This document shows, in pieces, positions 1 through 64,000 of a DNA stretch of 64,000 nt. The DNA comes from Galbibacter orientalis DSM 19592. Lineage in GTDB: Bacteria > Bacteroidota > Bacteroidia > Flavobacteriales > Flavobacteriaceae. Below the pieces are notes generated by a model. The model was not told where the DNA came from. It worked only from the letters and a program-made list of their open reading frames with translations, and did not search any database. How positions within the stretch are numbered: the stretch's first letter is position 1; every line of letters starts with the position of its first letter. The translations under genes and the position numbers were made by a program. Where the stretch lies: assembly GCF_000260115.1 (NCBI RefSeq), contig NZ_JH651379.1, positions 3,312,240 through 3,376,239 of the forward strand. Direction: 5' to 3'.

Positions 1-172
1 TACTTTTTCGGTTTCCCCAAGCGATGGTAGCTGCTAAAAATCCTGAAATTTCTATGTCCTCTTTTTGCTGAAAAGAGTGCGGAACCTGAATAGGGTCGCT
101 TTCAATAAAATCAAGATTATTGTAAAATGATACTTTTTCGTCTAAAAACTCTTTTAATTCGGATTGTTTCAA
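1..172 (-). CDS. TIGR02757 family protein, N-terminal part (cut by window edge)
   Basis: The reverse strand is open from a TTG at 172-170 to the window edge. It encodes about 57 residues beginning (M)KQSELKEFLDEKV and later containing IESDPIQVPH, DIEISGFLAAT and IAWGNRKS. This run is characteristic of the start of the TIGR02757 (DUF2400) family, about 250 residues long and of unknown function, common in Bacteroidetes. An in-frame stop (TAA at 178-176) lies just upstream, so TTG is the only plausible start. The rest of the gene is outside the window. The family call rests on recognition of the N-terminal motif only. Confidence 0.72.
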   Translation of the reverse strand, partial: MKQSELKEFLDEKVSFYNNLDFIESDPIQVPHSFQQKEDIEISGFLAATIAWGNRKS

Positions 173-179
173 AGGTTAT

Positions 180-337
180 ATATATGTTGTAAAGTTGAAA
201 GTTGAAAGTTGAAAGTTGAAAGTATGAAAGTATGTAAAGTTAAAAAGGTAAAGGTGAAGAATATTATGTTTAGAAACTTTGTCCCTTTGCCTCATAAAAA
301 ATTGCTTACTGGATACTGAGCACTGAGCACTGAAACG
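180..337. repeat. Simple-sequence intergenic repeats between the TIGR02757 gene and lolD
   Basis: About 190-240 carries a 10-bp microsatellite (gttgaaa-type units, roughly four copies) that degrades into 'gtatgaaa' units. At about 311-333 there is a short 'actgagc' triplication. The same GTTGAAA-type unit recurs at 19780-19805. No ORF or hairpin was seen. It probably arose by replication slippage. Confidence 0.6.
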
Positions 338-1003
338 CTAATTTCCAACAATATCTCCATCAACCATGGTTAACTTTCTGTCTGCCATATCTGCCAATTC
401 TTCATTATGGGTTACAATAACAAATGTTTGTCCGAATTTATCTCTTAATTCAAAGAAAAGATTATGAAGTCTGTCGGCACTTTCAGAATCTAAATTTCCA
501 CTGGGTTCATCAGCAAAAACAATAGATGGGCTATTTATTAATGCTCTCGCTACTGCTACACGTTGTTGTTCTCCTCCAGATAATTCGTTGGGTTTGTGGT
601 TAACTCTATGAGATAATCCTAAAAATTCCAATAATTCTTTAGCTCTTTTCTCTGTTTCATCTTTTGGAGTATTCTTTATAAATGCAGGAATGCAAACATT
701 CTCGAGCGCTGTAAATTCTGGCAATAATTGATGAAATTGAAAAATGAATCCAATGTGTTCATTTCTAAATTTAGCTAAATCTTTATCATTTAATTTGCTT
801 ACTTCAATACCGTTAATATGTAGCTGTAAATCTTTAGTTTTATCAGGCTTGTCTAGTGTTCCTAAAATTTGTAAAAGGGTAGTTTTACCAGCTCCAGAAG
901 CCCCGACAATAGAAATTATTTCTCCTTTATCTATAGTAGCATTAACGCCTTTTAAAACTTCTAAAGACCCAAATGTTTTACGAATGTTTGTAGCTTTTAT
1001 CAT
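338..1003 (-). CDS. lolD: LolD-like ABC transporter ATP-binding protein
   Basis: A 221-residue ATPase of the LolD/MacB class. It would energise release of lipoproteins from the inner membrane (LolCDE) or a related FtsX-type permease. Walker [10 protein letters not shown] is at residues 34-42, the Q-loop is near 89, the ABC signature LSGGEQQ at 141-147, Walker B IVFADEP at 161-167 and the switch His at 199. The length is typical. The permease partner is not adjacent in this window, so the exact transporter is inferred from the sequence. In Bacteroidetes lolD is often a lone gene like this. It is transcribed on the minus strand with a gap of about 165 bp to the next gene downstream. Confidence 0.85.
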
Positions 1004-1140
1004 AAACTTATCTAAAGTTGCTAAGGTACTTATTCAGTATTTAAAACAAAAGTATATGTTTGAATTCATTATATGTTTTAATAAAGAAAATAGTCTATAC
1101 GTATAAAATATTTTAATAAATTACATGAAAAATATTTAAA

Positions 1141-1992
1141 ATGATAAGAGTTTATTTGATGCTATTTTTATTCTCCATAATAAAAGTCAGTTCTCAAGAT
1201 TTAAGTCATGGTAAAGCAATAACATATAATGTTATAGGAAGCTCGTTATTTAGTGGAATAGGGTCGGCTATCAATAAAAAAGAAAATGAAAAGCTAGGAC
1301 ATGCCTTTTTAAAGGGGCTATGGCAAGGAGCTATTGGCGGTACTGTAATATATGGTAGTAAAAACATTATTCAAGGCTATGCCAATACAGGTAGTCCACT
1401 ATATGCTTGGAGCAGTAAGCTTGTTAATGCAGCAGGAACTTCTATAACTGAAAATGCGGCTTCAAATATTGATTTTTGGAAGCGTTGGCACTTAAATATT
1501 GGTTTTACTCGATTTGAGTATCATTTAAACCCTAAGAAGGCTGGAAGATCATTTTATTTTAAAGTAATGCCATATGCTTTAGGAAGAACTATCTACGTTG
1601 CTACTAAAGGAGATTTCGACATTAATACTTCTCTAAAAACAGGAAATTTAGTTTTCTCAACAAATACTTCTCCAGCTAATTATGTAGCTTTTGCATATAC
1701 ATATACAATATTGTATGATAGAACCAAAATAGATGGTGTATATAATAATAAAACAAATGTTATAGCACATGAAATTATTCATGTATATCAAGTAGACGAT
1801 TTTATAACAATCAACTCCTACTTTAACAAACTATATAGTAAAAATACTTTTGTTAATGATAAACTGCTTAATTGGATATATCCTGATATAAATTCATGGA
1901 CATATATAGCAGCATATAATATTACTGGAGATGGTAAAGATGACTATGATAGTAATTATTTTGAACAAGAAGCTATTTTATTTTCCGAATAA
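1141..1992 (+). CDS. Secreted protein with an HExxH metallopeptidase-like motif, function unknown
   Basis: A 283-residue protein with an N-terminal signal peptide (hydrophobic residues about 3-17, likely cleaved after SSQ). A Gly-rich stretch at about 26-80 looks membrane-active or repetitive. The motif HEIIH at residues 210-214, followed by VYQ, matches the zinc-binding HExxH signature, and acidic residues near the C-terminus (FEQEA, about 274) could supply a third ligand. It resembles unclassified Bacteroidetes proteins with a late HExIHxxQ motif. It stands alone with about 150 bp of AT-rich DNA on each side. Codon use is AT-richer than in the neighbours. The peptidase role is inferred from the motif only. 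Confidence 0.6.
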   Translation: MIRVYLMLFLFSIIKVSSQDLSHGKAITYNVIGSSLFSGIGSAINKKENEKLGHAFLKGLWQGAIGGTVIYGSKNIIQGYANTGSPLYAWSSKLVNAAGTSITENAASNIDFWKRWHLNIGFTRFEYHLNPKKAGRSFYFKVMPYALGRTIYVATKGDFDINTSLKTGNLVFSTNTSPANYVAFAYTYTILYDRTKIDGVYNNKTNVIAHEIIHVYQVDDFITINSYFNKLYSKNTFVNDKLLNWIYPDINSWTYIAAYNITGDGKDDYDSNYFEQEAILFSE

Positions 1993-2145
1993 TATTAATA
2001 AAGTCTAATGAATATAGATAGTTTTGTATGAAGTAAAAATAACGATATTTATATATAACTATATTTTCCTAAGGTTCTTTGGTTATTTGATTATATTCAT
2101 AAAAAAAGGGTATTTTTAAGGTTGAAAATATAATAGGATTATTAA

Positions 2146-2742
2146 ATGGCATACAAAACTTTTGAAGAATATAATATAGAAACTACTGAAACTATTCGTA
2201 ATCAGTATGAAAATATTATAAGTGAGATAGGAGAAGATACGGCTAGAGAAGGACTTTTAAAAACTCCTGAAAGAGCTTCTAAAGCGATGCAGTTTTTAAC
2301 GCAAGGCTACCAACAAAATGCTGCTGAAATACTAAAAGGAGCCATGTTTAAAGAGGATTATAATGAAATGGTGATTGTAAAAGACATCGAATTATATTCG
2401 CTCTGCGAACATCATTTATTGCCTTTTTTTGGAAAAGCTCATATTGCTTATATCCCTAATGGCTATATTGTTGGACTAAGTAAATTACCACGTATTGTAG
2501 ATGTATATGCACGGAGGTTACAAGTTCAAGAAAGACTAACACATGATATTTTAGAATGTATTAATAGTACGCTAAAACCACAGGGGGTAGCAGTAGTTAT
2601 AGAAGCATCGCATATGTGTATGATGATGCGTGGTGTACAAAAACAAAATTCTGTTACCACCACTTCTGGATTTAGAGGTCAGTTTGAAAAAATAGAAACG
2701 AGAAACGAATTTCTTAAGCTAATAAGTTCTGATTTAGGATAA
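2146..2742 (+). CDS. folE: GTP cyclohydrolase I
   Basis: A 198-residue enzyme of normal length that converts GTP to 7,8-dihydroneopterin triphosphate, the first step of folate (and pterin) synthesis. The zinc ligands are visible: Cys87 and His90 in [10 protein letters not shown], and Cys158 in SHMCMMMRG. The family segments [17 protein letters not shown] (about 110-126) and TTTSGFRG are intact. It acts as a homodecamer in the cytosol. The gene is alone on the plus strand and is followed by a strong hairpin at 2751-2785. Confidence 0.95.
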
Positions 2743-2750
2743 AGAACATA

Positions 2751-2785
2751 TCTTGACTTTTTCACTCAAACAAAAAAAGTCAAGA
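2751..2785 (+). terminator. Hairpin after folE
   Basis: A perfect 12-bp stem TCTTGACTTTTT / AAAAAGTCAAGA with an 11-nt loop begins 9 bp after the folE stop. It lacks a U-tract on the plus strand, so it may be an attenuator or a weak terminator. It also overlaps the first possible ATG (2785) of the next ORF, which argues for the later start at 2839. Confidence 0.55.
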
Positions 2786-2838
2786 TGAATTCAATATTTT
2801 GGCATTTTTATTGTTCTATAATTATAAAAAATTACCGT

Positions 2839-3138
2839 ATGATTAGTTCTGACGATAATAAATACAAAAAACTTTTTATCGGATTGATATTTGATGCGCT
2901 TGGAATGGTTTCCTATGCAATTCCTGGTATTGGAGAGTTTTCTGATATTATTTGGGCACCAATTTCGGGTTGGTTAATGACGCGTATGTACAAAGGGCGG
3001 ATTGGTCAAGGAGCAGGGGCAATTACTTTTATAGAAGAGTTAGTACCAGGATTAGATATTATTCCAACCTTTACTTTAACTTGGATTTATACCTATGTTA
3101 TAAAAAAAGATAAAGCCACTCAAGTAGTAACTTCGTAA
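2839..3138 (+). CDS. Small conserved membrane protein
   Basis: A protein of 99 residues if started at ATG 2839 (MISSDDNKYKK). An ATG at 2785 in the same frame lies in the folE hairpin and adds an unconvincing N-terminus. Two to three hydrophobic segments are visible: LFIGLIFDALGMVSYAIPG, IIWAPISGWLM and the C-terminal FTLTWIYTYVI. The pattern SYAIPGIGEFSDIIWAP is recognisable from small uncharacterised Bacteroidetes proteins. It is probably an inner-membrane protein; no function is known. It follows folE by about 95 bp and could be cotranscribed. Confidence 0.7.
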   Translation: MISSDDNKYKKLFIGLIFDALGMVSYAIPGIGEFSDIIWAPISGWLMTRMYKGRIGQGAGAITFIEELVPGLDIIPTFTLTWIYTYVIKKDKATQVVTS

Positions 3139-3235
3139 TCTTTTTTGTCTAAAGGAGAGATAAAAAAGTGACGAGAGTAGAGGTGAGGAAAGGATTTCTA
3201 TACTTTTTGCCTATCCATAAAAATCAAGAAAAGTT

Positions 3236-3279
3236 AAAAATAAAAACCCCCGAATTTTTAATATTAAATACTTCGGGGG
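3236..3279 (-). terminator. Rho-independent terminator of the TonB receptor gene
   Basis: An 8-bp G/C stem (CCCCCGAA at 3247-3254 with TTCGGGGG at 3272-3279) is followed on the minus strand by TTTTTATTTTT. It lies about 45 bp beyond the receptor's stop codon. Stem and U-tract orientation fit termination of the minus-strand gene. Confidence 0.85.
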
Positions 3280-3323
3280 CCGTCTATATAGACTTGAGGG
3301 AATTATTTCAAAATAATTTTACT

Positions 3324-5624
3324 TTAAAAAGGAACAGTTACTCCAATATTGATATTTCTTCCGATGTTGTAAATTCCATCAGGTTTTAATCTAGATAGAT
3401 GAGAAACATATTCTTTATCAAATAGATTATTGGCAGATAGTTTAATATTAAAAGGCTGATTGTAAGCTTTGATAGTTGCTCCAAAACCTAGATTTACGAG
3501 GGAATATCCACCAGTTCTAGTTTCGAAATCCCCAACATTATTTTTATTAAATACATTCTGTAGGGTAACAAAAGCATATTTGTTAGAAACTTGCTTTCCG
3601 TCAAACTCAACTCTAAATGTATTTGAAAGTTTATTAGCTGGAATAAGCGGTAAATACACATTGGAGTCGGCTAACTTACCAGTAACCGTTTCAAAACTAC
3701 TTTCTAAATGCAACCAATCTAAAGGATGTGGATGTAAATGAAAACCAATTTCCCCACCATATAAATTACTATCATCTTGTACATATTGATAAACGGGATC
3801 ATCATCAATAAATTGTCCCGTTGGTTGTAAATAGATATAATCGCTTATTGCATTATAAAAACCATTTACAAAGAACTCAATATGTTCATTTCCGTATTCT
3901 AAAGAGAGGTCTGTTTGGAAATTCTGTTCATTTTTTAGAGCTTCATTTCCTATTTCATATCTATTAGCACCACTATGTCCGCCATTGGATGTTAGCTCTG
4001 CCAAATTAGGAGCTCTAAAGCCTGTTGCAAGATTAAGACGTGCTATAATTTTTTGAGCTATGGTAACTCTATATCCTGCAGAAGCATTAAAACTATTAAA
4101 GTTTCTATTGAGTGCTGGGATATAAGATTCACTACCTACATCTCCAGTTTCTTTGGCTTCAATATCTCTGGTATCATAGCGGAGACCTATTTGGATATCG
4201 CTATTTTTCATGTGGTAATGTGTGGTAGCCATAACACCAAAATCTACAGTTGTAGCATCTGGAATTAAAACTTCTTCTCCAGAGTTTTCATTAGTTTGAT
4301 GCATTCCCTGTACTCCAAAAATGGTTTCAAACTTTCCAGTTTCTGGTAAGTGGTAAAGTACATTGTAACTCAAGGTATGAAGTTTCATATTTAAAGCAGC
4401 TTCATCTCCATGTGCATGTTCTTCATGTTCGTCTTCGTGCTCCTCGTGTTCTTCATCTCCATGCTCCTCATGTTCATCTCCATGCTCCTCGTGATGATGT
4501 TCGTCTTCAAATTCTTTACGGTTATTTGCAACATAACCTAAAGTAATATCTAAGCTACTTTTATCAAAAAATAGCGTGCTTTTAGAACTTATAACATGGT
4601 TGTCTATTTCTTGATAAGGAAGTAATGGATCTCGGTCTCTATTTTGCACTCCTATTTCTTCAGGAATTCCTAGATTTGAGCGGTTAAAATTATAACGTAA
4701 TTCGGTTTTAAAATTAGTGTCTTGATACCCAAACCCAGACTTTAAATCATATTCATTAAATCTAGAATTGGTGGTATATGTTCCGTTTCCATCTTGATAA
4801 TCTGCATGTGAGCCATAAGCACCACGAACTAAAAATTTTAATTTATCTCCAGATGTTTTAAAGCCACCATTTGCGGTAACTCCTTCGGTGTTTGTAAAGT
4901 AATTTACGTTTACATCTCCTTCGGTACTATTCTGGACTGCAAATTTTTCAGGATTTAGATAGAGTACACCTCCAAGTGCATCAGATCCATAGAGAAGGGT
5001 AGCAGGGCCTTTTATAACCTCTACACTTTCTATTCCTGCATCATTTACTCCAAGTCCGTGTTCTCCTCCAAATTGCTGATTCTCTAAGCGTACGCCTTGA
5101 GTGTACACCAAAACTCTATTGGAACTCAGTCCGCGAATAACAGGTTTTCCTATTCCAACTCCTGTACTTACGCTTTCTACTCCACTTATATCTGTAATTC
5201 CGTCAGACAAGGTCATGGCTCCTTTGGTTTTGAGCTCCTCCATGCTTTGTCGTTCTACTTTCATTACATTTTCACTTTGCAATTTATGGAAAGGAGTAGA
5301 GACTATAACTTCTTCCATTTCAATTGCAGATGGTGCTATTTGCACATCTAATTTAATAGCTCCGTTTACCGTAACGTCTTTGGAAAAAGTTTTAAATCCT
5401 ATTGAAGATACTACAATTTTATAGGTGCCCTGGGGTAGACTTTCTAATATAAAAGTTCCATCTTCATTAGTACTAGTTCCTTTTTCTAATTGTGGTAGGT
5501 AAATAGTTGCATAGGGAATTTTGTTATTTGTGGTTGCATCTGTAACAGTTCCGCCAATACTATTTTGTGCATTTATAATAGATGTAATACTCAATAAGAG
5601 TATAAACATTAATGTATTTTTCAT
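3324..5624 (-). CDS. TonB-dependent outer-membrane receptor with a His/Glu-rich loop, probably metal uptake
   Basis: A 766-residue outer-membrane receptor. It has a signal peptide (residues 1-19), a CarboxypepD_reg-like beta-sandwich (about 22-108, IGGTVTDATTNNKIPYATI), a plug domain (about 115-225, with VIRGLSSNRVLVY and GPATLLYGSDALGG) and a beta-barrel ending in the typical terminal Phe (VTVPF). Residues about 371-410 form a striking loop made almost wholly of His, Glu, Asp and Gly. Such loops are known in zinc receptors such as ZnuD, so zinc or another divalent metal is the likely cargo. The upstream genes (5901-6227, 6232-6525) run in the same direction, and the small one is also His-rich. 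Substrate is inference; the receptor class is clear. Confidence 0.88.
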   Translation of the reverse strand: MKNTLMFILLLSITSIINAQNSIGGTVTDATTNNKIPYATIYLPQLEKGTSTNEDGTFILESLPQGTYKIVVSSIGFKTFSKDVTVNGAIKLDVQIAPSAIEMEEVIVSTPFHKLQSENVMKVERQSMEELKTKGAMTLSDGITDISGVESVSTGVGIGKPVIRGLSSNRVLVYTQGVRLENQQFGGEHGLGVNDAGIESVEVIKGPATLLYGSDALGGVLYLNPEKFAVQNSTEGDVNVNYFTNTEGVTANGGFKTSGDKLKFLVRGAYGSHADYQDGNGTYTTNSRFNEYDLKSGFGYQDTNFKTELRYNFNRSNLGIPEEIGVQNRDRDPLLPYQEIDNHVISSKSTLFFDKSSLDITLGYVANNRKEFEDEHHHEEHGDEHEEHGDEEHEEHEDEHEEHAHGDEAALNMKLHTLSYNVLYHLPETGKFETIFGVQGMHQTNENSGEEVLIPDATTVDFGVMATTHYHMKNSDIQIGLRYDTRDIEAKETGDVGSESYIPALNRNFNSFNASAGYRVTIAQKIIARLNLATGFRAPNLAELTSNGGHSGANRYEIGNEALKNEQNFQTDLSLEYGNEHIEFFVNGFYNAISDYIYLQPTGQFIDDDPVYQYVQDDSNLYGGEIGFHLHPHPLDWLHLESSFETVTGKLADSNVYLPLIPANKLSNTFRVEFDGKQVSNKYAFVTLQNVFNKNNVGDFETRTGGYSLVNLGFGATIKAYNQPFNIKLSANNLFDKEYVSHLSRLKPDGIYNIGRNINIGVTVPF

Positions 5625-5900
5625 GTATTTGATTTATTCTTTTTCTGAATTCTATTATTAATTAAGCTATAATTAATATGGAAAAATTCTTTATAAATAG
5701 TTCTAATGTGGATTTTTACTCGTTTATCGAGATTTAGTTTTGTAACTCTCCTCTAAAATGAGTTAGTTTTTTTCTTGAACTACCGAATGTAACTCAGTAA
5801 TCTTATCATTTTATAGAAATAAGTAGCAACAGTATCTTCTATGCTGACATTTCTTAAAACGAATATATTTATTTGTAAGTCGAAAAAAACTTAAGATACT
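5625..5900. other. AT-rich intergenic region, TonB receptor leader
   Basis: 276 bp without a convincing ORF, between the 108-residue His-rich gene and the TonB receptor gene, both on the minus strand. No repeat or clear hairpin was recognised. Such a spacing could hold a separate promoter or a metal-responsive site for the receptor, but no operator can be pointed to. Confidence 0.4.
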
Positions 5901-6227
5901 TTATGCAGTTGGCGGACCACGGAGTGAAAAATGAAGAGTTTGATATTCACTTAAATGAAAGTAATGATTAAAATTTTGTTCAGAAGGAAGTGTAAGAATA
6001 GTAAACGTAATTTCCTCTGGGGTGAAATTTATTTGATGAGTATGATGAAACTTAAATAGCTTACATTCAAAATCCGATTGGTGAAAATGTGTTTTTACAT
6101 GCTCATTACACTCAACATGGCTATGAGCTATAAAAAAGTGAGAAAATTTTAGGGCAGAAGGAATCAATATCGCTGAAATTAGCAATAAAGAGAAAAAACC
6201 TACGAGTATGTGTTTTATTTCCTTCAA
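5901..6227 (-). CDS. Small His/Cys-containing secreted or membrane-anchored protein upstream of TonB receptor
   Basis: A 108-residue protein with an N-terminal hydrophobic segment (about 10-32). A short periplasmic domain follows, containing SHVECNEHVKTHFHQ, DFECKLFKFHHTHQ: paired Cys residues spaced among many His. Small proteins with this C...H...CK.F pattern often precede TonB receptors in flavobacteria. I do not know a named function. A periplasmic metal-binding accessory factor of the receptor is plausible because both have His-rich stretches. It starts 4 bp after the upstream DUF6787-like gene, so the two are cotranscribed. Confidence 0.65.
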   Translation of the reverse strand: MKEIKHILVGFFSLLLISAILIPSALKFSHFFIAHSHVECNEHVKTHFHQSDFECKLFKFHHTHQINFTPEEITFTILTLPSEQNFNHYFHLSEYQTLHFSLRGPPTA

Positions 6228-6231
6228 ATGA

Positions 6232-6525
6232 TTAGATTTTTATTCCTAATCGGTTTAACATCTTTTTTTCAAAATTCCAGAAAAAAGCAAATTGTCCGAA
6301 AAGCCACCCAAAGAAAATCAATAATACTTGATAAATAGGGAAGATTAACAAGATTCTAACAATCCAATATAAAATTGGATGAAGCGCATCTGGATGCAAA
6401 CCGATGTACTCGGTAATTGGACCAGCAACTTTAGCAGCAGTAGATCCTGTTATTGCAAATACAATAAAAATGATAGTTAGCTGAAAATTAGAGGTAATAC
6501 CCCAGCGCTTTTTTAATTTTTCCAT
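6232..6525 (-). CDS. DUF6787-like small membrane protein
   Basis: A 97-residue protein with two membrane segments (about 16-33, QLTIIFIVFAITGSTAAKV; about 50-77, ILYWIVRILLIFPIYQVLL) and a conserved C-terminus GQFAFFWNFEKKMLNRLG. This matches the Bacteroidetes family I know as DUF6787. No biochemical function is known. A -7 element TATATTTG (6549-6542 on the minus strand) lies upstream, so this gene probably leads an operon with the 108-residue His-rich gene and possibly the TonB receptor. Confidence 0.72.
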   Translation of the reverse strand: MEKLKKRWGITSNFQLTIIFIVFAITGSTAAKVAGPITEYIGLHPDALHPILYWIVRILLIFPIYQVLLIFFGWLFGQFAFFWNFEKKMLNRLGIKI

Positions 6526-6541
6526 GGATTAATTTTCATTG

Positions 6542-6549
6542 CAAATATA
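6542..6549 (-). promoter_or_regulatory. Bacteroidetes-type -7 element (TATATTTG)
   Basis: TATATTTG on the minus strand, 17 bp upstream of the DUF6787 ATG, matches TAnnTTTG. No clear TTG was found at the -33 spacing. Confidence 0.45.
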
Positions 6550-6651
6550 AATGAATTTCTTAGCTTGAGAAAACATGTGTTAATTTCTCATGAAATTAAA
6601 TATAACAGTATGAGAATTTCTATATTTATCCTTATTAATTAACCATTTTTC

Positions 6652-7872
6652 ATGCAACGAAGAGATTTTATCAGTAAAACTATCTTAGCTTCAGCTACTT
6701 TAGCGGCAGGAACTACCATTGTTTACGGAAAGTATTTGCCGAAGGGATATAAACCATTAATACTTCAAGATCCAGATCCTTTTTCAATGTTTAAAAAAGA
6801 TAAAGAAATGCTGGTATTGAATGACAAGCCATGGAACATAGAATCTAAAGCACATTTGTTGAATGATGACATTACGCCTAATAAAGCTATGTTTATTAGG
6901 AATAATGGGTTACTTCCTGAAAATATTGATGTTGAAAATTGGACGCTTACCATAGATGGAGAATCTGTTTCAAAAACAAAAACCTATACTTTAAACGATT
7001 TAAAAAGTAAGTTTAAACAATATACTTATCAACTCACGTTGGAGTGTGGCGGAAATGGGCGTAAAGAGTTTAATCCGCCTGCAAAAGGAAATCAGTGGGG
7101 ACTAGGGGCAGTGCATTGCGCTGAATGGACTGGAGTTAGATTGCGCGATGTTTTGGAAGATGTAGAAATTAAAGAGGATGCTGTTTATATAGGATATCAT
7201 GCAGCAGACATTCATTTAAGTAGAAGTCCAGATAAAGAACCAATTTCTCGTGGTTGCCCTATGAAAAAAGCTTTGGAGGACGAAACTTTAATAGCTTTTG
7301 AAATGAATGGTGAAGCCATTCCAATAGCACATGGTTATCCTTTGCGTTTGGTTGCTGGTGGTTGGCCAGCGTCGGTTTCTGGTAAGTGGATTAATAGAAT
7401 AAGTATCCGAAATATAGTACACGATGGCACAAAAATGACAGGACAAGCATACCGTGTGCCTTGTAAACCTGTGGCGCCCGGAGAAAAGGTAGCAGATAAA
7501 GACATGTGTATTATAGAATCCATGCCTGTAAAATCGTTAATTACGTATCCTAAAACAGGAGCTATGCTAAAGCTTGGTCAGGAACTATCTTTTAATGGTC
7601 ATGCTTGGGCAGGCGATTTAGAGGTTGCTAAAATGGAGTATTCAATTGATTTTGGTTCCACTTGGCATGAATGTGAAATTACCGCTCCCAAAAATAGACT
7701 TGCTTGGCAACACTTTTCTGCAAAAACCTCCTTTCCAGAGGTTGGTTATTATGAAATATGGGCACGAGCTACCGATAGTAATGGCAAGAGTCAGCCAATG
7801 GTACTTCCAGGTTGGAATCCAAAAGGGTATTTAAATAATGCGTGTCATAGAATAGCAGTAAAGGTAAGTTAG
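6652..7872 (+). CDS. Sulfite-oxidase-like molybdenum enzyme, Tat-exported
   Basis: A 406-residue periplasmic molybdopterin oxidoreductase. It has a twin-arginine signal (QRRDFISKT at residues 2-10, hydrophobic run to about 22). The Mo-co fold has Cys132 in LTLECGGNGR as the expected molybdenum ligand, followed by PVAPGEK and a C-terminal dimerisation domain (about 285-406, Mo-co_dimer type, ending NACHRIAVKV). The family oxidises sulfite to sulfate (SorA, SoxC). The next gene, 1 bp downstream, encodes a haem c protein, the arrangement of SorAB sulfite dehydrogenases, so electrons probably pass to that cytochrome. Sulfite as substrate is inferred from family and neighbour. Confidence 0.88.
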   Translation: MQRRDFISKTILASATLAAGTTIVYGKYLPKGYKPLILQDPDPFSMFKKDKEMLVLNDKPWNIESKAHLLNDDITPNKAMFIRNNGLLPENIDVENWTLTIDGESVSKTKTYTLNDLKSKFKQYTYQLTLECGGNGRKEFNPPAKGNQWGLGAVHCAEWTGVRLRDVLEDVEIKEDAVYIGYHAADIHLSRSPDKEPISRGCPMKKALEDETLIAFEMNGEAIPIAHGYPLRLVAGGWPASVSGKWINRISIRNIVHDGTKMTGQAYRVPCKPVAPGEKVADKDMCIIESMPVKSLITYPKTGAMLKLGQELSFNGHAWAGDLEVAKMEYSIDFGSTWHECEITAPKNRLAWQHFSAKTSFPEVGYYEIWARATDSNGKSQPMVLPGWNPKGYLNNACHRIAVKVS

Positions 7873-7873
7873 T

Positions 7874-8359
7874 ATGGATAAGAAAGAACGTTTTTTACAA
7901 GAAGTAAAAGTTTTATCCAAAAGTTTATCGTTGTTTACAATTGCTTTTTTTGGAATCGGATTTTTTTTGATGTTTTTAGTTCTTTTTCCAGATACCAAAT
8001 TATTCGATAAAAGTCCGAATATAACTACAGAAGAAGTAGTTACTGAATCTCTCGAAGAGAATTCAGAAATAGAAATTAAAGATGGAATTCATACAGAAAC
8101 AGGTTTTATAGCAGCAAACGGACTAGAAGCGGTGATTAATAATTGTACGAATTGCCATTCTGCTAAACTTGTTACTCAAAACCGTATGACCCGAGAAGGG
8201 TGGCTTACTACTATTAGATGGATGCAAAAAACTCAGAACTTATGGGATTTAGGCGACCAAGAGTCGATAATTTTAGATTATTTGGCTAAAAACTACGCAC
8301 CAGAAAATAAAGGTCGCCGTCAAAATTTAACGGTAGAAGAGTGGTATGAGTTGAAGTAA
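7874..8359 (+). CDS. Membrane-anchored monohaem cytochrome c, partner of the sulfite-oxidase-like enzyme
   Basis: A 161-residue protein with one N-terminal membrane anchor (about 17-39, LSLFTIAFFGIGFFLMFLV) and one CxxCH site (CTNCH, residues 91-95). Candidate distal Met ligands are Met105 and Met117. The acidic linker (about 50-70) would hold the haem domain in the periplasm. The ATG begins 1 bp after the stop of the molybdenum-enzyme gene, so translation is coupled. It is the probable electron acceptor, equivalent to SorB. Confidence 0.82.
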   Translation: MDKKERFLQEVKVLSKSLSLFTIAFFGIGFFLMFLVLFPDTKLFDKSPNITTEEVVTESLEENSEIEIKDGIHTETGFIAANGLEAVINNCTNCHSAKLVTQNRMTREGWLTTIRWMQKTQNLWDLGDQESIILDYLAKNYAPENKGRRQNLTVEEWYELK

Positions 8360-8398
8360 AAGTTTAGTTTTTTCACGTTCAAGTTAATGTAAACGTAT

Positions 8399-8494
8399 TT
8401 TTGTAATATTATTTCTTTAAACTATTTATTTTATGATAGTTAATATTTAGTCTTTTTTCTTATAACGAAGAGGTCTCGCATTTATACTCAGATA
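8399..8494 (+). repeat. Partial copy of the TGTCCGATAAAA-type MITE
   Basis: This stretch matches the right half of the elements at 52528, 52961 and 61652 (segments TTATGATAGTTAATATTTAG and GCGAAG-like AACGAAGAGGTCT, then a degraded right end CAGATA where intact copies have CGGACA). The left half is absent. It is a decayed or truncated remnant. Confidence 0.6.
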
Positions 8495-8510
8495 TTAACA
8501 ATAGAGATTA

Positions 8511-8551
8511 AATACTTCCTAACTTTATAAATGTAAAAGTTAGGAAGTATT
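8511..8551. terminator. Hairpin between convergent genes
   Basis: A perfect 16-bp stem (AATACTTCCTAACTTT with its complement) and a 9-nt loop. It lies between the cytochrome gene (plus, ends 8359) and the S9 peptidase gene (minus, ends 8564), so it can serve as a bidirectional terminator. U-tracts are weak on both sides. Confidence 0.7.
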
Positions 8552-8563
8552 ATTTTATTCTAT

Positions 8564-10945
8564 TTAATTCGCGTTTATTCCAAGTAAACTTTTATTGAAT
8601 AAGTTATAGATTCTCGTATATTCATCTGTCCAACTACTAGGCTCTACAAAACCATGTCTTTCTACTGGATATATTGCCATATCCCAATTGGTTTTTCCTA
8701 ATTCAATTAATCTTTGCGACAAACGTACCATATCTTGAAAATGCACATTGTCGTCTACCATTCCATGAAGAATAAGTAAATCTCCTTTCAAACCCTCTGC
8801 AAAATAAATAGGAGAACTTCTTCTATAAGCCAAACTGTCTGTTGTTGGAGTATTTAAAATACGAGCTGTATATCCGTGGTTATACGCTGCCCAATCGCCA
8901 ACAGAACGAATTGCAGCACCTGCAGTAAAGGTATCAGCTTCGTTAAACATTGCCATAAGCGTAATAAAACCACCATAAGAACCTCCGTAGATTCCTACTT
9001 TTTCCTTGTGAATTCCAAGCTCTTTTACCAAATACGCTGCACCATCTACTTGGTCGCTTAAGTCTTTTCCTCCCATATGACGGTAAATACCTGTGCGCCA
9101 TTTACTGCCATATCCTGCACTTCCGCGGTAATCAATATCTAAAACAGTGTAACCATTGTCTACTAAAATATTATGAAACATATACTCACGGAAATAAGAA
9201 CTCCACCATTTATGAGCATTCTGTAAATATCCAGCACCATGAACAAAAATAACCGCAGCTTTATTTTTAGTACTTTCTGCTGGTTTATAGAGTCTGGCAT
9301 GCACTTCTGCACAATCATTTGCCTTAAAAGTAATTACTTCTGGGTCTTTCCAGTTATACTTTTTAAAAGCATCAGTAGTAGAATGTGTTAGTTGCTTAGC
9401 AGTTGTATTTTTGCTGTAAACAGGATTTTCTTTTATAAATAACTCTGTTGGTTTATTAGCATAAGAATAGAGAATAGCCATTTGTTTTTCATCAGGAGAA
9501 AGCGTTATATCATTTCTACCAACCATATCGGTTAGTTGCTCTAATTTTCCGCCATTTAAAGGCATTCTGTAAAATTGACGATCGCCAGGATGAGTTTTGT
9601 TTGCAGTAAAATACCAGTGCTTTTTATCGTTTGAAATTTTAGGATCGTAGATTTCAAACTCTCCTGAAGTTAGGGCTTTTGCTTTTTTAGTCTCCGTATT
9701 TAAAGTGTAAAGGTGAGAATAACCTGACTTTTCTGATTGAAACCAAATACTTTTCTCATCTGGCATCCAGCCAAGCTCTCCACCACGATATCCGCCAATG
9801 CCAGGTCCTGCAATCCATGCTGCATTATGTTGATGATCTAAATTAGTTACTGTTCCATCTTTTACATTTAATAGAACAATCCAGCGGTCTTTATAATCAT
9901 TGGTGTTAATATCTAAAACAGCTTTACTACCGTCTTTGTTCCAAATAGGACCACTTATATAACCAATTCGGTTGTCGTTTTTATAAACTTTATCTGGGTA
10001 ATCTTTAGTATATTCTGGAACGTAATCCAATCCTTCTAGGTTATCTAAAACAATAGGATAGGTTTTTCTGTTTTCGATATCGTAGATAAATAACTCGTAT
10101 GTGTCTGGAGTATCACCAACTTTAGAACGTGTATTCTGATCTTCTGTGTAGCCAGATTCGGTAACATAATGCGGTGTAATAGTCCCTTTACTATCTTCTC
10201 GTTTTACTGTTAGGTAGCTTACATATTTTCCATCCGGACTATTTTGCTGATTGTAAATAGATTTTCCATCTGTGTATATAGCAAGTGGTTTTTTAAGATT
10301 TTCTTTTTTATAAAAAACTTCTTGCTGATCTTTTTTTTCTTTTCGTTCCCGTAAAACATCAAATAAAGCTAATTGATCTTGGTGTAACCATTCGTCTTTT
10401 TCACTTCTTTTGTCTTCTTTCTCTTCTTTTTTTGTACTGAAATCTGTTATTTGTTTAGTAACGCCAGTTTCTATATCCCAAGTATAAATGTTATTATCTC
10501 TAACATAGGCAATTTGCGTTTCATTTTTGGTAAAATGAACATTGCTTTCTCTATCTTGGGTATTTGTAATTTGTGTTATTTCTGAAGTAGGAATGTCAAT
10601 TATAAAAACATCCCCATGTTTACTATATATTTTCTTTGACTTAGTACTGTTGAAAGTTCCGTAATTAGACGGTAATTTATAGGCTCTGTCAAAAGGAATT
10701 TTCTCAATTTTTTCTGAAGAAACTCGGTAAGCATACAGAGAATCACTGTAAGCATTTTCTGGATTCCAATCAAAATAAATTGCTTTGCCGTCCACCGACC
10801 AATTAGCATTTGATGGTAAATGCCCTACAAAATCATCACCTTGCATAATCTCTTTTATACTAAGGGTTGAATTGTTGTTTTCTTGGGCTTGAATAAAGCT
10901 AATACTAGCTAATAGGAATAGGTTTAGAAAGAAACTTTTTGTCAT
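8564..10945 (-). CDS. S9 family serine peptidase, dipeptidyl-peptidase IV-like
   Basis: A 793-residue secreted peptidase. It has a signal peptide (1-20), an N-terminal beta-propeller (about 30-530, repeated WxxDGK/SPD motifs such as NSPDGKYV and LSPDEKQM), then an alpha/beta-hydrolase domain. Catalytic Ser is in YGGSYGGF (about residue 655), Asp in MVDDNVHF (about 735) and His in ERHGFVEP (about 768). The family removes dipeptides from peptides, usually in the periplasm. A Lys/Glu-rich insertion (about 170-205) sits in the propeller. Length and architecture fit POP/DPP IV-like enzymes of Bacteroidetes. It appears to be a single-gene unit. Confidence 0.9.
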   Translation of the reverse strand: MTKSFFLNLFLLASISFIQAQENNNSTLSIKEIMQGDDFVGHLPSNANWSVDGKAIYFDWNPENAYSDSLYAYRVSSEKIEKIPFDRAYKLPSNYGTFNSTKSKKIYSKHGDVFIIDIPTSEITQITNTQDRESNVHFTKNETQIAYVRDNNIYTWDIETGVTKQITDFSTKKEEKEDKRSEKDEWLHQDQLALFDVLRERKEKKDQQEVFYKKENLKKPLAIYTDGKSIYNQQNSPDGKYVSYLTVKREDSKGTITPHYVTESGYTEDQNTRSKVGDTPDTYELFIYDIENRKTYPIVLDNLEGLDYVPEYTKDYPDKVYKNDNRIGYISGPIWNKDGSKAVLDINTNDYKDRWIVLLNVKDGTVTNLDHQHNAAWIAGPGIGGYRGGELGWMPDEKSIWFQSEKSGYSHLYTLNTETKKAKALTSGEFEIYDPKISNDKKHWYFTANKTHPGDRQFYRMPLNGGKLEQLTDMVGRNDITLSPDEKQMAILYSYANKPTELFIKENPVYSKNTTAKQLTHSTTDAFKKYNWKDPEVITFKANDCAEVHARLYKPAESTKNKAAVIFVHGAGYLQNAHKWWSSYFREYMFHNILVDNGYTVLDIDYRGSAGYGSKWRTGIYRHMGGKDLSDQVDGAAYLVKELGIHKEKVGIYGGSYGGFITLMAMFNEADTFTAGAAIRSVGDWAAYNHGYTARILNTPTTDSLAYRRSSPIYFAEGLKGDLLILHGMVDDNVHFQDMVRLSQRLIELGKTNWDMAIYPVERHGFVEPSSWTDEYTRIYNLFNKSLLGINAN

Positions 10946-11023
10946 TGTAGTTGCTATGATTTATAGGAAAAACCAAATATAATGATTTGTAGTAACTGGT
11001 GAAAATAGAATTCATTCTAATGA
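10946..11023. other. Short intergenic stretch before the accessory island
   Basis: Upstream region of the S9 peptidase gene. No distinct promoter match was recognised. The repeat-bounded accessory island begins at 11024. Confidence 0.4.
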
Positions 11024-11317
11024 GGTGTGCCTATTGCGCAAGGTAGCAAAAATTTGATATAGGCAGCTTTCTGCCATTGCCTACAACCTTAAAAAGTATC
11101 TGAAGTTCATCCAAAAACATGCTAAAAGTGGAGTGGGAAGCTTAAAAGGCTCATCTTCTTTTTTAAAAGCTCTTCAAAAACATATTTTATGCTGTTTTAA
11201 GTTCCCTAATTTTAACGTACAACTTAATTAGATCGTAAAATAAAAGCCCTTAAAAGGGCTTATATCTATCTTGTTTTTATAAAGTCTTGTGCAACCTGGT
11301 TACTGGTGTTGGCAATC
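11024..11317 (+). repeat. Island boundary repeat: U unit plus core unit R1
   Basis: Two parts. U (11024-11150) begins GGTGTGCCTATTGCGCAAGG and recurs almost identically at 15622-15750. The core (about 11170-11317) recurs at about 11980-12136, 14590-14714 and 15490-15620. It holds a perfect hairpin (AAGCCCTTAAAAGGGCTT) and ends CCTGGTTACTGGTGTTGGCAA in two pieces. The end GTTGGCAA is the inverse of the GTTACCAAC that begins the next repeat, so the gene block between them has inverted ends. It is read here as an attC-like site or boundary of a cassette array. The repeat itself is certain; the attC reading is inference. Confidence 0.75.
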
Positions 11318-11323
11318 AGGCTT

Positions 11324-11641
11324 TTATTTTGTTCGTTTCATTTTCGGCGGATTTTGCCGTGTATCAAAAATATCAGCAATTTTTATAAATCCGTTTTGTT
11401 CATCAACAGAATATATCATTTTGTGATTTTTGAAAACCAAATAGCGATATTGAATTACCCTATCTGTTAGTAATTCTTCTTCTTGTCCTATGAGGGATGC
11501 TTTTATTAATTTTTCAGATTCTTTAATTATTCCAGTTACAATTTTAGTAGCAACTTTTAAACTTGCTTTCTTTTCGTAATATTCATAAATTTCGTCAAGT
11601 TGAGTTTCAGAAAAGTCAGACCAAATAATTTTAAAGTTCAT
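11324..11641 (-). CDS. ParE/RelE-family toxin
   Basis: A 105-residue type II toxin of the RelE/ParE superfamily. The N-terminal IIWSDFSETQLDEIYEYYEKKAS helix pair, central LIGQEEELL and RYLVFKNHKMIYSVDEQ beta-sheet, and C-terminal IADIFDTRQNP are typical. It would inhibit growth by blocking gyrase (ParE) or cutting mRNA (RelE); the sequence alone does not decide. Its ATG overlaps the TAA of the upstream antitoxin gene by one base (TAATG), so translation is coupled. It lies directly against repeat R1, with only 6 bp between, as expected for a cassette-borne gene. Confidence 0.85.
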   Translation of the reverse strand: MNFKIIWSDFSETQLDEIYEYYEKKASLKVATKIVTGIIKESEKLIKASLIGQEEELLTDRVIQYRYLVFKNHKMIYSVDEQNGFIKIADIFDTRQNPPKMKRTK

Positions 11642-11874
11642 TATTCATATTTGGCTAAAAGCTCAGAACTTGTTTTAAATCGATTGTTTTTAAAATCCGA
11701 TTCCGATTTGTCAATTCGTTTGTTTAACTTATCTATGGTCATAGGTCTAAAAAGTCTTTCGTCAGAAGTATCTTTTTCCTTTTTTAATATTTTCTCAAGC
11801 TTGGAAATTGTCTCCTCGCTTTGAAGTTTTAAGAATTCTTGAATAAATTCTATTTTTCGAGCTTCTATATTCAT
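11641..11874 (-). CDS. Antitoxin of the ParE/RelE-type pair
   Basis: A 77-residue, highly charged protein (MNIEARKIEFIQEFLKLQSE...), rich in Lys and Glu with a predicted helical N-terminus and a C-terminal helix ending FKTSSELLAKYE. Its position immediately 5' of the toxin and its size identify it as the antitoxin. I do not recognise a standard DNA-binding fold with certainty. A promoter TTG-N19-TATCTTTG lies 18 bp upstream (11921-11892, minus strand), so the pair has its own promoter inside the cassette. Confidence 0.75.
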   Translation of the reverse strand: MNIEARKIEFIQEFLKLQSEETISKLEKILKKEKDTSDERLFRPMTIDKLNKRIDKSESDFKNNRFKTSSELLAKYE

Positions 11875-11891
11875 TTCGAATTTCTTTTTAT

Positions 11892-11921
11892 CAAAGATAC
11901 TAAATTATCAAATTCAATCAA
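11892..11921 (-). promoter_or_regulatory. Promoter of the toxin-antitoxin pair
   Basis: On the minus strand TTG (11921-11919) is followed after exactly 19 bp by TATCTTTG (11899-11892). This matches the Bacteroidetes sigma-A consensus TTG-N19-TAnnTTTG. It ends 17 bp before the antitoxin ATG. Confidence 0.7.
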
Positions 11922-11947
11922 TATCTTTCTTGGTTTAACGAATCTTT

Positions 11948-12136
11948 CAGCTTGTTACCAACGGTCGCTCGTATATTTACAAAGCTTTACTAAAACACAT
12001 TTTATGCTGTTTTAAGCTCTCTAATTTTAATGTACAACTTAATTAGATCGTAAAATAAAAGCCCTTAAAAGGGCTTAAAACTATCTTGTTTTTATAAAGT
12101 CTTGTGCAACCTGGTTACTGGTGTAGTTGACGGTAG
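11948..12136 (+). repeat. Cassette-boundary repeat R2
   Basis: Begins CAGCTTGTTACCAACGGTCG and ends with CTGGTTACTGGTGT then GTTGACGGTA. The first 18 bp recur exactly at 15442. The core hairpin AAGCCCTTAAAAGGGCTT is present. The end GTTGACGGTAG is the imperfect inverse of TTACCGCCAAC at 14317-14327, so gene block 2 also has inverted ends. The outer parts GTTACCAACGG and CCTGGTTACTGG can pair imperfectly, as the two strands of an attC fold would. Confidence 0.75.
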
Positions 12137-12139
12137 TTT

Positions 12140-13621
12140 TTATTCTACTGTTTCAATTTCGAATATTTCTTTTCCTTGCTCGCCCAAGTAGTGAGCTAAT
12201 ATCTTTTCATAAACTTTATATCCATCATTTACATTCGTGAAGATTATCAATCCTTTTTTTGTTTTCGGAAATATGAAAACAATGGTTTGAACTCCTTTGT
12301 CTGCTCCACCGTGTGATAATGCGTAATCTCCATTTTTAAAATTATAAATTTCAAATCCGAGGCCGAAGTGTTTTCCGTTTTTGGTTGCAACTTGATGAGT
12401 AACCATATCCTCAAATACTTTTTCGGAAAGTCCGACACCGTTCATTACACTAACCAAAAACTTTCCATAATCTTCAACTGTTGTCAATAAATCGTCAGCA
12501 CCATTTGCTGTTTTGTTTTTAACTGTTTCATAGGTATTTCCTTTGTTGTCATATCCAGCGGCTAATCGAGATTCGTCAATCTTATCATTCCAAATATATT
12601 GCGTGTCGGTCATTGTCAAGGGGTCAAAGATTAATTCCTTGGCTAATTGGTTTAAAGGTTTTCCAAATTTACTTTCCAAAGCCTTTCTCAAATATTCAAG
12701 CCCTTCTCCCGAATATTGATATTGTGTTCCTGGTTCAAAATGAAAATTCAATTTTTTTGATTTATTTGAATATCTCCAATTTGGAAATCCAGTTTGATGA
12801 CTTAAAATATGCCTTGTAGTAAGTTTTTTATTTCTTGGGTCATCTGCAACGTCTGGATCAGTCCAATAGTTATAAATAGGCTCGTCCAAGTTCCATTTGC
12901 CCAAACTGACTAATTTCAAGGCAACTATTGCGGTTACGGGTTTCGTTAAAGAAGCTACATTGAAAATCGTATTATAAGGTGCAGTTTCTCCATCTATAAG
13001 GTTGCCATATACTTTTATTTGTTGAAGTTTACCTTCATTGATGACACCAATTCCTAAAGTTGGGATATTGTTTGATTTTAACCATTTTTTAATGTCTTTG
13101 TCGTTATCGAAAATAGAGTTATCTGTTTTTTGTACTTCATATGCCCGATGTCCATAACTTAAGGATGTGGTTAATTTCCAATCGCCGTTTTCCAACATCC
13201 AGATGTTTGAGAACTTTGCAGAACCTGGTTCACTTTCTTTACTTTCGTAAAATAAATGTTCTCCGTTTTGAATTGCTCCATACAAAATGCCATTTCTATA
13301 AAGCGGAAAAACCTCTGTACTTTCTTTTACTAAAAATCTTTTTACCTGACGTGTTTCGGGACTTTTACATAGCCCGTTTTTTAGGTCGTAAAGAAATTTT
13401 GTTTTGTCCGAAATTCCATCTTTGTCGTGATAAAATTTTAAGTTTTCGCTTAATAAATTTTCATACTGTTTAATATCGCAAGTGTTGAATCCAACATTAA
13501 ACAGCAAACTGTCTTTTGATAGTATCGTTTTATAAAGTTCTGAATTTTTGTCCGCTTGTGCTTTACAAATTGGAGAAAGCAAGCAAGTAATAATAAGGCT
13601 TAAGATTATTTTTGTTGTCAT
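12140..13621 (-). CDS. Serine hydrolase, class C beta-lactamase family, with an NTF2-like N-terminal domain
   Basis: Best start ATG 13621 (MTTKIILSLIITCLLSP..., a clear signal peptide). The frame is open 28 codons further up, but those residues are unlike a leader. 493 residues: an NTF2/DUF4440-like domain (about 25-150, DNGDWKLTTSLSYGHR-type end), then a penicillin-binding-protein/beta-lactamase domain with SLTK (SxxK), YSGEGLEYL (YxG/N position) and LSHGGADKG (the KTG-equivalent HxG). Many family members are D-aminopeptidases or esterases, so resistance should not be assumed. The gene lies in the second block of the cassette-like island, with its stop 4 bp from repeat R2. Confidence 0.85.
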   Translation of the reverse strand: MTTKIILSLIITCLLSPICKAQADKNSELYKTILSKDSLLFNVGFNTCDIKQYENLLSENLKFYHDKDGISDKTKFLYDLKNGLCKSPETRQVKRFLVKESTEVFPLYRNGILYGAIQNGEHLFYESKESEPGSAKFSNIWMLENGDWKLTTSLSYGHRAYEVQKTDNSIFDNDKDIKKWLKSNNIPTLGIGVINEGKLQQIKVYGNLIDGETAPYNTIFNVASLTKPVTAIVALKLVSLGKWNLDEPIYNYWTDPDVADDPRNKKLTTRHILSHQTGFPNWRYSNKSKKLNFHFEPGTQYQYSGEGLEYLRKALESKFGKPLNQLAKELIFDPLTMTDTQYIWNDKIDESRLAAGYDNKGNTYETVKNKTANGADDLLTTVEDYGKFLVSVMNGVGLSEKVFEDMVTHQVATKNGKHFGLGFEIYNFKNGDYALSHGGADKGVQTIVFIFPKTKKGLIIFTNVNDGYKVYEKILAHYLGEQGKEIFEIETVE

Positions 13622-13730
13622 ATTGAGTTTTGTTTTTGCTGCAAATAATAATTTTGCACAAAGTTTAAAAACCCATTTTCTGTATGCTAAAAATCTACAC
13701 GACAATAACTCGACAAAAACCCGACAATCT

Positions 13731-14303
13731 TTATATCATATTGAAATTCAGTTTGTAATAAAGTTTTTTACGCTTATCTATTTCAATTGCATTTCGAATG
13801 ATAATGAAAACATTCGATAAAACAATTAGTATCATTAGGATTAAACTAAACTGGTTTCCCAGTTTCAAAAAAATCCCCAACATAAACACAATAGGTGCTA
13901 AAATGGTCCAAAGTATTTGTAATGAAATAAGCTGTTTGGTTAAACTGTTCTTTTGTTTCATAATGAACATCAGAACAAGAGGAATGATGATATTTAAGGG
14001 CGGAATCAAAATAAATGGAATTGAAGATAGGTTTATTATTTTTAGAAAAGAGTAGTTAATCAAAACCACTTCTTGGGGTTCTTTTTTAATTTTATTAGCT
14101 TCAATTTTTTCTTGTTTAATTTCTGTATAAATCAATTCATTTTCTGCTATTTCTAATGCTTTCGCTAAAGCCCGAAGCGTGAATCCCTTGGGCTCTTTTC
14201 CCGTTTCAATCCGCTGTATTGTCCTTGCTGAAATACCTGATTTTTCCGATAACTCTTCTTGAGTTAGATTTTGTTGTTCTCTTAAGGTTTTAAGTTTGGA
14301 CAT
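13731..14303 (-). CDS. XRE-family HTH regulator with a C-terminal membrane domain
   Basis: Best start ATG 14303 (MSKLKTLREQQNLTQEEL), giving 190 residues; the longer frame to 14462 reads through repeat-like DNA. The helix-turn-helix is at residues 1-57 (SGISARTIQRIETG), then a linker, then three to four hydrophobic segments (about 90-175, including SSIPFILIPPLNIIIPL and LILMILIVLSNVFIII). This HTH plus small membrane domain layout is common in Bacteroidetes and suggests a membrane-tethered regulator. The target is unknown. It lies 109 bp upstream of the serine hydrolase gene on the same strand, in the same cassette. Confidence 0.8.
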   Translation of the reverse strand: MSKLKTLREQQNLTQEELSEKSGISARTIQRIETGKEPKGFTLRALAKALEIAENELIYTEIKQEKIEANKIKKEPQEVVLINYSFLKIINLSSIPFILIPPLNIIIPLVLMFIMKQKNSLTKQLISLQILWTILAPIVFMLGIFLKLGNQFSLILMILIVLSNVFIIIRNAIEIDKRKKLYYKLNFNMI

Positions 14304-14316
14304 ATTTTGTTTTAAA

Positions 14317-14475
14317 TTACCGCCAACGTATTTGGCTATGATTTTGTTGCATGAAAATCCGTGAGGATTTTCCACCGTAAACCGAAGATAGCAAATTTGC
14401 GAAGAATTTCCGCGAGGAAAATCAGACGTAGTAAACTTGCAACGACCTTTGGTTAAGCCCAAAATTGAGCAATTA
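14317..14475. repeat. Structured non-coding DNA at the start of cassette block 2
   Basis: Begins TTACCGCCAACG, the imperfect inverse of the R2 end, and is unusually G+C-rich for the region. It contains a perfect hairpin GAAAATCC-gtga-GGATTTTC and a related imperfect one (GAATTTCC-gcga-GGAAAATC). No protein family was recognised in the open frame here. It is read as part of the attC-like boundary rather than coding DNA. Confidence 0.5.
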
Positions 14476-14714
14476 TTTATGCTAACTTGTGCCTATTACA
14501 TAAGTTAGCATAAATTTGACATAGGATTACTATTAACTTTTGAAATGCAAGAACTAGAAAAAGAAACAACGTTAAAAGATAATTACTTTTTTAAGCTTCC
14601 TAATTTTAACTTACAGCTTAATTAGATCGTAAAATAAAAGCCCTTAAAAGGGCTTAAAACTATCTTGTTTTTATAAAATTAATGGTTTGTGTAAGGGTTA
14701 GCATTGTTGGCAAC
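14476..14714 (+). repeat. Cassette-boundary repeat R3
   Basis: Opens with a long inverted repeat (14476-14514): 16-bp arms TTTATGCTAACTTGTG / CATAAGTTAGCATAAA with one mismatch and a 7-nt loop, containing GCTAAC and GTTAGC, which resemble attC core boxes. Then comes the shared core, from about 14590, with the AAGCCCTTAAAAGGGCTT hairpin. It ends GGGTTAGCATTGTTGGCAAC. The U-like sequence GTGCCTATTACATAAG lies inside the inverted repeat. Confidence 0.72.
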
Positions 14715-14725
14715 TGACTTTTTTA

Positions 14726-15082
14726 TCAATAATCTTGAACTAACACTTCAGTCGGAATGTGAAGTGTTGAATTCAGTTTTCTTATCATTCCTAAAGTCAG
14801 TTTTCGTTTTTTGCTTAAAATTTCACTAACTCTACTTTTAAATCCTACAACTTCGGCTAAATCTTTTTGTTTCATTCCCATTTGCTCCATTCGGAATTTG
14901 ATTGCCTCAATAGGGTCAGGCATTCCAATTGGAAAGTTCTCATTTTCATATTTGTCAATTAAGATTGAAAGGATTTCCAATTCATCTCCTTGATCAGTTC
15001 CTTTTTTTGCATCAAAAATTTCTTCAAGTCTGTTCAGAGCGTTTTGATAGTCTTTTTCGTTCCTTATTGGTGTTATCTTCAT
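14726..15082 (-). CDS. higA: HigA-like antitoxin with XRE helix-turn-helix
   Basis: A 118-residue antitoxin. The N-terminal half (MKITPIRNEKDYQNALNRLEEI...) binds the toxin. The C-terminal helix-turn-helix (about 60-110, EQMGMKQKDLAEVVGFKSRVSEILSKK in pieces) binds DNA. This is the standard layout of HigA partners of HigB2-type toxins. It starts 2 bp after the toxin gene stop. The palindrome at 15413-15427 is a plausible operator for its autorepression. It occupies the third cassette block, with its stop 11 bp from the R3 end. Confidence 0.85.
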   Translation of the reverse strand: MKITPIRNEKDYQNALNRLEEIFDAKKGTDQGDELEILSILIDKYENENFPIGMPDPIEAIKFRMEQMGMKQKDLAEVVGFKSRVSEILSKKRKLTLGMIRKLNSTLHIPTEVLVQDY

Positions 15083-15084
15083 GA

Positions 15085-15378
15085 TCAGATATTATTTGCG
15101 TCTATTTTGTCATATTCTGCGTGAGTTCCGATGAATCTTATCCAGCATATTTGATATTCAAAGTTGAATTTTACAATCAATCGGTAGTTGTTGCCTTTAA
15201 TATTGTAAACAATTCTATTGTCTTTTAAAATACTTGCACTTGGATAATCGTTTTTTAATTCATTAATATTTTTCCATTCGGATTTTTCAGTTTCTCTAAA
15301 CCAAGACTTTAATTGTTCTTCACAGTCAACGTGTTTCTCCCAAAAGTCTCGTAAAGTTCGTTTCGCTATTACTCTCAC
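15085..15378 (-). CDS. higB: HigB-type mRNA-interferase toxin
   Basis: A 97-residue toxin of the HigB family (PF09907-like): MRVIAKRTLRDFWEKHVDCEEQLKSW at the start, central NDYPSASILKDNRIVYNIKGNNYRLIVKFN, and the C-terminal RFIGTHAEYDKI box. Toxins of this class cut mRNA at the ribosome. The toxin precedes the antitoxin in the operon, the usual HigBA order. A -7 element TATATTTG lies 18 bp upstream. Confidence 0.87.
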   Translation of the reverse strand: MRVIAKRTLRDFWEKHVDCEEQLKSWFRETEKSEWKNINELKNDYPSASILKDNRIVYNIKGNNYRLIVKFNFEYQICWIRFIGTHAEYDKIDANNI

Positions 15379-15395
15379 ATTATACTTGTTTGTAG

Positions 15396-15427
15396 CAAAT
15401 ATAATAAAAAAGTTACCAAATCGGTAA
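15396..15427 (-). promoter_or_regulatory. higBA promoter with palindromic operator
   Basis: TATATTTG (15403-15396, minus strand) is a -7 element. Just upstream is the palindrome TTACC-aaatc-GGTAA (15413-15427). Its position over the upstream promoter region suits autorepression by HigA. Confidence 0.6.
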
Positions 15428-15441
15428 TTCGTTTTGTTTTT

Positions 15442-15750
15442 CAGCTTGTTACCAACGGTCGACTCGTATATTTACAAAGCTCTTCAAAAACACATTTTAT
15501 GCTGTTTTAAGCTGCCTAATTTTAACATGCAACTTAATTAGATCGTAAAATATAAGCCCTGAAAAGGGCCTATATTGATCTTGTTTTTATAAAATTAATG
15601 GCTTGTGCAATCTGGTTAACGGGTGTGCCTATTGCACAAGGTAGCAAAAATTTGATATAGGCAGCTTTCTGCCATTGCCTACAACCTTAAAAAATACCTT
15701 AAGTTCATCCAAAAACATGCTAAAAGTGGAATGGAAAGCCAAAAGGCTTA
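15442..15750 (+). repeat. Island boundary repeat: core R4 plus U unit
   Basis: Begins with the same 18 bp as R2 (CAGCTTGTTACCAACGGT), continues through the shared core, then the U unit (15622-15750) that also opens the island at 11024. The join holds a perfect 10-bp inverted repeat CTTGTGCAAT / ATTGCACAAG (15602-15640). U therefore forms a direct repeat of about 130 bp flanking the whole 4.6-kb island. Confidence 0.75.
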
Positions 15751-15776
15751 TGTAACCCATAGTTTCGTAAAGTTAT

Positions 15777-16682
15777 TTAATTGAAAGATTGTCTAAATGC
15801 AATAGGAGAAATGTTGGTTTTATTCTTGAATAGTTTACTAAATGAAGCAGGATATTCAAAACCTAATTCATAGGCAATTTCACTCACGCTTAATTCCGTA
15901 GTTGATAATTTCTCTTTAGCTTTTTCTATTACCTTATTCTGGATATGTTGCTTTGTACTTTGTCCACTTACTATTTTTAAAGTATTGCTCAGATAATTAG
16001 GAGAAAGATTTAAGTCATTTGCAATTTGAGTAACAGATGGAACTCCATTAATAAGGGATTCATTATTATTAAAGTAGCTGTTTAATACTTGTTCTAGTTT
16101 TATAAGAATTTGATTATTGCTAATTTTACGGGTAATAAATTGTCGTTCGTAATAACGTTCAGCATAATTGAGTAATAATTCTATTTGTGAAATGATAATA
16201 TTTTGACTGAATTTGTCAATATTAGACTGATATTCTCTTTGTATGTTTTTAAAAATATCTACAATAATATTTTCTTCCTTGTTGGAAAGAAAAAGCGCTT
16301 CATTAACGGCATACCCAAAGAAATCATAATCTTTAATCGACCCAGCTAATGAGGTATTCCATAAAAAGTCTGGATGAATAAGAAGTAGCCACCCAGACGG
16401 ATTTACTTTTATGTTTTGATTTATTGTAACTGTTAGTATTTGTTTTGGTGCTACAAATGAAAAAACACCTTCATTAAAATCATACTTTTGTTGTCCATAA
16501 TTAAATTTTTCACTTACATTTCGTTTTAAACAAATAGAATAAAAGTCCTGCATCCATTTAATTTTATCAGAATCTGTAGAGTAATTTACTTGGCTATAGT
16601 CTATTAAGCTAATCAATGGATGTTCAGGCTTAGGTAAATTACTATAGGTATGAAATTCACTTATGGATTTAAATCGATACAT
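15777..16682 (-). CDS. AraC-family transcriptional regulator
   Basis: A 301-residue regulator. The N-terminal sensing region (1-190) is not recognisable. The C-terminal AraC DNA-binding domain has two helix-turn-helix motifs (about 205-300): PSVTQIANDLNLSPNYLSNT and LSVSEIAYELGFEYPASFSKLFKN in pieces, ending SPIAFRQSFN. It lies 24 bp downstream of the Atu4866-like gene and is in line with the SDR gene, so it probably controls this cluster. The gene begins just outside the cassette island. Confidence 0.9.
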   Translation of the reverse strand: MYRFKSISEFHTYSNLPKPEHPLISLIDYSQVNYSTDSDKIKWMQDFYSICLKRNVSEKFNYGQQKYDFNEGVFSFVAPKQILTVTINQNIKVNPSGWLLLIHPDFLWNTSLAGSIKDYDFFGYAVNEALFLSNKEENIIVDIFKNIQREYQSNIDKFSQNIIISQIELLLNYAERYYERQFITRKISNNQILIKLEQVLNSYFNNNESLINGVPSVTQIANDLNLSPNYLSNTLKIVSGQSTKQHIQNKVIEKAKEKLSTTELSVSEIAYELGFEYPASFSKLFKNKTNISPIAFRQSFN

Positions 16683-16706
16683 TGTTTTCTTTTTTTAAAT
16701 TTAAGA

Positions 16707-16949
16707 TTAATTTTCTTTATATAATATCATTCCTGAGTGATAAAGGATTCCATTTCTATATTCTCCATCTACGGTAAATCCTGCATCATCTTTGTAGTCA
16801 ATATGATTTCCCATGATACGATAGTCTCCTTGATAAACAGTTTTTTTATCCCCTCTAGCTTCGTCATAACAATTATTGGGGTAGTAGTTTGTGGCGAATA
16901 TTTCGCCTTTTGTTGCCCACATTCCAATATATCCTTTGGTTTCTGCCAT
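16707..16949 (-). CDS. Atu4866-domain protein
   Basis: 80 residues from ATG 16949 (MAETKGYIGMWATKG); a start 18 codons upstream is possible but adds a non-conserved stretch. The signatures YDEARGDKK, YQGDYRIMGNHIDYKDD and DGEYRNGILYHSGMILY identify the Atu4866 family (PF11512), a small beta-barrel fold of unknown function. These genes often sit beside short-chain dehydrogenases and AraC regulators, as here. Confidence 0.85.
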   Translation of the reverse strand: MAETKGYIGMWATKGEIFATNYYPNNCYDEARGDKKTVYQGDYRIMGNHIDYKDDAGFTVDGEYRNGILYHSGMILYKEN

Positions 16950-16989
16950 TGTTTCAATTTTGAGGTAAAAACAATATTTCAACTGCTTT

Positions 16990-17227
16990 TTAAATAAATT
17001 CATCTTTACCCTTGTTAATTCCAGAATAAGGAGCTTTTCCTATAACTTTCCATTCTACATTTGTGGCGAGCAAATCAAAAAAATTACGTTCAGAATTTCC
17101 CCATTGTTCAAATCTTGTCTTTATAATTACTTTATTTTTAGTAGTTGTGTTTTTTTTACAGCACGGGCGGAAATTATGTACACAAAGACAATAAGAAATA
17201 GAAGTGGGATGGTTCGTAGTTTTTCAC
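16990..17227 (-). pseudogene. Decayed SnoaL/NTF2-like protein with signal peptide
   Basis: The minus strand between the SDR and Atu4866 genes encodes parts of one protein in two frames. Starting near GTG 17227 and allowing one missing base, it reads KKLRTIPLLFLIVFVYIIS (signal peptide) then ARAVKKTQLLK. Another frame continues TRFEQWGNSERNFFDLL, ATNVEWKVIGKAPYSG and GKDEFI, then stops at TAA 16992-16990. The second part is the conserved N-terminus of NTF2/SnoaL-like proteins, which normally run to about 120 residues; the rest is missing. So it carries frameshifts plus a 3' truncation. Its 2-bp gap to the SDR stop suggests it was once an operon member. Confidence 0.65.
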
Positions 17228-17229
17228 AG

Positions 17230-18069
17230 CTAAAATCCTGTTGAAGTTCCTAGAGTTTTATGTTCTTTTAGGGCTTCTTTAATGGCATCTATTTTCAAAT
17301 TAGCATAGTGGTAGGCGTCTTCTCCCATAAAAAAGTGTATAGGAGGATGCTCTTGTTTACTTAAAGCAATCAATACTTCGGCACCTTTTTCTGGGTCGTT
17401 GGGCTGATTTCCATTTATATCTTTCAAATGTGCCTGTTCCATTTCACGAGCAGATTCATATTCTTCAATTGGATTTTTAGGTGTTTTTACAGAACCTTCT
17501 GATAAAAAATTGGTTCTAAAATAACCAGGGTATACTATGGTTGTATATACTCCGAATAATTTCATTTCTTCGGCTAAAGCTTCTGTAAAGCCTGCAACAG
17601 CAAACTTTGTTGAACAATAAATACCAAAACCTGCAAAATTTCCTGTGTAACCACCTACAGAAGCTATATTGAAGATGTGTCCAGATTTTTGCTTGCGTAA
17701 ATATTGTGAAGCATTTCTAATTACATTTAGAGATCCAAACACATTTACTTTAAAATTATTTTCTACTTCCTCTTCACTAAGTTCTTCTAAAGTGCCAATT
17801 TGGCTATAACCAGCATTATTAATTAAAACATCAATTCTACCAAAATGACTAATCGTAGTTTCAATGGCTTTCTTAACATTTTCATTTTTTGTTAAATCCA
17901 TTTCAATAGGTAAGAATTTTTCATTCTCTTCACCAATTTCCTTAATTAAGGCTTGTTTGTTTCTTGAAGTAGAGGCAACATTATAGCCTTCTAAAAGAAG
18001 TTTTTTAGTTAAAATTAGCCCTAACCCTTTTGAAGCTCCCGTAATAAACCATACTTTTTTTGTGTTCAT
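17230..18069 (-). CDS. Short-chain dehydrogenase/reductase
   Basis: 279 residues from ATG 18069 (MNTKKVWFITGASKGLG); the frame is open nine codons further up. Classical SDR motifs: the cofactor-binding TGASKGLG near residues 10-17, NNAG near 86-89, catalytic Ser in IASVGG and YxxxK in YCSTK (about 150-154). It acts as an NAD(P)H-dependent oxidoreductase on an unknown substrate, in the cytosol. It leads a cluster with the SnoaL-like pseudogene, the Atu4866 gene and the AraC regulator. Confidence 0.88.
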   Translation of the reverse strand: MNTKKVWFITGASKGLGLILTKKLLLEGYNVASTSRNKQALIKEIGEENEKFLPIEMDLTKNENVKKAIETTISHFGRIDVLINNAGYSQIGTLEELSEEEVENNFKVNVFGSLNVIRNASQYLRKQKSGHIFNIASVGGYTGNFAGFGIYCSTKFAVAGFTEALAEEMKLFGVYTTIVYPGYFRTNFLSEGSVKTPKNPIEEYESAREMEQAHLKDINGNQPNDPEKGAEVLIALSKQEHPPIHFFMGEDAYHYANLKIDAIKEALKEHKTLGTSTGF

Positions 18070-18440
18070 GTTTTTTGAATTTAAATTATTACACAAAATT
18101 GGTGCATTAAAGGGTTTCTCACTTTTCCATATCTAAGAAAGATGTAGTCAAATCTACTTATGAATTGACACAGCACGAATTAGTTACAAAGAAAGACCCT
18201 CGTTAAAAACAGTGTTGATGGCTAGCGCGGCTAAAACCCTTATCCGTAGAATAGTGACCGAAAGCTTTGAGATCAGGAGTGCAGCGAGGCAGCATTTCGG
18301 TTACCGTTTTTCGACCTCGTTGTCGAATAAATTCATTGGGTATGACGCCTTTTTCTTTGTTTCGTTTCTTTTGGGAGAAAAAGAAATGAGAAGCATGAAG
18401 TCAATAGTGTTTGGACTAGGTACTAGAGCTAACAAATCAC
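18070..18440. other. Gene-free 370 bp between SDR and mscS-like gene
   Basis: Open frames here look random. The segment 18195-18400 is richer in G+C than its surroundings and contains an imperfect inverted repeat (TTTCTTTT-gggag-AAAAAGAAA, about 18362-18385). It resembles intergenic sequences seen in many flavobacterial genomes (GGTATGACGCC followed by T-rich and A-rich arms), but only one copy lies in this window, so a repeat call cannot be proven here. Confidence 0.4.
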
Positions 18441-18446
18441 TAAAAA

Positions 18447-18986
18447 CTACAATGTACTTTTACCGTCGTCTTCTCGTTGCGGATTATCTATTACTACAAT
18501 TCCTTTTTGGAGCATTAAACTATTTGGATATGTTATAAGTTCTCCGTCGTCGGTACGCAGGTGTAAATGAAAAGCTCGGATGTCTTCAATAATTGCTTCG
18601 GAAGGAAAATCTTTATCCTGAATCCGAATCCTGTCGCCAATTTTAAAAGGAAAGGAGAAAAATAGGATAATACCAGCCGTAATATTGCTCAAAATAGACC
18701 AAGAGGCAAAAAAAGCAACCCCAATAACAGCAAAGGCAGAGGAGAGGAATAAACCAAGATCCTTGAAATCTACTCCCCAAAGTAGACTTAATGTAATTAC
18801 TCCGACTATCAGAATAAAAACATCTATATATTTTAAAATAAGGAGCGTTCTGTTTCTATCAATGTCTCCTATTTTTCCTACTTTTTTTATAGTTTTAAAT
18901 AGTAGGATTCTGATAAGGAAAAGTACTACAATAGCAATGATAGTCCCTATGATTTCTTCTCTGTATACTGTGAAATATTCTGTCAT
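18447..18986 (-). CDS. Small MscS-family mechanosensitive channel
   Basis: 179 residues with three membrane helices (about 10-32, 52-72, 80-115; the last, FASWSILSNITAGIILFFSFPF, is the pore helix) and the start of the MscS beta domain (KIGDRIRIQDKDFPSEAIIEDI, in part). It is much shorter than E. coli MscS and lacks the C-terminal cage, a minimal form common in Bacteroidetes. It would release solutes on hypo-osmotic shock. TATCTTTG (19016-19009, minus strand) lies 23 bp upstream, with a TTG 23 bp further up. Confidence 0.85.
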   Translation of the reverse strand: MTEYFTVYREEIIGTIIAIVVLFLIRILLFKTIKKVGKIGDIDRNRTLLILKYIDVFILIVGVITLSLLWGVDFKDLGLFLSSAFAVIGVAFFASWSILSNITAGIILFFSFPFKIGDRIRIQDKDFPSEAIIEDIRAFHLHLRTDDGELITYPNSLMLQKGIVVIDNPQREDDGKSTL

Positions 18987-19008
18987 AAATTGTAAACCTA
19001 TTCAGGCA

Positions 19009-19042
19009 CAAAGATACGTTAGAGATTTATTTTTTATCGCAA
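19009..19042 (-). promoter_or_regulatory. Promoter of the mscS-like gene
   Basis: TTG (19042-19040) and TATCTTTG (19016-19009) on the minus strand with 23 bp between. The -7 box matches the Bacteroidetes consensus; the spacing is slightly long. Confidence 0.5.
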
Positions 19043-19169
19043 CTAGAACTTAATTTGTTTAATAATATCCGAATAAAGATACGAGACCGCCTCACTACAA
19101 GAAAATAGTGTAAAGACTATGTTTAAACTATGGTAAAAATGAATTATTTATTGAAAATGAATTATAAAA

Positions 19170-19760
19170 TTAGTCTATTAATGATTCTAAGGTTCTGTAT
19201 ACTTCATAAACAGGTAATCCAACTACATTAAAATAAGAACCTTCAATTTTTTTAATTCCAATGTGACCAATCCATTCCTGAATTCCATAAGCGCCTGCTT
19301 TATCATAAGGTTTAAAATTGGTAACATAATAGTCAATCTCTTCGTCGGTAAGTTCTTTAAAATAAACTTTAGTAATGTGGTTTATTGTTTTTTCTAGTTT
19401 AGCTGTGGTAAAACATACCGAGCTTATAACTTCATGCATTTTCCCTGACTGCGATTTTAGCATAGCAATAGCTTCTTCTTTATCTTTAGGCTTACCTAAA
19501 GCCTCTTCGTTATGCCAAACAATGGTATCTGAAGTGATTAAAATATCATTATCTTTTAAAGTTTCTTTATGAGGTAATGCTTTTAACTGTGCCAAATAAT
19601 CGGAGATTTCGTATTTATACAATCGTTTGGGATATACTTCATCTACTTCTTTTAATCTTATTTCAAAGTCTAAGCCTAAATCTTTAAAAAATTGTTGCCT
19701 TCTAGGAGAGCCAGAAGCTAGAATTATGTTGTAGTTTTTAAGTTTTTCATTTAAAATCAT
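19170..19760 (-). CDS. maf: Maf-family nucleotide pyrophosphatase
   Basis: 196 residues. The Maf signature ASGSPRRQQFF is at about 15-25, followed by EVDEVYP, SDTIVW (about 76-81) and DKAGAYGIQEW (about 153-163). It hydrolyses non-canonical or dTTP/UTP-type nucleotides in the cytosol and is often annotated as a septum-formation inhibitor. It lies upstream of nothing obvious on its strand and downstream of kdsC. Confidence 0.92.
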   Translation of the reverse strand: MILNEKLKNYNIILASGSPRRQQFFKDLGLDFEIRLKEVDEVYPKRLYKYEISDYLAQLKALPHKETLKDNDILITSDTIVWHNEEALGKPKDKEEAIAMLKSQSGKMHEVISSVCFTTAKLEKTINHITKVYFKELTDEEIDYYVTNFKPYDKAGAYGIQEWIGHIGIKKIEGSYFNVVGLPVYEVYRTLESLID

Positions 19761-19769
19761 AGGCGTGTT

Positions 19770-19870
19770 TTTTAGTTCGAAAGTTGAAAGTTGAAAGTTG
19801 AAAAGTTAAATGTAAAAGACTAACAACCATTAACCATTAACCATTAACCATTAACGAATAACTAACAACC
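19770..19870. repeat. Simple-sequence repeats between maf and kdsC
   Basis: A GTTGAAA microsatellite (about 19780-19805, three units), as at 190-240, then an ACCATTA heptamer repeated four times (about 19828-19855). Slippage-type repeats with no coding content. Confidence 0.65.
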
Positions 19871-19883
19871 AACTTTATAATTT

Positions 19884-20414
19884 CTAAGCATATTTAGCAT
19901 CAAAGCTATCATTCCACTTTCCTTGGACCTTTAATACTTGTTCGATTACATCTCTAACACATCCTTTTCCTCCTTGTTTGTGAGAAATGTATTTAGAAAT
20001 TTCTTTGATTTCAGCTACAGCATCATTTGGACAGCAAGGCATTCCTACCATCTTCATAACATGGTAATCGGGGATATCATCTCCCATATAAAGTGCATTT
20101 TCAGCTTTGATATTATAGACATCAAAATACTCATCTAGAGTATCTATTTTATTACTTACTCCGAGGTGGATATCTGTAATTCCAAGTCCGCGTAATCTTA
20201 CACGTACGCCTTCGTTGTTTCCTCCAGAAATTATACAAATGTTGTAGCCTTTGTTTAGCGCTGTTTTCATTGCATACCCATCTTTTACATTCATAGTCCG
20301 AAGTAATTCCCCTTCAGAAGTAATAGAAATAATGCCGTCGGTTAAAACTCCATCAACATCAAAAATAAAGGTGGTAATATGTTCTAGGTATTCTTTATAA
20401 CTTTTTTCTTCCAT
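19884..20414 (-). CDS. kdsC: KDO-8-phosphate phosphatase (HAD superfamily)
   Basis: 176 residues, the usual length of KdsC. HAD motif I DVDGVLTDG (about 19-27), motif II at ISGGNN (about 60-65), and GDDIPDYHVMKMVG (motif III/IV, about 110-123). It removes the phosphate of 3-deoxy-manno-octulosonate-8-P in lipopolysaccharide core synthesis. The start of this gene overlaps the 3' end of the DUF2520 gene by 20 bp, so they are translated as a unit. Confidence 0.9.
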   Translation of the reverse strand: MEEKSYKEYLEHITTFIFDVDGVLTDGIISITSEGELLRTMNVKDGYAMKTALNKGYNICIISGGNNEGVRVRLRGLGITDIHLGVSNKIDTLDEYFDVYNIKAENALYMGDDIPDYHVMKMVGMPCCPNDAVAEIKEISKYISHKQGGKGCVRDVIEQVLKVQGKWNDSFDAKYA

Positions 20415-21162
20415 GAGTTTTAATTATTGCTGCTGTTAATAGTTTGTATATGTTTTTGTAATCTTCGTTTGTTAGTAATTCTAAATGCGAATTTATAGTT
20501 TCTGTATCATTTCTTTTTGCTGGTCCTGTTTGTGCTTCTTTAGGAGAGATTTCTTCAATTTTTTTTGAAGTTTCTTTAATTAAAGGTTGTAAAATTTCAA
20601 ATGGAATGTCATGTTTTTTGCAAATATCGTGACCAATATAATATAACTGATTGACAAAATTATTGACAAAAACCGCCGATACATGAAGAATTTTACGTTG
20701 TTCAGAACTGATTTTAAAAACTTTGCTTGAAATAGTTTCCGCAAGGACTTTTAATATGTTTAAATCTGCTTCATTTTCAGCTTCAATACAAATTGGAATT
20801 TCATTAAAATCTACTTCTTTATTTTTTGAAAAAGATTGTAGCGGATAAAAAACTCCTCGTCTATTTTTTTCATTTAAATCCAACATCGAAACATTTCCAG
20901 AAGTATGAACTACCAAGCTGTTTGAAAAAGGGAGTTTATTGGAAAATTCGGGGATGGCATCATCATTTATTGCAAGAATATAAATAGCTGCTTCTAGTAA
21001 TTCATTTATATTATTGGTAATTATTGTTGATTTTTCAAAACTCTTAATCTTGTCTAGATTCCTATTATAACATTGAATTAAGTCAATAGACTTATGGTTG
21101 CTAAACACTTTAAAAAAATGATGCGCAATATTACCTCCGCCAATAAGTACAATTTTTAACAT
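20395..21162 (-). CDS. Rossmann-like / DUF2520 oxidoreductase family protein
   Basis: 255 residues. The N-terminal nucleotide-binding motif VLIGGGNIAHHF (about 4-15) belongs to a Rossmann-like domain, and the C-terminal DUF2520 domain (about 130-250) has VSAVFVNNFVNQLYYIG and TGPAKRND. It resembles F420/NADP-dependent and ketopantoate-reductase-like enzymes, but the substrate is unknown. The recurrent pairing with kdsC and maf in Bacteroidetes is conserved here. Confidence 0.8.
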   Translation of the reverse strand: MLKIVLIGGGNIAHHFFKVFSNHKSIDLIQCYNRNLDKIKSFEKSTIITNNINELLEAAIYILAINDDAIPEFSNKLPFSNSLVVHTSGNVSMLDLNEKNRRGVFYPLQSFSKNKEVDFNEIPICIEAENEADLNILKVLAETISSKVFKISSEQRKILHVSAVFVNNFVNQLYYIGHDICKKHDIPFEILQPLIKETSKKIEEISPKEAQTGPAKRNDTETINSHLELLTNEDYKNIYKLLTAAIIKTHGRKKL

Positions 21163-21454
21163 GTTGCTAAATTACGGAATGCGGTTGATTTTGATTAATT
21201 ATAACATAAAAAGTTACTATAAAATGGCTGTTTGTAGCGTTATCATTATTAATGGAATTTACAATCAAGTCCTAACCAACAAAAACAAGAAGTAAAAATC
21301 TCTTTTTTTACCGTGCTAATAAAATCCTAAATTAACGTAATAAATCATAAAAACGCCTTATTTTTGCGCACTGAAATTCAACTTAAAAAAATACCTTTAG
21401 GTAAGCCCATGAGGTATTTAAAATCTCACAATGTGAGTAAAACAAATAATACTG
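21163..21454. promoter_or_regulatory. Divergent intergenic region upstream of ccsBA
   Basis: Separates the DUF2520 gene (minus) from ccsBA (plus). TATTTTTG (21359-21366) fits a -7 element for ccsBA; no TTG lies at the expected distance. The leader contains the motif TACCTTTAGG-TAAGCCCATG (21392-21411) running on to GAGGTATT, which recurs in similar form at 29496. Confidence 0.45.
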
Positions 21455-24400
21455 ATGTTAGATTCCCTAAAGAAAATTCTATTCTCTACACGTTTAATGG
21501 CCATTCTTTTTGTAGTTTTTGCAACCGCTATGGCATTTGGAACTTTTATTGAAAATTGGTACAGTACCGAAACTTCCAAAATTTGGATTTACAATACTTG
21601 GTGGTTTGAGCTAATTATGCTCTTTTTTATGATAAATTTCTTCGGAAACATAAAACGCTACCGCTTATTTAGAAAAGAACAATGGCCTGTACTTTTATTA
21701 CATTTATCTTTTGTTTTAATAATAGGTGGAGCTTTTGTAACCCGTTATATTGGTTATGAAGGAGCAATGCCTATTCGAGAGGGGCAAACTACCGACTATA
21801 TTTTATCTCAAAAAAAGTATCTTTCTGCTTTTGTGGATGGAGAAATTGATGGAGAGCCTAAACGAAAAGCCCTACAGGATGAAATAATGGTTACCAAAGA
21901 AGCACTTAACTCTTCTTTGCCATGGAAATCCGATTTTAATGGAGCGCCTTTTACCATTTCTTATGCTGGTTTTATTGAAGGAGCAGAAGAAGGACTTGTA
22001 GAAACTGAAAATGGAGATACTTATTTAAAAATAGTAGAAGCTGGTGGCGGAAACAGACACGATCATTACTTAAAAAATGGCGAAGTTTCTAGCATTCATA
22101 ATATATTATTCGCTTTAAATAAACCTACCGAAGGTGCCATTAATTTAACTATAAATGATAGTGTAAGTACCATACAATCTCCATTTGATGGAACTTTTAT
22201 GCGAATGGCAGATCAGTTTCAAGGAACTGTTGTTAAGGATAGTTTACAACCTTTAATGTACCGCTCTTTATACAATGCAGCTGGAATGCAATTTGTTTTT
22301 CCAGATCAAGTTATAAAAGGAGAGTATGGAATAGTAGAAAAGGAAGTAAAAACTAAGAACGATCAAGATGCAATAATTCTAGATGTTACCGCCAATGGGG
22401 AAACTAAGCAAGTAAAAATTCTTGGAGGAGTAGGACATTTAAACGACCCAAAAACAGTAAAAGTAGGCGGGTTAGAGTTTCATTTATCTTACGGTTCTAG
22501 GAAAATTGATATCCCTTTTAGTATTACTTTAAACGATTTTGTAGCTGAAAAATATCCAGGAACTGAAAAAGGATATTCTTCTTTTATGAGTAAAGTTACC
22601 GTAAACGATGGGAGTCCGTTTGATTATGATATTTATATGAATCATGTTTTAGATCATGGAGGATATCGTTTCTTTCAATCTGGATTTGACCCAGATGAAC
22701 AAGGAACTATTCTTTCTGTAAATCACGACCAATGGGGAACAAGAATTACATATCTGGGATACTTTTTATTATATGCTGGACTTATGGGAATTATGTTTTT
22801 CGGAAAAACACGTTTTATTAGTTTAGGAGAAATGTTAGAGAAAGTAAGGGCTAAAAAGGCAGCGTTATCTGTTGTGGTACTATTGTTTACTGTTTTTAAT
22901 GGTTTTGCGCAAAATATTCCAATGCATGGAACCATAGATAATCCAGAAGAACCGCAGGTGGAAGAAGAGCATATGCATGTTACGGCACCAACAGACCGTC
23001 AAGTAGATTCAATTTTAAAAACCACCATTGTTTCTAAAGAGCATGCTGCTAAGTTTGGCGCTTTAGTGATGCAAGATAGTGAAGGGCGAATGAAACCTAT
23101 AAATACATTTGCTTCTGAATTAATGAGAAAGTTACATTCTTCTGAAACATTTGAGGGGATGGATGCCAATCAGATATTGCTTTCTATGCTACAAAACCCA
23201 GGGCTCTGGTATAATGTAGATTTTATTAATATAACAAAGAAAAACGATAGTATCCGTACGGTTATTGGAGTTCCTTCTGATCAAAAATATGTAAAGGCAG
23301 TCGACTTTTTTGATGGGGTTAAATACAAGCTATCGTCTTATTTAGAAGAGGCATATGCAACCAAAATACCAAATCAATTTCAAAAAGATTTTAGAGCTTT
23401 TGACTTAAAATTAGGATTGATAAATCAAGCATTAGGAGGAGAGATCCTTCGTATTTATCCATTGCCAAATGACGATAATCATAAGTGGATTTCTGCAGCA
23501 GCATATCAAAAAGGAGCATACAAAGTAAAAGATTCATTGTACGCTAACTTCATCAATAAATCTTTGTCGTTTTATATGATGTCTTTACAACAGGCTAAAA
23601 GTACAGGCGATTATTCGCAAGCAGACAAGATTGTTGAAGCGTTTAAGCAGAATCAAAAAAATTATGGAGCGGAAGTAATGCCTTCGGATACTAGAGTCAA
23701 GGCTGAAATATTATACAATAAGATTAATATTTTTCAGGAGTTACTTGTTTGGTACATGTTATTAGGTTTCTTGATGTTTACTTTTATAATTGTTCAGCTT
23801 TTTAAAGATAACAAGCTGCTTAAAATTCTAATAAAAGTGTGTAGCATTGGGATTTTCATTCTATTTGTTTTCCATACATTAGGACTTGCTACGCGTTGGT
23901 ATATTAGTGGCCATGCACCATGGAGTGATGCTTATGAAAGTGTGCTATATGTAGCTTGGAGTACCATGGGATTAGGATTGCTTTTTGCTAGAAAAAGTGG
24001 GCTTACAGTTGCATCTACAGCTTTTGTAACGGCTATTATTTTGTTTGGAGCGCATTTAAATTGGCTCGATCCAGCTATTGCTAACCTACAACCTGTACTA
24101 GATAGTTATTGGTTAATGATCCACGTTGCGGTTATTTCTGGTAGTTATGGACCATTTACTTTAGGGATGATTTTAGGAATTGTAACGCTTTTCTTGATGA
24201 TTTTTACTACTAAAAAGAACAAAGCTAAGATGGATTTAAGCATTCAAGAGCTTACCATTATCAATGAACTGGCACTTACAGTAGGACTAGTAATGTTAAC
24301 TATTGGAAACTTCCTTGGTGGACAATGGGCTAACGAGAGTTGGGGACGCTATTGGGGATGGGATCCAAAAGAAACATGGGCACTTATAAGTATTATGGTT

Positions 24401-24652
24401 TATGCTTTTGTAATTCATATGCGTTTGGTTCCTGGTTTACGTGGTAAATGGACATATAGTTTTGCCAGTATTGTTGCATATGCTAGTATTATGATGACTT
24501 ATTTTGGAGTTAATTTCTACCTTTCTGGCTTACATTCTTACGCAAGTGGAGATAAAATTATAACCCCAACTTTTGTATATTATTCGGTTGCATTTGTGTT
24601 GGTATTAGGAGCTGTAAGTTACTGGAGGTATAGGAAAATAAATCAGAAATAG
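21455..24652 (+). CDS. ccsBA: Fused ResB-CcsA cytochrome c biogenesis protein
   Basis: 1065 residues. The N-terminal ResB/CcsB part (about 1-460) has membrane segments at about 10-30, 45-62 and 425-445 and a large periplasmic domain. A second hydrophobic segment near 470-485 (LSVVVLLFTVFNGFAQ) is followed by a periplasmic stretch (about 490-760). The C-terminal CcsA part (about 765-1060) has eight or more membrane helices and the haem-handling WWD motif WGRYWGWDPKETWAL (about 965-980). Such fusions carry haem across the membrane and ligate it to CxxCH sites. The cytochrome at 7874 is one likely client. Confidence 0.92.
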   Translation: MLDSLKKILFSTRLMAILFVVFATAMAFGTFIENWYSTETSKIWIYNTWWFELIMLFFMINFFGNIKRYRLFRKEQWPVLLLHLSFVLIIGGAFVTRYIGYEGAMPIREGQTTDYILSQKKYLSAFVDGEIDGEPKRKALQDEIMVTKEALNSSLPWKSDFNGAPFTISYAGFIEGAEEGLVETENGDTYLKIVEAGGGNRHDHYLKNGEVSSIHNILFALNKPTEGAINLTINDSVSTIQSPFDGTFMRMADQFQGTVVKDSLQPLMYRSLYNAAGMQFVFPDQVIKGEYGIVEKEVKTKNDQDAIILDVTANGETKQVKILGGVGHLNDPKTVKVGGLEFHLSYGSRKIDIPFSITLNDFVAEKYPGTEKGYSSFMSKVTVNDGSPFDYDIYMNHVLDHGGYRFFQSGFDPDEQGTILSVNHDQWGTRITYLGYFLLYAGLMGIMFFGKTRFISLGEMLEKVRAKKAALSVVVLLFTVFNGFAQNIPMHGTIDNPEEPQVEEEHMHVTAPTDRQVDSILKTTIVSKEHAAKFGALVMQDSEGRMKPINTFASELMRKLHSSETFEGMDANQILLSMLQNPGLWYNVDFINITKKNDSIRTVIGVPSDQKYVKAVDFFDGVKYKLSSYLEEAYATKIPNQFQKDFRAFDLKLGLINQALGGEILRIYPLPNDDNHKWISAAAYQKGAYKVKDSLYANFINKSLSFYMMSLQQAKSTGDYSQADKIVEAFKQNQKNYGAEVMPSDTRVKAEILYNKINIFQELLVWYMLLGFLMFTFIIVQLFKDNKLLKILIKVCSIGIFILFVFHTLGLATRWYISGHAPWSDAYESVLYVAWSTMGLGLLFARKSGLTVASTAFVTAIILFGAHLNWLDPAIANLQPVLDSYWLMIHVAVISGSYGPFTLGMILGIVTLFLMIFTTKKNKAKMDLSIQELTIINELALTVGLVMLTIGNFLGGQWANESWGRYWGWDPKETWALISIMVYAFVIHMRLVPGLRGKWTYSFASIVAYASIMMTYFGVNFYLSGLHSYASGDKIITPTFVYYSVAFVLVLGAVSYWRYRKINQK

Positions 24653-24748
24653 TAGTTTATTATTTCTTTTTTTGTGAGAATAATCTTTTAATGTTGTATA
24701 TTTATTACTCGTTAATTATATATGTTTAACATTAAAAAACTAATTGTC

Positions 24749-25129
24749 ATGAAGAATTTAGGATTTATTTTAGCTTTTGTTATGGGACTTGTAGTTATAA
24801 ATACAAGCTCAGCGCAAGTAGATTTCCCCAAAGCCGATTTTTTAAATACAATGAATAGTTTTGATGATATCGGACTAGATCTATCTCCAGATAAATCTAG
24901 TGAGCTAAAGGATTTGAATAAAGGATTAGTGGATAATGTTTCAGACATATTAAATAGCGATAAAGATCAGGATAAAAAAATAGCCGACTTAAAATCGCTT
25001 CAAAAAGATACTAAAAAGAAGGGAATAGATATCCTTGGGGAAGATGACTTTAATAAGTACAAAAAGTCTATGAAAAAGAAGCTTAAGCCTTTTAATAGAA
25101 AGGTAAAACTTTTAAAATATGCATTGTAA
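24749..25129 (+). CDS. Small secreted protein, function unknown
   Basis: 126 residues from ATG 24749 (MKNLGFILAFVMGLVVINTSSAQ), chosen because it gives a clean signal peptide; an ATG nine codons upstream would bury it. The mature protein is rich in Lys and Asp and predicted helical, with KDQDKKIADLKSLQKDTKKK near the middle and a basic C-terminus. I do not recognise the family. It follows ccsBA by 96 bp and is closed by a strong terminator at 25177-25218. Confidence 0.6.
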   Translation: MKNLGFILAFVMGLVVINTSSAQVDFPKADFLNTMNSFDDIGLDLSPDKSSELKDLNKGLVDNVSDILNSDKDQDKKIADLKSLQKDTKKKGIDILGEDDFNKYKKSMKKKLKPFNRKVKLLKYAL

Positions 25130-25176
25130 ACTAAATGCATTTGGTTTGATATAGTAGGAGTTATCGATAATTAATA

Positions 25177-25218
25177 ATACAAAAGCTGAACAGTGGTCTC
25201 ATTGTTCAGCTTTTGTAT
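25177..25218 (+). terminator. Terminator after the small secreted protein
   Basis: A perfect 16-bp stem (ATACAAAAGCTGAACA and its complement) with a 10-nt loop. The right arm contains TTTTGTAT but no long U-tract follows. It lies 48 bp after the stop codon at 25129. Confidence 0.75.
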
Positions 25219-26231
25219 GTCTTACCTATTTAGCCACAAATACCCAGATTTATTTTATCACTTTTTATGGATAGTTTTTTTCTTTATAACTTCTGACTTA
25301 AAGAGGCAAAGAGGCAAAGAGGCAAAGTTTTAAATTTGTGAATGTACTAATTTGAAAATTTGAAGATGAAAAAGAAGACCGAAGTCAGGAGGCTTTATGC
25401 TCTAAGCTATATGTTGTCCGTCTCCCGATGTACTTCCCTGATATAAATTGACTTTAAGTGGTCAACCTATATCAGGGAAGTAGACTTTTACTTCGGGCTT
25501 CGGACTTCAGACTCCCGACTTTTTCAATCTTTCAATCTTTCAATTTTTCAATATAAGGTAAAGTGTTCAGTATGCAGTTTTTTTCATTGTAACATCGTAA
25601 CTCCATAACAGCATAACTTTTACTTCGGGCTTCGGTCATCGGACTCCCGACTTTTTCAATCCTTCAATCTTTCAATCTTTCAATCTTTCAATTTTTAAAT
25701 TTTTAAATATAAAATAAAGTGTTCAGTAGGCAGTCTTCAGTTTGCAGTAAGTTTATGGTTAACTACAAATTCGAAAAAGAGTTAGAATGCATCTATACTC
25801 TTTGCTCTTTATTCTTGTTTCCCCTTTTTCTCCCGACTTTTTCAATCCTTCAATCTTTCAATCTTTCAATCTTTAAATTTTTAAATATAAAGCATAGTGT
25901 TCAGTAGGCAGTCTTCAGTTTGCAGTAAGTTTATGGTTAACTACAAATTCGAAAAAGAGTTAGAATGCATCTATACTCTTTGCTCTTTATTCTTATCTCC
26001 TGTCTTCTGTCTTCCGTCTTCCGTCTTCTTTCTCTATTCTTATTTCATCTTAATACTTTGTACTAAGTACTTAATACTATTTAGCCATTCGTGTATTTGT
26101 GGCAGAACAACTTAACAATGAAACAAAAAGATGTTAATATGGTTAAAAATGAAGCTTTTTAATTATTAAAACCGCAAATAAGTTTCTTTAAATATTATAT
26201 ATTCGCAATCTAACTTAAACTATTATTTGGC
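25219..26231. repeat. Gene-free, repeat-rich intergenic kilobase
   Basis: Contains a GAGGCAAA triplication (about 25300-25328), a long hairpin (25431-25482) and a tandem duplication: copies 25643-25816 and 25830-25994 share a TTCAATCTTTCAATC run, then AGTGTTCAGTAGGCAGTC and about 100 further bases nearly identical. An incomplete older copy is at 25511-25582. Later come CTTCCGTCTTCCG-type runs (about 26000-26040). Short ORFs here are produced by the duplication and show no protein-like composition. Confidence 0.75.
25431..25482. repeat. Long perfect hairpin in the repeat-rich intergenic region
   Basis: 15-bp perfect arms (TACTTCCCTGATATA with its complement), then an inner 5-bp stem (TTGAC / GTCAA) separated by small symmetric AA/CC bulges and closed by an 8-nt loop. 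No U-tract and no adjacent gene. It could be a mobile palindrome or a structured RNA. Confidence 0.6.
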
Positions 26232-27815
26232 ATGGCAATACTTTCCTTTGTAGGATTTACGCTTCTTGTGGCAATAATCGCATATTTTGCTACAAAAAAA
26301 ACAAACGAAAGCTCATCAGATGGATACTTTCTTGGAGGTCGAAGTTTAACAGCAGGAGTAGTAGCAGGCTCCTTATTATTAACAAATTTATCTACCGAAC
26401 AGATAGTTGGTCTTAACGGACAGGCATATTCAGAAGGAATTCTAGTAATGGCTTGGGAAACTTTAGCAGCTATTGCAATGGTAATTACTGCTATTTACTT
26501 ACTACCACGTTATTTAAAAGGCGGACTAACAACGGTTCCTCAATTTTTAGAAACACGTTACGACAAAGGGACTAAAACAATAGCTTCAGGACTCTTTTTG
26601 TTAGGGTATGTTGTTATTTTTTTACCAATTGTTTTATACTCTGGTTCTTTAGCAATTTCAACTATGTTCAACATCCCAGAAATGCTAGGCGTTTCGCTTA
26701 ATACTTCTATTTGGATTTGTGTATGGGGAATTGGAATTATAGGCTCTATATACGCTATTTTTGGAGGTTTAAAAGCAGTAGCAGTTTCAGATACAGTAAA
26801 TGCTGTGGGGCTTTTAATAGGAGGTTTAATGATTCCTGTTTTTGGATTAATGATGATTGGAGATGGTTCCATGACGGAAGGGATTACAACCCTAATGCGA
26901 GAGGCTCCAGAAAAATTCAAATCTATGGGAGATAGCTCAAGTTCTGTGCCTTTTAGTACTATTTTTACAGGTTTAATGCTTGTACAAATGTTCTATTGGG
27001 GAACAAATCAAGCTATTATTCAACGTGCACTTGCTGCAAAAAACCTGAAAGAAGGTCAAAAAGGACTGTTATTGGCTGCTTTTATTAAAATATTAGGGCC
27101 GCTTATTGTTGTGCTTCCTGGTATTATTGCTTTTTATATTTTTGGTCCAGATTTGGAAACTCCAGATCAGGCGTATCCTTTATTGGTTAATAAAGTTCTT
27201 CCTACAGCTTTAATTGGATTCTTTGCTGCAGTACTTTTTGGAGCTATATTAAGTTCGTTTAACAGTGCTTTAAATAGTTCTGTAACCTTATTTAGTATTG
27301 ATTTTTACAAGGAGTATATCAATAAAGATGCTTCTGAAATTACCGTTATTAAAAATGGAAAGTATTTCGGGATTGTATTGGCAATTGCAGCAATGCTTAT
27401 TGCTCCTTTTATTGCAAATGCTCCAAATGGATTGTTTGGATACCTACAAGAAGTTAATGGATGTTATAGTATTCCAATCTTAACAATTATTGCGGTTGGA
27501 TACGCTACAAAACGTGTTCCAGCCCTCGCTGCCAAAGTGGGAATTGCTTCTGGAGTATTACTGTATATTGTATATCTATTACTGAAGTATTTTGTTGTAG
27601 GAGAAGACAATATGCCGCATTACCTTCATGTAATGGCAATATTATTTGTTATCAATATCCTTATCATGTTGATTATTGGTAAAGTTGCGCCAAGGGAAAC
27701 AGATTTTGAATTAGAATACACTCAAAAAGTAAGTATTGAACCTTATAAATTCTTAGTGCCTGTAGGAATTACAATATGTGTTATTGTAATAGGAATTTAT
27801 ATGTACTTCGCATAG
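26232..27815 (+). CDS. Sodium/solute symporter (SSS family)
   Basis: 527 residues with about 14 hydrophobic helices. SSS-family signatures: the N-terminal GYFLGGRSLTAGVVAGSLLLTNL (about 31-53, in part), LPRYLKGGLTTVPQFLETRYD (about 90-110) and the Na+-site region FGAILSSFNSALNSSVTLFSIDFYKEY (about 337-363). It resembles SglT-type transporters of sugars or related solutes, driven by sodium. The substrate is not decidable. It is a single-gene unit with its own terminator at 27849-27880. ATG 26232 begins immediately after TTTGGC with no Shine-Dalgarno sequence. Confidence 0.9.
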   Translation: MAILSFVGFTLLVAIIAYFATKKTNESSSDGYFLGGRSLTAGVVAGSLLLTNLSTEQIVGLNGQAYSEGILVMAWETLAAIAMVITAIYLLPRYLKGGLTTVPQFLETRYDKGTKTIASGLFLLGYVVIFLPIVLYSGSLAISTMFNIPEMLGVSLNTSIWICVWGIGIIGSIYAIFGGLKAVAVSDTVNAVGLLIGGLMIPVFGLMMIGDGSMTEGITTLMREAPEKFKSMGDSSSSVPFSTIFTGLMLVQMFYWGTNQAIIQRALAAKNLKEGQKGLLLAAFIKILGPLIVVLPGIIAFYIFGPDLETPDQAYPLLVNKVLPTALIGFFAAVLFGAILSSFNSALNSSVTLFSIDFYKEYINKDASEITVIKNGKYFGIVLAIAAMLIAPFIANAPNGLFGYLQEVNGCYSIPILTIIAVGYATKRVPALAAKVGIASGVLLYIVYLLLKYFVVGEDNMPHYLHVMAILFVINILIMLIIGKVAPRETDFELEYTQKVSIEPYKFLVPVGITICVIVIGIYMYFA

Positions 27816-27848
27816 ATTATAGATATATAAAACTTTATAAATTATTAT

Positions 27849-27880
27849 AATAAGCTCCATTTTGGAGCTTATTTTTTTTA
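27849..27880 (+). terminator. Rho-independent terminator of the symporter gene
   Basis: Stem AATAAGCTCC / GGAGCTTATT, loop ATTTT, followed by TTTTTTT. It lies 34 bp after the symporter stop and 31 bp before comM. Confidence 0.92.
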
Positions 27881-27910
27881 CTATATTTATAAATGTAAAT
27901 AAAGTATGAC

Positions 27911-29446
27911 ATGTTGAGAAAAGTTTTCGGTAGCTCAGTATTTGGAATTGAAGCCACAACAATAACTGTAGAAGTTAATATAGGGCAGGGGATAGGTTAT
28001 CATTTGGTAGGGCTACCAGATAATGCAATTAAAGAGAGTAATTATAGAATAGCTTCTGCACTTCAATTTAATGGCTTTAAAATTCCGGGTAAAAAAATTA
28101 CTATAAACATGGCGCCTGCAGATATGCGTAAGGAAGGTTCTGCATACGATTTAACCTTGGCTATAGGAATATTAACGGCTTCAGAGCAAATAAAAGCAAC
28201 GGGTTTAGAAGAGTATATAATTATGGGAGAGCTGTCTTTAGATGGGACACTCCAACCCATAAAAGGGGCTTTACCAATTGCTATAAAAGCTAAGGAAGAA
28301 GGCTTTAAGGGGTTTATTTTACCAGATGAAAACGCTAAAGAAGCGGCAATAGTAGCAGGAATAAATGTATTTGGTGTAAAAGATATTAAAGAAGTAATTG
28401 CATTTTTTGATGAAGAAATTCCACTGGAGCAGACCATTGTAGATATTAAAGAAGAATTTTCAAAAGCATTAGATTTTCCTGAGTTTGATTTTGCAGATGT
28501 AAAAGGACAAGAAAGTATTAAGCGAAGTATGGAAATAGCGGCAGCAGGGGGACATAATATTATTTTAATTGGACCTCCAGGTTCTGGAAAGACGATGTTA
28601 GCAAAACGTCTGCCTTCTATTTTACCGCCTATGACGTTGCATGAAGCTTTAGAAACTACTAAAATTCATTCCGTAACTGGGCGGACTATTAATTCGGGGA
28701 TTATGAATTACCGTCCTTTTAGGAGTCCACACCATACTATTTCTGATGTTGCCCTTGTTGGTGGTGGTGCTTATCCGCAGCCTGGAGAGATTTCAATGGC
28801 TCATAATGGTGTTTTATTTTTAGATGAATTACCCGAGTTTAAACGAAGTGTTTTAGAGGTAATGAGGCAGCCGTTGGAAGATAGAGAGGTAACCATTTCT
28901 AGAGCTAAATTTACAGTAACTTATCCGTCTAGTTTTATGCTAGTGGCTAGTATGAATCCAAGTCCTGGAGGGTATTTTAACGATCCAAATGCCCCAGTAA
29001 CCTCCACTCCAGCAGAAATGCAACGGTATTTGAGCAAAATTTCTGGTCCGCTTTTAGATCGAATTGATATTCATATTGAAGTGACTCCTGTTCCTTTTGA
29101 AAAGCTTTCCGAAGAAAGAAAAGGAGAACGAAGTACTGTAATTAGAGAACGAGTTACAAAAGCTAGAGAATTACAAACGCAACGTTTTGAAGCCTTACCA
29201 AATATTCATTACAATGCGCAAATGAATACAAAACAAATACGAGAGTATTGTAAACTCGAAGTTTCTTCGTTGGAGTTATTAAAAAAAGCAATGGAACGCT
29301 TAAACCTTTCCGCTAGAGCTTACGACCGTATTTTAAAAGTAGCTAGAACAATAGCCGATTTGGAGAATGAAACTTCTATCAATGGAAACCATATAAGCGA
29401 AGCCATTCAATATAGAAGCTTAGATAGAGAGGGATGGTTGGGGTAA
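27911..29446 (+). CDS. comM: YifB/ComM-family Mg-chelatase-like AAA+ ATPase
   Basis: 511 residues. An N-terminal ChlI/Lon-like domain (1-170; GQGIGYHLVGLPDNAIKES) is followed by the Mg-chelatase AAA+ domain with Walker A GPPGSGKTML (about 218-227), Walker B LFLDELPEF (about 303-311) and a C-terminal lid domain. ComM is a hexameric helicase that promotes branch migration during natural transformation. Full length and intact. A degraded second copy of its 3' part lies at about 30660-30870. An 'ATGTTGAG' start at 27911 is used, with no RBS visible. Confidence 0.93.
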   Translation: MLRKVFGSSVFGIEATTITVEVNIGQGIGYHLVGLPDNAIKESNYRIASALQFNGFKIPGKKITINMAPADMRKEGSAYDLTLAIGILTASEQIKATGLEEYIIMGELSLDGTLQPIKGALPIAIKAKEEGFKGFILPDENAKEAAIVAGINVFGVKDIKEVIAFFDEEIPLEQTIVDIKEEFSKALDFPEFDFADVKGQESIKRSMEIAAAGGHNIILIGPPGSGKTMLAKRLPSILPPMTLHEALETTKIHSVTGRTINSGIMNYRPFRSPHHTISDVALVGGGAYPQPGEISMAHNGVLFLDELPEFKRSVLEVMRQPLEDREVTISRAKFTVTYPSSFMLVASMNPSPGGYFNDPNAPVTSTPAEMQRYLSKISGPLLDRIDIHIEVTPVPFEKLSEERKGERSTVIRERVTKARELQTQRFEALPNIHYNAQMNTKQIREYCKLEVSSLELLKKAMERLNLSARAYDRILKVARTIADLENETSINGNHISEAIQYRSLDREGWLG

Positions 29447-29751
29447 TATTTAGGTTGGTTTTATATATATTTATAATATTCTATTGGAAATTAACTACCT
29501 TGAGGCAAGCCTAGGAGGTATTCAAAGGAAAATAATTTAATCAATTTCGACGTAGAATCCTTCAAGATACTTAGGGCAGACTCTAGAAAATGAAATCCTC
29601 AATGAAGGATTTAAAGGTTTTATCTATTATTTTTTTGCACTTTATTTTTCTTAGTTAATAGAATAATATTATACATTTTTAAGAATAATTATTTTGAATA
29701 TCAGATATTTAACTTATTTTCAAGTTCAGTTTAATCTAAGATAAAAATATC
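29447..29751. other. Intergenic 305 bp after comM
   Basis: Contains the motif TACCTTGAGG-CAAGCCTAGG (29496-29515) followed by AGGTATT, similar to 21392-21422, and a hairpin-like pair AATCCTTCAAG / TGAAGGATT (about 29549-29613). No ORF was recognised. The 3' flank of comM (to about 29470) is duplicated at 30841-30870. Confidence 0.5.
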
Positions 29752-30618
29752 ATGAAAAAACCTTTACTTCTTCTCTCAATATCAATTTTAATAATTGGAT
29801 GTATATCACAAAAACAATATGCAGCATTAGAAGCTAATCAGAAGGAATTAGAATCTGAGATTAATCAGAAAAATATGGAATTAAATACCATATATGAGCA
29901 ATACTCAAATACTGAGTTATTTATGAAAACTCAGCGCTTGAAAAATTTTTCAGGAAATATAATCAACGATTCAATTAGTTTAAATAGTGCTAAATTGAGT
30001 ACTGATTATTCTAATTCAGATTTGCCAAAATCATTTCTAGAGAGGAATTTCTTTATAGGATTAAGCGCAAACTCTTATGACATCAATAGAGTAGTAGGGA
30101 GATTTTATAAAAAAGTAGCAGATAATAAATACTCACCAGTAACCCTTGAAGGTGAGTTATTAAAAGAAGGAAAACTAATTGAGGTTGACATTATTGATGA
30201 TGGAGCTTTATTTAAAAGCTATATTGAAGAAGGTTCTAGTTTGAATGGTTCAACAGTATTTGGTGGATTTGAAGCAGGTAAAAAAGAAGTGATTGAAATT
30301 GGAGTTGTTGATGTTGCTAAAGCGTCAATACCTACAAGTTCTATAAATAAAGAATTGTATAATAAGTATTTAAAAAAAATACAATCTTTTGAAGATAGTG
30401 ATAAATATTATTATGTTGAAACGGTTACTTTGACAATTGCAACAGGTAATTTATTTAAAGAAGACAAATTTAAAGCAAGTATTGCTGCCTCTACTTATTT
30501 CACAGTTGGAGGGGAAACATATAAATCTTCTAATTTATTTAAACGAAACCGTATATTATCTGTTGATTTTAGTAATGTTTCAAATTTAATCGCTACAATA
30601 AATTTAGATGATGAGTAA
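29752..30618 (+). CDS. Lipoprotein of unknown function
   Basis: 288 residues. A type II signal peptide ends in LIIGC (lipobox, Cys17), followed by a coiled-coil stretch (about 22-55, QKELESEINQKNMELNTIY). The remaining domain (about 75-288) is of unknown fold, with no recognised motif. Low G+C and Asn/Lys/Ser-rich composition. It lies between comM and a broken partial copy of comM, so it was probably caught in a duplication or insertion at this locus. It would sit on the periplasmic face of a membrane. Confidence 0.65.
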   Translation: MKKPLLLLSISILIIGCISQKQYAALEANQKELESEINQKNMELNTIYEQYSNTELFMKTQRLKNFSGNIINDSISLNSAKLSTDYSNSDLPKSFLERNFFIGLSANSYDINRVVGRFYKKVADNKYSPVTLEGELLKEGKLIEVDIIDDGALFKSYIEEGSSLNGSTVFGGFEAGKKEVIEIGVVDVAKASIPTSSINKELYNKYLKKIQSFEDSDKYYYVETVTLTIATGNLFKEDKFKASIAASTYFTVGGETYKSSNLFKRNRILSVDFSNVSNLIATINLDDE

Positions 30619-30659
30619 GTCTTATTAACTACACCACCACATTAAAAAAACAACAGATG

Positions 30660-30870
30660 TAACTCTTGTTGATTGGGCGCTTACCCGAAGCCTGAAGAGA
30701 TTTCCATAGCTTATAATTGCGTATTATTACTGAAGGAATTAACCGAATTGAAACGAAGTGTTTTAGAGATAATGGAGTGACCACTAGAAATCACATTAGC
30801 GAAGCCATTCAATATAGAAGCTTAGATAGAGAAGGGTGGTTAGGATAGTATCTAGTGTGGTTTTATAGAT
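30660..30870 (+). pseudogene. Degraded partial duplicate of comM
   Basis: 30661-30780 aligns with comM 28757-28876 (GGTGCTTATCCGCAGCCTGG versus GGCGCTTACCCGAAGCCTGA; then the shared AAACGAAGTGTTTTAGAG). At 30789 it jumps to comM about 29386 and then follows the gene end (GCGAAGCCATTCAATATAG, AGCTTAGATAGAGA) through the stop into the 3' flank. So it is a 3'-terminal copy with an internal deletion of about 0.5 kb and many substitutions. It is not translatable. Confidence 0.8.
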
Positions 30871-31141
30871 TCAAGACATGGATTAAATCCCTCATGTTGC
30901 TACTCTAAAATTTTAAATCCCGATATTAAACTTACTTTTTTTGCTGAACTTACTAATAGTGCTTTAAGCAAGGAAATCAAAGATTTATTTGTGAATTAGT
31001 TACAAACAGAGCGGTTTAGTGAGATAAGGTTATTTTATAAATAATTTTCTAATTAAATTTAGTCATTCACAAAACTTACAGTATATTTATTCATAACGAT
31101 TAGTACTTTTTAAAATCTTGTAATTAAAGGATTTGTAGAAA
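30871..31141. other. Intergenic DNA upstream of pxpA with a possible gene remnant
   Basis: The plus strand at about 30917-30998 reads NPDIKLTFFAELTNSALSKE then IKDLFVN and stops. It looks protein-like but has no start or recognised family, so it may be the tail of a lost gene. The rest (31000-31141) is AT-rich leader of pxpA with no clear -7 box. Confidence 0.35.
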
Positions 31142-31870
31142 ATGGATGAAATTATCATTAATTGTGATTTAGGAGAAGGAATCGGGAATGAGGAACAGCT
31201 AATGCCTTACATCCAATCCTGTAATATTGCTTGTGGGGGACATGCTGGAAATAGAGAAACCATAGAAAAGGTTGTGGAATTGGCAGTACAAAATAACGTT
31301 GCTATTGGCGCGCATCCTTCCTATCCTGATAAAGAAAATTTCGGGCGAGTATCGCTTTCTATTTCAGAAGAACAGCTTATTAATTCCATACAGCAACAAC
31401 TAAACTTGTTCCAAGAGGTGTTGACTAAGAAAGGAGCTTCGCTACATCATATAAAACCTCATGGTGCATTATATAATGATATTGCTAAGGATGAAGATTT
31501 AGCAATGACTTTTTTAAAAGCGATTGGAGATTATAAAAATGAAATGGGAATTTACGTACCTTATAAAAGTAAGATTGCTAGAAAAGCCTTACAGAATGGA
31601 TTCCGAATTTTCTATGAAGCTTTTGCAGACCGTGCTTATAATGATGATTTGTCGTTAGTAAGTAGAACGCTTCCTAATGCAATATTAACAAATAAAGAGG
31701 AAGTCTTAAAACAAGTGCTTCATATAGCAAAAAATGACAGTGTTGTTACTATCAATAATAAAATTGTAGCAACAGATGCTTCTACGTTTTGTGTACATTC
31801 AGATACTGAAAATGCACAGGAGATTGTGGAATTTTTATATAATAACATACAAACAGCAACCATTGGATAA
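31142..31870 (+). CDS. pxpA: 5-oxoprolinase subunit A (LamB/YcsF family)
   Basis: 242 residues, the usual length. YcsF motifs: INCDLGEGIG (about 5-14), NIACGGHAGN (about 29-38), GAHPSYPDKENFGR (about 56-69) and HIKPHGALYN (about 101-110). With PxpB and PxpC it forms the ATP-dependent prokaryotic 5-oxoprolinase that turns pyroglutamate into glutamate. pxpB starts inside its 3' end. Confidence 0.93.
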   Translation: MDEIIINCDLGEGIGNEEQLMPYIQSCNIACGGHAGNRETIEKVVELAVQNNVAIGAHPSYPDKENFGRVSLSISEEQLINSIQQQLNLFQEVLTKKGASLHHIKPHGALYNDIAKDEDLAMTFLKAIGDYKNEMGIYVPYKSKIARKALQNGFRIFYEAFADRAYNDDLSLVSRTLPNAILTNKEEVLKQVLHIAKNDSVVTINNKIVATDASTFCVHSDTENAQEIVEFLYNNIQTATIG

Positions 31871-32597
31871 ATTCAAATTAGAATATCGGCAATACGGAAA
31901 TAAAGCGTTGTTAATTGAATGGCCTCGAATGGTTAATGAAGCTATTTTAAATGATATTTTGAAGTTTAAAAACGCCATCCTTCAGGAAATAGATACTTTT
32001 GAGCTTATTCCTGCATACAATTCTTTGACTTTAATTTCAACAACACCAATCGATTTTAAGTCGCTTACCTCACGCTTAAAGAAAGTGTACAAACAGAATT
32101 ATACTTTTGAGAAAATTCAGAAAAAATTATGGCATATTCCAGTTTGTTATGATCTCGACTTCGGAATAGATTTAGAAGCTTTTTCCTTAGAAAAAAAGTT
32201 GAATATAGAAGAGATAATTAAATTCCATTCCGAACCTTTATACACTATTTATTGTATTGGTTTTTTACCTGGCTTTATGTATTTAGGCGGACTTAATAAA
32301 ACTCTTCATCATCCGAGAAGAGGAGTGCCTCGTTTGCAAATCCCGCAAGGTTCTGTAGGAATTGGAGGTGAGCAAACAGGGATTTATCCTCAAGAATCCC
32401 CTGGTGGATGGAATATTATAGGGAATTCGCCTGTTAAAGTTTTTAATACAAATAATGAAAATCCTTGTGGCGTTAGTGTAGGAGATAAAATTAAATTTTA
32501 TCCTATTAATAAAGACGAGCACGAACTAATTACCATTCAAGTAGCTGCTGGAATTTTTCATTTAAAAACATATGAGTTAGATGATACAAATACATAA
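31863..32597 (+). CDS. pxpB: 5-oxoprolinase subunit B (KipI family)
   Basis: Best start TTG 31863 (translated LDKFKLEYRQYGNKALLIEWP), giving 244 residues with the canonical N-terminus. Upstream ATGs in this frame, for example at 31776, would add 29 unrelated residues lying inside pxpA. It therefore overlaps pxpA by 8 bp. Family motifs: IGFLPGFMYLGGL (about 134-146), PRRGVPRLQIPQGSVGIGG and SPGGWNIIGN (about 180-189). It is the partner of PxpC in the catalytic complex. Confidence 0.9.
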   Translation: MDKFKLEYRQYGNKALLIEWPRMVNEAILNDILKFKNAILQEIDTFELIPAYNSLTLISTTPIDFKSLTSRLKKVYKQNYTFEKIQKKLWHIPVCYDLDFGIDLEAFSLEKKLNIEEIIKFHSEPLYTIYCIGFLPGFMYLGGLNKTLHHPRRGVPRLQIPQGSVGIGGEQTGIYPQESPGGWNIIGNSPVKVFNTNNENPCGVSVGDKIKFYPINKDEHELITIQVAAGIFHLKTYELDDTNT

Positions 32598-33423
32598 ACC
32601 CGGGTTTTATTCTTCTATTCAAGATTTAGGTCGGTTTGAATATCGAGATAAAGGGGTACCTATTTCTGGTGTTATGGATATGATTTCTGCAAAATTTGCA
32701 AATAAACTTATTGGAAATCCAGAAAAAGCGGCTGTTTTAGAAATAACGATGACGGGACCTGAATTAGAATTTAATGAAGAAACGCTTATAGCTATTAGTG
32801 GCGCTATTATCTCTCCAAAACTTAATGGAAATGATATCTATAATGACGAAGTTTATCATATAAAAAAAGGAGATATGATCTCTTTTGGGAAATTAAAAAA
32901 TGGATTTCGTTGTTATTTAGCCGTTCAAGGCGGATTTAAAACCGAAACTGTTCTAGGAAGTAAATCGTGGTATGTTTCTTTAACCAACTATTCTCATTTG
33001 CAAAGGGGAAAAACATTGGAAATAGCTAAACGGAAAGAATATAAGGTAAAAGAACATTTACCAGGAATGAATCACGATTTTAATAATAAAGAATTGGAGG
33101 TTTACAAAGGTCCAGAATTTAATTTACTGTCTAAAGACCAAGTAAACCAAGTGTTAAGCGGAATATTTAATGTTGCAAAGGAAAATAGCCGAATGGCATA
33201 TCAATTAAAGCAACAGCTTTTTCCACATAAATATTCTATTTTAACCTCGTCAACCCTGCCAGGAACAGTTCAATTTACCCCTGCTGGAAAACTTATTATT
33301 TTAATGAAAGACGCACAAACAACTGGGGGATATCCTAGAATTTTACAGCTTACAGAAGAAGCTATAGCGCTGTTGGCGCAAAAACGTACAGATGAAGAAA
33401 TTATCTTTTCATTAAAAGAGTGA
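32581..33423 (+). CDS. pxpC: 5-oxoprolinase subunit C (KipA family)
   Basis: 280 residues: IHKPGFYSSIQDLGRFEYRD at the start, GVPISGVMD (about 26-34), NKLIGNPEKAAVLEITMTGP (about 41-60), and QTTGGYPRILQL near the end. It overlaps pxpB by 17 bp, a tight operon. Its last 12 bp overlap the convergent gene at 33412. Confidence 0.92.
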   Translation: MIQIHKPGFYSSIQDLGRFEYRDKGVPISGVMDMISAKFANKLIGNPEKAAVLEITMTGPELEFNEETLIAISGAIISPKLNGNDIYNDEVYHIKKGDMISFGKLKNGFRCYLAVQGGFKTETVLGSKSWYVSLTNYSHLQRGKTLEIAKRKEYKVKEHLPGMNHDFNNKELEVYKGPEFNLLSKDQVNQVLSGIFNVAKENSRMAYQLKQQLFPHKYSILTSSTLPGTVQFTPAGKLIILMKDAQTTGGYPRILQLTEEAIALLAQKRTDEEIIFSLKE

Positions 33424-33999
33424 TTTTTCTGAAGGAGAAATCTTTTCTTTTTGATGAATTTCTTCAGAAATTAAAATAATAATGTCGTTTTTACTCAAGG
33501 ATTTAGAAACTAAAGTAGCTTTTTCCTTGAAACTATCATGGGTAAGAAAAAGTGTCAATAAACCGTTTGAAAAATCCGCAAAGTTTATTTTTTCTTGGTA
33601 ATGAATCATATTACTGTCATAAGCCATACAAACCAATTCTTGAATAATTTTACGAGCCGTATTAATTTTGTTTTCTATAGGTTTTAAGGCGTTAGAAACA
33701 GTTTTTGTAATATTAGGAATTAAAGCGGATGCTTTGTCTAATTGAAACCTCTTTTGCGGAATACGTTGATCCAAAGCCCAACGTGAGGCTAATAATTGAA
33801 TTCTATAGGTTGCTATAGCTGTAAATTCCGACAATTGGTTCCTTCGGAAGATATCTTCAATTTCATTTAAAAAACGGTATAATTCATCGGAAGCACTTAA
33901 ATCGTCATTCTCAATTAAGTATTTAATTTTCCCTACAGAATGGGTGGTTTTGGAGTTTACACATTGGAAAACATCCAAATAAGAGGTAGTATGTGTCAT
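33412..33999 (-). CDS. Conserved-looking protein of unknown function
   Basis: 195 residues from ATG 33999 (MTHTTSYLDVFQCVN); a start seven codons earlier is also open. Predicted almost fully helical, no signal peptide, no membrane segment. Notable stretches: VGKIKYLIENDDLSASDELYRFLNEIEDIF (about 23-52), an Arg/Gln-rich middle (IQLLASRWALDQRIPQKRFQ) and a Lys/Glu-rich tail. I do not recognise the family. It ends inside the last 12 bp of pxpC on the opposite strand, without room for a terminator. Confidence 0.6.
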   Translation of the reverse strand: MTHTTSYLDVFQCVNSKTTHSVGKIKYLIENDDLSASDELYRFLNEIEDIFRRNQLSEFTAIATYRIQLLASRWALDQRIPQKRFQLDKASALIPNITKTVSNALKPIENKINTARKIIQELVCMAYDSNMIHYQEKINFADFSNGLLTLFLTHDSFKEKATLVSKSLSKNDIIILISEEIHQKEKISPSEKSLF

Positions 34000-34108
34000 C
34001 TTGCTTTTTGTTTTTAGCAAAATAAAGAAAATATCCGCCAGTTAAAAGGGGAAAATACCTAGTTACGTTTTCGACCAAATGGGAGCTAAAAACGTTTATA
34101 AAAGGCAT

Positions 34109-34945
34109 TTAGCGCAAGTTAATATTTTTATATTTAAAGTATAGAAGCTTTAGTTGTTTGTCGTACTGATTACGTTTAAAAGAAGGGCCATTGTAGGCAC
34201 GAGAAAAAGCTTCCCATTGGTGATTTTTTAAGTAACCTATTAAATTATTTACCTCAAGAAATTTTCCAAAAGCTTTTAAATGTTCTCTTTCATGGGTTTG
34301 CATAGCCTCTACAAAAGCTGTTATAGATGGATATCCCAAAGATTTGTAATGATATCCCATTATTTGAAATGTTCCCCAAGAGGTTGCTGCGTGGGCACTT
34401 TCATAAAAAGCTGCATTAGCTTCTAGTGTTGCAGCAATTCTTAATCTATTGTATTCTCCTTCGCCACCAACATAATATTTCTTTGTCCATTTCTTGTAAA
34501 GTACATGTTTAGTATTTTCATTAACATAAGGGGCTGGATCTATATTTCTTTTTACTAATTCTCTCCAAAAAACATGTCCTTCAAATAGTATTTTAGCTTT
34601 ACCAGAAAGGAGAAAGCCTTTTCCGTTACTTTCAATCTCATTTATAGCTTTAACAGTAGCAAGTTCTATCTCAAACTTTTGTGCAAAATTAATTAAGTCT
34701 TTTTCAGAAAGTAGTTTGTCGGTATTATTAAAAAGCTCTCTTTCTATGCTTAATAATTTACTCCAAGTTTTTACTCCTACAATTCCATCTACAACTAAAT
34801 CATTTTTTTGCTGAAAATCTTTTACCGCATTATCGGTATCTTTTCCAAAGTAATTAGAAATATATATGGAGTATCCTAATTTAAAGAGAATTTGTTCTAA
34901 GAGATAAACTGCGGGGTCGGAAGATTTGTATTTGAGGACTTTCAT
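34109..34945 (-). CDS. N-acetylmuramidase with peptidoglycan-binding domain
   Basis: 278 residues from ATG 34945 (MKVLKYKSSDPAVYLLEQIL); the frame continues 18 codons upstream without a better leader. A PG_binding_1 domain (about 5-62, FGKDTDNAVKDFQQKNDL and VDGIVGVKTW) is followed by a DUF3380 N-acetylmuramidase domain (about 75-275) with INEIESNGKGFL (likely catalytic Glu), LFEGHVFWREL, ATSWGTFQIMGYHY and SRAYNGPSF. This family includes phage-type lysins. No signal peptide is seen, and no phage genes surround it, so its export route is unclear. Confidence 0.85.
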   Translation of the reverse strand: MKVLKYKSSDPAVYLLEQILFKLGYSIYISNYFGKDTDNAVKDFQQKNDLVVDGIVGVKTWSKLLSIERELFNNTDKLLSEKDLINFAQKFEIELATVKAINEIESNGKGFLLSGKAKILFEGHVFWRELVKRNIDPAPYVNENTKHVLYKKWTKKYYVGGEGEYNRLRIAATLEANAAFYESAHAATSWGTFQIMGYHYKSLGYPSITAFVEAMQTHEREHLKAFGKFLEVNNLIGYLKNHQWEAFSRAYNGPSFKRNQYDKQLKLLYFKYKNINLR

Positions 34946-35163
34946 ATATGTTGTTTTTAATGAACACTTTAAGTTACTTATTTTAACTAGTATAATCAAA
35001 ATAGTTTCTATTTAAAAATGTCTTCAATAAGTAACGTTGTGCGAGGTTATAAGTATTTCATCAAAAAAATAAGGAAACCATCGGATATAAACGTTAAAAT
35101 ATATATTTTAGTGGACGAAAGAAAAATTTTTAACCTAAAACAAATAATTAAACCAACTACAAA

Positions 35164-35550
35164 ATGGCGAAAAAACCAAAAAAGTGTATTACACACAAAA
35201 AAGCGATAAAACTACAAGACAAGTACGCTAAAACTATTGAAAAAGCGCTTAAAAAAGAATTCGGAAAAGAATTTGCTAGTCAGTTTTGGTGGTCTTTAGA
35301 AGAGTTAGAAGAGTACATTGCATATTTTAAACAAGAAGCAAAAGACAAAGGGTATAAAGACTTGGGGTTACGTTTTTCTTTAGGAAGATATAATGACGAC
35401 GATAAAGAAGGAAATATCTCTGGGTTTATTATGCCTACAGGTGTTAAAGACGTTCCTACTGTTGCAAAAAGCGCCAAAGCAGCTGAACCTGAAATGATTG
35501 AAGGTGTGGATTCTTATAATGATTCATCAATGGGATGGCCTCCTAATTAA
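35164..35550 (+). CDS. Small charged protein of unknown function
   Basis: 128 residues. The N-terminal half is Lys-rich and helical (MAKKPKKCITHKKAIKLQDK), with FWWSLEELEEYIAYFKQEA at about 42-60. The C-terminal half has GLRFSLGRYNDDDKEGNISG and ends EGVDSYNDSSMGWPPN. I do not recognise the family, but the composition is protein-like. It ends 23 bp before the next gene on the same strand. Confidence 0.6.
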   Translation: MAKKPKKCITHKKAIKLQDKYAKTIEKALKKEFGKEFASQFWWSLEELEEYIAYFKQEAKDKGYKDLGLRFSLGRYNDDDKEGNISGFIMPTGVKDVPTVAKSAKAAEPEMIEGVDSYNDSSMGWPPN

Positions 35551-35573
35551 GTGGAGAAAATTAGTGAAGCTAT

Positions 35574-36293
35574 ATGTTATATTTACGAATTTTAATTTTT
35601 CTTTTTATTATAGCTGCTACTGTTATAGCAAGTATTACCTATAAAAAGTACCGAGATACCCCCAATCGGTACTTTTTGTATTTATTACTATTAACGTTAG
35701 GAACAGAATGTATAGGATATAGTTATATCTATTTTCATTTTTTTCCTCAAACAACTTTCACCGTTTTTTTTAAGGGAATACTTCCAGAAGTAATTTCAGA
35801 ACAAAATTATTGGGCATTTAATATATTTCGAATAATTACCTTTTATCTTTATTTATACTATTTTTTAAGATTGTTAAAAAAGCTTAAGCATAGGCGGTAT
35901 ATCTATGTTATATTATTAATTTATACTGTTTTTGTGATATTAGATTTAACTTTAAGGAGTGAAGGTTTCTTTTCTAAAAGCTTAATGTGGGTTCGTATTT
36001 CAGGGACTTTATCGATCTTATTGGCTACCACCTTTTATTTTAATGAGATTTTTGATTCCGATAAAATTTTAAACATCTATAAAGAACTTTCTTTTTGGCT
36101 TATAATAGGCTCTCTTTTTTATTATTTAGTAACAGTACCTATAACTATTTTCACTAGGCTTTTTTACAATTTCCAAGGAATTTATGTTTCTATATTACTG
36201 CTTTCTAACATAGTGCTTTATGGCTGCTTTATTATTGGTTTTGTAGTGAATGCAAGAAAAAGTGTTTTAGAAAGGGGAAAAGCCCCCTATTAA
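35574..36293 (+). CDS. Integral membrane protein, about seven helices
   Basis: 239 residues, very hydrophobic, with helices at about 3-20, 30-52, 73-95, 107-125, 138-158, 170-195 and 205-230. Resembles the 7-TM sensor-type membrane proteins of flavobacteria, but no diagnostic motif is visible. Position just upstream of the histidine kinase/response regulator pair (separated by 162 bp and a palindrome) allows a role in the same signalling, without proof. Confidence 0.65.
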   Translation: MLYLRILIFLFIIAATVIASITYKKYRDTPNRYFLYLLLLTLGTECIGYSYIYFHFFPQTTFTVFFKGILPEVISEQNYWAFNIFRIITFYLYLYYFLRLLKKLKHRRYIYVILLIYTVFVILDLTLRSEGFFSKSLMWVRISGTLSILLATTFYFNEIFDSDKILNIYKELSFWLIIGSLFYYLVTVPITIFTRLFYNFQGIYVSILLLSNIVLYGCFIIGFVVNARKSVLERGKAPY

Positions 36294-36390
36294 TGGAAGG
36301 TGTAAAATTTAAATTTGTCAGCAAATGTTTTATTTATAACAATTATTTAATGTTATTTATAAACAGAGAGAGAATCCTAAATTAAACTAT

Positions 36391-36416
36391 AATCAACTAC
36401 CTCGAGGTAGTTGATT
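36391..36416. promoter_or_regulatory. Perfect 26-bp palindrome before the histidine kinase gene
   Basis: 13-bp arms, AATCAACTACCTC followed directly by GAGGTAGTTGATT, 40 bp upstream of the kinase ATG. No U-tract follows, so it may be an operator or a stable leader hairpin rather than a terminator. Confidence 0.55.
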
Positions 36417-36455
36417 TATCGAGGAATTAAATATTAGAAAAACTTATCCTAATTA

Positions 36456-37241
36456 ATGGAACACGAAGAGGAAATTGTTGGTTTAATTTTATATGTCAGT
36501 TTTATTATAATAATCGTTGTAATATATGCCACTAAATACTTTTTATCATATCAACAGAAAAAAACACAATTTTTACTAGAAAGAGTTGAGGATAAGCAAA
36601 ACTATGAAAAGGAGCTTACAAAAGCTCAAACAGAAATTCAAGAACAAACCCTTAAAAATATTAGTTGGGAATTGCATGATAATGTTGGCCAATTGCTTTC
36701 GGTAGCGAAGATGCAATTAAATATGCTACAGAATGATATCTCTCCAGAAAAGCAAAAATTTTACGAAGAAGCTGTTTATGTTCTAGGGCAGGGAGTAAGT
36801 GAAATAAGACAATTATCTCATACATTAAATACTGATTTTATTTCTAGAAGAGGCTTAGAAGAATCTTTAAAAATAGAAATTGACCGTTTTAAAAGGCTAA
36901 ATTTTATTAGTATAAATTATACAATTGAAGGCGATTTTTATGCTATTGATAAAAAAGACGAAATTATTATTTTTAGAATCTTTCAAGAGTGTTTTTCTAA
37001 TGTGGTAAAATATTCTAAAGCGGCTAACTTGGCAGTGCTATTAAAATATACCCCTTCTTATTTATATGTAAAAGTTGTGGACGATGGTGTTGGTTTTGAC
37101 GTTGAAGCTGCACAAAATGGAACGGGGATTATGAATATGCAGATGCGAGCTAAATTAATTGAAGCAGATTTTTCTATTGAAAGTAAAAAGAATGAAGGAG
37201 TTTCTGTAACTTTGGTGTATCCAACTAAGCCAAAAGAGTAA
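36456..37241 (+). CDS. Sensor histidine kinase, NarL/DesK type
   Basis: 261 residues. One N-terminal membrane helix (about 8-30), a short coiled coil (about 38-68), then HisKA_3 with phospho-accepting His74 in SWELHDNVGQLL, and HATPase with N-box FQECFSNVVKYSKA (about 170-183) and G-box VVDDGVGFDVEAAQNGTGI (about 205-223). No large sensing domain, so input may come through the membrane helix or a partner. Its stop codon overlaps the response-regulator start (TAATG). Confidence 0.92.
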   Translation: MEHEEEIVGLILYVSFIIIIVVIYATKYFLSYQQKKTQFLLERVEDKQNYEKELTKAQTEIQEQTLKNISWELHDNVGQLLSVAKMQLNMLQNDISPEKQKFYEEAVYVLGQGVSEIRQLSHTLNTDFISRRGLEESLKIEIDRFKRLNFISINYTIEGDFYAIDKKDEIIIFRIFQECFSNVVKYSKAANLAVLLKYTPSYLYVKVVDDGVGFDVEAAQNGTGIMNMQMRAKLIEADFSIESKKNEGVSVTLVYPTKPKE

Positions 37242-37885
37242 TGAAAAAATATGATATTGCAATTGTAGATGACCATTTGCTATTTGCTAAATCCCTAACT
37301 TCCCTAATAGATTCTTTTGATAAATACCAAGTTTCTTTCCATGCTGTTAACGGTCAAAGTTTAATAAACACAATACAGCATAAACCCATGCCAGATGTAA
37401 TTTTGATGGATATAAATATGCCAGTTTTGAATGGAGTGGAGACAATGAAGTGGTTGTATAAAAATCATCCAGAACAAAAAGTTATTGCGCTTTCTATGGA
37501 CGATAGCGAGGAGATTATAATTAAAATGTTGTGTAATGGCGCCAAAGGGTATTTGTTAAAAGATATTCACCCAGACACATTGGAAAAAGCTATAGACGAT
37601 GTTATCCATAAAGGCTTTTATTACTCAGATAGAATTACTAATGAGTTGTTGGACGCTGTTTTAAAAGAAGAAAATAAAGTGAATGGAGTGGAGCTTAAAG
37701 ACCGTGAAATACAGTTTTTAAAATTGGCTTGTACTGAAATGACTTATAAAGAGATTGCTGCTGAAATGTTTTTATCTCCTAAAACAATAGATGGCTATCG
37801 AGAAAGTCTTTTTGATAAACTCCAAGTTAGGAGTCGTATTGGATTAGTACTCTACGGAATTAAAAACAAGTATATTAAATTGTAA
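37241..37885 (+). CDS. NarL/FixJ-family response regulator
   Basis: 214 residues. The receiver domain has the acidic pair Asp10-Asp11 and the phospho-accepting Asp57 in VILMDINMP; Lys is in KGYLLKD. A LuxR-type helix-turn-helix lies at about 148-205 (LKDREIQFLKLACTEMTYKE, SPKTIDGYRESLF). It is the partner of the kinase upstream, translationally coupled. The regulated genes are unknown. Confidence 0.94.
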   Translation: MKKYDIAIVDDHLLFAKSLTSLIDSFDKYQVSFHAVNGQSLINTIQHKPMPDVILMDINMPVLNGVETMKWLYKNHPEQKVIALSMDDSEEIIIKMLCNGAKGYLLKDIHPDTLEKAIDDVIHKGFYYSDRITNELLDAVLKEENKVNGVELKDREIQFLKLACTEMTYKEIAAEMFLSPKTIDGYRESLFDKLQVRSRIGLVLYGIKNKYIKL

Positions 37886-37949
37886 ATAAAAGGAAGCTTT
37901 TTAAAAAGCACCATCTATCATCCTTGTTGTGTTTATTGCGTTATCCTAG

Positions 37950-38370
37950 GTTTGGTATGCTGTAGCCTTAAGTTATATTAGGATTGCAAGTTGTTTATCC
38001 TGAATCTGTTGTACGTTATTCTGAGCTTGTCGTAATAAGTTATCTTAAGATTGCGGTTTGTCATCCTAAGCTTTCAGTAAGTTATATTAGGGCTGCAAGT
38101 TGTTATCCTGAGCCTGTTGTACGTTATCCTGAGCTTGCCGTAATAAGTTATCTTAAGATTGCGGTTTGTCATCCTAAGCTTGCCGTAAGTTATATTAGGG
38201 CTGCAAGTTGTTTATCCTGAATCTGTTGTACATTATCCTGAGCTTGCCGTAATAAGTTATCTTAAGATTGCGGTTTGTCATCCTGAGCTTTTCGTAAGCT
38301 ATATCAGGATTGCAGTTTGTCCGCTTGTCGAATGTCCTCCTGAGCTTGTCGAAGGATCTTGCATTATTTA
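37950..38370. repeat. Tandem repeat of about 108 bp, three copies
   Basis: TGCAAG landmarks at 37985, 38094 and 38202 give a 108-109 bp period. Each unit is made of about five diverged sub-units of 20-25 bp of the form GTTATCCTGAGCTTGCCGTA. The last part degrades into CCTGAGCTTGTCGAAGGA, a motif frequent in Bacteroidetes intergenic DNA. An ORF of 78 codons runs through but simply mirrors the repeat. Confidence 0.8.
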
Positions 38371-38406
38371 AAAAAACTTCAAGAAACTCAGTTTAACAGC
38401 TGTAAA

Positions 38407-40305
38407 TTAATTTTTATAATACTCTAATAATTCTTTCAATTTATCGGTAGAATCTTCAAGTCCCCCTTCACGATTTCTAAGCAACCAAGTTTTCTTTTGA
38501 TTTTCTATAATTGGCGCGAGTTCTTCCGCTAGTTTTTCTTTTTCTACTTCCGGAATGTTTTCCGTGGCATATCCTTTTGCTTTTAATCGAGCTTCTCCTA
38601 AATGAGCTCCATGTAATGCAAGTTTGGCAGCCTGTTTTGTTTCTGCAATTACAATGGCAGCATCCTCAGAAGTTGGTTTCCCTTTATCAAGAATAGCTAA
38701 AGCGTTATTAATCTCATTTTCTGCGGCTTCCAATCCTTTTATGGTTAGGTGTTTTGTTTGGTAGTGCCCTTTCATAGTCCATTTAAACCTTCGGAGCATT
38801 AAGTGGAAAGCATTGGCATTTCCTGCAGGAATATCTGCTTTTAGATAAGCATCACCTAACATTAAAATAGCTTTTCCTGTATTGGCTGTTTCGTCTTTAA
38901 ACACATAATGATTTAAATGAAAAGCTAAGTTATCAACAGATTTTTCTGAATAATTCCAAGAATAAGAAGCGCCAAGAAGCAGTGGAGCATAGGTAACAGA
39001 TAATGGTTGAAAATGACCAAAATCTCCCCAATTTGTGTTTAAAAAACCTTTTGCATTATTTTTTTGCCCTTCAATTGCAGCATTCTTAAGGTTTTCAAAG
39101 GCATTGGTGTTTCTTCCTATTTCAGAACGCCATGTGGAGGTTCCTGGGCACACATAAAATTCTAAACCTGCATTTTTAAACTTTGGTAAGTTTTCATCAA
39201 AAGGGTAGGTGGCATCATATCCCCAAACTACCGCAGTCATATTTTTAGGAATTTCACTTATTAATTCTGGATGATTTAAAATAATATCTCCCCAAAACTG
39301 AGCTAATTTCCCTTGCTTATTAACTTCTTCATTGAGTTTAGTGAGGTAGTTTAAATATACGTGTCCTTTTCCAAGCTTTTCACATTCTTCTTTAGACTTT
39401 CCTAAACAAAGCTCTACCGTTTCATCTCCGCCAATATTAAAATACTTACTCGAAAAATTTGGAAGTAATTCTTCATACAAACTCTTCATTAATTCAAAAG
39501 AAGCAGGGTCAGTCGGATTTAAACTAGTGCGTTTTCGTTTTCCCCAAACAGTTTCACAATCTTCAGGACATTCAGCTAAATCTAAATATTCATCATGCTT
39601 TAACCAGTTTTCCATATGCCCAAACGAATTTTGATTCGGCACTAAATCAATATGTCTTTCTCGACAATAAGCATCGAGGAGTTTAATTTCTTCAGCAGTA
39701 AACGGACTCGCATTTTTCCATACTTCCTCATGGTTTTTGTAGGCAAAGGTATGCTCAATATAAAGTTGTAATTCGTTTTGTTTCCATTCGGCTAACTTAT
39801 CAATAAGTTGATAAAGCGTTTCCATGGTTGGTACTTTGTCTCTACTAACATCCAACATAACGCCTCTTCTTTCAAAATTTGGCCAATCGGTAATTTCTAC
39901 ACAAGGAAGCGATTTCCCTTCGGATATGGCATACGAAAGGAGTTGAGAAAGTGTTTGTTTAGCATAAAATAGTCCGGCTAAATCTTGCCCTTTAACTTGC
40001 AGCGTGTCTGTAGTTATTTTTAAACGATATCCTTGAGGCTTTAACTGTAAAGAATCAATACTAAAATTGAGATGTAATTTTGAAAAACCAATCTTTTCTG
40101 CAATATCCATAGACCCAATAAAATCCATGTTTGTAGTAATAGTAAGGAGTTTTTCAAGCTGACTAGCATTTGTACTTGTTAAAGAAACGCAAGAATCTAA
40201 AACTGTAATTTCTTGTGGCGGATTGATAAAGTATTTAGAGAAATCCTGAGAAAACCCATTAAAAACGGTAAAGGAAAGGAGAAGACTTAAAAAAATGCTT
40301 TTCAT
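38407..40305 (-). CDS. Secreted GH20 family beta-N-acetylhexosaminidase
   Basis: 632 residues. Signal peptide (1-19), an N-terminal GH20b domain (about 25-145), and the catalytic barrel (about 148-470) with the catalytic Asp-Glu pair in NIGGDETVELC (about 295-305), FGHMENWLKH (about 230-239) and TNWGDFGHF. A helical C-terminal extension (about 490-632) is present. The family hydrolyses terminal N-acetylglucosamine/galactosamine from chitin oligomers, glycans or muropeptides. It is a single-gene unit; substrate is not decidable. Confidence 0.9.
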   Translation of the reverse strand: MKSIFLSLLLSFTVFNGFSQDFSKYFINPPQEITVLDSCVSLTSTNASQLEKLLTITTNMDFIGSMDIAEKIGFSKLHLNFSIDSLQLKPQGYRLKITTDTLQVKGQDLAGLFYAKQTLSQLLSYAISEGKSLPCVEITDWPNFERRGVMLDVSRDKVPTMETLYQLIDKLAEWKQNELQLYIEHTFAYKNHEEVWKNASPFTAEEIKLLDAYCRERHIDLVPNQNSFGHMENWLKHDEYLDLAECPEDCETVWGKRKRTSLNPTDPASFELMKSLYEELLPNFSSKYFNIGGDETVELCLGKSKEECEKLGKGHVYLNYLTKLNEEVNKQGKLAQFWGDIILNHPELISEIPKNMTAVVWGYDATYPFDENLPKFKNAGLEFYVCPGTSTWRSEIGRNTNAFENLKNAAIEGQKNNAKGFLNTNWGDFGHFQPLSVTYAPLLLGASYSWNYSEKSVDNLAFHLNHYVFKDETANTGKAILMLGDAYLKADIPAGNANAFHLMLRRFKWTMKGHYQTKHLTIKGLEAAENEINNALAILDKGKPTSEDAAIVIAETKQAAKLALHGAHLGEARLKAKGYATENIPEVEKEKLAEELAPIIENQKKTWLLRNREGGLEDSTDKLKELLEYYKN

Positions 40306-40690
40306 CTATATTAAATTTTTACAAAAACGAATTGATTGTTAGTAATTTAAATTATTTATGTTGGTGTTGATTATTCTCTATTAAATGCCCATTGTGGGCT
40401 TTCATGTGTTGAAAATGAATTAAGGGAGAAAGATACTAAATCTTCGGATAAGTTTTGGAAGTGAAAAAGTGAAACTTATAGATAAAAATGAAATGAAAAT
40501 CTACAATAGCTAGAGGTTAAACGTAAAAATACAATTTGTTAATTATGGCACGGGTATTGCCTATACAGAATGATTAAAATGTTGGCAAGCTTAATTTGTA
40601 TACAAACTATCAGTAAATTAAGGCGCTAACGGACTACTGAAAAAGAAGAATTAAACCCATTCTGAATGACAGAATGACTTATAAAGAACT
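40306..40690 (+). promoter_or_regulatory. lon upstream region
   Basis: 385 bp between the divergent GH20 and lon genes. The main feature is the sigma-54-like promoter (separate entry). The rest is AT-rich without ORFs or long repeats. Confidence 0.5.
40546..40560 (+). promoter_or_regulatory. Sigma-54 (RpoN) -24/-12 promoter upstream of lon
   Basis: TGGCACG-ggta-TTGC matches the sigma-54 consensus TGGCACG-N4-TTGC(A/T) at all eleven fixed positions; only the final W is C. Transcription would start near 40572, leaving a leader of about 120 nt to the lon ATG. I found no comparable match upstream of the other genes examined. Confidence 0.65.
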
Positions 40691-43141
40691 ATGAGTAATA
40701 ACAAATTTTTAAATATGGACAGTTTGTCACTGCAAAATATTGATGATGATGCTGAATTAATTCCGTTAATGACTCCGGAAGATGAAGAGGAAATCAACAA
40801 TGAGGTTTTGCCCGAGACACTCCCAATTTTACCTCTTAGAAACACGGTACTTTTCCCAGGTGTTGTAATTCCGATTACCGCAGGAAGAGATAAATCGATT
40901 AAATTAATAAAAGATGCTTCTAACGGAAGTAAAGTAATTGGGGTAGTATCTCAAAAAGATGAAACCGTTGAAGATCCAGAAATAGCCGATTTAAATACTA
41001 CAGGAACTGTAGCAAGAATTCTTCGTGTTTTAAAAATGCCCGATGGAAATACAACCGTAATTATACAAGGGAAAAAGCGTTTTGAAATAGAGGAAATTAC
41101 AACTACAGAGCCCTATTTTAATGCGAAAATTAAAGATTTACCAGAAGAAAAACCTGCTAATGAAGACGAAGAGTTTACAACTATTATAGACTCTATAAAA
41201 GACTTGGCTTTACAGATTATAAAAGAGAGTCCAAATATTCCTTCGGAGGCTTCTTTTGCTATTAAAAATATAGAAAGTAACTCGTTTTTAATAAACTTTA
41301 TTTCTTCTAATATGAATTTGGAAGTAAAGGATAAACAAAAGTTACTAGAAACAAAAAATCTTCAGGAGCGTGCTTTAGCTACTTTGAAGTTTATGAATGT
41401 TGAATTTCAGAAGTTAAATTTGAGAAACGATATTCAGTCTAAAGTGCAATCCGACCTTAATCAGCAACAGCGGGAATATTTCCTTCATCAGCAAATGAAA
41501 ACCATCCAAGAAGAATTGGGAGGAGTTTCGTCTGAAGAAGAGATTGAGCAAATGCGTATAAAAGGAAATAAGAAAAAATGGGATGCCAAGATAAAAGAAC
41601 ATTTTGAAAAAGAATTGGCTAAGCTACAGCGCATGAATCCGCAAGTAGCAGAATATTCCATTCAGCGTAATTATTTAGATTTGTTTTTGGACTTGCCATG
41701 GAATAAGTTTTCTAAAGATAAATTTGATTTAAAGCGTGCTCAGAAAATATTGGATAGAGACCATTACGGACTTGAAGATGTTAAAAAGCGTATTATAGAA
41801 TATTTGGCAGTATTGAAGTTGAGAAACGACATGAAATCGCCAATTTTATGTTTATACGGACCTCCAGGAGTTGGTAAAACATCTTTGGGGAAATCTGTTG
41901 CAGAGGCGCTAGGAAGAGAATATGTGCGTATTTCTTTAGGAGGATTACGAGACGAAGCAGAAATCCGTGGACATAGAAAAACCTATATAGGAGCAATGCC
42001 AGGAAGGATTATACAGTCGCTTAAAAAAGCAGGAACTTCTAATCCTGTTTTTATTTTAGATGAAATAGATAAACTCTCTTCTAGTCATAATGGAGACCCT
42101 TCTTCGGCTATGTTAGAAGTTTTAGATCCTGAGCAAAATAAAGAATTTTACGACAATTTCTTGGAAATGGGCTACGACCTTTCTAAGGTTATGTTTATTG
42201 CAACAGCAAATAATTTAGGTCCAATCCAGCCAGCATTAAGAGACCGTATGGAAATTATTAATGTTACGGGGTATACAATTGAAGAAAAAGTAGAGATAGG
42301 AAAACGCCATTTACTTCCAAAGCAATTAAAAGAGCACGGATTAAAACCAGCAGATTTAAAAGTAGGAAAAAAAGAACTTGAGAAAATTGTAGAAGGATAT
42401 ACAAGAGAATCTGGGGTACGTGGTTTGGATAAGCAAATTGCTAAAATGGTTAGATATGCTGCCAAATCTATAGCAATGGAAGAGGAGTATGATGTAAAAG
42501 TAACTACGCAAGATGTTGAAAAAGTATTGGGAGTAGCACGTTTAGAACGCGATAAATACGAAAACAACGAAGTTGCGGGAGTAGTAACTGGTTTAGCTTG
42601 GACAAGTGTTGGTGGAGATATTTTATTTATTGAATCTATACTTTCAAAAGGTAAGGGAACGCTTTCTATTACTGGGAATTTAGGAAAAGTAATGAAAGAG
42701 TCGGCTACCATTGCGATGGAATATATTAAATCTAATGCCGAAAGTTTAGGAATTAATCCGGAGGTGTTTGAAAAATATAATGTGCATATTCACGTTCCAG
42801 AGGGAGCAACACCAAAAGATGGTCCGAGTGCAGGAATTACTATGTTGACCTCTTTAGTTTCTCTATTTACTCAAAGAAAAGTTAAGAAAAGTATAGCTAT
42901 GACTGGGGAGATAACCCTTAGAGGTAAAGTATTGCCTGTAGGTGGGATTAAAGAAAAAATACTGGCTGCAAAAAGAGCTCGTATTAAAGAATTGATTTTG
43001 TGTAATGAAAACAAGCGTGATATTCTTGAAATTAAAGAAGAATATTTAAAAGGACTTACTTTCCATTATGTAAATGAAATGAGCGAAGTAATAGGCCTTG
43101 CAATTACAGATGAAGCTGTTAAAAATGCAAAAGAGCTGTAG
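40691..43141 (+). CDS. lon: ATP-dependent protease Lon
   Basis: 816 residues. LON substrate-binding domain (about 40-235, [19 protein letters not shown]), AAA+ with Walker [10 protein letters not shown] (about 393-401) and Walker [10 protein letters not shown] (about 455-463), and an S16 protease domain with catalytic Ser in DGPSAGITM (about 715) and Lys in [15 protein letters not shown] (about 757). A cytosolic hexamer that degrades misfolded and regulatory proteins. The start ATG at 40691 gives [12 protein letters not shown]; a second Met nine residues on is possible. A sigma-54-like promoter lies 130 bp upstream. Confidence 0.96.
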
Positions 43142-43297
43142 TTAGTAGGCAGTATTCAGTTGTCAATATTTTTACCCAGAGCATGTTGAGGAGCATGAAA
43201 TTAAATTAAAAGGAATATTACCCGAAGTAAATGAGGAATTGATTTTCCGATTTTGACAAAGTAAAAGCTCTGTTTGAATGAATTTTAAAAGTTTTTA
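43142..43297. other. Intergenic DNA between lon and cmk
   Basis: An open plus-strand frame (about 43177-43256) reads PEHVEEHEIKLKGILPEV then NEELIFRF and stops. It has no start codon and no recognised family. Either chance or a gene remnant. No terminator is evident after lon. Confidence 0.3.
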
Positions 43298-43987
43298 ATG
43301 AAAAAGATAACCATTGCCATAGACGGATTTTCATCCACAGGAAAAAGTACGATTGCTAAACAATTAGCAAAAAAGCTAAATTATGTATATGTAGATACTG
43401 GAGCCATGTATCGTGCGGTGGCTTTATTTGTGCTTAACAATGGTTTGATAAATGAAGCTGGAGAAGTTAAAAACTTAGTGGAGAAATTGCCAGAAATAAC
43501 TTTGAATTTTAAGCTTAATGAAGAAACTGGGAATGCAGATACGTACTTAAATGGCGAGAATGTAGAAAAAGAAATTCGAACCTTAAGAGTGTCAAATGTA
43601 GTGAGTATGGTAGCTGCCATTTCTGAAGTTAGAAAGAAGTTGGTAGAGCAACAAAAAAAGATGGGGGCAGAGAAGGGAGTTGTTATGGACGGAAGAGATA
43701 TTGGAACGGTAGTTTTTCCAGATGCTGAATTAAAATTATTTATGACTGCCTCTGCTAAAACAAGAGCTCACAGACGTTATAAAGAATTAGTGGATAGAGG
43801 CGAAGAAGTAACTTTTGATGCGGTTTTAAAAAACGTACAAGAAAGAGACCATTTAGACTCAAATCGTGAAGATTCTCCTTTAATTCAAGCAGAAACAGCT
43901 ATTGAGTTTGATAATAGCGATATGGGCTTAAAAGAACAATTTGAACGGATTTATAATTTTGCACTTAGAATTATTGAGAAACAATAA
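43298..43987 (+). CDS. cmk: Cytidylate kinase
   Basis: 229 residues, the usual size. P-loop GFSSTGKSTIAKQL (about 8-21), VDTGAMYRAVA (about 32-42), the CMP-binding DGRDIGTVVFPDAELKLFMTA segment (about 131-151) and RDHLDSNREDSPL (about 188-200). It phosphorylates CMP and dCMP for nucleotide synthesis. It is closed by the bidirectional terminator at 44032-44072. In many Bacteroidetes cmk lies next to rpsA, but here they are about 9.4 kb apart with the adhesin and regulator genes between. Confidence 0.95.
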   Translation: MKKITIAIDGFSSTGKSTIAKQLAKKLNYVYVDTGAMYRAVALFVLNNGLINEAGEVKNLVEKLPEITLNFKLNEETGNADTYLNGENVEKEIRTLRVSNVVSMVAAISEVRKKLVEQQKKMGAEKGVVMDGRDIGTVVFPDAELKLFMTASAKTRAHRRYKELVDRGEEVTFDAVLKNVQERDHLDSNREDSPLIQAETAIEFDNSDMGLKEQFERIYNFALRIIEKQ

Positions 43988-44031
43988 TTATTATAGTTTT
44001 AATTATATAGTTTAGGAAAAATAGATTCAAA

Positions 44032-44072
44032 AAAAAAGCTCAACTTGTATTTAATTACTGTTGAGCTTTTTT
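44032..44072. terminator. Bidirectional terminator between cmk and the barrel-protein gene
   Basis: A 13-bp stem (AAAAAAGCTCAAC / GTTGAGCTTTTTT) with A and T tracts on both flanks, between convergent genes ending 43987 (plus) and 44088 (minus). Confidence 0.92.
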
Positions 44073-44087
44073 GAATATTGTGTTGAT

Positions 44088-44960
44088 TTACATTTTTGAT
44101 GCATACCTGAGTTTTATTCCATAACTAATGAGTCTCATGTTTTTTGCAATTCCCGAATCAAAAACACTGTTATATTTAAAATTAACAGGATCTTCCGCAT
44201 CGTATTCTACCAATTGTCTTGTTTGGTCTTGAGAGTCTATAATAGAATTAATTCCATAATCAAAATAAACCCCCACATAAATCGAACTGTGTTCAGCTAT
44301 TTTCTGCTTGATTCCAGTTTCTATGATGGCAGAATATGATAATTTTATATCCAATTCTTCTTTATTGGTTTCTTGAGTGCCATAGGTCCCAAAACCAGCA
44401 AAAGCAGGGTCGAAGAGTTCGGCGTCGTATTGCGAATAATATCCACTAGTGGTTATGGCATTTGCACTTGTTTGATATTTTCCTTTTAGCGGAAATCCTA
44501 ATTTAGTACCTGCGGAAATATAAAACCTTGTGTTTTCTCCTAAGGTTTCATACTGAGCGGTGATTGGAAGATTTAGATATTTTAGCCATTGCTCTTCTTT
44601 ATAATTTTCTGCGGTATAGCGAAACTCAAAGTCTTCGTTTTCAAAATCTGTTGTTGTGTACGCAGCTTTTACGTTCCCTAAAGAAGCAGACGCATTATAA
44701 CTTTGGTAATCTACTCCAAGTCCAAGACTCCATTGATTGTTTAGGTAATAAGCATAGCGGAAACCAAAACTTGCACCTAATCGTTTATTTACTTTTCCTT
44801 GATCTAAATCATAGCTCATTGTTGAAAATCCCCCTCCCAAAGCGATTACAGAGATTTCATGTTGGGTATTTTGCCCGTGACTATTATTTGTAAAAAAGCC
44901 CAATAAAAAGAAAAAACTCAAGTGTTTTAAAAATAGGATATGTTGATTTAAAGTTTTCAT
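44088..44960 (-). CDS. Outer-membrane beta-barrel protein
   Basis: 290 residues. Signal peptide (about 1-29), then alternating amphipathic strands (for example GASFGFRYAYYLNNQWSLGL, about 62-81) with aromatic girdles, ending GIKLRYASKM. This is an outer-membrane barrel of the PorT/OmpA-barrel-like superfamily. It lacks a peptidoglycan-binding domain. It lies 34 bp downstream of the giant T9SS adhesin gene and is probably cotranscribed, like PorP/SprF-type partners that anchor or export such adhesins; that link is inference. Confidence 0.75.
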   Translation of the reverse strand: MKTLNQHILFLKHLSFFFLLGFFTNNSHGQNTQHEISVIALGGGFSTMSYDLDQGKVNKRLGASFGFRYAYYLNNQWSLGLGVDYQSYNASASLGNVKAAYTTTDFENEDFEFRYTAENYKEEQWLKYLNLPITAQYETLGENTRFYISAGTKLGFPLKGKYQTSANAITTSGYYSQYDAELFDPAFAGFGTYGTQETNKEELDIKLSYSAIIETGIKQKIAEHSSIYVGVYFDYGINSIIDSQDQTRQLVEYDAEDPVNFKYNSVFDSGIAKNMRLISYGIKLRYASKM

Positions 44961-44994
44961 ATTTTGAATATTTTTATGTAGCTGCTCAAAAAGC

Positions 44995-47900
44995 CTATTT
45001 TACAATTATTTTAAAGTGTTTTACCATTCCTGTTGTTGTTTTACAGTAAAAAACATAAACTCCGGTTTGCGTACCTGTAGGAATTATAAAGTTTGTTAGC
45101 TGTTGTTGGGTCTCCATCTTTTTGATATACTGCCCCGATAAGCTGTGGAGGCTTAGTTGCATCCCTTTTAAATCATTTGGAGGTAAATCAGCATAGACCT
45201 CAACATAACTCCCTGCCGTTACTGGGTTGGGGGTTACGCTTATATTATAGGATTGGGTATGCTCAATGCTGCCTGTACATGTGCTTAAAACATCTCCATC
45301 TTCTGTTGTCATTTCTACTGAATAGCTTGCATTAGGGTCTAGGGAATCTTCTCGGTTTGGTCCTATAGAATAATACTGTCCTGTTCCAATAGCAACTTCA
45401 TTTTTATACCATTGATAGTTTACAAACTTATATCCTCCATTGCTTTCTGGATTATTGTTAACTAACAATGTGTTATTGAATTTTTGGATTACAATTCCGT
45501 CAAAATCAAACTGTTTATTTATTACTATTTCATAGGTTTTGGAACTATTTCCATTTTGTGGGGTCACCGTTATTGTTTGTCTATAGATACCTGGCTTAGG
45601 GGTTTCTATAGTAAATAAATTTCTAGGAATAACCGTAGTATTGGCTTTTGCTAAGACCTCAATCTCTATAGAAGTTGCTCCATTATTACAATCCATTAGG
45701 TAGTTAATAGTGTTTGGCGGATTGTCAAAAGAGACACTACCTATTTTAATTGCTGCTATATCAGGAATGGTTGATGGTGCCTCATTCACAGTAACTATAG
45801 CAGTACATATATCTGTATTTCCAGCAGCATCCTCTACAGTTAAGGTTACCATATTATCTCCTAGATTTGTATTATTAAACGTATTTTGAGAAATGCTCAT
45901 TGAAGCGATTCCGCAATTATCGCTACTTCCATTATCGATATCATCTGCAGTTATACTTACATTTCCATTGGTATCGAGTTGAACCGTAATGTCTTGACAC
46001 ACTACTGTTGGTTTTGTACTGTCTTCAACAACAATAGCTACCGATGCAGTTGCGGTACATCCATTAGCGTCAGTTACCGTTACAGAATAAGTCCCTGCGG
46101 TTAAGCCTACCATATCTTCAGTGGTAGCATCGTTGCTCCATTCAAAGTTATAAGGCGCTACCCCGCCAGTAACGGTTAAATCTATTGTTCCGTTATTGCC
46201 GCCGTTACAGCTAACAGGAGTTGTGACAATACTGGCTGATAATGCTGTTGGTTCACTTACCTCTGCTGAAGTGGTTGCGGTACATCCATTAGCATCGGTT
46301 ATAGTTACAGAATACGTTCCAGCAGTTAAGCCAGTCAAATCTTCAGTGGTTGCGTCGTTAGTCCATTCAAAGTTATAAGGTGCTATTCCGCCAGTAACGG
46401 TTAAATCTACTGTTCCGTTATTGCCGCCGTTACAGCTAACAGGAGTTGTGACAATACTGGCTGATAATACTGTTGGTTCGTTTACCTCTGCTGAAGTGGT
46501 TGTGGTACATCCATTGGCATCGGTTATGGTTACCGAATAAGTTCCTGCGGTTAAGCCAGTCAAATCTTCAGTGGTTGCGGTGTTACTCCATTCAAAACTA
46601 TAAGGCGCTATTCCTCCAGTAACGGTTAAATCAATTGTTCCGTTGTTTCCGCCGTTACAGCTTACAGGAGTTGTGACGATACTGGCTGATAATACTGTTG
46701 GTTCGTTTACCTCTGCTGAAGTGGTTGCGGTACATCCATTGGAATCGGTTATAGTTACAGAATATGTTCCTGCGGTTAAGCCAATCATATCTTCAGTGGT
46801 AGCGTCGTTACTCCATTCAAAACTATAAGGCGCTATTCCGCCAGTAACGGTTAAATCTGCTGTTCCGTTATTGCCGCCGTTACAGCTAACAGGAGTTGCG
46901 GTGATACTAGCTGATAATACTGTTGGTTCGCTTACCTCTGCTGAAGTGGTTGCGGTACATCCATTGGCATCGGTTATGGTTACAGAATACGTTCCAGCAG
47001 TTAGGCCAGTCAAATCTTCAGTAGTAGCGGTGTTGCTCCATTCAAAACTATAAGGCGCTATTCCGCCAGTAACGGTTAAATCTGCTGTTCCATTGTTTCC
47101 GCCGTTACAACTTACAGGGGTTGCAGTTGCACTTGCTGAGAGCACCGGTGACCCTTCTTGCAACTCATAGGCTCCCATATCTATTTTATCGACTGTAGGG
47201 CAACCATCAAATAAACGAGCATTTCCTGCTAAATCTACATCATCGACTAAAGTTAAATTTCCATTTACATTGGTGTATAGCGTATTGTCTCCTTTATTTA
47301 CAACCACAAAGCTTCCTTCTTTTAAACTATAATCGCCATTAGTAGGGGCGTTAAAAATGTCTGAAACTGAAATATCTGTGGCATCTATATTTCCATTTGT
47401 ATCATCATCATTCCCTTCAATAATAGAATTTTGTGCTTGATAACTTCCCGTTATTCCACCCCAGACAATACAGTTATGTATATTTGGATTAGAAGTGTCT
47501 GCATTGTGCATTCCGTTACTTCCATTAGTATCGCTATTATTAGCTACTGTACTATTGACAAAAGTAGGAGAGGAGTTGGTTACATTGTAAATTGCTCCGC
47601 CAATGTTAGTTGCTGTGTTACCTATAAGGGCTACATTTATTAATATAGGATTAGAATTGTCTTGGCTAGCTATAGCACCGCCGTCTTTTGCTTTGTTATT
47701 TTTAAATATAATATTACGAAGTGTTGGCGATGACTGATAGCTAAACATCCCTCCACCAGATTCTGTATTATAATTTCCAATCACTAAAAGATTTTCATAA
47801 CTAGGCGATGAAATAGAATTATAAATACCCGCTCCTGAACATTGGTAAATAGGATTCCCATTTACCGTAATATCGTCATTGTATTCTCCATTAGCTCCAC

Positions 47901-49809
47901 TTATTGTAAACCCATTTAATAATGCTTTGCCTGCATCACTACTACTCACTATTACTCTAGTTAGATTTTCTGAATTATTAGTAAAATCGTCTCCATCGTC
48001 ATTGTTTACATCTGCACTTAAAATGGTGCCATTAGTACCTGTACTAGGAAGAATACGCTCATCATTTAGGGTATTGATATTATTGCTAGGATCGAAGCCC
48101 CCATACACTTGTACGTTTTTGACCATTAAAAAGCTATTGTCGCGCTCCTGATCTGTTCCAAAATTACTGTCTTTTGGGCTGTACAAGGGCTTATAGGTAC
48201 CTATGGATACATATATTTTTAAAGGTGTATTCTCCCAGTTAGCATCTTCATTTATTTTAGCCCATACTAAAGCATCGGCAAGTTCTGTGATGGCGTTTTC
48301 CCAAGAATTTCCGCTACCTATTCCTGTAGCATCTTTATCTACATACAAAATGTTGTTAGCATCTGGGATGAAGGGTGCAGGCTCCGTTACTTCCGCAGAT
48401 GTGGTTATAGTACATCCGTTGACATCGGTTACCTTTACGTTGTAGGTTCCAGCGGTTAATCCAGTCAAATCTTCAGTAGTAGCGGTGTGGCTCCAATCAA
48501 AACCATAAGGTGTTGTTCCGCCAGTTACGGTTAAATCAATTGTTCCGTCGTTTCCGCCGTTATAACTAACAGGGGTTGCGGTGATACTGGTTGATAATGC
48601 TGTGGGTTGGGTAATAGTTGCACTAGCCGTAGCCGTACATCCGTTGTTATCGGTTACCGTTACTTCATAGTTTCCAGCACTAAGTCCAGAAGCAGTAGCT
48701 GTTGTTTGGGCAGAACCGTCATTCCACAAATAAGTATAAGGAGATGCTCCGTTTGCTGGGGTCACTGTTAATGACCCTGTTGAGTTTCCATAACAGGCTA
48801 CATTGGTTTGTGATGTAATAGAGGCCGTCATGGTACATGCAGGAGTAGTAAAACTCTCTTCACTTCCATAACTTGTGCTTTCACTATTGATTGCATAGGC
48901 ACGAACATAATACTCAGTATTTGCGGTAAGTCCTGTAATTTCACCAGAAAAACTCCCGTCGCCAGAACCTATTTGTACTTTGGTATTAGCCGTTGTTGGT
49001 GTGCCTGTGGTGTTGTAAACAATACCGCGTTCGGTTACCGTAGCTCCACCGTTGTCGGTTATATTACCACCAAGGGTTGCAGTGGTAGCAGTAATGCCAG
49101 AGGCTGCTGTGGTGGTTACGGTTGGGGTGGTGTTGGAAGAAGGAGCGACAGTATTTCGAAAATCAATAGATGTGATCGTAAAATTATCAGGCGAACTATT
49201 ATGAACTTCAATAATAATTTCTGCAACGCCTATAACTGGTAAAGAATTATTGGTTGTAAAAAAGCTTCCAATAGAGATTTCTGTCTGTCCTAAAGACGTA
49301 ACACCAGTCATAGTTTTTATGATGTTACCATCTTTATCTTTCAAAGTTAAGGAAGTCCCTGAATAATCAGATTGAGCTCCAAAACTATATATAGTCATAT
49401 CATATAGGTCGAAAGATGCTGCATCTACTTCGTCGGCCTTAAATATAAGTGTTTCGACATTGTTATAATCACTATTAGAACCATAAAGTTCTCCTCCTTC
49501 AATGGTCAAATTGTTACTTACTACTAGTTCCGGGAAATTGGTGGTTTTAAAACCAGGACCTCCGGAGTCTGCTGCTCCCAGAGATGTAAACGTTGCAGGA
49601 GGCATAGCATTTTCTTCCAAAGAATTTCGAAAAACAGCTTCTTTAATGTTGTTAATATTTTCTTCTTCAACAAAACATGTATTTTTGTTTTCTAAACTAC
49701 TTTTAATGGTAGTTGTAGTAAAAGAAGAAGTGCTGACTACCGTAATTAATAAAATAAGAAGACTTAATTTTTTACGTAGGTTTACAAACGCTTGAGATTT
49801 ATTTTTCAT
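44995..49809 (-). CDS. Giant SprB-repeat cell-surface protein with T9SS sorting domain
   Basis: 1604 residues. Order: signal peptide (1-31); a jelly-roll-like N-terminal domain (about 60-220); a fibronectin-like domain (about 228-323); SprB-type repeats (about 325-475); a parallel beta-helix/choice-of-anchor-Q region (about 485-885); five near-identical 76-residue SprB repeats (about 886-1260, each with PVSCNGGNNGT, GGIAPYSFEW and GTYSVTITDANGC); a HYR-like domain (about 1263-1343); and a type IX secretion C-terminal domain (about 1516-1604, SVTPNPV start, KHFKIIVK end). Secreted through the T9SS to the cell surface, likely for adhesion or gliding. The repeats are also nearly identical as DNA, 228 bp per unit. 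Confidence 0.9.
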   Translation of the reverse strand: MKNKSQAFVNLRKKLSLLILLITVVSTSSFTTTTIKSSLENKNTCFVEEENINNIKEAVFRNSLEENAMPPATFTSLGAADSGGPGFKTTNFPELVVSNNLTIEGGELYGSNSDYNNVETLIFKADEVDAASFDLYDMTIYSFGAQSDYSGTSLTLKDKDGNIIKTMTGVTSLGQTEISIGSFFTTNNSLPVIGVAEIIIEVHNSSPDNFTITSIDFRNTVAPSSNTTPTVTTTAASGITATTATLGGNITDNGGATVTERGIVYNTTGTPTTANTKVQIGSGDGSFSGEITGLTANTEYYVRAYAINSESTSYGSEESFTTPACTMTASITSQTNVACYGNSTGSLTVTPANGASPYTYLWNDGSAQTTATASGLSAGNYEVTVTDNNGCTATASATITQPTALSTSITATPVSYNGGNDGTIDLTVTGGTTPYGFDWSHTATTEDLTGLTAGTYNVKVTDVNGCTITTSAEVTEPAPFIPDANNILYVDKDATGIGSGNSWENAITELADALVWAKINEDANWENTPLKIYVSIGTYKPLYSPKDSNFGTDQERDNSFLMVKNVQVYGGFDPSNNINTLNDERILPSTGTNGTILSADVNNDDGDDFTNNSENLTRVIVSSSDAGKALLNGFTISGANGEYNDDITVNGNPIYQCSGAGIYNSISSPSYENLLVIGNYNTESGGGMFSYQSSPTLRNIIFKNNKAKDGGAIASQDNSNPILINVALIGNTATNIGGAIYNVTNSSPTFVNSTVANNSDTNGSNGMHNADTSNPNIHNCIVWGGITGSYQAQNSIIEGNDDDTNGNIDATDISVSDIFNAPTNGDYSLKEGSFVVVNKGDNTLYTNVNGNLTLVDDVDLAGNARLFDGCPTVDKIDMGAYELQEGSPVLSASATATPVSCNGGNNGTADLTVTGGIAPYSFEWSNTATTEDLTGLTAGTYSVTITDANGCTATTSAEVSEPTVLSASITATPVSCNGGNNGTADLTVTGGIAPYSFEWSNDATTEDMIGLTAGTYSVTITDSNGCTATTSAEVNEPTVLSASIVTTPVSCNGGNNGTIDLTVTGGIAPYSFEWSNTATTEDLTGLTAGTYSVTITDANGCTTTTSAEVNEPTVLSASIVTTPVSCNGGNNGTVDLTVTGGIAPYNFEWTNDATTEDLTGLTAGTYSVTITDANGCTATTSAEVSEPTALSASIVTTPVSCNGGNNGTIDLTVTGGVAPYNFEWSNDATTEDMVGLTAGTYSVTVTDANGCTATASVAIVVEDSTKPTVVCQDITVQLDTNGNVSITADDIDNGSSDNCGIASMSISQNTFNNTNLGDNMVTLTVEDAAGNTDICTAIVTVNEAPSTIPDIAAIKIGSVSFDNPPNTINYLMDCNNGATSIEIEVLAKANTTVIPRNLFTIETPKPGIYRQTITVTPQNGNSSKTYEIVINKQFDFDGIVIQKFNNTLLVNNNPESNGGYKFVNYQWYKNEVAIGTGQYYSIGPNREDSLDPNASYSVEMTTEDGDVLSTCTGSIEHTQSYNISVTPNPVTAGSYVEVYADLPPNDLKGMQLSLHSLSGQYIKKMETQQQLTNFIIPTGTQTGVYVFYCKTTTGMVKHFKIIVK
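46020..47150 (-). repeat. Five 228-bp tandem repeats inside the adhesin gene
   Basis: The landmark TGCGGTACATCCATT recurs at a 228-bp spacing (46047, 46275, with a TGTGG variant, 46731, 46959). Units keep frame, so copy number can change by recombination without destroying the gene. Two more diverged copies lie at 48380-48850. Confidence 0.9.
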
Positions 49810-49863
49810 CTGGGATTTTTTAGTTGGGATTTTTTTATTTTATAAAGCATGTATGCTTGTTAC

Positions 49864-49893
49864 GTATATCAAATTTTTAAAAATTTGATATAC
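49864..49893. terminator. Perfect 30-bp palindrome upstream of the adhesin gene
   Basis: Two 15-bp arms without a spacer: GTATATCAAATTTTT and AAAAATTTGATATAC. As RNA the outer ten pairs would form a stem with an A/U-rich tip. It overlaps the stop codon of a small minus-strand ORF and lies 55 bp upstream of the adhesin ATG, so a terminator, attenuator or operator are all possible. Confidence 0.5.
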
Positions 49894-50003
49894 TGAAGTT
49901 CAGAAGTAACTATACCTGAAATTAAAGTAATTCTATTACAAACTTCTTTTTCAGAATATTTATAGTTAGATTTTTCAATAGACTTGAACGTAATTTTTTT
50001 CAT
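49869..50003 (-). CDS. Possible 44-residue peptide upstream of the adhesin gene
   Basis: ATG 50003 to TGA 49871-49869 encodes MKKITFKSIEKSNYKYSEKE then 24 more residues ending YIKFLKI. Lys/Ile-rich, no recognised family, no RBS. Its stop lies in the 30-bp palindrome. It could be chance in such AT-rich DNA. Confidence 0.22.
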   Translation of the reverse strand: MKKITFKSIEKSNYKYSEKEVCNRITLISGIVTSELQYIKFLKI

Positions 50004-50410
50004 AATTAAGTAAATTAATAGAGGGACAAGAGCCTTGAGATTATTTATTTTAATTGTTATGTTTACTATTTTTATACGGTTTAGAGTAACTATGTTGTGA
50101 GGATAGAACAGTTTTTATAGCTTATACTATATTATTCATATTCTTCGTGTTTTTATTTAGCTTTTCTAATGTATGTTTTATACTATGAGTTAAATTTTGT
50201 ATAAAACCACATCAAAAAACATAAAGAGTAAGATCAATTATTAAGAAAAATAAAATTTAACCATTCGTTTTAATATGTTTTTAATATTTATACGAATTTC
50301 TAGAGAGTTCTTTAAATTATGTTAAAAAAAGCCTTACAAAAACCTTACAGTTTTATGTTATTGAAAATGTAGATTCCTCTAAAGGCTTGTAAGAATTTTT
50401 CAAGATATGT

Positions 50411-52117
50411 TTAGCTTAATTCCCGCACCAAGAGCCGTATATCTTGCTGACTTTTTAAGCCTAACTTTTTACGGATACGGTGTTTGGTTACCATTACAGA
50501 ATTAGTGGAAACCCCTAAAACTAACCCCATTTCTTTATTGGTTAGCTCTAATTTTTCTAAACAAAGACACCGCAGTTCTGATGGAGTGAGGTTGGAATAC
50601 ATAGAGCGCAATGTATGAAGGTAGGCAGGATATATTTCGTCAAATAATAATTGATACTTCTTCCAATCTTCATCGGTAAGGATGATTTTGGATTTTAATT
50701 GGCAGATTAATTTTTTATTGTCTTTACTTTGTAATTGTTGTTGTAGGCTTTCAATAATCTCCTGCTCATCATGAATTTTCAACTTTAAGCTTTGTAGTTG
50801 ATTTTTTGCGTTACTTAAAGCTTTTTCAGCATTTTCTATTCTTAATTCTTTAATTTCCTGTTTTCTTAGATGGTATTTGTTTCTAAACCAATAGGCACAA
50901 AGACTTCCAATTAATAATAAAGCAATGATTAAGATGATATTATTGCGTTGAGAGATTTTTAAACGACTTTCTGTGTGAAGTTTTTCTATCTCCAACTGCC
51001 AATCTCTTACTTGCACTTTTTGATTGGCTCTTATTAGTTTTATAGAGTTGTATTTTTGATAGTATGTATTTATGGCGTTTATAGTAGAGTCTAGGTAAAC
51101 CGAACTGCTATCTATTTGTTTATTGGCGGCATACCATTTGCTCATTACAGGATATAGTTCTTTAAACCGATCGGTTTGACCAGATTTTTGAATGTATGTT
51201 TTGGCTTCCTCTATTTTTTGTTTTGCTTTATCCAATTTCTTTTGTTGCAAATAAATGTCGGCTAAAGGAATAGCCGAACCTGCTGCAAAACCAATATCCC
51301 CAATTTTTATAGCATTTTGGATATCTTTTTCAAGCAAGGGAATCGCATTTTTATAGTTTTTTTCTAAAAAAAAGTTATAACCAAGATTTCCAGAGGCAAT
51401 TCTCTTCCAAACATCATTTTGGTATGCGGAGGAATCGTTTATTATCATTAAAAAAAAACGTTCGGCAAGCTTTAAGTCCTTTAATTTTTGATAGCACAAT
51501 CCCAAGGTATTTTGAGCGTCAAGAACAGCATTGGCGTTAAACTTTGTCTTTTCTAATTTACTGGATTTATTATAGTAGATAAGTGCATTAGAAAAATCTT
51601 TAAAATAATAATAGCAGTACCCAATAAAGTTGAGGTGTTCTGCCATGTTAGGGAAACTTTCTGGTTTCATAGTTTCTAAAACCTTGGCCGAGCGTAATAA
51701 CCATTCAAACGATTTTTCGTATTCTTTTTTTCGCCAATAATAAGTGGCAACTGTATGTGCTGCTCGTTCTTCTATGTGAGCCACTTTTTTATTTTTCCCT
51801 TTTTGTGCAACGTCAATAAGGTTATAAATCAAATCATGATTTTTATGACCATAGATATACCAATAGGAGTAAGCATATAATAAATTGGCTTCTAAGGCGA
51901 GCTCTTCATCTTGATTTTCTATGGCAAACTTTTCTATTTGCTTAGCATATTTTTTTATGTATAAGGAATCTTCTATTCCTTTATTAATGGTGTTCCTGTA
52001 TAAACTATCAATCCCTTCTACCTTATCTTTATAGGGTTTATGGAGCATTTGTTTGTACTGGGAGATTCCTTGTGTACAATAACATAAAAGTAAAAAAACA
52101 ACTAAGCTTAATTTCAT
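50411..52117 (-). CDS. TPR-containing membrane regulator with LuxR-type helix-turn-helix
   Basis: 568 residues. Signal peptide (1-19), several tetratricopeptide repeats (about 60-330, NLGYNFFLEKNYKNAIPLLE type), one membrane helix (about 395-412, NNIILIIALLLIGSLCAYWF), a coiled coil (about 415-470) and a C-terminal GerE/LuxR helix-turn-helix (about 505-565, LTPSELRCLCLEKLELTNKE, TKHRIRKKLGLKS). This is a one-component regulator typical of Bacteroidetes: periplasmic TPR sensor, cytosolic DNA-binding. It is directly upstream of the adhesin gene on the same strand and may control it. Confidence 0.87.
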   Translation of the reverse strand: MKLSLVVFLLLCYCTQGISQYKQMLHKPYKDKVEGIDSLYRNTINKGIEDSLYIKKYAKQIEKFAIENQDEELALEANLLYAYSYWYIYGHKNHDLIYNLIDVAQKGKNKKVAHIEERAAHTVATYYWRKKEYEKSFEWLLRSAKVLETMKPESFPNMAEHLNFIGYCYYYFKDFSNALIYYNKSSKLEKTKFNANAVLDAQNTLGLCYQKLKDLKLAERFFLMIINDSSAYQNDVWKRIASGNLGYNFFLEKNYKNAIPLLEKDIQNAIKIGDIGFAAGSAIPLADIYLQQKKLDKAKQKIEEAKTYIQKSGQTDRFKELYPVMSKWYAANKQIDSSSVYLDSTINAINTYYQKYNSIKLIRANQKVQVRDWQLEIEKLHTESRLKISQRNNIILIIALLLIGSLCAYWFRNKYHLRKQEIKELRIENAEKALSNAKNQLQSLKLKIHDEQEIIESLQQQLQSKDNKKLICQLKSKIILTDEDWKKYQLLFDEIYPAYLHTLRSMYSNLTPSELRCLCLEKLELTNKEMGLVLGVSTNSVMVTKHRIRKKLGLKSQQDIRLLVRELS

Positions 52118-52527
52118 AAAATTATAAATGTAATATCATAACTTTTTCTACTATCTATATAGTAACCGCTGTTCTCCATGAGGAAAGTTTAATTATACTT
52201 TTTTAAACAATTTTTTAAATATTTTATGTATTATAGGCTATATGTATTATAGAATTAATTTTACAACTTAATTATTTGTAAAAAGGATTGTAATAATTAA
52301 AAGAAATTTAAAAAGTTTCATTTTTTTATTATAATGATTTGTTTGTAAAGAAAATACATAATAAACAAAAGTATATATTCATGTTAAGTTTATCGATAAA
52401 ATTTTAAATATTCTCTTTAATCTCTAATATATGTAAGAAATATCCTTTGGTTGTTATAGGAAAATTTCTCATAACATTAGGGATAGCACTGTTTTGTGCT
52501 AAATTTTACAATTGATTTTTATAGTGT
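52118..52527. other. AT-rich region upstream of the TPR/LuxR gene
   Basis: Extremely AT-rich, without a recognised ORF. It ends at the first MITE copy (52528). Confidence 0.4.
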
Positions 52528-52732
52528 TGTCCGATAAAAGTTAACGGAATTTATTAAACTCCACTTATATCAAGGTTTAAATGGAGTTTTTAAAATAGAC
52601 CCCTTGCTATTAGTAAAAATGAGTAAAAAAGAGAATTTCTGAAATGTTGTCTTTTTAAGCTACTTATTTTGTGGTGGTTAAGGTTTGTTCTTTTTTCTTA
52701 TAGCGAAGCGGTCTTGTGTTTTTACTCGGACA
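52528..52732 (+). mobile_element. MITE-like element, copy B
   Basis: A 205-bp non-coding element. Left end TGTCCGATAAAAG and right end TTTTACTCGGACA are imperfect inverted repeats (TGTCCGA-TAAAA against TGTCCGAGTAAAA). The interior segment GACCCCTTGCTATTA and the tail GCGAAGCGGTCTTGTG are shared with the copies at 52961 and 61652. No target duplication could be fixed with confidence. Confidence 0.72.
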
Positions 52733-52960
52733 TTAATGATTTCTATGTCCTATTTCTTTGTTATCTATAGGGTCTTGCGTTTTATCAAGATTAATAAGAG
52801 TCATTTATAACTTGAAGGTACTTTTCATTATTAATTAATAGAATTTACTTATGGCAAGTCTAAAGGTTACGTCAAATAGAGGTTTTATCAATTTAGTGGT
52901 TGTTATAGCGTATACTACAATAAAGTCTCATCAGCTTGTTCTGAGAAACTTAATTATTGT
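52733..52960. other. DNA between two MITE copies
   Basis: Includes a short echo of the MITE tail (ATAGGGTCTTGCG, about 52766-52779), which suggests a further decayed copy. No ORF. Confidence 0.4.
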
Positions 52961-53183
52961 TGTCCAATAAAGGTTAATGAAATTTATTGGACGCTACTTA
53001 TATTAAGGTTTAAATCAGGTTTTCAAAATAGCCCCTTGCTATTAATAAAAATTAATAAAAAGAAGATTTTAGGAATGTTATTTCTTTAAGCTACTTATTT
53101 TATGATAGTTAATATTTAGTCTTTGTTCTTCGTTCTTCGTTCTTTGCTCATCTAGCGAAGCTGTTTTATGTTTCACTTGTACA
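52961..53183 (+). mobile_element. MITE-like element, copy C
   Basis: 223 bp. Left end TGTCCAATAAAGG, right end degraded (TTTCACTTGTACA). It carries a small CTTCGTTCTTCGTTCTT expansion that makes it longer than copy B. It ends 23 bp upstream of the rpsA promoter region, so it may influence rpsA expression. Confidence 0.7.
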
Positions 53184-53205
53184 TTAATCATAATCTTTAA
53201 ACATT

Positions 53206-53250
53206 TATCTTTGTAATTATTTGAAAATCAAAAATTAAGTTGTAAATTTG
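53206..53250 (+). promoter_or_regulatory. rpsA promoter(s)
   Basis: TTTG (53220-53223) is followed after 19 bp by TAAATTTG (53243-53250), a canonical Bacteroidetes promoter. A second -7 box, TATCTTTG, is at 53206-53213. The leader to the ATG at 53376 is about 120 nt and contains CCCCAAGAGGGAAAAGGG, with possible S1 autoregulatory structure. Confidence 0.8.
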
Positions 53251-53375
53251 CACTCCTTTTTAGCAACCCCAAGAGGGAAAAGGGATTGAAAATCAATTAT
53301 TTATATAAACACCTTCTGTTATTGAATGTTGTTAACCTCTTGATTTAAAGCAGAATACAAATTATTATCAGCAAC

Positions 53376-55154
53376 ATGGCTGAAGCAAAAGAAAACACAG
53401 CACAAAAAGAAACTATTTCTCAGGAAGAGTTTTTACAAAATTTTAACTGGCACAACTACCAAGAAGGTATTGACCAAGTTGAAGATGCTAAATTAAAAGA
53501 ATTCGAAAACTTAGTTGAAGAGAACTTCGTAGATACAGCAGATGAAGAGGTTGTAGAAGGAACTGTAGTTCACTTAACAGACAGAGAAGCGATTATTGAT
53601 ATCAACGCGAAGTCTGAAGGGGTAATCTCTTTAAATGAGTTTCGTTACAATCCAAACTTAAAAGTTGGAGACAAAGTAGAAGTTTTAATCGACGTTCGCG
53701 AAGATAAAACTGGTCAGTTAGTATTATCTCACCGTAAAGCCAGAACTATCAAGGCTTGGGATAGAGTTAATGCTGCACATGACAAAGCAGAGATTGTTAA
53801 CGGTTTTGTTAAATGCAGAACTAAAGGTGGTATGATTGTAGACGTATTCGGTATCGAAGCGTTCTTACCAGGATCTCAAATAGATGTAAAGCCTATTCGT
53901 GATTACGATGCTTACGTTGGAAAAACAATGGAATTCAAAGTGGTTAAAATTAACCATGAGTTCAAAAACGTTGTTGTATCTCACAAAGCACTTATCGAGG
54001 CAGATATCGAAGAACAGAAAAAAGAAATCATCGGGCAGCTTGAAAAAGGTCAAGTTCTTGAAGGAACCGTTAAGAACATTACTTCTTACGGGGTATTCAT
54101 CGACCTTGGTGGCGTAGATGGTCTTATCCATATTACAGATCTTTCTTGGTCTCGTATCAATCACCCTAATGAGGTTGTTGAATTAGATCAGAAATTAAAT
54201 GTTGTAATTTTAGACTTTGATGATAACAAATCTAGAATTCAATTAGGTCTTAAACAATTACAGAAACACCCATGGGAAGCTTTAGGTGATGAAGTAAAAG
54301 TTGGTGATAAAGTTAAAGGTAAAGTAGTTGTTATTGCAGATTACGGTGCATTTATTGAAGTAGCTGATGGTGTTGAAGGACTTATCCACGTTTCTGAAAT
54401 GTCTTGGTCTACACACTTACGTTCGGCTCAAGATTTCGTTAATGTTGGAGATGAAGTAGAAGCAGTGGTTCTTACTCTAGATCGTGAAGATCGTAAAATG
54501 TCTCTTGGAATTAAGCAATTAACTCCAGATCCATGGACTGATATTACTACTAAATATCCTGTAGGTTCTAAGCACACAGGAATTGTACGTAACTTTACAA
54601 ACTTTGGTGTATTTGTTGAATTAGAAGAAGGAATTGACGGGTTAATTTATATCTCTGACCTTTCTTGGACTAAGAAAATTAAACACCCATCTGAATTTGT
54701 AAACGTTGGAGACAAATTAGAAGTTGAAGTTCTTGAATTAGATGTTGAAGGACGTAAATTAAGCCTTGGTCACAAACAAACTACAGATAACCCTTGGGAT
54801 AAATACGAAGCAGAATTTGCTGAAGGAACTATCCACAATGCAGAAATTTCTGAGATTGTAGACAAAGGTGCTACTATCGAATTCAACGAAGATATCGTTG
54901 CATTTGTACCTTCTCGTCATTTAGAGAAAGAAGATGGTAAGAAGTTGAAAAAAGGAGATACTGCCGATTTCAAAATCATTGAGTTCAATAAAGAATTCAA
55001 AAGAGTAGTAGCTTCTCATACAGCTATCTTCAAAGCCGAAGAAGAGAAAAACGTTAAGGCTGCTGCAAAACGTAGCAACCAAGCGGAAAAAACAACCCTT
55101 GGTGATGCTAATGCTGAGCTTCAAGCGTTGAAAGATAAAATGGAAGGGAAATAA
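53376..55154 (+). CDS. rpsA: 30S ribosomal protein S1
   Basis: 592 residues with six S1 RNA-binding domains: two degenerate ones (about 60-190, VVEGTVVHLTDREAIIDI; GFVKCRTKGGMIVDVFGI), then four clear ones starting at about 225 (GTVKNITSYGVFIDLGG), 311 (GKVVVIADYGAFIEVAD), 396 (GIVRNFTNFGVFVELEE) and 485 (AEISEIVDKGATIEFNE). It brings mRNA to the ribosome. Codon choice is visibly more optimised than in neighbours. Full length, single-gene unit with its own promoter and terminator. Confidence 0.96.
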   Translation: MAEAKENTAQKETISQEEFLQNFNWHNYQEGIDQVEDAKLKEFENLVEENFVDTADEEVVEGTVVHLTDREAIIDINAKSEGVISLNEFRYNPNLKVGDKVEVLIDVREDKTGQLVLSHRKARTIKAWDRVNAAHDKAEIVNGFVKCRTKGGMIVDVFGIEAFLPGSQIDVKPIRDYDAYVGKTMEFKVVKINHEFKNVVVSHKALIEADIEEQKKEIIGQLEKGQVLEGTVKNITSYGVFIDLGGVDGLIHITDLSWSRINHPNEVVELDQKLNVVILDFDDNKSRIQLGLKQLQKHPWEALGDEVKVGDKVKGKVVVIADYGAFIEVADGVEGLIHVSEMSWSTHLRSAQDFVNVGDEVEAVVLTLDREDRKMSLGIKQLTPDPWTDITTKYPVGSKHTGIVRNFTNFGVFVELEEGIDGLIYISDLSWTKKIKHPSEFVNVGDKLEVEVLELDVEGRKLSLGHKQTTDNPWDKYEAEFAEGTIHNAEISEIVDKGATIEFNEDIVAFVPSRHLEKEDGKKLKKGDTADFKIIEFNKEFKRVVASHTAIFKAEEEKNVKAAAKRSNQAEKTTLGDANAELQALKDKMEGK

Positions 55155-55177
55155 TAATTTTCAATTCATTTAAAAGT

Positions 55178-55205
55178 AAAACCCTCCAACTCGGAGGGTT
55201 TTTTT
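55178..55205 (+). terminator. Rho-independent terminator of rpsA
   Basis: Stem AAACCCTCC / GGAGGGTTT with loop AACTC, then a run of T, 25 bp after the stop codon. Confidence 0.95.
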
Positions 55206-55236
55206 ATGCTTTAAAACTCTTCTTTTTTTACCCACA

Positions 55237-56077
55237 GTCATGTCGACCAGCGGGAGACATCTCATTATCAAAAACACTTTGGACTAAATACCCTAAACAA
55301 TTAATAAGAAAAGTTTTCTTTATAAGATTTCACTGTAATAATAGGACAAGCTCCAGAACAATCAAATCTCTGTTATTCTGTAGGTGTGATTTCTCCTTTC
55401 AGTCGAAATGACTAAAGCTTCACAGTCATGTCGACCATCGGGAGACATCCCATTATCAAAAACACCTTGGACTAAATACCCTAAACAATTAATAAGAAAG
55501 GTTTTCTTTATAAGATTTCTCTGTAATAATAGGACAAGCTCCAGAACAATCAAACCTCTGTTATTCTGTAGGTGTGATTTCTCCTTTCAGTCGAAATGAC
55601 TAAAGCTCCACAGTCATGTCGACCAGCGGGAGACATCTCATCACCCGAATATTTTTGAGCTAAATAGCAGAGATGCGATTTCTCCTTTCAGTCGAAATGA
55701 CTAAAGCTCCACAGTCATGTCGACCAACGGGAGACATCCCATTATCAAAAACACCTTGGACTAAATGCCCTAAACAATTAATAAGAAAAGTTTTCTTTGT
55801 AAGATTTCTCTGTAATAATAGGACAAGCTCCAGAACAATCAAATCTCTGTTATTCTGTAGGTGTGATTTCTCCTTTCAGTCGAAATGACTAAAACACCGC
55901 AGTCATGTCGACCAACGTGAGACATCTCATTATCAAAAACACCTTGGACTAAATACCCTAAACAATTAATAAGAAAAGTTTTCTTTATAAGATTTCACTA
56001 TAATAATAGGACAAGCTCCAGAACAATCAAATCTCTGTTATTCTGTAGGTGTGATTTCTCCTTTCAGTCGAAATGAC
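55237..56077 (+). repeat. REPIN-like array, left block (five copies)
   Basis: Copies at 55237-55412, 55425-55600, 55613-55701 (short form), 55714-55889 and 55902-56077. Each starts GTCATGTCGACC, then a GGGAGACATC box, and ends GATTTCTCCTTTCAG then TCGAAATGAC. The two ends are inverted repeats of each other over about 25 bp with few mismatches. Neighbouring copies are separated by 12-bp spacers of the type TAAAGCTYCACA. Four are long (176 bp) and one short (89 bp, centre replaced by a different AT-rich stretch). Small ORFs seen across copies follow the DNA repeat and are not genes. Confidence 0.9.
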
Positions 56078-56376
56078 TAGATTATATCATTATTCAATGT
56101 TTCCCACTTAGGGTTGAAATTTTGAATCAAAATGTTCTTTTTTTCACGACGCCACTTTTTTAATTCTTTTTCTCTTTGAATAGCTTCGCTCGGTGTTTCA
56201 TATCCCTCATAATAAACCAAATAGATACATTAATACTTTCCTGCAAATGATTTTTTAGCATTTTGGCTATCAAAATAATGTTGGGATAATCTCCTTTGAA
56301 TATTGTTTGTCATTCCAATATATAAAGTAGTTCGATACTGATTGGTAGTTATATAAACAAAGTATTTGTAAAACAT
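56077..56376 (-). pseudogene. GIY-YIG nuclease gene, inactivated by a nonsense codon
   Basis: Nearly identical over its length, without indels, to the intact gene at 57859-58158. Codon 49 is TAA (56232-56230) where the other copy has AAA (Lys), and codon 2 is TTT instead of CTT. The break falls just after the SFAGKY segment, so only the first half would be made. Its stop codon begins with the last base of the array element ending at 56077. An IS982-family element lies 29 bp upstream of its start and may have removed its promoter. Confidence 0.92.
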
Positions 56377-56398
56377 GTATTAAAATAGCGAATTAGAA

Positions 56399-57379
56399 TA
56401 AAATAACCCGTTGTGCATTTAGGCAATATTGATTTTTAGGTTATTGATATTTCTGTTGAATTCAAATATGTTTATATATTGAATGACCGTCATAGCCGTA
56501 ATCTTAGATAATATTCTGTTTTTGAATCCCTCAAAAGATTTAGCATAATTCCTTCGAATCATAAATTGGTCGCAAAGTTGAGAAAACAATGTTTCAATAC
56601 GCTTTCTGGATTTCTTAAAAACGTACGGCTGCTCCCTATAGTTATGCTGGTTTGTTCTCATAGGGGTTTCAAGTCTAATATTATGATATTCAAATAAATT
56701 CAATTGATATTCAGCCGACAAATACCCTTTATCACCAAGTAATATGCAATCACTTAATTGATGCTTTATATCCTTTAAATAATTAATATCGTGCACAGAG
56801 GCTGGACTAATATCCATACTTTCGATAACACCCTGAGCAGAACAGACAGCATGTAATTTATATCCATAATAATGGCTTGATTGACTTGCACAATATCCTT
56901 TTTCGGGCAGACTGTAGTTTTGTTCTTTACATATCTTACTTCTAGCGCTTCTTGATAATTTACAGACCTCTAACGGCATACTGTCAACAATATAACAATG
57001 CTCAGATTTATTCAACTTTCTCACTAATGCCTTGCGAAGTGATTCTCTAAAAGAAAACAACTTACGCTTTCTTCTATTGTAGACACTGCGCTCTATTTTG
57101 CTGGATAGACCAGCAGGTAACATTCGAAAAAGCTGGCATTCACTATCAACACTCATATATTCTGATGTTAAATCAATAGCTATAAGCTCTTTATCTCTTA
57201 ATTTAGGTTTACGGATTTGATGTAAATAATCCATTTTACAATCCAATTCTTTTAAAACCTTGAGGATTTTGTCGTAATTTGCTTGAAAGTTGTGCATATA
57301 AATTATAGTGTGGTTACTACAATTTACTGCATTTTAGCAGTTTGCACAACTTTTTCTAAATGCACAACGGGTTAAAATA
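56399..57379 (-). mobile_element. IS982-family insertion sequence with 7-bp target duplication
   Basis: The IS spans 56406-57372 (967 bp), bounded by perfect 17-bp inverted repeats starting ACCCGTTGTGCATTTAG. TAAAATA is duplicated at 56399-56405 and 57373-57379. The uninterrupted target is preserved beside the second GIY-YIG copy (about 58180-58195), which confirms the borders. It is intact, has one transposase gene and looks recent. Confidence 0.95.
56419..57297 (-). CDS. IS982-family transposase
   Basis: 292 residues, full length for the family. N-terminal helical domain (about 1-100, with DSECQLFRMLP, RSVYNRRKRKLF), then a DDE catalytic domain: Asp in YIVDSMPLEVC (about 105), Asp in LLGDKGYLSAEY (about 197) and Glu in KSRKRIETLFSQL (about 235). 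It acts on the terminal ACCCGTTGTGC repeats. No frameshift, so it should be active. Confidence 0.93.
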   Translation of the reverse strand: MHNFQANYDKILKVLKELDCKMDYLHQIRKPKLRDKELIAIDLTSEYMSVDSECQLFRMLPAGLSSKIERSVYNRRKRKLFSFRESLRKALVRKLNKSEHCYIVDSMPLEVCKLSRSARSKICKEQNYSLPEKGYCASQSSHYYGYKLHAVCSAQGVIESMDISPASVHDINYLKDIKHQLSDCILLGDKGYLSAEYQLNLFEYHNIRLETPMRTNQHNYREQPYVFKKSRKRIETLFSQLCDQFMIRRNYAKSFEGFKNRILSKITAMTVIQYINIFEFNRNINNLKINIA

Positions 57380-57413
57380 ATTGATTAATAAATAAATTTA
57401 TTTCTATTCCACA

Positions 57414-57859
57414 GTCATATCGACCAACGGGAGACATCTCACCACCCGAGTATTTTTAAGTTAAATAACATGGATGTGATTTCTCCTTTCACCTCACAGT
57501 CATGTCGACCAGCGGGAGACATCTCATTATCAAAAACACTTTGGACTAAATACCCTAAACAATTAATAAGAAAAGTTTTCTTTATAAGATTTCTCTGTAA
57601 TAATAGGACAAGCTCCAGAACAATCAAATCTCTGTTATTCTGTAGATGCGATTTCTCCTTTCAGTCGAAATGACTAAAGCTCCACAGTCATGTCGACCAG
57701 CGGGAGGCATCTCATTATCAAAAACAGCTTGGATTGAGCGCTCTAAACATTAACAAGAAAGTTTTCTTTATAGAACTTTTTATAAGAATACGACAGAATC
57801 TAGAACAATCAAATCTCTGTTATTCTGTAGATGTGATTTCTCCTTTCAGTCGAAATGAC
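57414..57859 (+). repeat. REPIN-like array, middle block (three copies)
   Basis: 57414-57491 is short and lacks the right terminal GTCGAAATGAC; 57499-57674 is a long copy (176 bp); 57687-57859 is a diverged long copy (173 bp) with a different centre. The last base of the third copy is the first base of the complement of the GIY-YIG stop codon. Confidence 0.88.
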
Positions 57860-58158
57860 TAGATTATATCATTATTCAATGTTTCCCACTTAGGGTTGAA
57901 ATTTTGAATCAAAATGTTCTTTTTTTCACGACGCCACTTTTTTAATTCTTTTTCTCTTTGAATAGCTTCGCTCGGTGTTTCATATCCCTCATAATAAACC
58001 AAATAGATACATTTATACTTTCCTGCAAATGATTTTTTAGCATTTTGGCTATCAAAATAATGTTGGGATAATCTCCTTTGAATATTGTTTGTCATTCCAA
58101 TATATAAAGTAGTTCGATACTGATTGGTAGTTATATAAACAAAGTATTTGTAAAGCAT
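57859..58158 (-). CDS. Single-domain GIY-YIG nuclease
   Basis: 99 residues, UPF0213-like. GIY position FVYIT (about 6-10), YIG in LYIGMTNNIQRRLSQH (about 18-33, with Arg28/29), and the catalytic Glu region AIQREKELKKWRREKK (about 79-94), then NPKWETL. Such small GIY-YIG proteins are DNA-nicking or cutting enzymes. It occupies the place of a spacer between two array elements, and its TAG stop shares one base with the element to its left. A broken twin with the same context is at 56077. It may process the surrounding palindromes; this is inference. Confidence 0.88.
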   Translation of the reverse strand: MLYKYFVYITTNQYRTTLYIGMTNNIQRRLSQHYFDSQNAKKSFAGKYKCIYLVYYEGYETPSEAIQREKELKKWRREKKNILIQNFNPKWETLNNDII

Positions 58159-58221
58159 GTATTAAAATAGCGAATTAGAATAAAATAATTGATTAATAAA
58201 TTTATTTATTTCTATTCCACA

Positions 58222-59135
58222 GTCATGTCGACCAACGGGAGACATCTCATCGCCGAAAATATTAATGAGTTAGCAGAATGCGATTTCTCCTTTCAGTCGA
58301 AATGACTAAAGCTTCACAGTCATGTCGACCAACGGGAGACATCTCATCACCCGAATATTTTTGAGTTAAATAACAGGATGTGATTTCTCCTTTCACCTCA
58401 CAGTCATGTCGACCAGCGGGAGACATCTCATCACCCGAATATTTTTGAGCTAAATAATATGGATGTGATTTCTCCTTTCACTCCACAGTCATGTCGACCA
58501 TCGGGAGACATCACATTATTAAAAACACCTTGGACTAAATACCCTAAACAATTAATAAGAAAAGTTTTCTTTATAAGATTTCTCTGTAATAATAGGACAA
58601 GCTCCAGAACAATCAAATCTCTGTTATTCTGTAGGTGTGATTTCTCCTTTCAGTCGAAATGACTAAAGCTCCACAGTCATGTCGACCAACGGGAGACATC
58701 TCATTATCGAAAGCAATTTGAATTGAACACCCTAGACATTGACAAAGAAGCCTTTTTTATAGATTTCTCTGTAATAATAGGACAAGCTCCAGAACAATCA
58801 AATCTCTGTTATTCTGTAGATGTGATTTCTCCTTTCAGTCGAAATGACTAAAGCTCCACAGTCATGTCGACCAACGGGAGACATCTCATTATCAAAAACA
58901 TCTTGGACTAAATACCCTAAACAATTAATAAGAAAAGTTTTCTTTATAAGATTTCTCTGTAATAATAGGACAAGCTCCAGAACAATTAAATCTCTGTTAT
59001 TCTGTAGATGTGATTTCTCCTTTCAGTCGAAATGACTAAAGCTTCACAGTCATGTCGACCATCGGGAGACATCTCATCACCTTAAATATTAATGAGTTAG
59101 CAGAATGTGATTTCTCCTTTTATACTCGAAATGAC
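58222..59135 (+). repeat. REPIN-like array, right block (seven copies)
   Basis: Copies: 58222-58306 (short), 58319-58396 and 58403-58481 (short, right end truncated to ...CTCCTTTCAC), 58488-58663 (long), 58676-58848 (diverged long), 58861-59036 (long) and 59049-59135 (short). All are in the same orientation. The last one ends at the base before the photolyase stop codon (59136). Confidence 0.9.
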
Positions 59136-60440
59136 TTAACTAAGTGCTTCTTTATAAGTTTTTAAACACCGTTCTCTAGCTTCTTTATGGTCTACAATTG
59201 GGTCTGGATAGGTAAGTTCATTTAAATCTTCTACCCATGTATTTATATATTTTAAATCTTTATCAAATTTTTTAATCTGTGTAGTAGGGTTAAAAATTCT
59301 AAAATAAGGAGCGGCGTCAACGCCACTGCCTGCTGCCCATTGCCAATTTCCAACATTGCTAGAGAGTTCATAATCTAATAGTCTTTCAGCAAAATAAGCT
59401 TCGCCCCAACGCCAATCTATAAGAAGGTGCTTGCATAAAAAGCTGGCAACAACCATTCGCACTCGATTGTGCATATACCCCGTTTTATTTAATTGTCGCA
59501 TTCCAGCATCTACCAATGGATAACCAGTTTCTCCTTTGCACCATTTTTGAAACTCAGTTTCGTTATTTCTCCAGTTTATTTTATCGTATTTCTTACGAAA
59601 AGCATTATGTGTTGTTTCGGGAAAATGCCAAAGTATTTGCATAAAAAACTCCCTCCAAATAAGTTCATTCCAAAAAGTATGCTCTTTAGCCTCCAATGCT
59701 TTTTGCATGGCTTGCCGAATGCTAATTGTTCCGAATCTTAGATGTACACTTATATTGGAAGTCCCTTTTTGTGCCGGAAAATCTCTTAAATTTTTATAAT
59801 TATCTAAAATAGAAGGTGTAATATCATAGTTCTTTACTTCAATACTAGATTTATTAAAACCAATATCAGATAAGCTTAATTGTGGAAGTCTTGTGTTCTT
59901 TACTAGCTTATCAAAATATTCACTTAAAGATACAGATGTAGCATTTTTTTTGCTAAAATTCTCTTTCCATTTTTTCATATAAGGAGTGTATACAACATAA
60001 GGATCTCCATCGTCTTTTACTACCTCATCTTTTTCAAAAACAACTTGGTCTTTAAATGTTTTGAATTCTATTTTTTTAGACGATACATATGTAGAAATTT
60101 CCTGATCTCTCTCTTTAGCATAGGGCTCGTAATCCCGATTGGTGTAGATTGCTTGTATTTCGTATTCCTTTACTAATGACTTAAAAACATTAATGGGAGT
60201 GTCAAAATATAGGGCAATAGAGCTATCATACCTTTCTTGAAACTCCATGCGCATTTCCTGAAGCCTTCCATGTATAAATGTTACTCTAGCATCATTTTTA
60301 GGAAGTTCTTGTAAAATATTTGAATCAAAAATAAAGATAGGCATTACTGGATTTCCACTTTTTAATGCTTCTAAAAATCCTATATTATCATTTAGTCTTA
60401 AATCTCTTCTAAACCAGAAGATGGAAATACATTTCTTCAT
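59136..60440 (-). CDS. phrB: Deoxyribodipyrimidine photolyase
   Basis: 434 residues. N-terminal photolyase domain (about 1-130, FWFRRDLRLNDN and FDSNILQELPKNDARV) for the antenna pigment, then the FAD-binding domain (about 195-425) with WNELIWREFFMQIL, GYPLVDAGMRQLNKTGYMHN, and LSSNVGNWQWAAGSGVDAAP in part. A class I CPD photolyase that repairs UV dimers with blue light. Its stop codon directly abuts the last repeat-array element, so nothing separates gene and array. No partner gene adjacent. Confidence 0.94.
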   Translation of the reverse strand: MKKCISIFWFRRDLRLNDNIGFLEALKSGNPVMPIFIFDSNILQELPKNDARVTFIHGRLQEMRMEFQERYDSSIALYFDTPINVFKSLVKEYEIQAIYTNRDYEPYAKERDQEISTYVSSKKIEFKTFKDQVVFEKDEVVKDDGDPYVVYTPYMKKWKENFSKKNATSVSLSEYFDKLVKNTRLPQLSLSDIGFNKSSIEVKNYDITPSILDNYKNLRDFPAQKGTSNISVHLRFGTISIRQAMQKALEAKEHTFWNELIWREFFMQILWHFPETTHNAFRKKYDKINWRNNETEFQKWCKGETGYPLVDAGMRQLNKTGYMHNRVRMVVASFLCKHLLIDWRWGEAYFAERLLDYELSSNVGNWQWAAGSGVDAAPYFRIFNPTTQIKKFDKDLKYINTWVEDLNELTYPDPIVDHKEARERCLKTYKEALS

Positions 60441-60693
60441 TTTAAAAAATTAAAAGTAAACTATATTAGATTTAGCTCACAAAGTATAGGTTAAAGCTTG
60501 AAAAATAAAGTTTAAGTGTCGGGAGTATTTATATTTTTAATACTGAGTAAAAGTATTAATTTTGTTTATCAAAAAATAAATAAACTTAAACAAAAATGAC
60601 ATTTAAACTTTTCTTTTAAGATATTGTTAACATATGAGATTTGTTAAATATGTAAATTCGTAGGAGTTCTAACTAATTAAAAAATAATTTAAA

Positions 60694-61539
60694 ATGAAAA
60701 AAATAATACTTGTAATATGTGCTTTTATAGGGTCATATGCATTGGAAGCTCAGGTAACAGCTCCGCAGCCGAGTCCAACTTCTAAATTGGAACAAAAGGT
60801 AGGTTTAACAGATGTTACTGTAGCGTATTCACGTCCATCTATGCGTGGAAGAACTATTTTTGGAGATCTTGTTCCTTATGGAGAATTATGGAGAACAGGC
60901 GCCAATCAAAATACAATTGTTACGTTTAGTGATGATGTTAAGATAGGAGGGAAGGAAGTAAAAAAAGGAAGTTATGCTTTGTATTCTAAGCCGAATAAAG
61001 ATTCTTGGGAAGTTTATTTTTATAGTGATACCAATAATTGGGGGAATCCAGAAAAATGGGATGCTAGTAAGGTAGTAGCTTCTGTTACTGCAAAAACTTA
61101 CGAATTGCCTTTTAAAGTGGAAACATTTACTATTGATGTAGATAATTTATCAAACAATGGCGCTTCTTTCGGGATTGTTTGGGAAAGTACTTATGTAGAA
61201 GTGCCATTTGAAGTTCCAACGGTAGACAAAGCTATGGCTAGCATAGAAAAGGTAATGGCTGGACCTCAGGCAGGCGATTATTATGCGGCCGCTGTTTATT
61301 ATTTACAAGAAGGGAAGGATTTAGATCAGGCGCAAGAGTGGATTGATAAATCAATTTCTATGCAAAATGAACCTCCTTTTTGGATGCTGCGACAAAAATC
61401 TCTTATCCAAGCAAAAAATGGAGATACAAACGGGGCTATAGAAACTGCAAAACAGTCGTTGGCTGCTGCTGAAAAAGCAGGAAATAAAGACTATGTTAAA
61501 TTAAACCAAGACTCATTAGCAGAATGGGGAGCTAAGTAA
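60694..61539 (+). CDS. DUF2911 domain secreted protein
   Basis: 281 residues. Signal peptide (1-19), a DUF2911 domain (about 20-170: TDVTVAYSRPSMRGRTIFGD, LVPYGELWRTGANQ, KKGSYALYSKP) and a C-terminal TPR-like helical part (about 185-275, YYLQEGKDLDQAQEWIDKS). The family is widespread in Bacteroidetes, probably periplasmic or outer-membrane associated; function unknown. Closed by the strong terminator at 61585. Confidence 0.9.
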   Translation: MKKIILVICAFIGSYALEAQVTAPQPSPTSKLEQKVGLTDVTVAYSRPSMRGRTIFGDLVPYGELWRTGANQNTIVTFSDDVKIGGKEVKKGSYALYSKPNKDSWEVYFYSDTNNWGNPEKWDASKVVASVTAKTYELPFKVETFTIDVDNLSNNGASFGIVWESTYVEVPFEVPTVDKAMASIEKVMAGPQAGDYYAAAVYYLQEGKDLDQAQEWIDKSISMQNEPPFWMLRQKSLIQAKNGDTNGAIETAKQSLAAAEKAGNKDYVKLNQDSLAEWGAK

Positions 61540-61584
61540 TTACACTTGTTTGAGTGGTATCACTCTTTATACTGATAGAATAGT

Positions 61585-61633
61585 AGAGGCTGAATTTTCT
61601 TGTTTTTTAACTTAGAATTCAGCCTCTTTTTTT
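61585..61633 (+). terminator. Terminator of the DUF2911 gene
   Basis: 12-bp stem AGAGGCTGAATT / AATTCAGCCTCT, loop 19 nt, followed by a run of T. It lies 46 bp after the stop codon. Confidence 0.92.
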
Positions 61634-61651
61634 TTGATTTTTTTCTATTAT

Positions 61652-61862
61652 TGTCCGATAAAAGTTTATGGAATTTGTAGAACTCCTCTTATATCAAGGT
61701 TTAAATGGGGTTTTCAAAATAGACCCCTTGCTATTAATAAAAATGAATAAAAAGAGGAGCTTAGTAATGTTGTTTCTTTAAGCTACTCATGTTGTAATAG
61801 TTAAGATTTAGTCTTTGTTCTTTTCTCTTGCAGCGAAGTGGTCTTGTATTTTTACTCGGACA
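61652..61862 (+). mobile_element. MITE-like element, copy D
   Basis: 211 bp. Best-preserved ends: TGTCCGATAAAAG at left and TTTTACTCGGACA at right. It is in the same orientation as copies B and C and shares GACCCCTTGCTATTA, TTTCTTTAAGCTACT and GCGAAGTGGTCTTGT. It lies between the DUF2911 terminator and the 3' end of the RND gene. Confidence 0.75.
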
Positions 61863-61910
61863 TTAATGAATTTTTTCTAAAAATATATTTAAAAGCATTT
61901 TTATAGTTTA

Positions 61911-64000
61911 TCATTCTAAAACGGATTCATCACGTTGAACTGTTTTTCTTTTTAGAAACATCAATCTACCATCTTCAAGAATAAGATATAAACAAGGAAC
62001 AATAACTAGAATAATGGAAGTTGCAAAAATAATTCCGAAGCCTAAAGAAATAGCCATAGGAATTAAGTAAAAAGCCTGACTGGAACTTTCTAGGATGATA
62101 GGCGTTAGACCTCCAAAAGTAGTTAAGGTGGTTAACATGATGGGTCTAAACCTACGAAGTCCAGCTTCGTGAATCGATTCATAGATAGAATTTCCATTTT
62201 TACGTTGATTGTTGGCATAATCAATCATAATGAGAGAATCGTTTACTACCACTCCAGAAAGTGCAATAACTCCCATTAAACTGACTAAAGAAAGGTCGTA
62301 TCCTAACAAAATATGTCCAATAACGGCTCCAACAGTCCCAAAAGGAATGGCCATCATTACTACTAAAGGTTGGATATAACTACTAAAAGCTACTGCCAAA
62401 AGTGCATAAATTAGCATCATGGCAATTAGAAACCCGCTCCATAAGGTCTCTGTAGATTCTCGCATGTCGGCTTGACTCCCTTCAAAGGACCATGTTAACC
62501 CAGGGTAGTCGGCACGTAATTGCGGTAATACTTCTTGGTTAATTCGTTCCATAACCCTACCTACTGTATTTGCTGGTTCTGTATCCATACCAACCGTAAC
62601 CACACGTTTCCCATCTCTTCTATTAATACTAGTAAAGGCTTCTTTTTGTGTAACCTCGACTATATCCAATAATGGAACTTCAATGCTATCTTGGGTTCTT
62701 ATAAGGAGATTTTCTAGGTGTTGAATATCTTTACGTTCATGGAGTGGTAATTTAACCCGTATTTCTACTTCATTAATAGTCCGTAATTGTCGCATTGACA
62801 AAGCCCCGAAGAAAGCATTTCGAACTTGTCGTCCTACTTCAGAAGAGGTTAAGCCTAAGTTTCTACCTGCTGGCAAAAGTTTAAAATCATATTGTAATTT
62901 ACCTTTGTTGTAATTGTCGTTCACATCGCGGGTATTTTCAAAGGCTCTCATTTTTTCTACAAAATCTTGACTTGCTCGTTCTAAAACCTCTATTTCTACG
63001 TGACTTAAATCAACGCTAATTGATTGCTGCGCCCCTCCAGGGCCGCGCTCTGCTTCAAAAGTTATTTGGTCTACGCCAGTAATATCTCCAATATTATCTC
63101 TCCACAATTCAATTACCTCGCCAGCTGTCATATCACGTTGATCCGGAGGAAGCATTACAATTTCAACATCTATAAAGTTCTGTCCCCGAACATTGGTTTT
63201 TATACCTTCGGCAACTTCATATAAATTATGTTCGTCAAACATATGTTGTGTAGCTGATGTAATTTCTTTGGCAACAGCTTCAGCTTGATCGGGAGTAGTA
63301 CCCACAGGTAATCTTACCCCAGCTTCGATTTCATCAGCAGCAACTTCTGGCATCATAATCATTCCCATATGGTCACTATACCCATAACCTCCAACTATAA
63401 TAAGAATTGCAATTGCGATACTTAAAGTAACGTATCTAAATTTTAAACATTTGTCTAGAAACGGGCGGTAATAGGTGTCTATTATTTTATTAAAGCCATG
63501 GGCAAATTTTCCTTGCCAATTTTCTAGTTTTAAAATCCATCCTTTTTTCTTTTTCTTTTTAAGGTGTGCTAAATGGGAGGGGAGTATAAATAAAGCTTCT
63601 AGCAATGAAACTGCTAGAATTACAATAACCACAGCTGGTAGTGGCTTCCAAAACTTCCCTGTTTCTCCAGGCATAAATAGTAAAGGAACAAAGGCTATGA
63701 TGGTTGTTATAATACTAAAAACTACTGGTCTAGAAACATCTTTAGTACCTTCAATTGCTGCTTTAATAGGGCTAAGACCTTGTTGCCTATATTCGTATAC
63801 ATTTTCACCAACTACAATGGCATCATCTACAACAATGCCCATTACCACTAAAAATCCAAACATGGAAATCATATTGATACTAACACCAATGAGGGGTAAA
63901 AAAATCATTCCTCCAATAAAAGAAACCGTCATTCCTATCATCACCCAAAAGGCGAGTCGGTATTCCAAAAAGAGACCAAGGATAATCAAAACAATAAAAA
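61911..64000 (-). CDS. RND-family efflux transporter permease, C-terminal two thirds (runs off the window)
   Basis: About 696 residues are visible; the frame is open through the window edge ([17 protein letters not shown]), so the TTG at 63989 is not the true start and roughly 340 N-terminal residues are missing. Features: the membrane block with [14 protein letters not shown] (the Asp-Asp proton-relay pair), a periplasmic domain with GPGGAQQS, and a second membrane block with [19 protein letters not shown] and [17 protein letters not shown]. This fits the AcrB/HAE1-type proton-driven exporters. The substrate is unknown and the MFP and OMF partners lie outside. Confidence 0.93.

Follow-up and report, generated by a model that had tools for sequence, protein, structure and literature searches.

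The question raised by this locus is whether the GIY-YIG nuclease genes embedded in a dense array of palindromic-ended elements are the partners that move or maintain these repeats. The REPIN-like array occupies positions 55237-59135 (forward strand) of the window, i.e., the whole stretch of 64,000 nucleotides of the Galbibacter orientalis DSM 19592 genome analysed here, and is flanked by the rpsA terminator and a photolyase gene. A preliminary description, made from the letters alone, had counted fifteen palindromic-ended elements; fifteen left ends (GTCAT[AG]TCGACCA) are indeed present, but right ends (TCGAAATGAC) number twelve, as do the elements complete with both ends. These are long elements of 176 bp (elements 1, 55237-55412; 2, 55425-55600; 4, 55714-55889; 5, 55902-56077; 7, 57499-57674; 12, 58488-58663; and 14, 58861-59036) or 173 bp (8, 57687-57859; and 13, 58676-58848), and short ones of 89 bp (3, 55613-55701), 85 bp (9, 58222-58306) and 87 bp (15, 59049-59135, with a degenerate right end). 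The three short elements starting at 57414, 58319 and 58403 (6, 57414-57491; 10, 58319-58395; and 11, 58403-58480, their ends being approximate) have no such right end before the next left end. The long and short forms all lie on the same strand, as had been described, and nine spacers are exactly 12 bp long (TAAAGCT[CT]CACA, with one variant). Overlooked in the earlier inventory was an IS982-family insertion sequence on the reverse strand (56404-57374, transposase 56419-57297), upstream of the first GIY-YIG copy, with inverted ends and a 7-bp direct repeat, TAAAATA, on each side (the repeat found by eye). An Rfam search returned only a Phe_leader match, below threshold, at 55143-55207.

Both GIY-YIG genes are on the reverse strand, copy 1 at 56077-56376 and copy 2 at 57859-58158, the latter separated from element 9 by a leader (58159-58221, reverse strand). 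They are near-identical, as first noticed, differing at 2 of 300 nucleotides, but copy 1 is broken by a stop at codon 49 and is therefore a pseudogene, whilst copy 2 is intact and encodes 99 amino acids with the catalytic residues conserved. The base that each stop codon was said to share with an element is the G of TAG, which doubles as the outermost G of the element next to it (element 5 for copy 1 and element 8 for copy 2). The protein matches Pfam PF01541 (E 1.6e-16), and Y8, Y19, G21, R29, H33, E69 and N88, which we take to be the catalytic residue set of GIY-YIG enzymes, are invariant among 42 aligned sequences. Structure prediction from the single sequence was poor (pLDDT 50) and was replaced by an AlphaFold2 model with the 42 sequences as input (pLDDT 92.9), whose best matches in fold comparison are 1zg2 (UPF0213), Slx1, UvrC and I-TevI (best E 2.1e-3, none as low as E 0.001); in sequence comparison, the closest chains of known structure are 1YWL (E 1.8e-5) and, at weak significance, 1ZG2 (E 0.09). 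By Pfam match, conserved residues and predicted fold, the protein belongs to the GIY-YIG nuclease superfamily. A reading of the locus as a defence system was dropped, the PADLOC matches being marginal only.

The unit from which the elements are built reads GTC, then a hairpin with a stem starting AT, then C, and a REPIN would consist of two such units in inverted orientation, each with the GTC head followed by the AT-starting stem. When up to three mismatches are allowed, the 25-mer unit occurs 116 times (63+53) in the 4.5-Mb genome, where the reversed pattern used as control has 0 occurrences. The AT of the stem is fixed by the search pattern, and covariation was scored on the pair left free, i.e., the third stem pair, which is complementary in 260 of 263 units against 144 expected. 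Folding as DNA gives weak z-scores for single window units (-1.0 and -1.0) and values of -2.9 for the 89-bp element (element 3, folded end to end), -1.7 for the 85-bp one, -0.6 for a truncated one and -0.7 for one of 176 bp; the case for a hairpin is drawn from covariation and not from energies.

Units are concentrated beside genes of this kind. With a detector blind to the stem letters, 55 of the 67 GIY-YIG genes taken from the bacterial family have a unit no more than 150 bp away (reversed control 0/67), as do 71 of the 80 cross-phylum genes, which come from about a dozen phyla (reversed control 3/80), whilst among control open reading frames of the same loci about 9.5% have a unit (49/518 and 46/484, respectively). 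The resulting odds are about 75-fold across phyla and 44-fold in the family, and unit density falls from 6.62 and 6.22 per kb (family and cross-phylum) at 0-100 bp from the gene to 0.08 and 0.13 per kb at distances above 3.2 kb. The 67 family genes are the tblastn matches inside 60 family loci, taken one per genome down the match listing, with six genomes left out (G007, G106, G269, G194 and G232, where the contig is short or its end close by, and G013, passed over); the 80 cross-phylum loci are the best among the matches listed. The flanks of 26 of the 60 family loci were read before the detector was written, whereas the cross-phylum loci and 15 plasmid loci were fetched afterwards. A unit lies no more than 150 bp away at nine of these plasmid loci and at +174 in Photobacterium, and four of the remaining five (S. 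meliloti, R. tumorigenes, Novosphingobium and one Sphingobium) show, by eye, variant units whose head is CTC or whose stem does not start with AT, a post hoc reading left out of the counts. No unit lies within 150 bp of 12 of the 67 family genes and 9 of the 80 cross-phylum genes, and at locus L113 none of three identical copies of the gene has one within 300 bp. E. coli yhbQ and nine other small GIY-YIG genes score 16-80 bits on the clade profile and lack a unit over the same distance (0/10), whilst another small one, at 148 bits, has one.

The type of repeat also follows the type of protein. On the protein tree, element type requires 37 changes against 83 when shuffled, and 0 of 500 shuffles needed as few (a first label of three bases, tried before the final one, gave 49). 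Of 299 family genomes, all 23 with the window clade have the motif (median 12 copies), as do 77 of the 276 others (median 0), copies beside the gene itself making up part of this. With every copy discounted that falls in the sequence taken around the gene (8 kb on either side, as far as the contig reaches), 20 of the 23 still have it (median 5), against 77 of 276, so that in three of the clade genomes there is no motif copy outside that sequence. A second clade with its own motif behaves alike, with 32 of 37 against 69 of 262 genomes after the same removal. Crossed pairs of clade and motif, with all copies counted, are weakly associated or not at all (7/19 against 62/243, p 0.21; and 16/33 against 61/243, p 0.006, becoming 0.68 when at least five copies are required), and these p-values are too small, because motifs and cut-offs were chosen on partly seen data and the genomes are related. 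The two motif patterns and the two clade cut-offs were fixed once flanks or listings had been seen, the cut-off of clade B (138 bits) lies where there is no clear gap, and the genome counts were transferred by hand from match listings. In nine genera with one clade-bearing and one clade-free genome each, distant copies are more numerous with the clade in six, equal in two and fewer in one. Four genomes (G036, G164, G186 and G282) carry 12-29 motif copies, yet do not figure among the genomes listed with a GIY-YIG match. The earlier suggestion of a GIY-YIG partner for these repeats, to be judged by whether motif-rich genomes carry this clade, is supported by these comparisons, and the link reaches further than was proposed, with related proteins in about a dozen phyla lying beside repeats built alike.

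Gene and repeats have the look of something mobile. In two genomes of the same genus, rpsA and the photolyase gene adjoin without the array, and in one Azospirillum genome a gene of this clade is inserted between sufB and sufC, four congeners having no insertion; at both of these empty-site loci the spacers are too diverged to place the boundaries of the insertion or a target-site duplication. The presence of the clade is patchy within genera, and some gene copies have internal stops.

The closest known repeats are the CGTC-tagged REPs, described in five phyla apparently without a dedicated transposase and including dRS3 of Neisseria and RPE-4 and RPE-6 of Rickettsia (Di Nocera, De Gregorio and Rocco 2013). 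These have a CGTC, TGTC or CCTC head, AT as the first two stem pairs, an 8-9 bp stem, a 4-5 nt loop and a CCA tail, and occur in many copies per genome, mostly as head-to-head dimers (Di Nocera 2013). The window repeats share the GTC head, the AT pairs, the high copy number and the head-to-head dimers (116 units in the genome and 12 complete inverted pairs in the window), but differ in an AGTC head, a 5-bp stem, a longer loop and a tail TCA in place of CCA. Most cross-phylum relatives do have the described C or T in front of GTC: of 327 units at the 80 cross-phylum loci, 245 have C there and 67 have T, and many look to have an 8-9 bp stem, a 4-5 nt loop and a CCA tail (e.g., GTCATTCCCGCGAAAGCGGGAATC). 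Of 423 units at the 60 family loci, 222 have T in that place, 111 A, 55 C and 35 G. A further difference is the adjoining GIY-YIG gene, no dedicated enzyme being reported in Di Nocera 2013. The RAYT/REPIN system is similar in its inverted short palindromes, its many gene-less copies and its one to few repeat-flanked enzyme genes per genome, and differs in having an HUH tyrosine transposase and a GTAG head instead of a GIY-YIG nuclease and a GTC head. Single-domain GIY-YIG proteins of the UPF0213/YhbQ type share fold and catalytic core, but E. coli YhbQ scores 27 bits on the REP-linked clade profile (members at least 92) and has no such repeat nearby. Slx1, for which we know of no repeat association, shares the GIY-YIG domain and acts on branched DNA. 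It differs in an extra zinc-finger domain and its partner Slx4 (PMC7017083). Homing endonucleases such as I-TevI share the selfish spread with a GIY-YIG nuclease, the window protein differing as a nuclease domain alone, of 99 amino acids, with hairpin repeats as neighbours.

We consider the elements to be REPINs of a GTC/CGTC-headed REP superfamily and the single-domain GIY-YIG clade to be their dedicated partner nuclease, as RAYT is for GTAG REPs, with a probability of roughly 0.7. Gene position, the matching of clades to motifs, stem covariation, conserved catalytic residues and empty sites all point this way. The most serious competitor, still an unlikely one, is a free-standing gene of the homing type that lands in existing REPs and is copied into the break, the REPs being spread by something else. 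Homing endonucleases do contain GIY-YIG domains (PHROG 5123, and the fold match to I-TevI), the Azospirillum gene, like the intact one of the window, lies between two complete REPINs, and target specificity would explain clade-specific stems equally well. Against it, distant copies are commoner with the matching clade, so that a parasite of REPs would have to settle where REPs already abound, and Di Nocera 2013 gives no other dedicated enzyme for CGTC REPs. It is less probable again that the nuclease serves the host, trimming or resolving extruded REP cruciforms and stabilising arrays without spreading them: Slx1, a structure-specific nuclease of branched DNA, is among the nearest folds, but the patchiness within genera, the internal stops and the sufB/sufC insertion argue for a mobile gene.

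Intergenic DNA tends to hold both REPs and small mobile genes, so the gene could be a passive hitchhiker among repeats, or repeats could merely be common beside small mobile genes. The odds over control frames of the same loci, the co-segregation of protein type with stem type, the other GIY-YIG proteins without REPs nearby and the invariant catalytic residues make this very improbable. We give slightly less credit still to movement of the repeats by a RAYT encoded elsewhere in the genome, on the model of GTAG REPs: a single Y1_Tnp domain match is present (G000:C1:1762815), but the detector gives no unit in the surrounding 5 kb, and no CGTC repeat flanks a tyrosine transposase gene in Di Nocera 2013.

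If the GIY-YIG clade is the dedicated partner, the gene together with the REPs on either side would likely be the autonomous form, and REPINs without a gene non-autonomous relatives served in trans. The enzyme might recognise the folded hairpin (as a cruciform, or as single strand at a fork) by its head, AT pair and clade-specific stem and cut it by hydrolysis, after which host repair of the cut could copy or amplify the element, giving both dispersed REPINs and tandem arrays. To our knowledge, GIY-YIG enzymes form no covalent intermediates of the HUH-transposase kind, and for this reason the integration step is guesswork; action on the hairpin can be inferred, with mobilisation the least certain step. 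The wider proposal, that GIY-YIG clades mobilise CGTC-type REPs throughout bacteria by a hydrolytic, transposase-free spread of hairpins, each clade reading its own stem, seems to us only a little better than an even bet. The preliminary description knew of no account of the pairing, and we found no description of GIY-YIG genes with palindromic repeats in the full-text literature, among the matches listed.

What emerges is a candidate partner lying beside repeats of the CGTC kind in about a dozen phyla, with clades matching stem types, which makes the idea directly testable with a 99-residue protein and a 25-base hairpin. If true, it would provide a function for many proteins named merely ‘GIY-YIG nuclease family protein’, and the RAYT/REP system would have a second counterpart with a different chemistry.

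The array of palindrome-ended elements at 55237-59135, between the rpsA terminator and the photolyase gene, was put at fifteen elements in the preliminary description; fifteen left ends are indeed present, but with only 12 right ends, so that 12 elements are complete (seven of 176 bp, two of 173 bp and one each of 89, 87 and 85 bp) and the remaining three have no right end. Nine of the spacers measure 12 bp. As described earlier, two near-identical GIY-YIG genes (2 of 300 nt different) each lie within an enlarged spacer, and each shares the G of its TAG stop with an element, whose outer G it is. The first of them is broken by a stop at codon 49. That inventory overlooked an IS982-family insertion sequence (56404-57374; inverted ends and, by eye, a 7-bp direct repeat) just upstream of the broken copy. 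Elsewhere in the window, the minus strand at 44995-49809 carries a 1604-aa ORF, probably for a large surface protein, in which repeats of a domain (PVSCNGGNNGT...) make up most of the sequence. The protein encoded in the array matches Pfam GIY-YIG (E 1.6e-16), its residues Y8, Y19, G21, R29, H33, E69 and N88 are identical throughout 42 sequences, and its confident structure model (pLDDT 92.9) resembles UPF0213 BH0048, Slx1, UvrC and I-TevI, none of these likenesses passing E 0.001.

Each end of the element is a 25-mer of one common design: GTC is followed by AT and three bases, then by a loop, the complements of those three bases with AT, and a final C. At up to three mismatches the 4.5-Mb genome contains 116 such units, 63 on one strand and 53 on the other, whereas the pattern read backwards has 0 matches. 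Several of eight other unit-bearing regions fetched from the same contig (near 722, 937, 2861, 2959, 3069, 3433, 3454 and 3535 kb; L033-L040) are tandem arrays that differ in period (about 98, 100 and 120 bp), as though local amplification had produced each one; they lack the GIY-YIG gene, since the two window genes are the only matches to the window protein in its genome at E<=0.001. The stem covaries. With the third stem pair unspecified in the search pattern (GTCATnTCGA...GAGAnATC), the window together with 68 family loci gave 263 matches from 38 sources, and this pair is complementary in 260 of them, against 144 expected from base frequencies, and in 110 of 113 distinct sequences, with T-A, G-C, A-T and C-G all present; in the cross-phylum loci (GTCATnCC...GGnATC) complementary pairs make up 274 of 279, where 168.5 were expected. 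The covariation thus shows a hairpin conserved as a structure, although in the folding calculation, a check proposed in the preliminary description, single window units fold weakly.

A detector was written that specifies GTC, AT, three paired bases of any kind, AT and C, and nothing else. In 60 loci of the bacterial family (one per genome, picked by protein match), 55 of the 67 GIY-YIG genes have such a unit at <=150 bp and 12 do not; in reversed sequence the count is 0/67. Unit density in these loci falls from 6.62 per kb at 0-100 bp to 0.08 per kb at 3.2-8 kb. Nine of 15 plasmid loci, fetched later out of 33 records, have a unit at <=150 bp (as read off the distances). The main test scanned genome contigs by protein pattern alone, and among the best 80 of at least 581 relatives a unit lies within 150 bp of 71 genes (reversed, 3/80), or 72 when a stem of >=7 is required (reversed, 0); the nine loci without include the one from Myxococcota. 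By record titles, the sources comprise Alpha-, Beta- and Gammaproteobacteria, deltaproteobacterial groups, Sulfurovum, Anaerolineae, Planctomycetes, Nitrospirae, Ignavibacteria, Bacteroidetes, a cyanobacterium, Omnitrophus, Deferribacteres, Rifleibacterium, Myxococcota and four candidate-phyla groups. Of control ORFs taken from these loci at distances over 1 kb, 46/484 (cross-phylum) and 49/518 (family) are positive.

Most commonly the gene sits within an inverted pair of units with GTC heads outward (25/80 cross-phylum, 19/67 family), and by the same rule 13/80 and 7/67 genes have a unit on neither side; the intact window gene is arranged otherwise, between two complete REPINs. Ten small GIY-YIG genes that fall outside the clade at 16-80 bits, namely E. 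coli yhbQ and nine genes of two same-genus genomes, all lack a unit within 300 bp, and one scoring 148 bits has one. An exception to the rule is locus L113, where three identical copies have no unit within 300 bp; several near-identical copies, these three included, are packed there in a few kb. At 342509-343022 of the window's own contig, two similar GIY-YIG ORFs that belong to another clade lie next to each other and lack the repeats. In Planktothrix, a DISARM defence locus contains a GIY-YIG gene with flanking GTCATTCTGA units, placed between MmeI and drmA.

The base preceding GTC in 327 cross-phylum units is mostly C (245) or T (67), corresponding to the CGTC/TGTC tag of the CGTC-tagged REPs of Di Nocera et al. 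(2013; PMC3733652). That paper reports that a dedicated transposase is apparently missing for these repeats, and its main text does not contain 'GIY'. Among the papers listed by full-text literature searches, which lay outside all preprints and most subscription papers, none describes a pairing of GIY-YIG and repeats of this kind, judged by title and start of abstract; 0 papers combine GIY-YIG with 'repetitive extragenic palindromic', and 0 with CGTC and palindromic. This agrees with the earlier statement that the pairing was not known to be described.

The clade of the protein also matches the type of stem. In a protein tree with 163 members, built on 102 columns and with many of its forks unresolved, motif type (142 rows labelled by the four bases after GTCATN) changes 37 times against 83.2 when shuffled, 18 against 32.3 within the family and 16 against 23.3 across phyla, with 0/500 shuffles as low in each case, although all these shuffles ignore host kinship. 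Among 299 genomes, the TCGA-type motif is found in 23/23 with the window's clade vs 77/276 others, a comparison proposed in the preliminary description, and the CTGA-type in 36/37 with a second clade vs 69/262. Crossed pairs give 7/19 vs 62/243 in one direction (p 0.21) and 16/33 vs 61/243 in the other (p 0.006, or 0.68 at five or more copies). Because copies beside the gene inflate these counts, those within the sequence retrieved around each clade gene (8 kb to either side, less near contig ends) were removed, which left distant copies in 20/23 vs 77/276 (TCGA-type, p 2.8e-8) and 32/37 vs 69/262 (CTGA-type, p 1.9e-12). All these p-values are too small, since patterns and cut-offs were partly picked after seeing the data and the genomes are related. 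In nine genera that offer one genome with the window's clade and one without it, the genome with the clade has more distant copies in six, as many in two and fewer in one. Four genomes (G036, G164, G186 and G282) hold 12-29 TCGA-type copies yet are not among the genomes listed with a GIY-YIG match; their repeats may be orphaned, or the gene lost, diverged or not assembled.

Some sites are seen empty. Five photolyase loci were found within the genus and four compared: rpsA adjoins the photolyase in two, the aligned blocks being 61 bp apart in one genome (G300), and the other two give no alignment to rpsA in the neighbouring DNA. Azospirillum lipoferum 4B carries, between sufB and sufC, an insert made up of one REPIN, the GIY-YIG gene and another REPIN, which is found in 0/4 congeners compared. 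At both loci the spacers have diverged too much to place the ends of the insert, and a target-site duplication could not be shown.

What is shown is the position of the GIY-YIG gene beside the repeats, the covariation of the stem and the specificity of clade for motif. Action of the enzyme on the hairpin is the best inference. That the enzyme also spreads the repeats is likely, though the least secure part of this reading; the support for it comes from distant copies that follow the gene, from empty sites and from the patchy distribution. The main rival is a homing gene residing in REPs.
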